Shown here: positions 1-39,503 of the stretch, piece after piece
Layout: every line of letters starts with the position of its first letter
Position numbering within the stretch: position 1 is the first letter of the stretch
From: a virus
Strand: one strand, 5' to 3'
Length of the DNA: 39,503 bases
Virus record (IMG/VR): IMGVR_UViG_3300033144_002727
Span: 1 to 39,503 of that record
The notes under the pieces: generated by a model
Seen by the model: the letters and a program-made list of their open reading frames with translations, nothing else
Databases searched by the model: none
Told to the model about the DNA's origin: nothing
Translations under genes and position numbers: made by a program

Positions 1-2
1 TG

Positions 3-140
3 AAGTCGCAACACATGGAGCACATCATTAACGGTAACGCGACCTCGTTTGAGGACTACCGGCATAATTGTGGTGTGATCCGTGGGATCGCGATGGCCGA
101 AAGGGAGCTGAAGGAAATTCAGTCCCAGATCGAAGAATAA
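3..140 (+). CDS. C-terminal fragment of a small phage protein (5' end off window)
   Basis: Reading frame 3 is open from the left edge to a TAA at 138-140 and gives about 45 residues, starting KSQHMEH and ending QSQIEE. The segment is charged and helical, with an SFEDYRHNCGVIRGI stretch followed by an Asp/Glu/Lys-rich tail. Small proteins of this type (short helices with a Y-x-x-x-x-G-x-x-x-G pattern) commonly sit beside the portal and terminase genes of marine podovirus-like phages; that comparison is from memory. An in-frame ATG exists at 15, but the frame stays open upstream of it, so the true start is probably outside the window. It precedes the co-chaperonin gene by 65 bases. Function unknown. 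Confidence 0.6.
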   Translation, partial: KSQHMEHIINGNATSFEDYRHNCGVIRGIAMAERELKEIQSQIEE

Positions 141-205
141 TCTTTCCCGTACCGGGAATGCCCGGGGCACGGCGGCCCCCATTGAACCGCTGCAAAGAGG
201 ACTCG

Positions 206-580
206 ATGACTGAAGCAATTCAGTACAGCGAAGAGGAACCGAGAAAAGCCCAGGTGCTCCCAGAGCCCGCTGGGTACAGGATCCTCATCGCATTGCCTGA
301 AGTAAAGGAAAAGACCGAAGCTGGCGTGTATATCCCTGACGAAAGGCGTGACGCAGAAACCGTCGCGAGTATCGTGGGATTCGTCATGAAGACAGGGCCT
401 GATGCCTATTCTGATGCGAAACGGTTCCCTTCTGGGCCTTGGTGCAAAGAAGGGGACTGGGTGATGATGCGTGCATACTCTGGAACGCGCGTCAAAATCC
501 ACGGCAAAGAATTTCGCCTGATCAACGACGACTCTGTTGAGGCAGTTGTCGAGGATCCGAGAGGGGTGGTAAGGGCATGA
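206..580 (+). CDS. Phage GroES-like co-chaperonin (Cpn10 family)
   Basis: The 124-residue product has the shape of a phage Cpn10. An opening beta strand YRILIALP (residues 24-31) is followed by a KTEAGVYIP segment (36-44) matching the GroES mobile loop, where V41-Y42-I43 stands for the hydrophobic tripeptide that docks on GroEL. Later segments are GFVMKTGP, GDWVMMRAYSGTRV and a closing strand with FRLINDDSVEAVV. Such proteins cap the host GroEL chamber and often enlarge it or adapt it for capsid protein folding, as T4 gp31 does. No GroEL is seen here. The frame is open from 68, but ATG 206 is chosen because AAAGAGG lies just upstream at 194-200 and the family homology begins after it. It overlaps the scaffold gene by ATGA and sits three genes before the capsid gene. 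Confidence 0.85.
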   Translation: MTEAIQYSEEEPRKAQVLPEPAGYRILIALPEVKEKTEAGVYIPDERRDAETVASIVGFVMKTGPDAYSDAKRFPSGPWCKEGDWVMMRAYSGTRVKIHGKEFRLINDDSVEAVVEDPRGVVRA

Positions 581-1524
581 GCGCACCTGTAGACGACTTG
601 ATGGGTAACCCCATCGCTGAGCACGGCACTGAAGTTGAACTGGAAAGTTCTGGCGACATCGAAATTGATGTCGTCGATGATCGACCGGAAGAAGATCGTG
701 TAGTTCGAGATCCGAACCGATCCAGCGACAATGATGACGAAATTGACCTAGTCAGTGGAAGCGCCAAGGGTCGGATCAACAAGCTCAAGTATGAATACCA
801 CGAGCAGCGGAGAAGCAAAGAAGCCGCTGAGAAAATGCGGGAAGAGGCCGTTCGGTATGCCGAGCGCATCGCTGACGAGAACCGCAATCTCAAGGATCTT
901 CTTCACCGTGGCGAGCAGGTTCTGCTTAATGAGATTAAGGGTCGGACGAGCACGCAATTAGAAAGGGCCAGGGACGAGTACAAGTCCGCTTATGACGCAG
1001 GGGATACCGATGCCCTGCTCAAGGCGCAAGAAGACTTGATTCGCTCTCAGACCGAGCGGGACATTGCGGACAGGACAAGCCCGTCCGTTCCGCCCCCGCA
1101 ACACAACCCGACACCGCCCGTTCCCCAGATGGATCCCAAGCTCCAGTCTTGGCTCCAGAAGAACGAGTGGTTTGGGCAGGACGAGGAGATGACTTCCTTT
1201 GCTTACGGGGTTCACGAGAAACTTGTAAGCAAAGACGGAGTTGATCCAAGGACAGACGACTACTACCAGCGACTTGATGCGCGGGTAAAAGAAGTCTTTC
1301 CGCAAAAATTCGGGCATCAGCCTGAATCGTTCGAGGTCGAAACGGGCACGGAGGGGCCTGCTGCGAGTCCTCGAACGAACACGGTGGTTGCCCCGGCGAA
1401 CAGATCGTCGGGAAGGCCCCGCAGAGTGCAGTTGACCTCCACTCAGGTAGCGCTCGCGAAGCGCCTGGGTATCACGCCAGAAATGTACGCCAAACAACTC
1501 CTGAAGGAGTATTCAAATGGCTAA
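577..1524 (+). CDS. Putative capsid scaffolding protein
   Basis: The 315-residue acidic protein begins with a disordered Asp/Glu-rich region (1-60). A long charged helix follows (about 63-165; INKLKYEYHEQRRSKEAAEK onward), predicted to form a coiled coil. Then comes a Pro/Gln linker and a compact segment around 190-240 with QSWLQKNEWFGQDEEMTSFA, a motif I recognise from scaffold-like proteins of pelagiphage-type podoviruses. The C-terminus is basic (RPRRVQLTSTQVALAKRLG), a common place for capsid contact in scaffolds. Scaffolds guide procapsid assembly and then leave or are degraded. Position between co-chaperonin and capsid genes fits. The start overlaps the previous stop (ATGA, 577-580). 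The assignment rests on composition, length and position rather than a diagnostic catalytic motif. Confidence 0.75.
   Translation: MSAPVDDLMGNPIAEHGTEVELESSGDIEIDVVDDRPEEDRVVRDPNRSSDNDDEIDLVSGSAKGRINKLKYEYHEQRRSKEAAEKMREEAVRYAERIADENRNLKDLLHRGEQVLLNEIKGRTSTQLERARDEYKSAYDAGDTDALLKAQEDLIRSQTERDIADRTSPSVPPPQHNPTPPVPQMDPKLQSWLQKNEWFGQDEEMTSFAYGVHEKLVSKDGVDPRTDDYYQRLDARVKEVFPQKFGHQPESFEVETGTEGPAASPRTNTVVAPANRSSGRPRRVQLTSTQVALAKRLGITPEMYAKQLLKEYSNG
1497..1510 (+). promoter_or_regulatory. Small hairpin enclosing the Shine-Dalgarno of the next gene
   Basis: ACTCC (1497-1501) pairs with GGAGT (1506-1510) around a TGAA tetraloop. The 3' arm holds the GGAG that serves the ATG at 1517. Translation from the scaffold gene would melt it, so it could couple the two genes. 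Five base pairs is short and could arise by chance. Confidence 0.3.
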
Positions 1525-2002
1525 TTCGCGCACCGATGGGATCGCCGGAACGGACCTCGAATCCCGAGACCGTGAAGTCGAAACCCGCGAAAACGACATG
1601 CGGGAAACACCGTGGAAGCCCGCCCCACTGCTGCCCGAGCCCAGTCCCCGAGAGGGATGGGACTTTCGGTACGTGAGGGCATCGATGAGAGGCGAAGCAG
1701 ACAATATCAATGTGTCCCAAGCTCTGAGGGAAAATTGGGAACTCTGCAAAGCCGCTGATTATCCGGAGCTACAGATCGTCTCAGATCGAGGCAGTCAGTA
1801 TCCGGAGAACATTCTCATTGGTGGGCTTCTTCTCATGACGAGGCCGTCCGAGATCGGGAAACAAGCACGGGCTCACGCCCAGCAGGAATCCCAGTCCCAG
1901 ATGGATTCGGTGGACCGCAACTACTTCAGAGAGCAAGACCCTCGTATGCCAATGCTCCAGCCGGAGCGGAAGACGAGGATCACGTTTGGTGATGACGGTT
2001 AG
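1517..2002 (+). CDS. Conserved small virion-associated protein, head module
   Basis: The 161-residue protein has an acidic, disordered N-terminus (ESRDREVETRENDMRETPW), then a conserved-looking core (about 47-125: GWDFRYVRASMRGEADNINVS, ALRENWELCKAADYPELQ, NILIGGLLLMTRP), and a helical tail ending in MPMLQPERKTRITFG. Proteins with this FRYVR...GGLLL pattern sit directly before the capsid gene in many marine podovirus-like genomes, as far as I recall, with no assigned biochemical role. The ATG at 1517 overlaps the end of the scaffold gene by eight bases and has AAGGAG at 1504-1509. It is probably a minor head or connector component. Confidence 0.6.
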   Translation: MANSRTDGIAGTDLESRDREVETRENDMRETPWKPAPLLPEPSPREGWDFRYVRASMRGEADNINVSQALRENWELCKAADYPELQIVSDRGSQYPENILIGGLLLMTRPSEIGKQARAHAQQESQSQMDSVDRNYFREQDPRMPMLQPERKTRITFGDDG

Positions 2003-2018
2003 TGGATGGTCTACTGAC

Positions 2019-2048
2019 GGCTATCACCATTCCTTTTAGGAGATAGCC
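2019..2048 (+). promoter_or_regulatory. Inverted repeat surrounding the RBS of the decoration gene
   Basis: GGCTATC (2019-2025) is the exact reverse complement of GATAGCC (2042-2048), leaving a 16-base loop that holds most of the AGGAG ribosome-binding site (2038-2042) for the ATG at 2052. In RNA this would present or partly mask the RBS. It lies in the only real gap between genes 1517-2002 and 2052-2669. Seen directly; the regulatory role is inference. Confidence 0.35.
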
Positions 2049-2051
2049 AAA

Positions 2052-2669
2052 ATGGCTTATGGACTACGCCCGGTGGGCGCTGGTTACGCAGGTCTTAGTG
2101 GTTATAACAATGGCAGCTTTGTAGAGGTTCCGGTTTCTACAGATGCTGCTGTCGATATTTTCACTGGTGACTTTGTAGAGTGGGTGAACGATGCTTCTGG
2201 CGCAGGCAGTGCTGGTGTTGTTCGCCAAAAAAATGATGCGGGTAGTGAAACTCCAGATACTACCAATATTACCTTTGGTGTTGCGGTGGGGTTTCGTTAT
2301 GTAAATCCAAGCGGAACTCCGACTTGGAGTCAGCACTACGACCAAAGCGCAAGTAACACGGAGGCGTTTGCTTTTGTGTGTACTGACCCGAGCCAGATTT
2401 ATATGGTTCAGGCTGATGGTGCGGTCACGATTGAGAATGTGGGCTCAAACGCCCCGGTCTCTAACTTTGCTGTAGCTTCTGCTAGTACCACTACGGGACT
2501 TTCTGGAATTACTCTTGATTTTAGCGATATTGCTGTAACTGCGGCTGATTGTCTTAGGATTGTCGGAGTTCCGGATGATGGGGAAAACAGAAGCTCCTCT
2601 ACTCCGAATGTACTTGTTCGCATTAACACTGGTGTCCTGTTCTCCGATCAGGGCACGGGCATTGTCTAA
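2052..2669 (+). CDS. Probable capsid decoration/stabilisation protein
   Basis: The 205-residue, Gly/Ser/Thr/Val-rich beta protein begins MAYGLRPVGAGYAG and continues SGYNNGSFVEVPVSTDAAV...IFTGDFVEWV, then FGVAVGFRYVNPSGTP, SQHYD and AFAFVCTDPSQIYMVQADGAV. I recognise this arrangement from the protein encoded just before the capsid protein in HTVC010P-like and other marine podoviruses, where it is a virion protein and plausibly a head decoration protein. Start ATG has AGGAG nine bases upstream. There is no signal peptide or membrane segment. Local base composition is more AT-rich than in the neighbouring capsid gene. The decoration role is inferred from position and composition. Confidence 0.6.
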   Translation: MAYGLRPVGAGYAGLSGYNNGSFVEVPVSTDAAVDIFTGDFVEWVNDASGAGSAGVVRQKNDAGSETPDTTNITFGVAVGFRYVNPSGTPTWSQHYDQSASNTEAFAFVCTDPSQIYMVQADGAVTIENVGSNAPVSNFAVASASTTTGLSGITLDFSDIAVTAADCLRIVGVPDDGENRSSSTPNVLVRINTGVLFSDQGTGIV

Positions 2670-2687
2670 GGAAGGAGGTAAATAGTC

Positions 2688-3611
2688 ATGGCTATTTCAC
2701 GAGCGCAAATGATGAAGGAACTCCTTCCCGGGCTGAACGCCTTGTTTGGGTTGGAGTATTCCTCGTACCAGAATGAGCACGAGGAAATCTACGAGACGGA
2801 ATCTTCGGATCGAGCATTCGAGGAGGAAGTGAAGCTGTCCGGTTTCGGTGCGGCACCTGTGAAGTCTGAGGGGTCTGCGATTACGTATGACACCGCTCAG
2901 GAGGATTTCACGGCGCGGTACACCCACGAGACGGTCGGGATGGGCTTCGCGATCACGGAAGAGGCGGTCGAAGACAACCTCTATGACTCCGTGAGCGCGC
3001 GGTACACGAAGGCTCTCGCGCGGGCGATGGCTCACACGAAGCAGGTGAAGGCTGCGTTCCCGTTGAACAACGCTTTCTCCAACGCCAACTTCTCGGCTGG
3101 CGATGGCGAGGCGCTTTGCTCTGCCACCGCACACACGGACATCAATGGTGTCCCGATTCCGAACGCACTGGCGACTCCTGCGGATCTCAATGAGACCTCG
3201 CTGGAGCAGGCAGTGATCGACATCGCGGCATACACGGATGCCCGGGGCCTCATTATCGCGGCCCGACCGAAGAAGCTGATCGTGGCTCCTTACAACCAGT
3301 TCGTTGCAACACGAATCCTTGAGACGGAACACCGTGTCGGGACCGCAGACAACGACATCAACGCGATTCGGTCGAATGGTGTGATTCCCGGCGGGTACGC
3401 CGTGAACCACTTCATCACCACCGGGAACAAGAAGGAATGGTTCCTGATGACTGATGTTCCGAATGGCATGAAGCACTTCCAGCGGACGGCTCTCACGACC
3501 GGTATGGACGGTGACTTCGACACCGGGAATGTTCGCTACAAGGCGCGGGAGCGGTACAGCTTCGGCGTCAGCGATTATCTTGGGATCTTCGGAAGTGGGG
3601 AACTCTCGTAG
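2688..3611 (+). CDS. Major capsid protein (HK97-like fold expected)
   Basis: The 307-residue protein has the layout of podovirus-type major capsid proteins. The N-terminal helix is ISRAQMMKELLPGLNALFGLEY. Then comes an acidic E-loop-like region (EEIYETESSDRAFEEEV, GFGAAPVKSEGSAITYDTAQ) and the YTHETVGMGFAITEEAVEDN...Y segment typical of this family. A core follows with RPKKLIVAPYNQFVATRILE and IRSNGVIPGGYAVNHF, and a closing KARERYSFGVSDYLGIFGS. It has an unusually strong AAGGAGG (2672-2678) nine bases before ATG 2688 and is followed by a stable terminator hairpin, both consistent with very high expression. No protease or delta domain is fused. Family recognition is from memory; the conserved features make it firm. 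Confidence 0.88.
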   Translation: MAISRAQMMKELLPGLNALFGLEYSSYQNEHEEIYETESSDRAFEEEVKLSGFGAAPVKSEGSAITYDTAQEDFTARYTHETVGMGFAITEEAVEDNLYDSVSARYTKALARAMAHTKQVKAAFPLNNAFSNANFSAGDGEALCSATAHTDINGVPIPNALATPADLNETSLEQAVIDIAAYTDARGLIIAARPKKLIVAPYNQFVATRILETEHRVGTADNDINAIRSNGVIPGGYAVNHFITTGNKKEWFLMTDVPNGMKHFQRTALTTGMDGDFDTGNVRYKARERYSFGVSDYLGIFGSGELS

Positions 3612-3628
3612 AGTTTCTCCCGACAAGG

Positions 3629-3678
3629 GGGCGGCGGTTTTTTCATGGGGATCATGGGGGGGCCGCCGCCCTTCTTTT
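3629..3678 (+). terminator. Rho-independent-type terminator after the capsid gene
   Basis: GGGCGGCGG (3629-3637) pairs perfectly with CCGCCGCCC (3663-3671) and is followed directly by TTCTTTT (3672-3678). The loop is 25 bases, long for a terminator, and starts with a T6 run. It lies 18 bases after the capsid stop codon and probably ends or attenuates the head transcript. Confidence 0.7.
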
Positions 3679-3687
3679 GCAACCAAA

Positions 3688-3725
3688 CCTGACAGACTTA
3701 AAAAGACAGCACGCGGACTGTCAGG
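3688..3725 (+). repeat. Second inverted repeat in the post-capsid gap
   Basis: CCTGACAG (3688-3695) is the exact reverse complement of CTGTCAGG (3718-3725), with a 22-base loop that repeats GACAG at 3705-3709, so two alternative pairings exist. It lies between the terminator and the next RBS (GAGGTG, 3741-3746). No T-run follows, so it is less likely a terminator; it could be an RNA-processing or protein-binding site. Nothing else is seen in 3726-3740. Confidence 0.35.
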
Positions 3726-3752
3726 GTAGATGCGTGCATCGAGGTGTATGAA

Positions 3753-4277
3753 ATGGGTAAGACAACTTTTAGTGGCCCGGTGAAATCTCTTTCCGGCTTT
3801 AGCCCTTCTGGCTACAACAATATTGTAGATGTACCGAACGGAACCAATACGCTTTCTTTGACGGAGGCAGATCACGGCGGGCGTCTTTTGATGCTTCAAG
3901 ACGCGAGCCTTGTCCTTACGTTGCCCTCTATTGTCACGACTCAGCCGAGCGACCCCACGGATCCGGGGCAGTTGTGCAATTTGGGCCTTACGTTCAGCAT
4001 GTATTTCTCTGTTGCTGCCACTGCGATCTCCCTGGACACGGACACCACTGACCAGTTTTGCGGGGCGATCCAGATCAGAACAGAGGCCGTTAACGCAGCA
4101 GGCGAGTCGGCAACTTTCTTTGCGGACGGCACTGACGTATCCATCGATTGCAACGGAGGAACGAAGGGCGGTATCGAGGGATCGTACCTTGAGGTAACTG
4201 CGACTACGGATGGTTGGTTTTGCAGCAAGTCAATGCTTCTGACTGGCGCAGTCACTCCCGCGACTCCGTTCGCGTAA
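3753..4277 (+). CDS. Small beta-rich virion protein
   Basis: The 174-residue protein starts MGKTTFSGPVKSLSGF, an opening I associate with small virion proteins next to the capsid gene in marine podoviruses. The rest is beta-rich: NTLSLTEADHGGRLLMLQDA, LVLTLPSI, FSMYFSVAATAISLDTD, QIRTEAV, and a final Gly-rich part GGIEGSYLEVTATTDGWF ending in a small-residue tail. A GTG at 3744 would add three residues, but ATG 3753 has GAGGTG (3741-3746) correctly spaced and begins with the conserved opening. It is bracketed by two terminator-like hairpins, so it may be made as its own unit at high level. Exact role (decoration, fibre base) is unknown. Confidence 0.6.
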   Translation: MGKTTFSGPVKSLSGFSPSGYNNIVDVPNGTNTLSLTEADHGGRLLMLQDASLVLTLPSIVTTQPSDPTDPGQLCNLGLTFSMYFSVAATAISLDTDTTDQFCGAIQIRTEAVNAAGESATFFADGTDVSIDCNGGTKGGIEGSYLEVTATTDGWFCSKSMLLTGAVTPATPFA

Positions 4278-4284
4278 TCCACCT

Positions 4285-4314
4285 GGGGGCACCTTCGGGT
4301 GCCCCCTCTTCTTT
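4285..4314 (+). terminator. Strong terminator with UUCG-type tetraloop
   Basis: GGGGGCACC (4285-4293) pairs perfectly with GGTGCCCCC (4298-4306) around a TTCG loop, an extra-stable RNA tetraloop, followed by TCTTCTTT (4307-4314). It sits eight bases after a stop codon and just before the GGAGGTGA RBS of the next gene. Confidence 0.85.
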
Positions 4315-4328
4315 GGAGGTGACGGCCT

Positions 4329-4670
4329 GTGTCGATTACCTATGTTGAGTCTGCTTACGAAGATACCCTCAGTGATACGGCTATCCAGATTGTGGATCGT
4401 CCATGCTCTCTTCTGGGAATAATCGTCACGCCGAACGTGAACCCATTGGGCGATGTGGTAGTGGCCTTTCGGGACGGCGGAACTTCTGGAACAGTTATCT
4501 TGAAAACGAACCTGGGAGATACGTCCTCAACAAACGACAGCATGGAAGGTGTGCTGTGGTCGCCTCTTCCCGGTCTTGGCATAAGAGTTAATTCGTCTCT
4601 GTGGGTAGAGTCCACCAACATGGATTCCTCAACGCCCAGGGTCAAAGCAGTCACCGTTTTTTATCAGTGA
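4329..4670 (+). CDS. Small virion-type beta protein, copy 1 of a tandem pair
   Basis: The 113-residue protein from GTG 4329 (GGAGGTGA at 4315-4322) is a compact beta-rich protein: RPCSL (24-28), VVVAFRDGGTSGTVILKTNLG, PGLGIR (81-86), LWV (91-93) and VTVFY (108-112). The next gene product shares the same landmarks in the same order, so the two arose by duplication. Small proteins with a D-G...G-T-V...PG-x-GIRF...V-T-V-F-Y pattern are common, and uncharacterised, in marine phage virion modules; I recall them as possible decoration or fibre-tip proteins. There is no signal peptide or membrane segment. It lies directly after a strong terminator, so it needs read-through or its own promoter. Confidence 0.6.
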   Translation: MSITYVESAYEDTLSDTAIQIVDRPCSLLGIIVTPNVNPLGDVVVAFRDGGTSGTVILKTNLGDTSSTNDSMEGVLWSPLPGLGIRVNSSLWVESTNMDSSTPRVKAVTVFYQ

Positions 4671-4676
4671 TTTACA

Positions 4677-5069
4677 ATGGGTAAATTACACCATCTTTAC
4701 GAAAATCATGATTCTTATGTTCATGCGAACTTTCATGATTTCGATCCTAGTCCCAGCACCACCACGCCGACAGATGTTGAGCTTGTTTCCCGACCCTGCG
4801 CTCTCAACTTAGTTCAGTTGGTTGGTTTTGTGTTCGGGAACTTCGCGTACATAACTTTCTTTGATGGTTCTGTGTCAAACCCGCCAAAGCTGGTAATTAA
4901 CTTGGGTCACAACCAAACTAGCGGAACCACTGAACATAGTAGCCCGAGGGGGAAAAAGGTGTATCCGATACCGGGGGCGGGTATAAGGTTTGATGAAAGT
5001 ATCTGGGTGAGGGTGGAAAACAATAATCAATGGCCCATCATCAGTACCGTGACGGTGGTGTACCGCTGA
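4677..5069 (+). CDS. Small virion-type beta protein, copy 2 of a tandem pair
   Basis: The 130-residue protein has a His-rich 20-residue N-terminal extension (GKLHHLYENHDSYVHANFHD) absent from copy 1. It then has the shared core: RPCAL (39-43), ITFFDGSVSNPPKLVINLG, TSGTTEHSSP, PGAGIR (99-104), IWV (109-111) and VTVVY (125-129). Spacing between landmarks matches copy 1 within a few residues although overall identity looks low, so the duplication is old. The ATG at 4677 follows the previous stop by six bases with only a weak RBS, suggesting coupling. The six His residues in the first 21 positions could bind metal, but that is speculation. Confidence 0.58.
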   Translation: MGKLHHLYENHDSYVHANFHDFDPSPSTTTPTDVELVSRPCALNLVQLVGFVFGNFAYITFFDGSVSNPPKLVINLGHNQTSGTTEHSSPRGKKVYPIPGAGIRFDESIWVRVENNNQWPIISTVTVVYR

Positions 5070-5070
5070 G

Positions 5071-5355
5071 ATGGAGCATGTAACCCCGACCGCATTCTGG
5101 AGCACGGTAAGTATTATTGCGGCAGCGATTGGGTCCTCCTTCCTCATGACTGTTTCTCACGCAGACGAGCCGCGTCACCCGGACGCCGCAGCGGAGGCCG
5201 ATGTTTCGGAGATCAAGATCCAAGTAACCAGGGTGGCTGCTGATGTGGATTACAACCGGCGGGCTCTGGTTGAACTGAAGGGTGAAATAAAAGATCTCCG
5301 GATTGACCAGAACCGTTCAAGCCGTGAGATTTTAGAAGCAATCCGGAGCGAATGA
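5071..5355 (+). CDS. Small membrane-anchored or secreted coiled-coil protein
   Basis: The 94-residue protein has a hydrophobic segment near the N-terminus (WSTVSIIAAAIGSSFLMTV, about 10-28) followed by SHADEP, which could be a signal-peptidase site (A-x-A-like: SHA) or an anchor end. A charged helix follows (ADVSEIKIQVTRVAADVDYN...LVELKGEIKDLRIDQNRSS) with heptad-like spacing. Its shape resembles an i-spanin or a small virion membrane protein, but a clear spanin pair exists at 37.8 kb and this gene lies in the structural module. It starts one base after the preceding stop and overlaps the connector gene by ATGA. Function unknown. Confidence 0.5.
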   Translation: MEHVTPTAFWSTVSIIAAAIGSSFLMTVSHADEPRHPDAAAEADVSEIKIQVTRVAADVDYNRRALVELKGEIKDLRIDQNRSSREILEAIRSE

Positions 5356-6107
5356 TGGCAATCAGCGGCACGTACTCATTCAACCCTGACATCGGGGACA
5401 TCATCGAGGAAGCCTACGAAAGGGCGGGTCTTGACTTGCGATCTGGGTACGATCTCCGGTCTGCCCGGCGAAGTCTCAACCTCATGACCCTGGAGTGGCA
5501 GAATCGTGGGCTGAACCTGTGGACTGTGGACGAGCAGCCACTGTCCGAGACATCCTCTGGGGTGAGCGTCACGACCCTGAGCAAGGGGGTTGCGACGTAC
5601 AATATCGACGCCTCCACGATCTCCCTGTTGGATGTGATCCTCAGGACGAACGATGGGAACTCGTCCACCCAGACGGACTACATGCTGAACCGGATCTCCC
5701 AGCCGACCTACTCCACGATTCCGAACAAGCTGACGGAGGCAAGGCCGCTTCAATACTACTTCGACCGGAAGGAGGTTCTGGGAGCGGGCTCGGCGGGCGC
5801 AAACGTCAAAAGCACGATTACGCTGTGGCCTGTCCCGGACAAGGACAGTACCTACACGATCCGGTACTGGAGGATGAAGCGGATCGCGGATACGTCGAAC
5901 CTCGCTTCGGATACGGCAGATGTCCCGGATCGGTTCCTTCCGGCGCTGTGCGCGGGGCTTGCGTACCACGTTGCTTGCAAGCACCCGGAATCGACACCCA
6001 AGGTTCCTATGCTAAAGCAACAGTACGACGAAGCGTTTGCTACGGCTGCGGACGAAGACCGCGTCAAGGTTGCGGCGAGGTTCGTTCCTCGCATCGCGAG
6101 CTACTGA
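5352..6107 (+). CDS. Head-tail connector protein, P22 gp4-like, copy 1
   Basis: The 251-residue protein starts with a helical domain (10-60) holding DIGDIIEEAYERAGLDL, GYDLRSARRSLNLMTLEWQN and GLNLWTV. This resembles the N-terminal helices of P22 gp4-type head-tail adaptors (helix, loop, helix, ...EW..DGI). A beta-rich middle (65-190) carries P-x-x-YYFDR and ITLWPVPDKDSTYTIRYWRMKRI. A C-terminal helix has RFLPALCAGLAYHVACKHP. I assign a neck role below the portal; the gp4 relation is a by-eye inference. A second copy (9343-10203) shares all these landmarks. ATG 5352 overlaps the prior stop (ATGA); ATG 5355 is an alternative start. Confidence 0.6.
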   Translation: MMAISGTYSFNPDIGDIIEEAYERAGLDLRSGYDLRSARRSLNLMTLEWQNRGLNLWTVDEQPLSETSSGVSVTTLSKGVATYNIDASTISLLDVILRTNDGNSSTQTDYMLNRISQPTYSTIPNKLTEARPLQYYFDRKEVLGAGSAGANVKSTITLWPVPDKDSTYTIRYWRMKRIADTSNLASDTADVPDRFLPALCAGLAYHVACKHPESTPKVPMLKQQYDEAFATAADEDRVKVAARFVPRIASY

Positions 6108-9100
6108 TTGGGCAGGTCTTACGCTTCAGGCAATAAGGCGAAAGCCTTTTGTGATCGCTGCGGATTCCAGTACAAGCTCCACGACCTCCGGGATGAGGTA
6201 GTGGATATGCACGAGACGGGTCTCAAGGTCTGTCCAGAGTGTTGGGATCCTGACCAGCCGCAGCTCCAGGTTGGCCGCTGGCCCGTTTCAGATCCGCAGG
6301 CTCTGCGAAGCCCAAGACCAGCAGGGGAGTCCGGTGGGAGGGAGGACGGGTGGCTTGTTTTTGATTACGACAATTTAGACAACTGGAAAACACATCACGG
6401 ACAGGTATACCGGAACCCACAAAACAAAACGATCATTTTCGCAGCCAGCAATGAGCTGTCCAAGAGTCCAGGTTTTCACACCGACGACGTTTCGATTGAG
6501 GCAGCCTACTACCGATGGGCGAGGCTTCGCTTCCGCGTTTTGGAATGGCCCGAGCCCAGTTGGGGTGTTGAGGCGACCCTGGCCCCGAATGTTGTAGCTC
6601 TTTGGAGATTTTCGCGTCCTTACGGGCTAGACAACAGGCCTTCCGATGTTCAGTTTGCGAACTCCGGGAATGAGATACATGATTGGTATTGGGACTTTTC
6701 CAAAGAGGCTTTGCCCGCATCTCCTCCGATCGACCAAGAACCGTATCCGTGGAATGAAGTTGTAGATCGATGCCGGATACATATTTTCAAACTTGCGACC
6801 AAGGCTACCGATCCGGACTACGTTGCCCAAAGTTTCAAAATAGAGATATTTGATCTTTCGTTTATCCCCCAGCGGGTCCAGCCCCCTATCGATACAAGGT
6901 ACGGGATTGTGAACTGGGATTTCAGCTCTCCCGAGTTCAATCGTGGTCGCGCCGGAAACAGGACAAGGAACAACGAGGGGGCCGATTCCGTTCCGGGGTG
7001 GCTAGCGACACCAGCCCCCCTCCTTCCGACAGATAGTCAGCCCGGGTACATCGGCGGCATCGGGGTATCCGAGATGGCTAGTGATCTTTCCGGAGTGAAT
7101 CACCTTGGCAAAAGGGTGTATATGTTCCCCCATTACGTGCCCAGCCAAGTTTCGCAGTTGACGACAACGTCTATCGCTCCGGATACAGAGTACACCGTGA
7201 GCGCCGATTTCTATCGCAACACGGGTGTTCCCGCGACTGAGTATTGCCTTCGATTGCGTTCAGGTTCAAGACTTCTATCCAGCTCCTCAAGCCCGGTTCC
7301 GGCGGAAGGTCACGGCGTTACCTCTACGGCTTCCTTTACGGCGGGAGCCTCTGAAGTTTTTGATGGCCCAATAGAAGTGGAAGTAGAAAACTCTGCGCCT
7401 CCCTTCCAGGTGGTTGGAGAGACGCGGACGTGCTCGTTTGGCAATGTCCGGCTTTCTTCTCGCTCCGCATCGTCGTACAAGTGGGACTTCAAGGATGGAA
7501 CTGACGGGTTCTCTGCGGTCAACGGAACCGTTACGCACGATCCTGCCGGAACGATAAGGCTGACCAGTTTAGGAAACGTGGGAGATGACTTTTCTGTCCG
7601 TCTCCGAAGAGACAATCTTTCTGGAATTTTGGCGGCGAACGTCATGAAGATGCGAATGATGTGCCGCGTGCTCACGGCCCCCGCTGCGACGTACTTGGGG
7701 ATGCTTAAATACAAGAGGCACTGGGGATGGCAAACATTCAGTCCGTTAGCACCAGACCCTGGATTTTCCCAGAACCCAGACCAGTGGATGGTTTTGGAGT
7801 GGGATATGCCGGGCTCCGCTGATGGCTGGACGCAGGCGCTCTCGTCTTTCGAGTGGGTTCTTTGGCAATCGGGCGATGGAAACGGGACACCCGTGGATAG
7901 CGTGGGTGTTATCGAGATTGATTGGATTAGCCTGGAGAAGTACCCCAAAGACCCGGATGTTGAAACGTCTTTTGGTGTGAAAAATCCAGACTTTGCACTT
8001 CCCGTTCTTTGGGATCCGGCCATTACGACATACCAGCATTTCGGGAATACAACGACTGCGGTTCCGGGTTGGGTGTGCGACGAATCCGTCGATCCCGTGG
8101 GGGCACCCTCAGAGGGGAATGTTGGGGTTCATAATTTTAATTCTCCCACGATCGACTTGCCTAGTTTTGAGAGGGGGGTTCACATCAGCGCCCAGACAGA
8201 CGTTCCCATTGGGTTGACTCAGTCCCTGGGGAAGGTGATCGAAGCGAACACGAGGTACACGTTTCAATTCGATGTCGGAAGAAGGTTAAGCGCAACTCTT
8301 CCAGTTTCGTACAAGGGAAGTATCCGTGCTGGCGGTGTGGAAATTGTATCTACCGATACGTTGTATCAAGAGCAAAAAGTAAGCCCTGCTGCGGGAGAGT
8401 CGGCAACGACAGGATGCACGTTTAGAACTTTCAACGACGATGCTTACATTGGCGATGAAATGGAAATCCGCCTGGAAAATTCCGCGACAGACATAACTGT
8501 GAATGGACCTGTTGCGTTCGACAATGTGAAGTTTTTTTCCGAGCCTGTTCCAAATGTCCAGCCTGTCGTGAAATACGATTTCTCTCTGGGGACACCGACG
8601 CTTACTAGCCCGGCGAGTTTAGGTAACAACTATGGAATCGAAGGCTGGGCTTACTTTGACTCCGGCCAGCATCCGGCTTCGGGTTCTTTGACTGTGCCTA
8701 CGGCTGGGTTGGTCTCGCTAAACACTGAAAGCGATTGGGACAACCCGCTTTTCACATACTGGGACGTACCTAGCCCTGGCGTAAAGGCAAGCGTTCCGAC
8801 AGGCGAAGTGAACTTTGTGAGGATGCAGATCCGTCGCACGACCGAAGGGTCTGTGGGATTCAAAGAATGGAAGGGTCGCTTCTACTGGGTTAGCCAGGAC
8901 CGAGAGCAAGAAGGTTTGTACCCGTTTGCGGATTATGCCGAAATTGGAGAGCCTGAGTTTGACAGTTCTACCGGTTTTGAAATCCTCACCTGGGAAGTTG
9001 GAAACAATCCGAGGTGGCGAGAAGAAGGCACCGCCACCGGGTTCAGGATTGACCTTTACGAATATTCGGGTTCAGGCACGAGGGACGTTTTTGAGATTTC

Positions 9101-9137
9101 ATACATCTGGTTTTTGGACAAACATCAAGGATTTTAA
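6108..9137 (+). CDS. Large modular virion protein: Cys4 domain plus five jelly-roll-like modules
   Basis: The 1009-residue protein starts at TTG 6108 right after the previous stop. The N-terminus (MGRSYASG...) fits small phage proteins that contain SxSYASG-x-x-A and PQL...DPQALRSPRP (50-71). Cysteines C15-x2-C18 and C42-x2-C45 form a zinc-ribbon-like set. The rest alternates two beta-sandwich-like module types: A at about 82-255, 458-613 and 822-1003 (start F/W-D-F/Y, end in I-E/D-I/L...F/W), and B at about 266-450 and 622-810 (N-x-D/F start, VPGW, N/D-T-x-YT, FxNV end). B modules resemble carbohydrate-binding jelly rolls. Placement between two connector paralogues suggests a tail-associated receptor-binding protein fused to a neck protein. 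Domain edges are approximate. Confidence 0.55.
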   Translation: MGRSYASGNKAKAFCDRCGFQYKLHDLRDEVVDMHETGLKVCPECWDPDQPQLQVGRWPVSDPQALRSPRPAGESGGREDGWLVFDYDNLDNWKTHHGQVYRNPQNKTIIFAASNELSKSPGFHTDDVSIEAAYYRWARLRFRVLEWPEPSWGVEATLAPNVVALWRFSRPYGLDNRPSDVQFANSGNEIHDWYWDFSKEALPASPPIDQEPYPWNEVVDRCRIHIFKLATKATDPDYVAQSFKIEIFDLSFIPQRVQPPIDTRYGIVNWDFSSPEFNRGRAGNRTRNNEGADSVPGWLATPAPLLPTDSQPGYIGGIGVSEMASDLSGVNHLGKRVYMFPHYVPSQVSQLTTTSIAPDTEYTVSADFYRNTGVPATEYCLRLRSGSRLLSSSSSPVPAEGHGVTSTASFTAGASEVFDGPIEVEVENSAPPFQVVGETRTCSFGNVRLSSRSASSYKWDFKDGTDGFSAVNGTVTHDPAGTIRLTSLGNVGDDFSVRLRRDNLSGILAANVMKMRMMCRVLTAPAATYLGMLKYKRHWGWQTFSPLAPDPGFSQNPDQWMVLEWDMPGSADGWTQALSSFEWVLWQSGDGNGTPVDSVGVIEIDWISLEKYPKDPDVETSFGVKNPDFALPVLWDPAITTYQHFGNTTTAVPGWVCDESVDPVGAPSEGNVGVHNFNSPTIDLPSFERGVHISAQTDVPIGLTQSLGKVIEANTRYTFQFDVGRRLSATLPVSYKGSIRAGGVEIVSTDTLYQEQKVSPAAGESATTGCTFRTFNDDAYIGDEMEIRLENSATDITVNGPVAFDNVKFFSEPVPNVQPVVKYDFSLGTPTLTSPASLGNNYGIEGWAYFDSGQHPASGSLTVPTAGLVSLNTESDWDNPLFTYWDVPSPGVKASVPTGEVNFVRMQIRRTTEGSVGFKEWKGRFYWVSQDREQEGLYPFADYAEIGEPEFDSSTGFEILTWEVGNNPRWREEGTATGFRIDLYEYSGSGTRDVFEISYIWFLDKHQGF

Positions 9138-9139
9138 TC

Positions 9140-9343
9140 ATGCCTAAGGTTGGCAATAAACATTTTGGGTACGACCCTGCCGGAATTGCGGCGGCGCAGG
9201 CGGAGTCCGCGAAAACGGGCATCGCAATGGAAAAAACAAAGTCTTACGCGGCTGGTGGCGCGGTGCCGAGCGGCGGCAATCCCGTCCGTGGCGAAGGTGC
9301 TGTGATGCGGAAGAAGCAGTGCAAAATGGTGGGGCGTAAGTAA
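9140..9343 (+). CDS. Small basic phage protein
   Basis: The 67-residue product begins MPKVGNKHFGYDPAG and is Ala/Gly/Lys-rich, with AGGAVPSGG around 38-46 and a basic end RGEGAVMRKKQCKMVGRK. Many marine podovirus-like genomes carry a short gene of this design (MPxVGxKxFxY...RGxGAAxR...) in the tail module. Its function is not known to me; it could be a minor virion or DNA-binding protein given its charge. It starts two bases after the upstream stop and overlaps the next gene (TAATG). The AGG-A-V run resembles short motifs in other virion proteins of this window. Confidence 0.6.
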   Translation: MPKVGNKHFGYDPAGIAAAQAESAKTGIAMEKTKSYAAGGAVPSGGNPVRGEGAVMRKKQCKMVGRK

Positions 9344-10203
9344 TGACTATTGGAACTACGCAAACATTTAACCTTGAAGTTGTTGACATTATCGAAGAGG
9401 CGTACGACCGCGCGGGCTTGAAGATGGAGACAGGCTACGACTTCAGGGCAGGGAAGCGCAGTATCGACCTCTTGATGCTGGAGTGGCAAAACCGCAACAT
9501 CGACATTTGGATGGTGGAAGAGCGGTACTGGCGATCTGACTACGATGGATCTTTGAATGTCGGGTATCAGCCGGAGGTAGGCCAGAGTGAATACGAATTA
9601 GAGCCGGGGACTGTAGACGTTTTGGATGTCATTGTCCGCAGGGGATCCGGACTGAGCGTGTCGAAGTACACTACTGGGTGGTCGGACACGAGGTTGTCGA
9701 AGATTCCGGAAAGAAGCTACGCGGCGCTTCCGTCGAAGCTGACGCAAGGCACTCCGTCTTCGTATTACGTGAAGACTCCGGAAATCCTAAACGAGACAAC
9801 TGCGGTCGGGGCTTCGGGTGGTGCGCAGCGGGCTACGATTGTTTTGTACCCTGCCCCGGATGCGGTGACTTACAACATCTTGTATTGGCGAACCAAGCGG
9901 ATTGCAGATGCCGGGACTGGCGCGAACACGATAGAGGTACCGGGCCAGTTTTTACCGGCCCTCGTTTCGGGGTTGGCTTACAAGATTTGCATGAAGCACG
10001 GAGAGGTGGGTGGTCGGCTGCCGTCTTTGAAGACGGATTATGACGAACAGATCATGCTTCTTGGAAAATCTGCCTCTCCAAACGATGAGGGTCAGACGAC
10101 GGTTCCGACCCAGCAATCACCTGCTGCGCAGCAGTACCCGATGGCGCGGGGCAGAGACGGACAAGTTAGAATCGCTAGATCTTCTGGTCGGCGACGGATG
10201 TAG
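9343..10203 (+). CDS. Head-tail connector protein, P22 gp4-like, copy 2
   Basis: The 286-residue protein is a paralogue of 5352-6107. It has VVDIIEEAYDRAGLKMETGY, DFRAGKRSIDLLMLEWQNRN and IDIWMVEE in the N-terminal helical domain, P-S-S-YYVKTPEIL and TIVLYPAPDAVTYNILYWRT in the beta part, and QFLPALVSGLAYKICMKHG before the end. It is longer by a Gln/Pro/Ser-rich basic tail (about 235-286: QTTVPTQQSPAAQQYP then RSSGRRRM). An insertion-like stretch (WSDTRLSKIPERSYAALPSKL) corresponds to the ISQPTYSTIPNKL region of copy 1. Two diverged copies suggest subfunctions, for example one contacting portal and one contacting fibre or tail. Start overlaps the previous stop. Confidence 0.6.
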   Translation: MTIGTTQTFNLEVVDIIEEAYDRAGLKMETGYDFRAGKRSIDLLMLEWQNRNIDIWMVEERYWRSDYDGSLNVGYQPEVGQSEYELEPGTVDVLDVIVRRGSGLSVSKYTTGWSDTRLSKIPERSYAALPSKLTQGTPSSYYVKTPEILNETTAVGASGGAQRATIVLYPAPDAVTYNILYWRTKRIADAGTGANTIEVPGQFLPALVSGLAYKICMKHGEVGGRLPSLKTDYDEQIMLLGKSASPNDEGQTTVPTQQSPAAQQYPMARGRDGQVRIARSSGRRRM

Positions 10204-10211
10204 GAGAACAC

Positions 10212-10886
10212 ATGACTTACGCAGAACTTAAAGTGGCGATTCAGAATTATGTGCAAAATTCTGACAGTGTCTTTACCGCTTCGATTGATGACTTTATTCG
10301 GACTTCGGAAGATCGCGTTTATCGATCCGTTCAGATGCCTGCATTCTGGAAATCCAAGGCTTCAGCAAAGATTGGCGAAACGACGACGATCACCCTTCCT
10401 GCGGGCGCGGTGGAAGTTTACGATGTCAGAGTAAGCCAGACAGATAATATTTCTTCTGGCCCGTGGAGTTACTTGCTTCGGAAAGACTATGATTTCTTGC
10501 TAGAGGCGTATCCGGGAACATCGGCGGCTGTGTCTACGGGTGTTCCGAAATACTACGCAGTGAGCAGTGCTGGGGTGAGCGGAAGCGTAGACCCTGAATT
10601 AAAGATCGAGATTGCGCCGCAGCCATCTACGGCCAATTATTACTACGCAGCCGATTACTACGGAAAGACCGCTGCCGGGTCGCTGACGGATAATTCGGTA
10701 AGCCAGACTTGGCTTAGCGTCACTTTCCCTGACATACTTTTGTATGGCTCACTGGCCGAGGCTTACTCCTTTATGAAGGGTGAGCCGGGTTTGATTCAGT
10801 ATTACGAGCAGCGATTTGCTGATGGTCTTGCCACAATGGGCTCCGTGGTGACCGGGGAAGATGCAACGGTCGGAAACGCAGCGTAA
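10212..10886 (+). CDS. Tail adaptor protein, SU10-adaptor-like
   Basis: The 224-residue protein matches, by eye, the SU10-type adaptor family: YAELKVAIQNYVQNSDSVF, then IDDFIRTSEDRVYRSVQMPAFW, a beta region with ITLPAGAVEVYDVRV, the GVPKYYAV and IEIAPQPS pattern, YYYAADYYGKTAAGSL, TWLSV and a C-terminal helix LLYGSLAEAYSFMKGEPGLIQYYEQRF. Proteins of this family form the ring linking portal or neck to the tail nozzle and fibres. RBS GGAGA lies just before ATG 10212. It follows the second connector copy and precedes the fibre gene, the expected place. Family recall is from memory, but several independent landmarks agree. Confidence 0.72.
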   Translation: MTYAELKVAIQNYVQNSDSVFTASIDDFIRTSEDRVYRSVQMPAFWKSKASAKIGETTTITLPAGAVEVYDVRVSQTDNISSGPWSYLLRKDYDFLLEAYPGTSAAVSTGVPKYYAVSSAGVSGSVDPELKIEIAPQPSTANYYYAADYYGKTAAGSLTDNSVSQTWLSVTFPDILLYGSLAEAYSFMKGEPGLIQYYEQRFADGLATMGSVVTGEDATVGNAA

Positions 10887-10895
10887 GGATCCGGA

Positions 10896-13430
10896 ATGGC
10901 AACTACCTACTCTGACAACTACCAGTTGAAGCTCATTGGTTCCGGCCTGGAGGCCGGAACATGGGGCACTTCCACGAACGCAAACCTGAAACTCCTAGAG
11001 CAAATGGCCGGGTCTTCCTCATCAGTAACTATTACAAGCACTGTTGACGGTTCTGTTTACACTTCCGGAACGAAAACTTTCCAGTTCGTAACGCAGGACA
11101 GCGCCGCCGCCGGAGAAGGCGGAGGAAAGGGTCGTAGCAACTACATAAAGTTTAGAGGCGCTACAGGCGGAGATGCAACGGTTCAGATTTGCGGGAACTC
11201 AACAGGCTCTGCTTGCGAAAGGGTTTTCTGGGCGCATAACCTTTTGGACACAGCGGACGCGACGATTACGTTCAAAAATCACGACGCATCGAATGATTCT
11301 TATGTTCTCGGAAAAGGCGCAGTTGCGTTGCTTCACGTCTCAAGCGATGGTGTCCACAATGTATTGCAAGTTTCCCAGATTGATCAAATTGATAATTTTG
11401 ATGTAGGCACAACGAAAATTCTCGTCAAAGACGAGCAAAACAGCGCTCTTCAGTTCTTGACGGGTAGTGCCCGTTCCTCATTAAACTCGATGCTTTCTCT
11501 TGATACTTCTTCTGCGGGTAGTGGCAAAAGGGTTGTCGTCCATCCAGAGGCCGACTTGCTGGACATCCAAACAGGTAATGGCATCAACTTCGACCCTGGT
11601 ACGAACAATTATTTTACAGTCCCCAACACAGAAGCAACTGCGATTCTTTTCAAAGATTCCGGCGGTGAAGAGTATATCAGCATAAACAGTGTTGGAAATA
11701 AGTTGAGTCTTGGGGACGCTGTGGTTGACGTAACAATCAACTCAAGCGAGGTCGAGTTCACTGCCGCTACGGATTTCAAATTAACAAATTCTGCCACGGC
11801 ACTGGAAATCAAGGATGGGGCATCCGATTTCGTAAAATTTGATACGGCTGCAAGTCCAAGCAAAGTGACGGTTACTGGAGACTTGGAAGCGGGGGTTTTG
11901 ACTGCCACTACGGCCACTGCCACGACTGCGACATTCAGCGGAATCGCGACATTCGGGTCTCAAATTGACATCAACGCGGCAGTCGCGATCGATCTATCAA
12001 GCCAAGCCAGTGATATTAAAATCGCAGACACTACCGACGCGGCGCTTGCGATCAAAGCGGGCACAAAGGTATTCATCGAGTGCGACTCGCGAACAACCGG
12101 AAATGGGGAGACCCTGGTTCTCGGTTCCGCCGACATTCATCAGATCGATATTGATTCCCCGAAGATTGATGTTTCCACGCAGGCGACAGAGTTCTTGTTC
12201 AACAACAGTGAAGCCGAGTCTCTAAAGTTCACGAATGGCTCGGATACGTTCATGCACTTCGACGCGGCGGCTAACGATGTTGAGTTTTTTAAGCCGGTCA
12301 AGGTTACGGGCGCGGTCGATGTGACGGGCGCGGTCGATGTGACGGGGGCCCTCGATGTGACGGGGGCGCTTGACGTGACGACAACCATTAACTCGGGCGC
12401 AGGAATTATTGCAGGAAATAGCCTCACGGTTACAACCGGAAACCTTAATGTCACTTCGGGAAATATCTACTTAGGCCTTAACGCGAAATCCATACTTATC
12501 GATGACGCTGCCGGCAATCCGGCGAGAGTGGTGACTGTCGGAGCGAACGACCAGCTCGCGCTGGGGTCCACGAACATAGACCGGATAGAGTTGCAGTGCA
12601 GTGAGAATGCCTTCAAGGTGCAGGTGGCTTCTGGTGGCCTGAAAAACATTTGGACGGATCTGTCCACGGAGCTGGACTCTACGGGTGACGCGGTTGACTG
12701 GAAACTGGACAGCAACAATGTGGCCGCACTGGAGATCAAGGACGGCGCAGGTGACTCGATGCTTACGTTCGACACGGTTGATGCGACGAAGTCAATCGAC
12801 GCGAGTTGTCTATTTACAGCAAACGGAGGCGTCCGCACGGGGCTTAACCAAAACGTAATTCTAGGTGTGGGTGGCGAGTATTATATCCGGAACACTGCTG
12901 GTGTTACCGATGACTACCGAGTCATGGCGATTTCCGGAACGACCAACCTTATTGAGATCGGGGAGAGCGCCAACGGCAAGAACGATGGCATTAGCATGAA
13001 AGCGTCTGGAGATGCCACCGATGTAGAGAACCTTCTTACATACGAGTACGGAGCCACGGTAAACAAGGTTTGGCACGAGGGCAATCTCCCAGCCCCCAAC
13101 ACTGCCCCGTCTGTCGCGGGAACGACTGGTGTTTCTCCGACAAACAACCTAAACAAGAAGGGCGGGTTCAATGTCGGGAAAGTCAGGTTTTATTTTGATA
13201 CGGTGGAAGTGGCTAAAGCGGTAACGCTAGATGTCACGCCGTCTGGTTTCGTTGCGATATGGACGGTCCAAGTTACAGGCACCTCTGATAGTCATACCAG
13301 CGCCGCGACGGCTATCAAAGCGGAGGTCAAGCCTGGATCGGCCACGACGATCCGGATTAAAAACTCGGCTTCTGGCAGCGGCGTTAAGGATGGCTATATG
13401 TCCTACTTTTGTGTTGGCGAGGCTTCATGA
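10896..13430 (+). CDS. Tail fibre protein with beta-repeat shaft
   Basis: The 844-residue protein opens MATTYSDNYQLKLIGSGLEAGTWGTSTN, typical of the attachment domain of many marine podovirus fibres. The long Thr/Ser/Ala/Asp-rich body contains four related segments, A-x-A/S-L-x-IKDG-x-x-D...FD, near residues 243, 297, 435 and 606, and a perfect tandem VTGA(V/L)D repeat at 470-493, pointing to a trimeric beta-helical or beta-prism shaft. The C-terminus (APSVAGTTGVSPTNNLNKKG, KVRFYFDTVEVAKAVTL...) is globular and may be the tip. It would bind the host surface. RBS AAGGAT precedes ATG 10896, and the stop overlaps the next gene (ATGA at 13427). Confidence 0.75.
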   Translation: MATTYSDNYQLKLIGSGLEAGTWGTSTNANLKLLEQMAGSSSSVTITSTVDGSVYTSGTKTFQFVTQDSAAAGEGGGKGRSNYIKFRGATGGDATVQICGNSTGSACERVFWAHNLLDTADATITFKNHDASNDSYVLGKGAVALLHVSSDGVHNVLQVSQIDQIDNFDVGTTKILVKDEQNSALQFLTGSARSSLNSMLSLDTSSAGSGKRVVVHPEADLLDIQTGNGINFDPGTNNYFTVPNTEATAILFKDSGGEEYISINSVGNKLSLGDAVVDVTINSSEVEFTAATDFKLTNSATALEIKDGASDFVKFDTAASPSKVTVTGDLEAGVLTATTATATTATFSGIATFGSQIDINAAVAIDLSSQASDIKIADTTDAALAIKAGTKVFIECDSRTTGNGETLVLGSADIHQIDIDSPKIDVSTQATEFLFNNSEAESLKFTNGSDTFMHFDAAANDVEFFKPVKVTGAVDVTGAVDVTGALDVTGALDVTTTINSGAGIIAGNSLTVTTGNLNVTSGNIYLGLNAKSILIDDAAGNPARVVTVGANDQLALGSTNIDRIELQCSENAFKVQVASGGLKNIWTDLSTELDSTGDAVDWKLDSNNVAALEIKDGAGDSMLTFDTVDATKSIDASCLFTANGGVRTGLNQNVILGVGGEYYIRNTAGVTDDYRVMAISGTTNLIEIGESANGKNDGISMKASGDATDVENLLTYEYGATVNKVWHEGNLPAPNTAPSVAGTTGVSPTNNLNKKGGFNVGKVRFYFDTVEVAKAVTLDVTPSGFVAIWTVQVTGTSDSHTSAATAIKAEVKPGSATTIRIKNSASGSGVKDGYMSYFCVGEAS
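12303..12374 (+). repeat. Four tandem 18-bp units encoding VTGA(V/L)D
   Basis: Units at 12303-12320, 12321-12338, 12339-12356 and 12357-12374 follow gtgacgggcgcggtcgat with a few changes, mostly in the third and fourth units. They encode VTGAVD, VTGAVD, VTGALD, VTGALD in the fibre shaft. Length can change by whole units without frame loss, so the shaft length could vary between related phages. Confidence 0.85.
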
Positions 13431-15775
13431 TCAAGAAGTTTCAATTCCCGCCCGGGATCAACCGGGAGTCAACGCAGTTTGGTGCCAGCGGATCCTGGTA
13501 CAAGTGCAACAACATGCGCTTCCGTGGCGGCGTCCCCGAGATGATTGGTGGCTGGTCCCGTCTTGAGTCTCACGAGCTGGAGGGGTTCGGGAGGGCCTGC
13601 CACAGCACGAAGAGCTTTGAGGGGTACCGATACCGTTGGGTGGGTACCAATGAGAAGTTCTACGTGATCACCAGTAACGGGGCCGTGGATGTTACGCCTG
13701 ACCGGATAGCTGCGGTGAGCCTTTCGGCTGATCCATTTGCGGTTACAGACGGTATCGTGACCGTTACTGACGGGACTGCCGGAGTTGCGGTTGGTGACTG
13801 GGTGACCTTTGAGGGTGCCACGACTACGGTGGGTACAACCAACGCAATACCAGCGGCTACGATAAACAGGAATGGTGGCTGGCAGGTTATTTCTGTCGGG
13901 GCTGGGGAGTATACATTTGACTCGGGCTTGACCCCCGTCCCGACAGGCGGCGGCGGCGGCGGCGGTCCCGGGATCGAGGCTCACCACAAGGTAAAGCCCG
14001 GGAATCTTACCGTCAGCACGGGAAGTGGCTGGGGCGTTGGGTACTGGGGCGGAGATGATTTCACTCCTACCGAGTTCGATCTTGTCGATGCAGCGGGTGC
14101 TCAGGGTACGGACGACGGGTCTAAAAAAGTTGTTTTCAAGTATTCGAGCGGTTCGCCAACGACATCGAAGTCCGTTTATTTCACGAATCTGAGCGGGACT
14201 TTGGGCGGATTGGATCTGTCCTTGTTGAACAATGATTGGTGGAATGTAGATGCCGTAGCAACAGGTCCGAATACGTTTACCATCGTGGCCCCCGAGGACC
14301 CAGCGACAACGGGGACATTGGCGCTTGGTTCGGGCAAGTTGTTTTACTTGGCCGCTGGTGATGACGGTGACGGTGTCGAGGGGGCAACCCGACCTTGGGA
14401 TCAAGAATCTGCCCTTGCAACGGAAACAGGGGAAACTCGTCGGGTCTACATTGACAACTACGGCGAAGACTTGATGTTCGCAAACTCTGGCGGGACGATT
14501 TACTACTACGATCTTTCCGCGAACAGCAGCAGCGGTGTTCCGCAGACAGGCGCGACGAAGATTGCGGCGGCGCTGGACTCCTTCACGGGCCACGCGGACC
14601 CGCCCCACAAGGTGAGTAGCTTCTTGGTTTCAAAGAAGGATGGTCACTGCGTGGCTCTTGGTTGCAACGATGTTGGGGCCAGCGCGAGCGATGAGAAGAA
14701 CTCTCTTCTGGTGAGGTGGTCGGACCAGAACAATCCGTTTGACTGGCTCCCGACCCCGACGAACACTTCCGGTGGGCAGGTTCTCCGTGTGGGTTCCGAG
14801 ATCATTGGCGGTGTCAGCACGAAGGATGAAGTGGTGATCTTTACGGACTCTGGGGTTTACTCCATGCGGTTCGTGGGTCCACCGAATGTTTTTTCGTTCA
14901 CTCTGATTACCGAGGGCGTCGGGATTGTGTCTGCTGCTTCGGCGGTAAACGCAGCGAATGCGGTCTTCTTCATGGCGGACAACGCCTTTTATGTCTACCA
15001 GGGATCCGTGTCGATTCTTCAGTCTTCTGTGGCGAAGTATGTATTCGACGATTTCAATTACGACCAGAAAGAAAAGTGCTTCGCGGCGGTGAACTCGGCC
15101 TTTGGCGAGGTGACGTGGTTTTACCCCACAGCAGACTCGTTTGAGCCGAATCGATACGTGACCCTCGACTACGATGAAAACGTATGGTCAATGGGCGATT
15201 TGGATATGGGATCGCTTGCTCAAAGTTCTGATACATTGGTGGAAAACAAATACAACAGAACCGCGTGGAGGGACGCTGCCGTTTTCGACGCCCCCTGGTC
15301 AACCTACGTGACCCAGTACAAGTCGAACGCCGGCTCCGCTCCTGACGTGACAAAGTGTGGGATCATGCTTCACGAAACCGGGAGTTCTGCCAACAACATG
15401 GCTTTGCAGTCGTACATTGAAACTGGCGACATATCGATTGCTGACGGGGATTCATTTTCTTTCTACAACAGGATCATTCCTGACATTCGCCTGTTCGATG
15501 TGGGTAGCGGTGCTGGCTCCAGAGCTGTGGATATTGAGTTGATCAACAAAGACTTCCCCGGGTCCGAGAGCACAGGGACCACGAGTATGCGGCTTGACTT
15601 TGCGACTGGAAGCGCGACTGATCCTTGTGACTACACTTATTCTCCCACGGGGAATGGATCCGCAGTTCGCGGGAGAGCGAGGGCCATCCGGATGAAGATC
15701 AGCGCCAGCGCATCTGATTACAAGTGGAGAATGGGGGACATGAGGATTGACCTTCAGCCGGACGGGAGGCGTTAG
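13427..15775 (+). CDS. Tail nozzle/stabilisation protein (P22 gp10-like)
   Basis: The 782-residue protein begins MIKKFQFPPGINRESTQFG with WYKCNNMRFRGGVPEMIGGW. I associate this signature with the packaged-DNA-stabilising tail nozzle family (P22 gp10, functionally like T7 gp12). The middle (roughly 110-310) is a Gly-rich insertion with VGDWVTFEGATTTVG and a seven-Gly run near residues 173-180. The second half resumes a beta-propeller-like pattern: VSSFLVSKKDGHCVALG, SLLVRWSDQNNPFDWLPTP, GGQVLRVGSEIIGGVS, EVVIFTDSGVYSMRFVGPP, AVFFMADNAFYVYQGSV and FFYP-like strands. ATG 13427 is taken over the upstream start at 13409 because it overlaps the fibre stop (ATGA) and starts at the conserved residue. 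Confidence 0.7.
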   Translation: MIKKFQFPPGINRESTQFGASGSWYKCNNMRFRGGVPEMIGGWSRLESHELEGFGRACHSTKSFEGYRYRWVGTNEKFYVITSNGAVDVTPDRIAAVSLSADPFAVTDGIVTVTDGTAGVAVGDWVTFEGATTTVGTTNAIPAATINRNGGWQVISVGAGEYTFDSGLTPVPTGGGGGGGPGIEAHHKVKPGNLTVSTGSGWGVGYWGGDDFTPTEFDLVDAAGAQGTDDGSKKVVFKYSSGSPTTSKSVYFTNLSGTLGGLDLSLLNNDWWNVDAVATGPNTFTIVAPEDPATTGTLALGSGKLFYLAAGDDGDGVEGATRPWDQESALATETGETRRVYIDNYGEDLMFANSGGTIYYYDLSANSSSGVPQTGATKIAAALDSFTGHADPPHKVSSFLVSKKDGHCVALGCNDVGASASDEKNSLLVRWSDQNNPFDWLPTPTNTSGGQVLRVGSEIIGGVSTKDEVVIFTDSGVYSMRFVGPPNVFSFTLITEGVGIVSAASAVNAANAVFFMADNAFYVYQGSVSILQSSVAKYVFDDFNYDQKEKCFAAVNSAFGEVTWFYPTADSFEPNRYVTLDYDENVWSMGDLDMGSLAQSSDTLVENKYNRTAWRDAAVFDAPWSTYVTQYKSNAGSAPDVTKCGIMLHETGSSANNMALQSYIETGDISIADGDSFSFYNRIIPDIRLFDVGSGAGSRAVDIELINKDFPGSESTGTTSMRLDFATGSATDPCDYTYSPTGNGSAVRGRARAIRMKISASASDYKWRMGDMRIDLQPDGRR

Positions 15776-15969
15776 TGGCTGTCCAAATTCAACCGCTTCC
15801 GCTGGCTGACAATTCGTACAGCCAGGACGGTGAGGATTTTTTCCGAAGGGAGGTTGAGCGGTACCTGCTTTTGCTTTCTGCTGAAATTTCTGGAGCTTCT
15901 TCCCTTTTCGGCACCGAAGCGTCTCTCGCCTCCAAAAGGGAAAATTTCGTGAGCCCGCCGGTCGCCTGA
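15775..15969 (+). CDS. Small virion protein with C-terminal ASxASK motif
   Basis: The 64-residue protein starts at GTG 15775 overlapping the previous stop (TAGTG). It contains EDFFRREVERYLLLLSAEIS, a helix, then GASSLFGTEASLASKRENF. The same helix plus A-S...G-x-EAS-x-ASK-x-E pattern ends the 491-residue protein at 16644-18119, so the two are paralogous in this segment. Short genes with a final S-L-A-x-x-R/K-x-x-x-F are common beside nozzle and fibre genes in marine podoviruses; role unknown, possibly an assembly or attachment tag. It has no membrane segment and abuts the next gene without a gap. Confidence 0.55.
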   Translation: MAVQIQPLPLADNSYSQDGEDFFRREVERYLLLLSAEISGASSLFGTEASLASKRENFVSPPVA

Positions 15970-16644
15970 ATGTCTCACATCGTTCCGTTCCAAATTGATG
16001 GGTACACGTATCGCCACACCGAGGACGATGCACCGCTAAATTTCTATGCCCGAAATCATTTTCTTGGTTTGTGCGAAGTGGCGACTCAGGACTGGAGAAC
16101 AGAGGACTGGCGGAAGTGCCCCGTTGATGAAGAAAGCCTTGTCTTCGCCATTGAAGATACGGAAGGCGAGTATTACGGTACCTGGGGAATGTACCGTGTC
16201 CACCCTGTAGGCGATGATCACGATGTTGTGTCGGCACTTCCGGCTCCGATGTTCCAAGACATTGCCGCAAAGATTCCGGAGATTGCATACGGTCCGGGTG
16301 GAGAGATTGTCAATCAGGATGTTGTAGACGCGGCAAAGGCGAGATCTCGGGATTGGTGGAGGAGAACATTTTCCGTAATGGAGTGGATGTTTATGAACCC
16401 TATGCCCCTAGATGACGGTGGGTATTTCACGTTGGACCATTGGAGGTTTCCGATGGAGTCCGGTGGAGACATTCGACAGCACGAGTGGTACGGAGTGCAT
16501 GGGTACTTTGATCAGTATTGCAAGCTGGAAGTTCTTTTTGAGACCGATCATTACGGAGACGGGAAGATCGCGGTCGAGACTCTCAAGCACTGGAAAGATG
16601 TAGACCCTGACCCCGGAAGGTCCAGGGGGAGCATCTACCCGTAA
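15970..16644 (+). CDS. Unknown protein of tail module
   Basis: The 224-residue protein is not recognised. It is rich in Trp, Tyr, Asp and His: PFQIDGYTYRHTEDDAPLNF, DWRTEDWRKC, EYYGTWGMYRVHP, SRDWWRRTFSVMEWMFMNP, LDHWRFPMESGGDI and a C-terminal AVETLKHWKDVDPDPGRSRG. The aromatic content and lack of helices of hydrophobic type suggest a soluble alpha/beta or beta protein, possibly a sugar-binding or virion accessory protein. It starts directly after the small ASxASK gene and overlaps the next gene at TAATG (16642-16646), so it belongs to the same tail transcription unit. I cannot assign function. Confidence 0.5.
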   Translation: MSHIVPFQIDGYTYRHTEDDAPLNFYARNHFLGLCEVATQDWRTEDWRKCPVDEESLVFAIEDTEGEYYGTWGMYRVHPVGDDHDVVSALPAPMFQDIAAKIPEIAYGPGGEIVNQDVVDAAKARSRDWWRRTFSVMEWMFMNPMPLDDGGYFTLDHWRFPMESGGDIRQHEWYGVHGYFDQYCKLEVLFETDHYGDGKIAVETLKHWKDVDPDPGRSRGSIYP

Positions 16645-18119
16645 TGCCCGTAGCGGTTATGCAGCCCGCGCGATCTGCGAATGCAGATTACACGGTGGGA
16701 GATGCTGTTTATGTGAGCGGTTTTACGATCGATTGGGATGAGGCCGTTCATTTTTTTGGCAGAGACGCTGCCAAGACTCCAGTGAACCGTGGCTCTGTAA
16801 GTCACTACGAGTCCAGTGTGATACCCCTTGGCGCGACAGTTTCAAAAGCCAAGTTGGAAATGAAAGCAAGCGCGTCAGACAGTACGTCTTTTTCTTCAAA
16901 TGTTTCTGTCGATGTTTTGGCGGATACGAGCGCCGGTTGGGATCCTCGTCTTAACCAGACGGTTGAGTCTTATCATAAAGGTCCTGAGTTTATTTACTAC
17001 CCCAATGTGGCTCCGTACCCCGGACTTACTTCCGCGTGGGTCGGCGGGAGGCTGTCGGGGAGCGATCAGACGATTTCGATGCCGATGAATATAGAGCACG
17101 GTGTTGGTTCTATCGCGCAGTCTTGGACGTGCAACAGTGCTGGTGATGGGGACGCCTTGGTGGCGCATTACTTTTTCATCCAGAGAACAGGGTCGCTGTC
17201 GAATACTTCAGTTTATTGCAACCTGTACGAGGCTTCTGGTAGTGCTGGTTCTTACACGAAAGGCTCACTATTAGACACAAGCTTGTCGCGCGATGCGGAT
17301 TTGATAGCGACTGCTGGCCTGTCTGCTTTTTGGTTTGTTCCGTCTAGCACGGTGACGCTGTCGGAAGATACTGTCTACATATCGGAGTTGGTTTTTTCCG
17401 GAACGGATACCGGGGCCACGGCCATCAAAGTCGGGATACTTGCGGCGGCGGGAGGAACGACGGACAACGCCGTTATTTACGCGAGGGAGACTCCGGCCCC
17501 TGCCAGAGTATTGCAGGGTTTTGGGGGCTACACGAAGTGGATGACGGGGACGGACATCAAGAATGCGAGTGGCGTCCTGACTGGCTCAACAGATAATGTT
17601 TCTAGTTTTCCATCGTTTACGTCGGGTCAGGTGTATCGACCTGCGTCAAGTGAGTACAGCTCGGAAACGAATTACATCGCGTTGTCAAATTTCAAGTCGA
17701 ACATACAAAAGGCTTTGGACGCGAGGACTGCGACGAGCGATTGGATTGGTGTCCGTTTCCAGGATTTTTCAGGGACAACGAATGGCGCACAGAGAAGGTT
17801 TCATTCTTCCAAGTCGGCGACGGAAACGATTTCTGGATACAAAGGCATGGTTCTTACGGTTGAGTTTACGTTGCCGTCAAATTTTGTGGCGAAACCACCA
17901 CCGACGATCCGTTCGGCTGTCAGCTTTCGTCCGATGAATAAGTCGTCTTTGGAGTACGAGTCTTTGTCAGAAAACAATTTCAGAAGAGACGTGGAGGATT
18001 CTCTGTCTTTGATTTCTGCGAAGCTGTCTGAGGCTTCAGCTACTCACGGAAGGGAGGCTTCATGCGCGTCGAAAAAGGAAAGGCTTCTGCCGAGGGTGGG
18101 GGTAAAAACTTTTGGATAG
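16644..18119 (+). CDS. Virion surface-type protein with C-terminal ASxASK tag
   Basis: The 491-residue Ser/Thr/Gly-rich beta protein has an N-terminal region with IPLGATVSKAKLEMKASASD and SVDVLADTSAGW (about 50-100), which weakly recalls CBM96/DNRLRE-type sandwiches. The middle carries LSNTSVYCNLYEASGSAGSY and LSEDTVYISELVFSG, a pattern I associate with choice-of-anchor or lectin-like sandwiches. The last 55 residues (SENNFRRDVEDSLSLISAKL, HGREASCASKKER) repeat the small protein at 15775. It is likely a fibre or tailspike-like accessory protein whose tag docks it to the tail. Start ATG overlaps the upstream stop; the end overlaps the next start by eight bases. Confidence 0.5.
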   Translation: MPVAVMQPARSANADYTVGDAVYVSGFTIDWDEAVHFFGRDAAKTPVNRGSVSHYESSVIPLGATVSKAKLEMKASASDSTSFSSNVSVDVLADTSAGWDPRLNQTVESYHKGPEFIYYPNVAPYPGLTSAWVGGRLSGSDQTISMPMNIEHGVGSIAQSWTCNSAGDGDALVAHYFFIQRTGSLSNTSVYCNLYEASGSAGSYTKGSLLDTSLSRDADLIATAGLSAFWFVPSSTVTLSEDTVYISELVFSGTDTGATAIKVGILAAAGGTTDNAVIYARETPAPARVLQGFGGYTKWMTGTDIKNASGVLTGSTDNVSSFPSFTSGQVYRPASSEYSSETNYIALSNFKSNIQKALDARTATSDWIGVRFQDFSGTTNGAQRRFHSSKSATETISGYKGMVLTVEFTLPSNFVAKPPPTIRSAVSFRPMNKSSLEYESLSENNFRRDVEDSLSLISAKLSEASATHGREASCASKKERLLPRVGVKTFG

Positions 18120-18501
18120 CTACAAGATCTTAAAGCAGGCCGCTCCCGGCGATACCAACTGGGCAGAGGCGTATCAGGTTCCTGTTCCTGCGGCCACGAC
18201 CGTGAGTTCCGGGACGGTGACAGTGGGTCCGAAGGCTGTCTCAGCGCAAACACAGACCCTGATTACGTCAATTCTAGTCATCTCCTCCGATTCTTCTACA
18301 TACAGTATTGCCGTTGGGGATAGTTCTATATCTGCGGGTTCTGTCCCTTTTAGCAACATGATCGTTTACCAGAAGGCGCTGGCAGCAAACAACAACGATG
18401 TTCTGTCCCTGGGCTTGACCTTGGGCTCTGGAGACAAAATCTTTTTCAAAATAGACACTGGTACAGTGGCCTACACGATCATGGGGATTGAGATAACCTG
18501 A
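18112..18501 (+). CDS. Small beta-rich virion protein
   Basis: The 129-residue protein from TTG 18112 opens MDSYKILKQAAPGDTNWAEAYQVPV, followed by TTVSSGTVTV, LITSILVISSDSSTYSIAVG, SNMIVYQKALAANNNDVLSL and LGSGDKIFFKI ending VAYTIMGIEI. This is the arrangement of a widespread small phage beta-sandwich protein (KIL-x-Q...VP...T-x-I-S-S-I-x-V...G-D-x-I-x-V-x-S...GxE) found near tail genes. Role unknown; a decoration or fibre-associated protein is likely. It overlaps both neighbours (eight bases upstream, TGATG downstream), indicating tight translational coupling. The TTG start is chosen because it is the only start preserving the conserved opening. Confidence 0.55.
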   Translation: MDSYKILKQAAPGDTNWAEAYQVPVPAATTVSSGTVTVGPKAVSAQTQTLITSILVISSDSSTYSIAVGDSSISAGSVPFSNMIVYQKALAANNNDVLSLGLTLGSGDKIFFKIDTGTVAYTIMGIEIT

Positions 18502-18788
18502 TGGATTTTGACCACACCTTTTGGTCTGACAGGCCCTGGGATTTCCGCAAGCAAGTGATCGACCAAATAGGTCACATGGCCTATGCGGTAGTGGTCTTTG
18601 CCCCCGTCTTGTTGATGGAAAGTCTGGCGGTCGGATGCACAGCCAGCGCGTTTCTGTGCGGAGCGATCCGCGAGTGGGAACAGTGGAGCAGGAGGTACCG
18701 TCTCCACTTTTTTGACAGAGCGGTGGACATTGCGTTCTTCGCGCTTGGCGGATTTATCGCTTACCTAATGTTTGGAGTGAAACTATGA
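18501..18788 (+). CDS. Two-helix membrane protein, holin-like candidate
   Basis: The 95-residue protein has two hydrophobic segments, MAYAVVVFAPVLLMESLAVG (about 26-46) and IAFFALGGFIAYLMFGV (about 77-93). They are joined by a polar loop REWEQWSRRYRLHFFDRAVD. The pattern W-D-x-R-x-x-x-I-D-Q-I-G-H...EW-x-Q...DR-x-x-D-x-x-FF-x-L-G occurs in small membrane proteins of marine phages, as I recall. Size and topology suit a class II holin, but the gene is 18 kb away from the endolysin, so a virion or membrane-channel role is equally possible. It overlaps the preceding gene (TGATG) and the following gene (ATGA). Confidence 0.5.
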   Translation: MDFDHTFWSDRPWDFRKQVIDQIGHMAYAVVVFAPVLLMESLAVGCTASAFLCGAIREWEQWSRRYRLHFFDRAVDIAFFALGGFIAYLMFGVKL

Positions 18789-19723
18789 ACTACGGCAGCC
18801 TGCGACAAGATGTGCGTCGGCTCTCCGACCAGGGCCGGTTTGGCGACAGCATGATGATGCACGTCAATCCGATAGAAGTGGCTGCGTTGGACTCGATGGT
18901 CCCGGGTGGGCTCACGAGGAACCCGGCAACGGGGCAGCCGGAGGCTTGGTTGCCATTGCTTGGATTGGCGCTCGGGGCGACCATTGGTGGCGCGACAGCC
19001 AAAAAGAGAAAGCAGGGCATTCTGGAAGGGATCTTGATGGGTGGCGGCATGGGCTTGCTGGGTGGCATGGGTGCTGGCGCTCTGGCCGGTGGGGCCGGTG
19101 CGGCTGGCGCGGCTGGCACAGCTGCCGCAGCCGTGCCAGCTGGCACAGCTGGCACAGCTGGCACAGCTGGCACGGCTGCGGCGGCACAGTCCACGATCCT
19201 CGGCGCGGCTCCGAATGTAACCCTGCCTGCGGCTGGCGAATTTCTGGCCCAGGGGGCTATTGCGCCAGCAACAACATCAACGGGACTGCCTACGGCATCA
19301 ACATTGATTAACCAGGGAGTTATTTCCCCAACAGCGTACAGCGCGGCACCTACTGCTCTGGTTACGCCCCCGCAGGCGATGCCCACGGCGGGGGGGTTAA
19401 TTTCGGATCCATCAACGCTGCCCAGCGTGGTGGGTCGTTCGATACCCCATCGTGGTTATTCTGCTGCTGAGATGGGTTCTGGAGTGTCCGAATTGTTTAG
19501 TGGAAAGGGCGGTGAGGCTTTCATGGAGGGTGCCGGGGACACGCTGAAGGGATACGGCGGGAACCTCAAGAAGGGTCTTGGTGTGATGGCGGACAACCCC
19601 ATGATGACGATGGGTGGCGCGATGATGCTGGACCGTGTGATGAACGACGAAGAAGAAGAAAAATACGGAGAATATGACGGCCCGCTTGCCTACGGCAGTT
19701 GGCGTCACGGAGGAGCAGGCTGA
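18785..19723 (+). CDS. Gly/Ala-rich internal virion-type protein
   Basis: The 312-residue protein begins with a helical part (1-50: MNYGSLRQDVRRLSDQGRFG, SMMMHVNPIEVAALDSMVPG, and NPATGQPEAWLP). I recognise this opening from virion proteins in marine podovirus-like genomes (an S/AQGRGGDT-type helix, then HINP-x-E). Next comes a hydrophobic Gly/Ala stretch (54-140; PLLGLALGATIGGATA, GMGLLGGMGAGALAGGAGAA, GTAGTAGTAGTA) resembling glycine-zipper segments that can insert in membranes. The tail is Ala/Thr/Pro-rich with several GYG and GGE helices near 240-290. It probably is ejected or inserted during infection. The low-complexity part contains an inverted repeat listed separately. Start ATG overlaps the prior stop. 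Confidence 0.55.
   Translation: MNYGSLRQDVRRLSDQGRFGDSMMMHVNPIEVAALDSMVPGGLTRNPATGQPEAWLPLLGLALGATIGGATAKKRKQGILEGILMGGGMGLLGGMGAGALAGGAGAAGAAGTAAAAVPAGTAGTAGTAGTAAAAQSTILGAAPNVTLPAAGEFLAQGAIAPATTSTGLPTASTLINQGVISPTAYSAAPTALVTPPQAMPTAGGLISDPSTLPSVVGRSIPHRGYSAAEMGSGVSELFSGKGGEAFMEGAGDTLKGYGGNLKKGLGVMADNPMMTMGGAMMLDRVMNDEEEEKYGEYDGPLAYGSWRHGGAG
19124..19182 (+). repeat. GGCACAGCT tandem repeat flanked by a 14-bp inverted repeat
   Basis: Tandem GGCACAGCT units run 19142-19177 (the last as GGCACGGCT). GCCGCAGCCGTGCC (19124-19137) is the exact reverse complement of GGCACGGCTGCGGC (19169-19182), giving a 14-bp stem with a 31-base loop, and the palindrome GTGCCAGCTGGCAC lies at 19133-19146. All is within the coding region of the Gly/Ala-rich protein (AVPAGTAGTAGTAGT). 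Confidence 0.8.
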
Positions 19724-20616
19724 TGGGTGGCAATAGAGCACAGCAGGGCGGCTGGGGTCTTCAGCCGGTGGGACCCAACAACCCCGGCGGACAGGCATGG
19801 TCGGGTGGTTGGGGACCGGCAAACCCAAATGATAGGGGGGTCGGTCAGCTTCCGACGAATCAAAGCTACTGGGGAAGTGCGATTAACCCCGAACCGGGCA
19901 CGTCGCACACTATGGATATTAAGGACAGTAACTCAGACGGTATGGACGATCGGTATCAGCCGAACCCCGGCGGACAGGCATGGTCGGGTGGTTGGGGGGA
20001 CCAGACGGGGGGCTGGCAAAGTCCTTACCGAAACCAAATGGGTTTTCCTGGTGGCCCTGGTCCTATCGGCGGTTCCGTAGGGATGCCGCCCTGGGCACAG
20101 GCTGCGAGTCAAAGACTCACAAGTTACCAGGGTGGCTATCCTGAGCAAACGAACCCATATATGAACTTGGGCAAGCGTTTTAACACTGCGGAGTCGGAAG
20201 CCGACTACTGGAATCAAGACCGCCCCGCTACGGGGTTTTTTAGTCCCCAGCAGCAGCAAGACTGGGAAGCTGGGAAACAGGGATACCAAGACCGCCTCGT
20301 CCAGGATGAGCAGGACCTGATGGACAGAAAATCCCAGTGGGCGGATTCGTTTTCCACAGTTGAGTCCGGTGGTGATATGTCTGCACTGGATAAGTTTCAA
20401 CGGATGCAATGGGCGTCTGGGCAAGGGGGTCCAGATCTGGATTTTTCTGACGAATTTAGTGGATCTCAGTACGGCATGTCAGATCTTGATAGGTATCGCT
20501 CGGACAGAACATCCTCGATGAACGAGATTCAGGAGTTGCAGCGTAGGCTCATGGAACTCCAAGGTGGTTTTGCAAACCAATACTACAGCGGCGGTGGTCG
20601 GGTCAGGAGGCGCTGA
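19723..20616 (+). CDS. Gly/Trp/Gln-rich virion protein with Ca-loop-like motif
   Basis: The 297-residue protein begins MGGNRAQQGGWGLQPVGP and is low-complexity for its first 130 residues. NPGGQAWSGGWG occurs twice, about 61 residues apart. Between the copies lies DSNSDGMDD, a D-x-N-x-D-G-x-D loop like EF-hand, dockerin or thrombospondin type-3 calcium sites. The C-terminal half is helical and charged (FSPQQQQDWEAGKQGYQDRL, VQDEQDLMDRKSQWADSF, RTSSMNEIQELQRRLMELQ), ending basic (GGGRVRRR). It looks like a virion-internal or tail-associated protein; no catalytic motif is seen. ATG 19723 is chosen over upstream codons since GGAGGAG precedes it and it overlaps the prior stop. Confidence 0.55.
   Translation: MGGNRAQQGGWGLQPVGPNNPGGQAWSGGWGPANPNDRGVGQLPTNQSYWGSAINPEPGTSHTMDIKDSNSDGMDDRYQPNPGGQAWSGGWGDQTGGWQSPYRNQMGFPGGPGPIGGSVGMPPWAQAASQRLTSYQGGYPEQTNPYMNLGKRFNTAESEADYWNQDRPATGFFSPQQQQDWEAGKQGYQDRLVQDEQDLMDRKSQWADSFSTVESGGDMSALDKFQRMQWASGQGGPDLDFSDEFSGSQYGMSDLDRYRSDRTSSMNEIQELQRRLMELQGGFANQYYSGGGRVRRR
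19780..19997 (+). repeat. 35-bp perfect direct repeat within a coding region
   Basis: The sequence at 19780-19814 recurs without change at 19963-19997, 183 bases apart (61 codons), in frame and encoding NPGGQAWSGGWG both times. Perfect identity at synonymous sites implies a recent duplication or conversion rather than old protein-level repetition. Confidence 0.85.
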
Positions 20617-20617
20617 T

Positions 20618-21691
20618 ATGGGTGGCGGCCAGGGGCATCAGGGCGATCCCTTCGGGTTGAATTTTTACGAAGGACAGGAGGGTCTTGGGTCACTCGGGAA
20701 GGCCTCGGCTTCTGGTCTTGACGGGATTGCTGCCAGACCCCAGGAAAGTCCCATCTATTCCTGGGAAAGGTTTGTGAACCCCAGCAAGACAATGGGCAGG
20801 TCAACGGAAAGTTTATGGGACGATGCTACTCGCATGGTCAACGCAAGGAACCGGGCCAAAGATACAACCCCGTCCCGAGTGCGAGCGCGTCACTGGTCGG
20901 ATCAGGCACCGACCCGGAGAATGCAGATTGAGAGCCAGTTTCGCCGTATGTACACCCCGGGTTTGGGTGGTCCGAGAACTCCGACGATGCAGACGGACCC
21001 CGTCGAGTGGGTAAACCCGATGGGCAAAAACAAAAAGCAAAGAAAGCGTTGGTATCGAGAAAATCTTCCGGGGCAGGGATTTCAATATCAAAGCCCTGAG
21101 GCACGGGGGGTGTGGAGCGATCCGACACCATTTGGGTATTCGGGTGGTGGGATTGTAGACGCCATGCCTGCTACGGATACCTACGCCCAGGAGGAGATGG
21201 AATCTGGTACGCAGTCGTTCCAACTTCCGGAGATGGATCCGGGTATGCAGTCCCGACAGTCTATTGTCGAAAATGCAATCCTCGCAATTTCAAACCCGGC
21301 TCAACATCCGAATCCAGAGATGGCTCGCGTGGATTTTGTCGAAGCGTTTGGTGAGTTGGCTTACTCAAAGCTAGAGGCTCGCGTGTTGGGACGCGAGCCT
21401 TCACCTTCCCCGAAGGAGGGTCTTGTTGAGCAAGGTTTTAATGCCGGAGGCCCCGTTCCCCTGGGGGATGGCATGAGTGATTCTGTCCCGGCGAACATAG
21501 ACGGGGTGGAGCCGGTTGCTCTTTCGGAGGGTGAGTTCGTGGTTCCGGCAGACGTAGTCTCTGGCCTTGGCAATGGGAGTACAAATGCGGGAGCGCAGAG
21601 GTTGAATGAGTTGATGGCAAATGTTCGACATTCCAGAACCGGGACAACAAATCAGGCACCGCCGATTAACGCAAGGGCAATGGTGGGTTGA
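20618..21691 (+). CDS. Internal virion-type protein with SDSVPA / EFVVPADVV signature
   Basis: The 357-residue protein begins Gly-rich (MGGGQGHQGDPFGLNFY). It has a basic, Arg-rich middle (about 85-145; SRVRARHWSDQAP, MGKNKKQRKRWYRENLP) and ends with FNAGGPVPLGDGMSDSVPA then ALSEGEFVVPADVVSGLGNG and AQRLNELMANVR. That C-terminal G-x-G-x-SDS-(I/V)-PA...GEFVVPA-x-V-V-S-x-L-G-N-G pattern is widespread in virion proteins of marine and enteric podoviruses, where I know no assigned activity. The frame extends upstream to 20564, but ATG 20618 has AGGAGG seven bases before it and begins the recognisable protein. It follows the previous stop by one base. Confidence 0.65.
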   Translation: MGGGQGHQGDPFGLNFYEGQEGLGSLGKASASGLDGIAARPQESPIYSWERFVNPSKTMGRSTESLWDDATRMVNARNRAKDTTPSRVRARHWSDQAPTRRMQIESQFRRMYTPGLGGPRTPTMQTDPVEWVNPMGKNKKQRKRWYRENLPGQGFQYQSPEARGVWSDPTPFGYSGGGIVDAMPATDTYAQEEMESGTQSFQLPEMDPGMQSRQSIVENAILAISNPAQHPNPEMARVDFVEAFGELAYSKLEARVLGREPSPSPKEGLVEQGFNAGGPVPLGDGMSDSVPANIDGVEPVALSEGEFVVPADVVSGLGNGSTNAGAQRLNELMANVRHSRTGTTNQAPPINARAMVG

Positions 21692-21692
21692 A

Positions 21693-22109
21693 ATGTTAGA
21701 GAGAAAATCGACTTGGGATCTTGACGAAAAAGAGATCAACCTGTTTTACCGGGCAGTGGAAACTGACGATCACTCGGGAACATTGAAAGATGTTTCGGAT
21801 GCCGTATTCACGGGAGAATTGCAGCTTTGGGTTTGGCGGACGGAAGATAGTCGGTGTTTGGCAATCACGAGTGTGAGCTGCCACCGTGATGGTTACAAAG
21901 AGATGGTTGTCGCGATGCTTGCCGGTTCAGGAGTGGCTGGAATCCAGCCTGAAGTCGCGGAGTCTCTAAAGAAAGAAGCAGAGAAAATGGGTTGCGATGA
22001 AATGGTTGCGTACATAAAGCCGGATTTGGCTGAAAAGTTTGGCTCGGAAATGTCCGGTTCTTTTCTTGACGGGAAGAAGAAGTACGTCGTATTCGGGATG
22101 GAGGTTTAG
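21693..22109 (+). CDS. GNAT-like internal virion protein (T7 gp13-like)
   Basis: The 138-residue protein has the strand-helix layout of phage GNAT-fold proteins. FTGELQLWVWRTEDSRCLAI (about 39-58) forms paired strands, followed by YKEMVVAMLAGSGV (68-81), helix EVAESLKKEAEKMGCDEMVA, then YIKPDLAEKFG and the final strand YVVFGMEV. It resembles the small internal core protein gp13 of T7-like phages, which derives from acetyltransferases; no clear acetyl-CoA R/Q-x-x-G-x-G/A loop is preserved, so it is probably structural. The frame opens at 21621, but ATG 21693, one base after the upstream stop, starts the folded part. Position among internal virion genes supports this. Confidence 0.5.
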   Translation: MLERKSTWDLDEKEINLFYRAVETDDHSGTLKDVSDAVFTGELQLWVWRTEDSRCLAITSVSCHRDGYKEMVVAMLAGSGVAGIQPEVAESLKKEAEKMGCDEMVAYIKPDLAEKFGSEMSGSFLDGKKKYVVFGMEV

Positions 22110-22111
22110 TC

Positions 22112-23704
22112 ATGGGTGGTGGTGGTGGTTCGGACTCTTATGCGACCCAGTTGCCTCCGTGGGCGAGGCAAGCGCACCAAAGGCTTATCGCGGAGGGCGA
22201 GTCTCTTGCTTATGGATCGCAGAGGGATTTCCCCCGGTATGTAGACGCAGAGGGAAACGCGATTCAGCGAGTGGCCGGGTTCAGCCCGTATGAGCAGTCA
22301 GCCTTTGGCGCTGCCCAGCAAATGTTTGATCGCGGGGACCCGGCAGCGGGGCAAGCGGGGGCGTTGCTGGGGGAGGCGGCGGGTGCGGCGAGGGGTATCG
22401 GTCCTATCTCTTCCGGGTATCAGGCTCGTTCCTATGACACCCCGATGTATTATGGTGATGGTGACGTGGGGGCTTTGGGTGGTGGTTCTGGGGCGCTGCC
22501 GCCGGGGCAAATACCAAACACCAGCTTTGACTTCGGAGATGTGGAATCGACCTACGACCCCAGGAGCTTCGATTTCGGGCAGTACAGTGGCCCCCGGTAC
22601 GAGGGTCGGGGTTTCGATTTCGGCGAGGTGGATTCTACATACGAAGGTAAGGATTACGATTTTGGCCGGTTTACGGATGTAGATGATTCTGGACAAGCGG
22701 CATACGAGAAGTATATGTCGCCCTATATGGATGCTGTTGTGGGCCAACAGAAGAGGTCGGCGGCGGAGGAGTACGAGCGGCAAAAGAACGAGATGGACGC
22801 CGCTTCGGTCGAGAGCGGTGCTCGTGGCGGATACCGAGAAGCCCTCCAGGGGATCATGGGGGATGCCATTCAGGCTCAGACGATGTCTGACATTACAGCC
22901 CAGGGTCGTCAAAGGGCCTACGAGGACGCAGGAGCCCGGTTTGAGGCGGATCGCGCAGCAGCGATCCAGGCCGCCAGGATGGGTGATGCGACGGCTGTTC
23001 AGGAAGCTCAGATGAGGATGCAGGCTGCCGAGGCGAATCGGAATGCCGCGATCCAGGCCGCCCAGATGACGGACTCTTCTTTGGCGAGAGAAGCCCAGAT
23101 GGGTATGGACTTTTTCGGGCAAGACCGCGCAGCGGCGATCCAAGCTGCCCAGATGGGTGACCAGTCCGCTTTGGCTGCGGCCCGGATGGGTATGGAGGCC
23201 GGTGCTGGGAATCGTGCGTCGGCGATCCAGGCGGCCCAAATGGGGATGGATGCTTTCAACCAGAACCGTGATGCTCTGTACCGCGCCCAGCAGGCCGGAG
23301 ACCAAAGCGCGATACAGGAAGCGCAGATGAACATGCAGGCAGCTCAGAATAATGTCCAGAATGCTTTGGCGCAGTCAGAGGCTTTTCGTGGGATTGCTGG
23401 GGCAGGAATGGACATCGGCACAACTGCCCAGCAGAACCTGATGCAGCGCATTGGGATGATGGAAGAGATCGGTCGGTCGCAGAGGGGGATGGATCAGGCC
23501 GGGATGGATCTTGCGTATCAAGAGTTCATGCGAGAGCAGGATTACCCGTGGATGAACCTTGGCCGCCTTGGGCAGTTGGTTGCAGGTGTCCCGACAGGTA
23601 TGGAACAGCGAGTCCAGAGTCCGGGTATGAGCATACCCGGACAGCTTCTGGGACTAGGAGTAGGGGCTGGTGCCCTCAAGAACCTTATGGGGAGCGGGTC
23701 ATGA
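22112..23704 (+). CDS. Ala/Gln/Met repeat-rich internal virion protein
   Basis: The 530-residue protein begins MGGGGGSDSYATQLPPWARQ. Four Phe/Tyr-Asp-Phe-Gly repeats follow at about 138-187 (SFDFGDVESTY, SFDFGQYSG, GFDFGEVDSTY, DYDFGRF). Next is the AYEKYMSPYMDAVV segment that I know from virion proteins of marine phages (YMSPY-x-x-x-V followed by RxA...A...GGxR-x-A). From about 283 to 425 is a helical array with NRxAAIQAAQM and EAQMxMQAA repeats, likely a long helical bundle or coiled coil. The end is Gly-rich. Such proteins are presumed to form a tube or core ejected with DNA. Starts two bases after the previous stop and ends in an ATGA overlap. Confidence 0.6.
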   Translation: MGGGGGSDSYATQLPPWARQAHQRLIAEGESLAYGSQRDFPRYVDAEGNAIQRVAGFSPYEQSAFGAAQQMFDRGDPAAGQAGALLGEAAGAARGIGPISSGYQARSYDTPMYYGDGDVGALGGGSGALPPGQIPNTSFDFGDVESTYDPRSFDFGQYSGPRYEGRGFDFGEVDSTYEGKDYDFGRFTDVDDSGQAAYEKYMSPYMDAVVGQQKRSAAEEYERQKNEMDAASVESGARGGYREALQGIMGDAIQAQTMSDITAQGRQRAYEDAGARFEADRAAAIQAARMGDATAVQEAQMRMQAAEANRNAAIQAAQMTDSSLAREAQMGMDFFGQDRAAAIQAAQMGDQSALAAARMGMEAGAGNRASAIQAAQMGMDAFNQNRDALYRAQQAGDQSAIQEAQMNMQAAQNNVQNALAQSEAFRGIAGAGMDIGTTAQQNLMQRIGMMEEIGRSQRGMDQAGMDLAYQEFMREQDYPWMNLGRLGQLVAGVPTGMEQRVQSPGMSIPGQLLGLGVGAGALKNLMGSGS

Positions 23705-25911
23705 TTGGTCCTAGCGTAGGGAAAAACCTTCTGGAGCTTGCCGACGAGCTGAAAAATCTTTCAGAGCAAGAAATTGTGATGGAAGTTCAGAATCCCCAGA
23801 AGTACCCACAATATCTTGTGTTCACTGAGCTTGATCGCCGCAATAAGATGAAGGCGAAGTACGCCAATGATCAGCAAGGACCCCCCGAAACCACAATGAT
23901 CGAAGAGAGGATGATGGGAATCCAGACTCCTCCTGGCGGAATCGGTGGCGCTCCCCAGGGTCCTCCCCAGGGTCCTCCGCAAGGCCCGCAGGGTCCTCCC
24001 CCCGGCCCTCCGGGACCTCCTCCCCAGGCTGGCCCTCCTCCGGGCGCACCGGGAACCCCCAACATGCAGGCGATGATGATGGCGCAGGGTGGTGCCCCTG
24101 GTCCCAGGGGCATGGCGCATGGTGGGATTGTCCAGCCTCGGCATCCCCGCAGGGGGTTTCTCGCGGGTGGGACAGTGCTTTCTTTTGGAGAATGGCTGAA
24201 GGGTCCGGGTGCTCCCTACGCCCCAGAAGGGGGAGAGGCTCCTTATTTTGCCCGCCGGAAGTATGGAGAGTACAAAAGCAAAATAAATCAACCCGAGGGG
24301 TATTTGATGGCCGAGCCTGTCGGTCAGATACCGAATGAACCTACAGCGCTTCCGGATGTTGTAAGTGAAGCGACCTCTGCCGCACGGGTTGATCCGATTA
24401 GGGATGTTTCGTTTACGGAAAGTGTTGTTGAAGAGGCCGCCCCGTTTTCTGGGTCTACTCGGATCACAAGCGGAGGAGGCCCAGGTTCGGGGTTCGGGTT
24501 TCAGCCAGTAAACGATCCCCTGGAGTCTCTTCTCGGCTCCGAAGTTGAGGAAGTTGAGGAGGGTGGGGGATTCATGGACACCGTTGGGGATTACGGTAGC
24601 CAAGCCTGGGATTGGGCCGAAGAGAATCCATTGGATGCAGCCGCGATGGGGCTTATGTTTTTTCCGGGAGTGGGATGGGTTGCTGGAACTGGAATCAGGG
24701 CCGCGCTGGGGGGCGCTAGGCTGGCGAGGGCTGGATACCTAGCGTACAAAGGTGCCGATCTTACGAACAAGATGCGTCGTGCGGCGGGAAAGCCTGTAGT
24801 TGAGGCAATGAAAAGACTCCAGGGGCCAGCGGGGCGTCGTGGCCTTCCTCCCGGTGAAGCCCCCCCGTCTATCCTTGGTAGGGGGGCCGGTGGGCGGCCG
24901 CAGGCCAATGAGAGTTGGTGGCAGAACACACTGCGGCAGCCTGGCCGACAGGAAAGGCACTGGTTGACCGGGAAGAAGACCGGAAAATTCAGAACAGATA
25001 AGCAGCTTGCGGAGCATATTGGAAAGCTCCCTGTGCGGGCAGCAAAACTTGGTGCTGTGGGGGGTGCAGCCCTGGGTGCCAGAGAGCTTATGGAGAGGTT
25101 TCCCGAAGGTCCTGATCTCGATTTGAATCTTCCGCGAGACGGGAATCCTTCGCAAGAGCACGAACCAACGAATGAATACGACGAGCGACCGATCATCGAG
25201 GAAAGCCTCATCGCAGGAAGCGGCAATCGACTTCCTCCGCTGCCCCCCTCGGACATGCCGGAAACATTTGAGGAGTGGATGAAGAGTTCCGGGGCCAACG
25301 AGCAATCGTTGACAATGCCCGGCTTCGACAAGGGGCTGGCGCAGGCCCAGATAGCGGCTGCTCTCCTTGGTGCAAGAAAGGGTCGTTTGGGCAAAGCCCT
25401 CGGCGAGGGGATTACGGCGGCAACTCCAGTGATAATGGCTGGCCGGAAGAGAGGTGACGATATTCAGCAGCAAGACATCACGAACCGTCTGGCTTACCAG
25501 GGCCTTGCGGACAAGCAGGGCTACTACGATGCGCTGTCGGCGTACAACCGTGCGAGGGCTAGGGATTATCAGACAGAGGGGCGAAGGGTTGACGCAGCGA
25601 TGGCTCGTGATGTTGGCAAAGAACATTTGTCGCTTGGTGCGGATCTGGAACAAAGGGTCATGAATCGTTTGAAGTACGGGGACCCGCAGGGACCACGTAT
25701 CCCAGGCCAAGAGCCTCGTGAAGAATTTCTTGCTTTGCAGAGGAGTGGGAAGTTGCGAGAGAAAATTAACGAGGAGATGAAAAAGGAGCTGGAGGCTTTT
25801 CGCCATAGATCGGTGCTAGGCCGTGAGGCTGCCGAGTTAGCGGGGCTTAAAGCTGGAGGATTGGTTGGTTCTTCCGGTGGGACCGTTGCTGAGAAAATGA
25901 ACTTTCGGTAA
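23701..25911 (+). CDS. Pro/Gly-rich internal virion protein with collagen-like stretch
   Basis: The 736-residue protein begins with a small helical domain (1-50): LLELADELKNLSEQEIVMEV then PQYLVFTELDRRNKMKAKY. I recognise it from marine podovirus-like virion proteins. Then comes a GPP/GPQ-rich collagen-like run (about 80-120) and an AGGTVLSFGEWL segment. The middle is disordered and acidic, followed by a hydrophobic Gly/Ala part (about 313-345: AMGLMFFPGVGWVAGTGIRA). The C-terminal half contains QAQIAAALLGARKGRLGKAL and helical QxDITNRLAYQGLADKQGYY. It ends LKAGGLVGSSGGTV. No enzyme motif is seen. A core or ejected-protein role is inferred from neighbours. ATG 23701 overlaps the previous stop (ATGA); the longer frame from 23548 is not needed. 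Confidence 0.58.
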   Translation: MIGPSVGKNLLELADELKNLSEQEIVMEVQNPQKYPQYLVFTELDRRNKMKAKYANDQQGPPETTMIEERMMGIQTPPGGIGGAPQGPPQGPPQGPQGPPPGPPGPPPQAGPPPGAPGTPNMQAMMMAQGGAPGPRGMAHGGIVQPRHPRRGFLAGGTVLSFGEWLKGPGAPYAPEGGEAPYFARRKYGEYKSKINQPEGYLMAEPVGQIPNEPTALPDVVSEATSAARVDPIRDVSFTESVVEEAAPFSGSTRITSGGGPGSGFGFQPVNDPLESLLGSEVEEVEEGGGFMDTVGDYGSQAWDWAEENPLDAAAMGLMFFPGVGWVAGTGIRAALGGARLARAGYLAYKGADLTNKMRRAAGKPVVEAMKRLQGPAGRRGLPPGEAPPSILGRGAGGRPQANESWWQNTLRQPGRQERHWLTGKKTGKFRTDKQLAEHIGKLPVRAAKLGAVGGAALGARELMERFPEGPDLDLNLPRDGNPSQEHEPTNEYDERPIIEESLIAGSGNRLPPLPPSDMPETFEEWMKSSGANEQSLTMPGFDKGLAQAQIAAALLGARKGRLGKALGEGITAATPVIMAGRKRGDDIQQQDITNRLAYQGLADKQGYYDALSAYNRARARDYQTEGRRVDAAMARDVGKEHLSLGADLEQRVMNRLKYGDPQGPRIPGQEPREEFLALQRSGKLREKINEEMKKELEAFRHRSVLGREAAELAGLKAGGLVGSSGGTVAEKMNFR

Positions 25912-25920
25912 GGCGTCAAT

Positions 25921-27537
25921 ATGTCACTAGATCAGTTCCGATCGTATCTTCGTCAGCTAGAAGGTGGTGTTCCGACTATGTATCGGGACACTCTAGGGAA
26001 CGCCACGTTTGGCTACGGTTCCCTGGCGACAGAGGAGGAGGAAGAGCTTTATCCCGTAGGCTCCGATGTTCCTCAGGACTTGATTGACAGAAGGTTCTTG
26101 GCGGACAGTAAGGATGCATTCCTCAATGCGGAGATGCAGGGTCGTGACTTCCCGGGGGAGATGACTCCTGAGCTGCTCGCGACCCTCGGTCAGGCCAATT
26201 ACCAGCTTGGCAACAATTGGCTTGATGAGCACACGAGCACTCGTGATCTCCTCCGTTCTGGTGACTGGGCTGGTGCTTCTCGCGAGCTGGAAAATTCTGA
26301 GTGGTTCAAGCAGACTCCCAACCGCGTCCAGGAGTTGCAGTACGGACTGGGGACGATGGGTCAGGCTCCCGCAGAGACGGACTACTCTGGCATTTACATC
26401 CCCGATCCGTACCCGAAGAAGCCAGAGTCTTCTGTCTTCGATGCGTTTACTTCTTCGGCTCAACGTTCCCTGAGCAACATTGTCCCTGGTCTACAGGCCG
26501 CCTATGCAGACATGACCGGGGACGAGGAGCTTTATCGATCGGCGACCCAGGAGTTGCGGTCGAACAACGAGGCTGCTGCGATGGCAGCTCCAGGGCTTGT
26601 GTCCCTCGATGAGATCTCCGAGACATACGATAAGGATGGTCTTTTCCCTGCTGCCGCCAAGGTTGTAGAGTTCGGCGGCGAGCAGATCGGGCAGTCTCTG
26701 GGGTTCCAGGCTCCGGCGGTGGGGCTTGCTCTCGGCGCGGCGGGCGTGGCGGCTGCGCTTCCGGTCGCAGTGGGTCCCGGGATCGCCGCTGCGGTTGCGG
26801 GTCTCGGTGGAATGTTTTCTGGCTACTTGGCCGACAACATCAACCGGGCAGAAGAGTCCGGTGCGGCGACCACGGAAGATCTGGATCTTCTCAAGGTCGT
26901 AGGCGCGGCTACCGGCCAGACCGCCCTCGATTCTTTGGGTTACGCGCTTGTGGGTGGAGGGGCTGCTCTTCGCCGTGGCTTCACTCCTCTCCTCACTGGG
27001 GATGGCCGGAGGGTTGCGCTCAGCGCCGTCCATGATGCCCTAGCGAGGTTCAACAACCTTTCGGTCGGCAAGAGACTAGGCGCGACGATCCTAGAAGAGG
27101 AGGTCGCAGAACTGGGGCAAACCGCCCTGGAGCGGTACTCGGCCGGGCTGGAGATTTCGCCTCTCGACGAGCAGGCGATGAGCGAGTACGTCGAGATTGT
27201 GCTCTCGACGCTTCCCGCAGCATTTGGCTTCAGTGGAATTGGCTCTGGGGTAAACGCCTACAGCAACCACCGACTGAAGGCGATGGAGGGTCGGGTACAA
27301 GCAGAGAAGGGTCTTCAGGTCGCCGAGACCCAGAGGCTTTTGGAGCAGGTTGACCAAGATGCGCGCCAGCGGGAGGAGATGACCGGCCTCCCGGCGATCA
27401 ATCGGGAGCTGGAAGAGCTTCGCTCCGTGATTGGCCCAGAGCTTTCTGTTCGTCTGGATGATTTGGCCGAGGTCGATGCACAAGAAGATGTTTCCACGGT
27501 CATGCGTGAGGTTCTTGATTCCCAAGGGGAAGACTAG
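25921..27537 (+). CDS. Virion lysozyme: T4-type muramidase domain plus hydrophobic polyvalent region
   Basis: The 538-residue product starts with a T4-lysozyme-like (GH24) domain. E14, D23 and T29 in LEGGVPTMYRD and LGNATFGYG have exactly the E-x8-D-x5-T spacing of the T4 catalytic triad E11/D20/T26. Later YQLGNNW and SEWFKQTPNRVQEL match the family end near residue 145. A Gly/Ala-rich hydrophobic segment follows (about 270-300), then an EEEVAELGQTALERYSAGLE helix region, both typical of phage polyvalent proteins. It would cut peptidoglycan during genome entry. The stop at 27535-27537 probably results from a +1 shift, since the next ORF looks like its continuation (see findings). AAGGCG precedes ATG 25921. 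Confidence 0.75.
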   Translation: MSLDQFRSYLRQLEGGVPTMYRDTLGNATFGYGSLATEEEEELYPVGSDVPQDLIDRRFLADSKDAFLNAEMQGRDFPGEMTPELLATLGQANYQLGNNWLDEHTSTRDLLRSGDWAGASRELENSEWFKQTPNRVQELQYGLGTMGQAPAETDYSGIYIPDPYPKKPESSVFDAFTSSAQRSLSNIVPGLQAAYADMTGDEELYRSATQELRSNNEAAAMAAPGLVSLDEISETYDKDGLFPAAAKVVEFGGEQIGQSLGFQAPAVGLALGAAGVAAALPVAVGPGIAAAVAGLGGMFSGYLADNINRAEESGAATTEDLDLLKVVGAATGQTALDSLGYALVGGGAALRRGFTPLLTGDGRRVALSAVHDALARFNNLSVGKRLGATILEEEVAELGQTALERYSAGLEISPLDEQAMSEYVEIVLSTLPAAFGFSGIGSGVNAYSNHRLKAMEGRVQAEKGLQVAETQRLLEQVDQDARQREEMTGLPAINRELEELRSVIGPELSVRLDDLAEVDAQEDVSTVMREVLDSQGED

Positions 27538-27883
27538 CGAGCTTTCCGGTCATGGGGCTCCCACAACTGAGGATATTCACCGTGTAGCCGATGACCGTGG
27601 CATTGCGTGGGACGATGACCCCTCGTTCATGGCCGCGACCTACCGGCATACCGGGAAGTGGCATCTTGACGATGTTCCCGACACGCCGAAGGGTCGCAAG
27701 GATCTCAAGAGTCTCTACGAATACATTTCAGGGCTAGAGCGCCAGGACATAAAGCGACCTCTTCTGTTCGCTGACGAAAAGCAGGTCGTCAAGTTTGTAC
27801 GAGATCTGAAAAAGATCGGTGGCGAACGGAAGACAGAATACAGTTCGCAGATCGATCGGCTGGCCTTGGATACCTTCAGGTAG
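27488..27883 (+). CDS. Middle fragment of the split polyvalent protein (frame 2)
   Basis: This ORF is in frame 2 between two frame-1 ORFs. From the first ATG (27488) it has 131 codons, but the protein-like part begins around SGHGAPTTEDIHRVADD and continues with ATYRHTGKWHLDDVP, LKSLYEYISGL and VVKFVRDLKKIGG. The TGKxHLDD...LYEYI pattern resembles segments of large phage polyvalent proteins. No convincing RBS precedes any start (ATG 27488, GTG 27506, TTG 27515). It overlaps the end of the lysozyme ORF and stops at 27881-27883 just before the giant ORF. I read it as a piece of one ancestral chain shifted by compensating indels, or as frameshift-expressed; it may also be a sequence-error artefact. 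Confidence 0.5.
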   Translation: MFPRSCVRFLIPKGKTSELSGHGAPTTEDIHRVADDRGIAWDDDPSFMAATYRHTGKWHLDDVPDTPKGRKDLKSLYEYISGLERQDIKRPLLFADEKQVVKFVRDLKKIGGERKTEYSSQIDRLALDTFR

Positions 27884-27903
27884 AGAAGGGGAACAAATAT
27901 TCG

Positions 27904-30900
27904 GTGGCGAGGAGGGCTCCTCTTCCCACTGGGGTTTCTGCGTCTCTGTATCGTTCGGTAATGGAGATGACGCGGGCCAACGATGCGTTCCCTACCAGGG
28001 AACAGTTCGCAACGCTTGGCGTCCGAAGCGAAAGGGCGATCAAGGAGATCGAGAGAGTTGCTCTTGAGCGAGGGGATGTAGTCAGGGGTCGCAGGACGCG
28101 AGCCGGTCGATACGAGTCGGACGGTGCCCTTGGATTTTCCCCGGGTTCCGAAAATTCTATCTACCCCTCTGATCGCCTTGCCGGAGAAGAGTCTGTAGTC
28201 CTAAGGAAAGACGGGAAGGTTGTACGCAGGCGGGAAAAGGGAAAGTTCGCAAAGGGTAATCGGACACCCCAGGAACTTGAAGATGCTGTTGACAAGATAT
28301 TCAGGGAGAACAGGGAGCGTCTCGACAAGGAAACGGAAGTCTATCAGGTTGATTTCCAAAACCGTAGGCTTGAGCGGAGGCTTGACGTACACGGGAGGGC
28401 AAGTGACCGTGGAGATGTTGATCCTGTCGATGTAGATATAGAGCGAGTCGATACCCCGGGTGGCGTGGTCGGTGTTAGCTCCGAAGTGTTCCGGGTGTCA
28501 AGGTCGGCCAGGGACGCGAACAAGTCCCCTTGGGTAGTGAGAAATAGTGCTGGCGGGATAGAGAAATTCTTTGCGAGCAAATCTAAAGCCCAGTCTTGGC
28601 TGAACGAGAAGCAAAAAGGTTTTGGGTTCTACGTGGACGGGAGGCTCAAGGGGCAATTCCGGACACGGCCGGAGGCGAACAGGGCGCGGGCTGCCTGGGA
28701 AGCATCCGAGGGGAAGGCCCAGGCGGAATCCAGCATCCCGGCGGGTACCCGAGGAAGGGCCGCGAAGGTAAAGAAGGCAGTTAAGGATCGCTGGAGCATC
28801 GACCCGGAAAATGTTTCGGAGCTGTCCAAGCCCGAAAGGCTTGGCGATGGTTACGTAATCCGAGAGTACGAAGTTAGTGAAGATGGGAGCTTTCGTTCTT
28901 CCAAGCCAGTGGAGTTCCACACCACACTGGAGGGCGCTCGCAGTGCAAAGGAAAGAAGGGACAGGGAGAGGGTCGGCAGGGAGGCTGCGGGTGGGGAGCT
29001 TTTGTCTCCGGGAGATGCCCAATTCATTCAACAGGTAAGGGATCCCGAAGTAGGGCCAGGGGCTGCGCTTGCGTCGAAGAAGGAAGCGCTGGTATCGGGC
29101 CTTGAGCAAAAAAGGTTGGCCCGGCAAGAGGCCAGGGAAACCCTCACCCCGGAGCAGAAAGAGGCGTTTAGCTCTCTTGAGCAACGCCTTGGAAGCATTC
29201 TGAAGTCACAGGGACTCGACCAGAGGGTATTGTTGAAACTGGTCAAGGGTCTTTCCGTGACTGAGGACGGCAGGACTCCTGCCGACTTTACGTCGGCAGC
29301 GCGTTTGATCCAAATTGCTGCTGACCCCGGGTTCGAGGCGAAGGACCTCGACAGCAAGGTCGCCGCCCTTCGTCCGTACCTTAACCACGAAACATTCCAC
29401 GCCCTGTCACAGATGGATGTCATCTCCGCTTCCGAGCGGAAAGAGTTGACGCGGTATGCGGAGAAGACCCCGGTCCCCAAAAGACTGCTTCCGCAGCGTC
29501 GTGCCGAGTTTGAGGAAAAACTCAAGGCGCTGCTGGACGAGGGGCAAATGTCCCGAGAGAATTTCGACAAATCGATGCGGCGGGCCAGTGAGGTATTCCG
29601 CCCCGGCGTGACCTACATGGACATCGCGAGGGCGCTTTATTCACGTCGAACCATTGGGGATCGTGGGGTTGCAGAAGAAGCCTTCGCTATGGCGTCGGAG
29701 GATTATGATCGCACCCGCAACCCAAGCCCTGCGGGAAAGCCAGTAAACAAGGTCGCAAGGTTTATGACCCGGCTAGGTCGGGCCGTGCGTGGCCGGAACA
29801 AGGAAACTGCCGAGGAAATATTCGAGAAGTTGTACGGTGGCGAGTTCGGGGATCGTGTCCGAGAAGGAAAGATTCTTGATACTTGGTGGATCGACAACAT
29901 GGGGAGTCCCGAGTTCGCGGAGCTTGAGGCGTGGTCGAACGCTCAGGGTCGTGGCCTTCCGTTTGGGAATCTTCAGGACAGGATCAGGCCGAGGGTAGAG
30001 GCCGAGCCGGAAGAGGCCGAGCAGGCCAGGATCCGGAGAGAAGAGGGAGAGCGGGCTAGGACAGGGAGACCGGCGGCGAGGGATGCCACTCGCAGGGCTG
30101 GTGGGGAAGAGAAGGAATGGGGTCCTGTTCCGTGGAAGATGGGCAGGAAAGAATACTTGCGAGAGATGGGCGTCCCGGGCTCGCTCTGGGATGTGGATCC
30201 TAAAAATGACTACTGGGGCGGGATGTTGGAAGAGGAGTGGCACGACGCCCGTGCTGATGCGAGAAAGCATGAAAAGGTTTGGGATGAATCCGCACTCCGG
30301 GCGTTCCTTGACGGTCGCCTTGCTTCTGACGATGTTCCGCGTGTTCGCAGGGAAAGCATGGTGGATTCGGATCTTTGGGACAGGGCAGAGCCGCTTCCCG
30401 GAAAACTCTACCATGTAACCACGAACGGCAGAAGTGTCAGAGAGTATGGGTTGTTGACCAGTGGCGAAATGGAAGAGTCTGGCATTGCGGACAGTGCCGC
30501 CGGGCTGGGCGGCTCCACGTCTGGCCTAATCAGCTTTACGGAAAGTGAAGATGTTGCCTCCGCGATAGAGGATTTTTTCAAAGAAGCCATCGCCGTCGCG
30601 AAAAACGAGAAGACGGTGGAAGATATTTTGGCGGAAGCTGACTCCGGAGAGGGGGCCGACCGGCCTTGGATCAATGAGCTAGTAAGGGACGATGAAAAAA
30701 TAGATCGCCTCAGGCGCGGTGTCAGACTTGAGACCAAAATGTCTGGAATCCGCGAAGCGGAGCTTCCGGACGGGGCTCGTGGAGTTGGCTCCCCATCGAC
30801 CGCGTCGAACGGCGAGGCAGTGTACCACGCCTATGAATTGCCCCTTTCCAAGGAAGAGATGGACGAAGAGAGGTGGCAACTGTTCAAGAACTCGTCCGCC

Positions 30901-33900
30901 CACAGGCAGGCTACTGGGGGTCAAATGTATCCACTGCTCTGGGGAGGAGGGACGGCATCGGTTGCGCGGTTTGCAAGCCTGGATCCGCAATCTGTGGAGA
31001 CGTTTGAGTTCCGTCCGCGCGGCGCGGGCATTACGATTGGTGGGCGGAGGCCGAAGGGGGTTCGCTTTGCGGGCCTGGGTGAATGGAGGACATCGGCCAG
31101 CGCGGTTGAGCCTTACAAGGAATCCGACTATCAAGAAGAGACCGTTCCGCCGTCAGAGGTTTGGGTGCAAGGCCCAAATAACACATTCTTTTCGACACGC
31201 AGGGCCGGTGGTGAAGTCTTCAATCGTGCCTATTTCGATGCTGTAAATAGTGGCGACATGGATCTTGCCCAGATGATGATCGATGCAGCGGCCAAGGCTG
31301 AGGGATACGAAAAGCGGGGAAATGTTTACGTCCCCAAGGAGGCTGCGAAAGAGGACCTTGGAAGGTCTGAGCCTTCGGACCCGGTGGTTTACGACGAGTC
31401 AGGGAATATTGTTCCTATCACCCAAAGGTTCTACCGCGACAGCGCCGCTAGGCGTATGGCGGGCGGTGATCCGAACGTAACGACGGGAGATCCGGCCTCG
31501 ATTGAAATCGAAGACCCTCTTTTCTGGAGGGAAGAGCACGCCTCCCGCTTGCCGACAGACAGAGATGAATTGGAAAGTCTTCGCCAACTGGCGAACGAGA
31601 TTCTCACGTTCATCCATGCGCCTCTCTGGAGGACGCCATACGACAAGGACAGGTTGAAGGATGATATTCTCTGGAGGTTGACTGATGAGGGTTCTGAGTC
31701 TGTCCCCGAAGAGCCCGCTGTGGTTTATGTTGGTGAGGTAGGTGAGCAGAACCCAATCGGTGTTGCGGTATGGCCGAGCGGTAAAGTCGAAGAGTTTGAA
31801 GGGAATGACTACGCCTCCGATCAGAGCCAGTCTATCGCTGAAGACTTGATCAAAGAGAGCCGAGCCCAAAATGTTTATGAGCCTGCCACTCGCCAAGCGG
31901 GCGGTGATGTAATGAAGGTAGCATCTGCTTTGGATGGTAAGTCTCCGAAGCAAGTGGTCAAGATTCTCAAGAAGTATCCCGCAAGCATCATCGCGAACGG
32001 TTTCGCTGAAGGGTTCACAGACCAAGGCCAAGTCAACCTTCTTGGTCAAAGGTTGAAGGGAGCTATGGATCTTGCGGTTCTTGGTCAGGTGTACCGGAAC
32101 CCTGGGTTTGAAACATTTCGCGTTTTCTACACGAGAGACTGGCATGTTGTCGGCCAGACGGCCACCACTAGCAGGATTCCGAATATCGTCGTAATAGAAA
32201 GCAAAGAGGAGAAGATAACCGATTACATAAGGGAGGATATGGAAAGGCTTGGTGCGAATGGTTTTTGGTTGCTGCACAACCATCCGTCCGCCGATCCGCT
32301 GCCCTCAGACATGGACGAACGGTTGACTGTTAGGCTCTACAAAGAGACCAAGGATCTATTTCCAACAATTCACCCTTCAGGGGAAAGCGGTTCCTTGACT
32401 ACTGGACGGGCTCTCGACTCAGGAACGGGATTCCTGGGTCATGTAGTGGTCAACCAAGATCGGTACGGTTACATCAACCATCGCGGGGATTCGTGGGCCG
32501 ATGCCTTGTCTGAAAAAAGGGACATCCCGGAGACATACGACGCAACACAACCGTCTGTCCCCCACGAGTTGCTTAACCGAAAAATTAAAGTCCCGAAAGA
32601 TCTTGCTAAAATTGGTTCTGAGTTGGCTCACGATCAGAATGATTACTTCCAGATTGTTTCACATAGCAGGGCCGGGATTTCTGGAATTATGGATGTTCCG
32701 AATGAATTGCTGGAGGAATTGTCATTCGCTCGGGATTCCGCCGATACGACAATCGGCGACACGCCGCGCCCGTACACGGGTAGCCTAAGGCTTGCTGCTG
32801 TGTTGCGTAGATTTTTGAATCAGACCGGGGGGGCGCAACTTTTTGCGATGAATGTAAACCCGGCTCAAAAAAAGCTCTTCCAGAGTCCGATAGCGAGGTA
32901 CGCATTCACTGATATTGTGACCACGGACGGGGAGACGCTTCTGGATCGTCCGGGTGGCAAGCTAAATTTCGGACAGACCATCAAATCGATTCGTTCCCCT
33001 TCGGTCTTTTCCGATTGGGCGCTCTCCACTCCTCCTCCAAAGCGCTTTGCAGGCGGTGATGTTCGCCCTGACCAACCTATTGTGTTTGAGGGAAGTCTGG
33101 ACCGCCCACATGAACTTCCGTCCGGTATCACGGAATTTATCCTGAACAAAGTGGTTGGCCGGAGCGAGATGGAAAATTTCCGGCGCTCTCCAACCACAGG
33201 GTTTGTTTCGGAGATAATGCGTTTATACGAAGAGAGGGTTCGTAAAGGAATCTACGTTGAGAGGGGGGATTGGGGTAACGAGGGTGAGCCAATGTATGCC
33301 CGCAGGCCACCGCGAGTGATCGGTGTGGGTGAACCTGGGGAGTCTCATGAAGAAATCGCTCACCGTCTTAGGGGTGAGATCGGGCCGCTCCCTGGAATCG
33401 TTTCGGATTCCATTATTGCAAGGAACAGAGACAATACTGAACCACACCATGAGGAAGCACCGGAGCCCGTTTTGATTGTTCCATACGACGGCACGGGGGA
33501 TGCGCCTGATGCCTACACGAATGGATACATTTCCAGGCGGATAGATGTTTACGACCCCGAACGCTGGGGTGAGGACGCACGGTCGGCTCCTTATACGATA
33601 GAACGGCCAATCATTGCGGCCGTCTCCGATCTCTGGGATATGGCTTGGGCCGCCACTCGCAAGGCTGGTGGAAGCCTTGCTGACGCGGACCTTCTCCCCA
33701 CATTGCAATCATCAGGTGTTGGGGTTGAGCCTGACTTCTTCTGGGGTCAAGTGCCTTCTGGTGGAAAGAAGGGTCCGGGCAGGAGAGGTACCCCTGTAGT
33801 CGTTCAGTCCGGGAATTACGGGGAGGATCCCGTAACGGGCCAAACCCTTGGTTACGGCGCAGCCCGTATGGACCGGAACGAAGAGGGCATCCAGCAGAAC

Positions 33901-36900
33901 ACTCCCTACACAAGCTGGAAGGAGTTGCTCCCGGCGTTTCTGGAAAGACTTGGCAATGCCAGGGTTGGTCCAGGCTCCGCAGAGATCGTTCCGGATGGGC
34001 CAATTGACCAAGACAAGGTGCGATACATCTGGAAAGCGGACGGCTGGAAAAAGCCTGCCGTGATCACGATGAGGCGTGGAGATTTTGACGGTCGCAAGGT
34101 CTGGTCTGCGGAGAACGTGTACTCCTCTGGAAACATTTATGCGGACCCCGAGTTCGCGTACCAGTCCGAGGGTGGAGTCCCCCGCTGGGGTAACGAGGCC
34201 AGTGCGGACGCAGTCCGGATCGCCTTGAGGCCGGAACTGTTCCCGCTCCAGAAGCAGCAATCCGTCCGTGGCAGGAAGAGCAGGCTCCCGCAGATGGCAA
34301 CTCGTCAGGCGGCGGGTGTCTTCCCCGAAGGAATGTCCAGCGCAGAAAGAACTGCCCAGCAGCAGATCATGGGTCCGAATGTCCCCAGGAAAACATTCTT
34401 TGAGGCGACCCTTGGGACCCTGAAGTCGATTGATTCGGACTGGATGCAGCGGGTGAGCCGTCAACTTTTTGACAAGTACGAGCGGATCTACCACATCGGA
34501 CAGGATGCTATCGACCGCAGGATTGCGGCGAGGCACCTCGCCTCAACGACGGCGCACTCCAACGCACTGAACATCGATAACGCACACGCCTACGTCGCCT
34601 CCATGATGGATACCGGAGGGATCACGAACCAATTTGGCGTGACGATGGTGGACCCTCTGGATCTTGAGAACACGATCCCCGCTGGGTCGGTGGTTGTCGG
34701 GGTCAACGATGACGGCTCGCTCAGGATGAATGAAGAAGCGATTAACGCTGGAAAATATTCTGACAGTGGCGGGTTGATGCAAATCCTGGCCCCGTTGGTG
34801 AGGGGCAATCTGGACGACACGCTGTGGGCATACGAAAAGGCAGTCCGGGCTCAGCGCCTGAGGGGCGATGGCCGCAGGGTTTCATTCACCGACACCCCGG
34901 GCCAGACGGACGATTTGATTCGGCAGGCAATAGAAACTGCCCAAAAATATCCAGAGGTCCTGGCTGCCCACCACAATTTACAGCGTTGGAACAATATGAC
35001 GCTGGACTTTCTTGAGACTGCGGGGTTCCCGCCCGAGCTGATCAGGAGCTGGAAGAAGCACAATGACTACATCCCGTTCTATCTTGATAACGATCCAGAA
35101 GTCGTTGAGGCTTTCAAGAATGTTGTCAAGGCAGACATCGGAGACAATCGTTCTTGGACGGCAATCGACAGGATCCTGACCGGGATTCCCGGGAAAAAGC
35201 TCAAGGGTGGCAAGGGTGCGTACCCGATGCTGGACCCAATGGAGGCAATTACCAAGAACGCGACCATGCTCGTTACGGCAGGTCTCAAGAACATTGCTAC
35301 GAACATGGCTCTCGATGATGCGAGTGCTGTCCAGGATGCGAGCGGGGTTGCCCTTGCGGAGCAAACGGACAAGAAGGACCCCGAGTCGATCAGGGTCTTC
35401 CGTGGAGGAGAGGAGCAGTATTGGAAGGTGGAGGACCCTCTTCTCCACGCAACCCTTACTGGGGTGTTCCGGCCCAAGGACCAGAGCTTCCAACAGGTTG
35501 AGGATGTTCTTGGAAGGCCGGCTCGCTGGCTCCGGGAGTCGGTAACGAGAAGCCCCGAGTTCATGCTGGCGAACATGATGCGTGACTCCTTGGCCGTCTG
35601 GGCGCAGGGCGGTGATGTCGGTATGCCCATCCTGGGCACGCTCTCGACATTCTCCCAGCAGATTGCGACAGGCCCGGAGACGTTCACGACTGCCGGTGGG
35701 ACCGAGATCAACCCCGTTCGGATCCTTGAGCGGACAGGAACGATTGGTGGTTACGAGTTCTCCCGAGTAGAGAAGGGAACGCTCAACCGGAAGATGCGCA
35801 GAGCGATGGGGATCAACCCCACCAATGGTGTCTCCGGTCTTCCGATGGCGCTATGGGACAAGGCGGGCGAGTGGAGTTCTGTGGCTGAGGCGGCGACTCG
35901 ACAGCGCGTCTTCGAGAACGTTTTCAATCAGGTGTACGGTGAGCTTGGCAACCTCGGCGAAGACGAGCGAGTTCGCAGGGCGATTGGAGAAGCGGCGCAT
36001 CAGGCGAGGGAGATCCTGAACTTCAACAGGAAGGGGGCGAATCCATTCATCCAGTTGGCCTCGATTGCAATCCCGTTCCTTAATGCACGGATCCAGGGCC
36101 TCCACCGTCTGGGCCGCGCGTTCACTCGTGGCGAGTTGGTCGGTGAAACGATCGACCCGAAGAAGGCATCGGTCGTTGCGCTCAGGCGGGGTGCGGCAAT
36201 CGCTGGTGCGACGGTTGGGTACACACTCCTCTTCGGTGATGATGATGAATTGGATAAGATCAGGCCGGAGGTCAGGGACGATTACTGGCTCCTCCCGTTG
36301 TTCGGAGAAGAGTTCAAATACTTCGCCCTCCCGATCCCGTTTGAGATCGGAATTTTGTTTAAGGTTATACCGGAACATTTCACACGGCAGTTGATGGGTG
36401 AGGCAACCACCAGGGAGAGTTTGGACTCTCTGAACCACGCTCTGTTCAGCACCATGAACGTGAGTTTGCCTGCACTGATAAAGCCGCTTTCTGAAAACAT
36501 CGTGAACTACAATATGTTTACGGGTGAGCACATCATCCCCTTCTACATGGAGGGATGGGGAGGGAATGCCTACCGGCCCACGACCTCCGAAACGCTGAAG
36601 ATGGTTGGCAGGGCAACGGATATTAGCCCCCTGAAGTGGGAGAACATGATCCGTGGTCACCTCGGCCAGCTAGGCATGTACGGTTTGTCTGTTGTCGATG
36701 CGGGACTTCAGGTTACGGGTATGACTCAGTTCGACAAGCCGAGCCCGAGAATGACGGACTTCCCGTTCTTCCGGAGGTTCTTGCAAGACAACTACGAGAG
36801 CGGCTTGGCCTCGACGTTCTACGCTCTCCGCGAAGAGACGGATGCGATTGTTGCCCAGGTGAACCAGTTCAAGAAGACAGATCCCGAGCGGGCTGTTGCG

Positions 36901-37119
36901 ATGCAGCAAGAGAATGTTGAGATGCTGGCGATCCGTGATTACATCAATCAGACCGAGAGGTACCTGGAGAAGATTCGCGACCAAGAGATAGCGGTTTACA
37001 CAAGCCCGGGCCTTTCGCCCGGGGAGAAACGAGAGCTGATGGACGCCTTGGCTGATCAAAAGAACATGGTTCTTCAGACCGCACCCATGATGGCGTCTCT
37101 TGTCGATGATGGTTTCTGA
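27904..37119 (+). CDS. Giant polyvalent protein: metallopeptidase, ART-like, JAMM and LPD-like domains
   Basis: A 3071-residue ORF from GTG 27904; the frame is open back to 27775 and no good RBS is seen. Residues 1-60 look like a winged helix. H495-E-T-F-H499 followed by E591/E592 (VAEEAFA) forms a HExxH metallopeptidase motif. LYHVTTNG at 835-842 with SGLISFTES starts an ADP-ribosyltransferase-like stretch. H1458-N-H1460-P-x6-S1468-x2-D1471 is a canonical JAMM motif in a RadC-like context. The C-terminal third (2140-3071) has NFNRKGANPF and IPFLNARIQG (about 2706-2732), recalling LPD38-type large polyvalent domains. Seven ATRxAGG-like motifs separate the parts. Such proteins are thought to enter the host with phage DNA and counter defences. 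Confidence 0.75.
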   Translation: MARRAPLPTGVSASLYRSVMEMTRANDAFPTREQFATLGVRSERAIKEIERVALERGDVVRGRRTRAGRYESDGALGFSPGSENSIYPSDRLAGEESVVLRKDGKVVRRREKGKFAKGNRTPQELEDAVDKIFRENRERLDKETEVYQVDFQNRRLERRLDVHGRASDRGDVDPVDVDIERVDTPGGVVGVSSEVFRVSRSARDANKSPWVVRNSAGGIEKFFASKSKAQSWLNEKQKGFGFYVDGRLKGQFRTRPEANRARAAWEASEGKAQAESSIPAGTRGRAAKVKKAVKDRWSIDPENVSELSKPERLGDGYVIREYEVSEDGSFRSSKPVEFHTTLEGARSAKERRDRERVGREAAGGELLSPGDAQFIQQVRDPEVGPGAALASKKEALVSGLEQKRLARQEARETLTPEQKEAFSSLEQRLGSILKSQGLDQRVLLKLVKGLSVTEDGRTPADFTSAARLIQIAADPGFEAKDLDSKVAALRPYLNHETFHALSQMDVISASERKELTRYAEKTPVPKRLLPQRRAEFEEKLKALLDEGQMSRENFDKSMRRASEVFRPGVTYMDIARALYSRRTIGDRGVAEEAFAMASEDYDRTRNPSPAGKPVNKVARFMTRLGRAVRGRNKETAEEIFEKLYGGEFGDRVREGKILDTWWIDNMGSPEFAELEAWSNAQGRGLPFGNLQDRIRPRVEAEPEEAEQARIRREEGERARTGRPAARDATRRAGGEEKEWGPVPWKMGRKEYLREMGVPGSLWDVDPKNDYWGGMLEEEWHDARADARKHEKVWDESALRAFLDGRLASDDVPRVRRESMVDSDLWDRAEPLPGKLYHVTTNGRSVREYGLLTSGEMEESGIADSAAGLGGSTSGLISFTESEDVASAIEDFFKEAIAVAKNEKTVEDILAEADSGEGADRPWINELVRDDEKIDRLRRGVRLETKMSGIREAELPDGARGVGSPSTASNGEAVYHAYELPLSKEEMDEERWQLFKNSSAHRQATGGQMYPLLWGGGTASVARFASLDPQSVETFEFRPRGAGITIGGRRPKGVRFAGLGEWRTSASAVEPYKESDYQEETVPPSEVWVQGPNNTFFSTRRAGGEVFNRAYFDAVNSGDMDLAQMMIDAAAKAEGYEKRGNVYVPKEAAKEDLGRSEPSDPVVYDESGNIVPITQRFYRDSAARRMAGGDPNVTTGDPASIEIEDPLFWREEHASRLPTDRDELESLRQLANEILTFIHAPLWRTPYDKDRLKDDILWRLTDEGSESVPEEPAVVYVGEVGEQNPIGVAVWPSGKVEEFEGNDYASDQSQSIAEDLIKESRAQNVYEPATRQAGGDVMKVASALDGKSPKQVVKILKKYPASIIANGFAEGFTDQGQVNLLGQRLKGAMDLAVLGQVYRNPGFETFRVFYTRDWHVVGQTATTSRIPNIVVIESKEEKITDYIREDMERLGANGFWLLHNHPSADPLPSDMDERLTVRLYKETKDLFPTIHPSGESGSLTTGRALDSGTGFLGHVVVNQDRYGYINHRGDSWADALSEKRDIPETYDATQPSVPHELLNRKIKVPKDLAKIGSELAHDQNDYFQIVSHSRAGISGIMDVPNELLEELSFARDSADTTIGDTPRPYTGSLRLAAVLRRFLNQTGGAQLFAMNVNPAQKKLFQSPIARYAFTDIVTTDGETLLDRPGGKLNFGQTIKSIRSPSVFSDWALSTPPPKRFAGGDVRPDQPIVFEGSLDRPHELPSGITEFILNKVVGRSEMENFRRSPTTGFVSEIMRLYEERVRKGIYVERGDWGNEGEPMYARRPPRVIGVGEPGESHEEIAHRLRGEIGPLPGIVSDSIIARNRDNTEPHHEEAPEPVLIVPYDGTGDAPDAYTNGYISRRIDVYDPERWGEDARSAPYTIERPIIAAVSDLWDMAWAATRKAGGSLADADLLPTLQSSGVGVEPDFFWGQVPSGGKKGPGRRGTPVVVQSGNYGEDPVTGQTLGYGAARMDRNEEGIQQNTPYTSWKELLPAFLERLGNARVGPGSAEIVPDGPIDQDKVRYIWKADGWKKPAVITMRRGDFDGRKVWSAENVYSSGNIYADPEFAYQSEGGVPRWGNEASADAVRIALRPELFPLQKQQSVRGRKSRLPQMATRQAAGVFPEGMSSAERTAQQQIMGPNVPRKTFFEATLGTLKSIDSDWMQRVSRQLFDKYERIYHIGQDAIDRRIAARHLASTTAHSNALNIDNAHAYVASMMDTGGITNQFGVTMVDPLDLENTIPAGSVVVGVNDDGSLRMNEEAINAGKYSDSGGLMQILAPLVRGNLDDTLWAYEKAVRAQRLRGDGRRVSFTDTPGQTDDLIRQAIETAQKYPEVLAAHHNLQRWNNMTLDFLETAGFPPELIRSWKKHNDYIPFYLDNDPEVVEAFKNVVKADIGDNRSWTAIDRILTGIPGKKLKGGKGAYPMLDPMEAITKNATMLVTAGLKNIATNMALDDASAVQDASGVALAEQTDKKDPESIRVFRGGEEQYWKVEDPLLHATLTGVFRPKDQSFQQVEDVLGRPARWLRESVTRSPEFMLANMMRDSLAVWAQGGDVGMPILGTLSTFSQQIATGPETFTTAGGTEINPVRILERTGTIGGYEFSRVEKGTLNRKMRRAMGINPTNGVSGLPMALWDKAGEWSSVAEAATRQRVFENVFNQVYGELGNLGEDERVRRAIGEAAHQAREILNFNRKGANPFIQLASIAIPFLNARIQGLHRLGRAFTRGELVGETIDPKKASVVALRRGAAIAGATVGYTLLFGDDDELDKIRPEVRDDYWLLPLFGEEFKYFALPIPFEIGILFKVIPEHFTRQLMGEATTRESLDSLNHALFSTMNVSLPALIKPLSENIVNYNMFTGEHIIPFYMEGWGGNAYRPTTSETLKMVGRATDISPLKWENMIRGHLGQLGMYGLSVVDAGLQVTGMTQFDKPSPRMTDFPFFRRFLQDNYESGLASTFYALREETDAIVAQVNQFKKTDPERAVAMQQENVEMLAIRDYINQTERYLEKIRDQEIAVYTSPGLSPGEKRELMDALADQKNMVLQTAPMMASLVDDGF

Positions 37120-37573
37120 ATACTTCTCGCTAAGCGAGATGACCAGATCACAGACGGCTTCCAGGCTTGGAATCGACAACACCCCGGATGATGAGGAGGT
37201 GGAGAGTATTCGATTCCTTTGCGTCAATGTGCTTGATCCAATTCGAGAACATTTCGGCGTGCCTTTTTCTCCTAGCTCTGGCTACCGCTGTGATGAGTTG
37301 AACGAGGCGATTGGATCGTCTCCGAACAGCCAGCACTGCAAGGGCGAGGCTGCGGACATCGAGATACCCGGGGTTCCGAACCTACAGTTGTCGTGGTGGA
37401 TCCGAGCGCACTTGGATTTTGATCAGTTGATTCTTGAATACTATAATGTGGGTGACCCCGCTGGTGGCTGGGTTCACGTTTCTAGCAAAAACAACACAAA
37501 GGGAAATGCGTCTAACCGAAGAGAGGTTATGACGTATGACGGGAAAACCTACAACGTAGGTCTTCCGGGATAG
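37109..37573 (+). CDS. Endolysin, M15-type (D-Ala-D-Ala carboxypeptidase-like) peptidase
   Basis: The 154-residue protein is a single M15 domain: FSLSEMTRSQTASRLGI near the N-terminus, FSPSSGYRCDELN (54-65), then S74-x-H76-x2-G-x-A-x-D83, the Zn-binding SxHxxGxAxD motif, FDQLILEY (104-111), and W121-V-H123 giving the third ligand. It cleaves peptide cross-links of peptidoglycan at the end of infection. There is no signal peptide, so it needs a holin. ATG 37109 lies inside the 3' end of the giant gene (11-base overlap); ATG 37106 is an alternative. It leads the lysis cassette with holin-like and spanin genes. Confidence 0.85.
   Translation: MVSEYFSLSEMTRSQTASRLGIDNTPDDEEVESIRFLCVNVLDPIREHFGVPFSPSSGYRCDELNEAIGSSPNSQHCKGEAADIEIPGVPNLQLSWWIRAHLDFDQLILEYYNVGDPAGGWVHVSSKNNTKGNASNRREVMTYDGKTYNVGLPG
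37419..37447 (+). promoter_or_regulatory. Possible sigma70-type promoter within the endolysin gene
   Basis: TTGATC (37419-37424), a 17-base spacer and TATAAT (37442-37447) would fire toward the holin and spanin genes. The -10 is perfect and unusual in this GC-rich DNA, but it is coding sequence and the -35 matches only partly. Inference only. Confidence 0.3.
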
Positions 37574-37583
37574 GAGGTGGTCC

Positions 37584-37766
37584 GTGGATTGGATTACAGC
37601 AAATTACAGTTCGGTTATTGACATCATCACGAAGATTATTGCGGTGGCTGCTGCGCTCTCGGCAGTTCTTCCTGCCGGTAGCGAGGCGGGGAAAATTGTC
37701 GGCGGGATTCGCAAGATTGCGGACTTGCTTGGACTTAACGTCGGGAACGCCAAGAACGCACAGTGA
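37584..37766 (+). CDS. Small single-helix membrane protein, probable holin
   Basis: The 60-residue protein from GTG 37584 (GGAGGTGG at 37573-37580) has one hydrophobic helix, VIDIITKIIAVAAALSAVLP (about 11-30), then an amphipathic tail KIVGGIRKIADLLGLNVGNA. The arrangement MDWI...helix...K-I-x-x-LLGLNVG-x-AK is common in small proteins beside endolysins in marine phages. Position directly after the endolysin and before the spanins supports a holin or pinholin role that lets the endolysin reach the wall. Its stop overlaps the next start (GTGATG at 37763). One helix alone would be a small holin type; topology cannot be settled from sequence. Confidence 0.6.
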   Translation: MDWITANYSSVIDIITKIIAVAAALSAVLPAGSEAGKIVGGIRKIADLLGLNVGNAKNAQ

Positions 37767-38032
37767 TGTCTCTTTGGTTTTTGTTGGCGTTTACGTTTGT
37801 TTTAGTGTGCTGTATTGTCATGATGGTGCATTACGCACAGGATGCAGCAGAGAAAGAGATGAGGTCAGCAAAGGAATCTTTGGATGCGATCGATCGTTTC
37901 AATGAAAAGATGTCAAAGCCTATTGATCGAGGCAGCGATCTGGTTCGGGCTATGCGCGACAGGGCTGGGATGCGCAATGAAGGGGGTGGATTCTCCTCCT
38001 CCGTGTCCGACTCCTCAAAGGAGAACGATTGA
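37766..38032 (+). CDS. i-spanin (Rz-like inner-membrane subunit)
   Basis: The 88-residue protein has an N-terminal anchor (LWFLLAFTFVLVCCIVMMV, about 3-21) followed by a periplasmic charged helix (QDAAEKEMRSAKESLDAIDR, FNEKMSKP) and a flexible Ser/Gly end. This is the typical i-spanin build: a type II anchor with coiled coil. A lipoprotein-like gene overlaps it in the +1 frame, the classic Rz/Rz1 arrangement. Spanins fuse inner and outer membranes in the last lysis step, implying a Gram-negative host. ATG 37766 (or GTG 37763) overlaps the holin stop. Confidence 0.6.
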   Translation: MSLWFLLAFTFVLVCCIVMMVHYAQDAAEKEMRSAKESLDAIDRFNEKMSKPIDRGSDLVRAMRDRAGMRNEGGGFSSSVSDSSKEND

Positions 38033-38147
38033 GCAAGTCGAGATGATGATTGCTAGGCAAGAGTACGAGAGCATTGGCATTTGGCTGGGAAGAGTTGAGA
38101 GATATTGCCTGGGAATTGATGCAATCAGGACCGGGGGGCGGGGATGA
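37902..38147 (+). CDS. o-spanin candidate (Rz1-like lipoprotein), overlapping i-spanin
   Basis: In the +1 frame relative to the i-spanin, this 81-residue protein has a basic start MKRC, a hydrophobic stretch LLIEAAIWFGLCATGLG and Cys24 as a possible lipid-modified residue (box G-L-G-C, weaker than consensus L-A-G-C). A proline-rich SPPPCPTPQ follows, as in Rz1 proteins. It then continues with a helical region (IEQVEMMIARQEYESIGI, RVERYCLGI), longer than lambda Rz1. It starts inside the i-spanin gene, extends 115 bases beyond it, and its stop overlaps the next start (ATGA at 38144). ATG 37884 is an alternative start. Overlap and composition are the main support. Confidence 0.5.
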   Translation: MKRCQSLLIEAAIWFGLCATGLGCAMKGVDSPPPCPTPQRRTIEQVEMMIARQEYESIGIWLGRVERYCLGIDAIRTGGRG

Positions 38148-38419
38148 AGAATCAAGAAAATTTGACTCCAGATGATAAAGATCTTTCTCAAAATGTTTGG
38201 TTTGAGGTTACGGTAAAGGTTCGTGACCCGCTGGTCGCTCGGCTGATAAAGCAATTAGCTGACCGAAGCAACGCTGGGGCCGAGGAGTACGGTTGCAATT
38301 CGATACTTGACAGGGTTAATGATCCTGTCGAGCTGATAGCAGAGTCGATTGAAGAGACCCTGGATAAAGCAGTCTACCTAATGGCAGCCAAGATGTGCTT
38401 GCTGTCCCCTCGGGGTTAG
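38144..38419 (+). CDS. Small acidic phage protein of unknown function
   Basis: The 91-residue protein contains VRDPLVARLIKQLADRSNAG, then EEYGCNSILDRVNDPVELIA and ESIEETLDKAVYLMAAKMCL. The order R-S/N-x-x-G-x-x-x-Y-G...E-S/H-x-x-E-E-x-x-D-x-x-x-Y recalls small phage helical proteins related in shape to MazG/dATPase-type four-helix proteins, with E-E-x-x-D as a possible metal site. I am not certain of the family. It begins at ATG 38144 (ATGA overlap with the o-spanin, G-rich region upstream) and is the last plus-strand gene before the convergent junction. It could be nucleotide-metabolism related or structural. Confidence 0.45.
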   Translation: MKNQENLTPDDKDLSQNVWFEVTVKVRDPLVARLIKQLADRSNAGAEEYGCNSILDRVNDPVELIAESIEETLDKAVYLMAAKMCLLSPRG

Positions 38420-38483
38420 TGCCCTGAGGGTGTGGGCGGCGGGGCGGTTAGCCACCCCCCGATGGCGATCCACCTCGCCGCCC
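38407..38483. terminator. Structured convergent intergenic region, likely bidirectional terminator
   Basis: Between convergent genes lie two nested hairpins. CCCTC (38407-38411) pairs with GAGGG (38426-38430), with inner GGG:CCC pairs. GGGCGGCG (38434-38441) pairs exactly with CGCCGCCC (38476-38483), with a smaller GC hairpin inside its loop. The first overlaps the stop codon of the plus gene. No clear T-tract follows on either strand, so termination here is inferred from position and stability. Confidence 0.5.
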
Positions 38484-38488
38484 TGTAC

Positions 38489-38935
38489 CTAAACGTCCTG
38501 CATTTGGAACATATTAAAAGCCTTCACCCAACGAATGAACTCTTCTTCGATTTCGGATTCAGGTGCGATCTCGGACCTGGAAGAAATTCCAAGTTCCCCG
38601 CATAGAGCTTTGGCGACCTCCTCTTCCCGGTCCTCATCGGAATCGTTTCCGAGAAAAAAGGACTGGAACTCCATGCTTCTGCAAAGCGCACCGGCTTTTG
38701 CGACAGAAGTATTTTTCCTTTTTGGCCCCTCGGTTGTGACTACCGGCTCTTCGTTGTCGCCTATCTGAAAAAGAACTTGCTGGAATCTAGTCCCCAGCGG
38801 AGCGTCCAGCAGTGCATCCGGGACATCGTTCGGGTGGACCGAAAACCCTACGACCCACCCGTTCTTGTCCTTTCTCAAAATCATGAGTGATGACTCAAAA
38901 GATTGAGCCGCCCTGCGCCATTGCTCTTTGTCCAT
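38489..38935 (-). CDS. Conserved small phage protein, minus-strand early group
   Basis: The 148-residue protein contains a compact beta/alpha core (about 15-65): SSLMILRKDKNGWVVGFSV, HPNDVPDALLDAPLGTRFQQ, VLFQIGDNEEP. Then comes a lysine-rich linker, a helix with AKAGALCRSMEFQSFFLG, and an acidic tail. The pattern F-x-V-H-P-x-D-x-P-x-x-L-x-x-A-P-x-G-T-R occurs in small phage proteins of the replication or early region, with no known activity. A strong GGGAGGAGGT precedes its ATG at 38935 on the minus strand. It is 19 bases downstream of the winged-helix gene, so the two form an operon read leftward toward the convergent terminator. Confidence 0.6.
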   Translation of the reverse strand: MDKEQWRRAAQSFESSLMILRKDKNGWVVGFSVHPNDVPDALLDAPLGTRFQQVLFQIGDNEEPVVTTEGPKRKNTSVAKAGALCRSMEFQSFFLGNDSDEDREEEVAKALCGELGISSRSEIAPESEIEEEFIRWVKAFNMFQMQDV

Positions 38936-38954
38936 CGCTACCTCCTCCCTGTGC

Positions 38955-39329
38955 CTACCGGGTCATGCGGTATTTCCACAGACCGCTCTTGCTTCTTGCC
39001 GAATCGATCGTGTGCCCGCCGTTTTTTTTCTTTCTCAAGTCGCGCACTCGCGCAGAAACACCTGCCTCCGAAGACCCGGTTAGCTTCGCCAACTCAAAAA
39101 GAGTCCACCACTGCCCCCTCGGGTGGGACATTATGTACTTGATCTTCTTGAGTGAAGTGCTCAATCTTTTGTAGTCAACGTCCTTCTCGTAGGTGTCCCC
39201 ATCAAACGCAAGCTCCTCTTTCGTTCTTACCTCGACATTCCTTTTCCATTCTTTGTAGTCCACGTTAGTGAGACGCTCCTTGAACATATCTATCTGATTT
39301 CCCATCCAAACAAATATCCTTTCTGTCAT
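38955..39329 (-). CDS. Winged-helix DNA-binding protein
   Basis: The 124-residue protein has a variable, charged first half (1-58) and a C-terminal winged helix (about 60-122): IKYIMSHPRGQWWTLFELAK, LTGSSEAGVSARVRDLRKKK, NGGHTIDSARSKSGLWKYRM. The W-x-T-L-x-E-L...TG-x-x-E-A-x-V-S-A-R-x-R-D-L-R-K pattern, with a recognition helix near 89-100 and a wing around 104-119, is familiar from small phage and prophage DNA-binding proteins. It may regulate early transcription or replication. AGAGGTG precedes ATG at 39329 on the minus strand. It leads the two-gene operon with 38489-38935. Confidence 0.7.
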   Translation of the reverse strand: MTERIFVWMGNQIDMFKERLTNVDYKEWKRNVEVRTKEELAFDGDTYEKDVDYKRLSTSLKKIKYIMSHPRGQWWTLFELAKLTGSSEAGVSARVRDLRKKKNGGHTIDSARSKSGLWKYRMTR

Positions 39330-39351
39330 TATTAAACACCTCTAAGTATCG

Positions 39352-39501
39352 TCACCGTTTAGTGCCACCCTCCGGATGGCCGAGCTTTTCGGTCAGCACG
39401 CAAGACCTCGGTAATGAATCAAGACGAAACGAACGCGCCCACTCAGGCGGAGCCTTGGTAACGTCTCTGTTCGACGGCATCGTGCCTATCAAATTCCATA
39501 G
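39352..39501 (-). CDS. Possible short or edge-truncated minus-strand ORF
   Basis: On the minus strand a frame is open from the right edge to a stop at 39352-39354. It contains an ATG at 39480 (42 codons: MPSNRDVTKAPPEWARSF...KLGHPEGGTKR) with AGG seven bases upstream of it. Codon use looks plausible (PPEWARSFR, LGHPEGGTKR), but the length is short and the frame also continues to the edge. It would end 22 bases before the winged-helix start codon. If not coding, this is leader or promoter DNA for the minus-strand operon; no clear promoter was found here. Confidence 0.35.
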   Translation of the reverse strand, partial: LWNLIGTMPSNRDVTKAPPEWARSFRLDSLPRSCVLTEKLGHPEGGTKR

Positions 39502-39503
39502 CT

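Follow-up and report, generated by a model that had tools for sequence, protein, structure and literature searches.

Eukaryotic RNA virus polyproteins combine an embedded protease with one repeated type of site between their units. For phages, Iyer et al. predicted in 2017 that MPTases autoprocess polyvalent proteins, citing P1 DdrB, and the analogy with eukaryotic RNA virus polyproteins was already drawn there (PMC5512222). DdrB has a C-terminal MPTase, is packaged in the virion, and was reported to be processed before packaging (PMC5512222); P1 DarA is also virion packaged and is believed to be processed, and N-terminal sequencing of the mature protein gave no clear signal (PMC9024508). The giant N4 virion RNA polymerase carries an MPTase domain and is packaged uncut (PMC5512222). 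While autoproteolysis of polyvalent proteins is thus an existing proposal, neither a site motif, a linker motif, nor a site-protease correlation was found in the text of PMC5512222, and no repeated site set is described for DdrB or DarA (PMC5512222, PMC9024508). Nor was a description of such sites found in the other literature searched, most of it outside subscription journals. The repeated sites and a named candidate enzyme are what the present analysis adds.

The window, a 39,503-nucleotide stretch of viral DNA (IMG/VR record IMGVR_UViG_3300033144_002727), encodes a giant protein whose gene is flanked by a virion lysozyme-motif gene and by an endolysin gene, a neighborhood that is only suggestive of virion packaging and early delivery. 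The protein has LPD38 and combines several distinct domains (zincin, RadC-like JAMM, LPD38), which places it among the LPD38 polyvalent proteins. It resembles the proteins of Iyer et al. in that a single virion-type giant unites LPD38 with a zincin-like MPTase and a RadC-like domain, and it resembles the N4 polymerase in being a giant with an MPTase, although the N4 protein is packaged uncut. It differs from the eukaryotic RNA virus polyproteins in having a zincin, other modules, and a single late virion gene, and no homology to them is claimed. The relevant features are as follows.

27904..37119, + strand: giant polyvalent protein gene (ORF), 3071 aa, GTG start
28978..28998, + strand: weak motif copy REAAGGE, residue 359, upstream of the zincin
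29119..29919, + strand: zincin-like metallopeptidase domain, residues 406-672 (profile of relatives, E 2e-50)
29386-29400, + strand: HETFH of the zincin (near-invariant HExxH in relatives)
29674-29688, + strand: EEAFA, likely third zinc ligand of the zincin (near-invariant E)
30085..30108, + strand: site 1, ATRRAGGE, 58 aa past the zincin (model pLDDT <50)
31192..31218, + strand: site 2, STRRAGGEV
31444..31470, + strand: site 3, AARRMAGGD
31885..31911, + strand: site 4, ATRQAGGDV (low-confidence stretch of model)
31966..32721, + strand: RadC-like JAMM domain, HNHPSADPLPSDMD near 32275-32316 (Pfam RadC E 1e-5 on the segment; 21 relatives)
33037..33063, + strand: site 5, PKRFAGGDV (model pLDDT ~33)
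33652..33678, + strand: site 6, ATRKAGGSL
34297..34323, + strand: site 7, ATRQAAGVF, junction site, 589 aa ahead of PFLNAR
34324..37116, + strand: conserved C-terminal region of the giant protein
36241-36768, + strand: LPD38 (PF18857), residues 2780-2955, E 3e-26

Elsewhere in the window, 5352-6107 and 9343-10203 both match PHROG 12985; they are probable paralogues and flank a 1009-aa ORF with no family match.

The C-terminal 940 aa of the giant protein have 49 distant phage relatives (23-27% identity), and tblastn found no relatives of residues 1-2132 in the same phage collection. Queries with the C terminus, the JAMM segment, and the neighboring lysozyme gene returned no close relatives in IMG/VR, and in the collections searched the window lineage stands alone. 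An alignment of 13 C-terminal rows proved too divergent to serve as a search query; a pattern search of IMG/VR with PFLNAR[IV]QG yielded 120 loci with giant genes of a similar kind.

Between residues 728 and 2140, the 3071-aa protein contains [A/S/P]-[T/K/A]-R-x-A-G/A-G seven times. Matches to the pattern [ASTP][TAK]R[RQKF]M?A[GA]G number seven against 0.002 expected, with a maximum of 1 in 1000 shuffles, and R.AGG occurs six times against 0.2 expected (maximum of 3 in 1000 shuffles). An unbiased repeat search also returned this set as the strongest recurrent 7-mer of the protein (z 5.6 and 6.8). A looser form of the pattern gave nothing comparable elsewhere in all six frames of the window, and the tag was absent from every other window ORF of at least 60 aa. 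All eight arginine positions named in the original prediction are exact in the ORF, and the seven strong copies stand far above chance. The weak copy at residue 359, which had been listed with them, alone departs from the layout described below; it is probably a chance match, because it lies ahead of the zincin, in a region that is free of sites in the best-sampled clade.

The motifs had been proposed to lie in linkers between domains and to act as possible cleavage sites. For 55 sites in 13 proteins whose site lists were partly picked by similarity, BLAST homology blocks of 40 to 500 aa crossed sites 35 times against 159 expected, and the fewest crossings in 500 random placements was 60; the L099-clade count given below used one fixed pattern instead. 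Blocks of the window protein shorter than 500 aa (396-674 and 1360-1600) each fit within one inter-site interval, and alignments of 700 to 1100 aa do span its 2134 junction. Across that junction L134 keeps the domain order, reading STGRRAASR where the window protein reads MATRQAAG. Sites 963, 1126, and 1291 of L086 lie around an ART-PolyVal domain (1147-1283), and in L109 the order is site 904, LPD37 (928-1158), site 1179, ART (1203-1340). A profile built from a protein's other sites ranked its own LPD38 junction 1 to 3 of 74 windows in most proteins (window protein, 2; L040, 5; L127, 15); for L056 and L089 the tested window included a training site. Within the window protein, the interval 1330-1714 does hold a JAMM domain, as a Pfam match supports, and the region from 2134 to the end, predicted to be a large C-terminal domain, contains LPD38; Pfam and PDB sequence searches gave no support for an ART-like domain at 730-1099. 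In an AlphaFold2 model, sites 359 and 730 flank the zincin core in stretches with pLDDT <50, and in a second model, around the JAMM domain, sites 1330 and 1714 likewise fall in such stretches; the low confidence there is partly due to missing alignment depth. Block avoidance, the fixed layout, and the low-confidence flanks support the linker position, and a cleavage-site role is supported as well, both far better than the window sequence alone could reveal. The position between modules, with a mild bias of the sites toward disorder-prone flanks, would equally fit uncut docking or spacer elements, for instance for head packing or tail threading. We regard such elements as improbable, since they would need neither one tag per protein, nor confinement downstream of an active zincin, nor loss when the zincin dies.

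Because codons differ between the copies, selection had been placed at the protein level, which is only partly right for the window: its copies share 45 codons against 28 expected (p ~0.005), so that some are related at the DNA level too, and linker copying has also occurred. L091, L099, L089, and L095 likewise exceed expectation. Such excess sharing is what favors viewing the tags as by-products of module shuffling, linker DNA copied along with inserted modules and lacking a function at the protein level. In L086, L056, L090, L040, and L109, however, codons at shared residues differ as they would by chance and yet the residues are kept, including across serine and arginine codon-box switches; protein-level constraint is therefore clear in these five. 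As the inter-site segments of the window protein also have no homology to each other, a by-product of shuffling is quite unlikely.

A connection between the GG of the motif and the JAMM domain had also been suggested. Residues 1448-1481 match RadC-like JAB. The metal-binding residues of the JAMM domain (HNHP..D) are preserved, as a JAMM enzyme cutting at GG would have it. However, none of 21 other JAMM-bearing giant loci, found with a JAMM alignment, has R-x-A-G-G repeats (the one strong repeat among them, in L151, is of another kind), and the tags of relatives contain no GG. The GG sites do not travel with the JAMM domain, and JAMM was rejected as the cutter, a role for which it retains hardly any likelihood.

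Tags in other giants were sought as repeated short patterns in each protein and then by an unbiased 7-mer similarity score against shuffles, with no prior motif. R-x-A-G-G is rare in the relatives (13 R.AGG in 251,773 aa), and its wording is peculiar to the window phage; dozens of relatives have tags of their own in the same placement, including the following.

Strongest by 7-mer score: L091, GLDADRFS; L099, D[IVL]PxFSR; L086, YS[AG]RTG; L127 and L089, PxFSR; window protein, ATR[RKQ]AGG; L095, [RQ][YF]SGR
Weaker recurrent tag: L056, RASRR
Further tags of the same kind: L090, EASLR; L040, [FY]SR[RK]A; L109, [FY]SRERNP; L098, [IVG][RK]FSL[RK]

In 12 loci the tags are confined to the giant gene. 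Three further observations concern other giants. That of Synechococcus phage MinM2 (L003) has ESAR four times (residues 1125, 1329, 1546, and 1918) against 0.13 expected, perhaps another tag. Giants L004 to L009, from cultured phages (PTXU04, Vibrio, Achromobacter, Aeromonas, and Bacillus), lack the zincin, and no linker tag was seen in them. L054 contains a PSE[MI]PLDLTGL stretch twice, at residues 400 and 491.

A zincin of the L099 clade, used as a query, returned 44 loci. In 26 nonredundant giants of this clade there are 76 occurrences of [IVLM]Px[FY][SA][RK], where 1.1 would be expected. All 62 placed sites lie in the stretch from the zincin to the pre-LPD38 junction; the 11.5 kaa upstream and the 14.6 kaa of C-terminal core contain none. 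The layout does not vary: an HExxH zincin is followed by alternating sites and modules, the last site comes about 530 to 615 residues before PFLNAR, and the LPD38 region follows. The window protein follows it, its first site 58 aa past the zincin and its last 589 aa before PFLNAR. Every complete L099-clade giant with an intact HExxH (29 of 29, with 7 near-duplicate sets counted) carries at least one site. L194 (identical to L101) and L195 have lost HExxH and have no sites: the motif reads DGNVIEAL (GNVIE) in L194/L101 and DGDLIKSI (GDLIK) in L195, and EEA reads ESA and EDS. At the junction, L101 has QDIPLPKNEA where L127 has DDIPNYSKIA and L099 has DDIPNFSRPT, so that F-S-R is eroded in L101. 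The two dead-zincin giants are sisters with 47% identity and therefore probably represent one loss event. The sequences suggest that the sites depend on an active embedded protease, a dependence seen in the L099-type relatives only.

The same comparison bears on whether the tags could be processing sites for another cutter, such as a protease of virion maturation or of the host, or the second HExxH domain found in some relatives. P1 has a prohead protease, Pro, and its DarA is believed to undergo processing (PMC9024508), and the sites are basic, containing R or R-R, as might suit a host protease. The tags nevertheless occur only in the giant gene and are absent from the capsid protein, and L101 and L195 keep the second domain with an intact HELVH. 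Since the tags disappear together with the first active site in proteins that retain the second HExxH, the first zincin is the likely recognizer, and another cutter is unlikely. The second HExxH-bearing domain (HEGIH or HELVH) is at residue 582 in L099, 1175 in L101, and 1181 in L195. A separate recurrent motif, G-H-E-G-R-H-R (L089, 1985; L099, 1011; L115, 2613; and others), presumably belongs to a ParB-like domain rather than a protease, judging by its resemblance.

The domain of residues 406-672 is present in 37 giants. Its H, E, H, and second E are at least 90% conserved in 33 sequences, the window protein reading HETFH and EEAFA. The AlphaFold2 model of the zincin has a core pLDDT of ~90 and is closest to the zincins TTHA0227, PprI/IrrE, selecase, MATCAP, and ArdC, at a modest Z of 5 to 6.7 (best matches in general, all known zincins, 4 to 6.7); Foldseek alone gave no PDB match below E 0.001. 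Over all giants, a tag with z >3.5, a cutoff chosen afterwards, was found in 9 of 34 with the zincin versus 2 of 42 without it (p 0.009), and a rank test gave p 0.11; [FY]SR density alone separates the two groups poorly. The association of tag and zincin outside the L099 clade is moderate. In a more distant pair, L038/L132, QEEGFH replaces HExxH and there is no tag. In many giants with the zincin the 7-mer repeat score reveals no significant tag, and L197/L198 have an intact HETTH and lack IPxFSR sites, the only pattern sought in them; both observations count against processing by the zincin, and the uncut packaging of the N4 polymerase despite its MPTase counts against self-processing.

On balance, the seven motifs probably mark the places where a phage virion polyprotein is cut into modules by its own zincin (HETFH). 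The zincin, just upstream of the first site, would recognize the tag repeated at every module boundary and cut there, freeing the effector modules, JAMM included, from the C-terminal LPD38 region. If protease specificity and sites change together, each phage lineage would come to have its own tag. We infer the cutting and the zincin as cutter from the layout and the loss of the tags, and likewise the exact bond and the timing, which may be at assembly or after injection.

These results give the general proposal of autoprocessing specific residues and a specific enzyme that experiments can address. A search of about 50,000 phage records gave no zincin match for the tag-bearing clade, which would therefore have been missed in model phages. 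The linker tag lets giant phage proteins of obscure function be split into modules, and tag-bearing giants offer proteases with differing predicted specificities. We are inclined to think that widespread, largely uncultivated phages make a self-cutting virion polyprotein in which zincin and lineage-specific tag coevolve, so that any effector module could be plugged in once the local tag flanks it.
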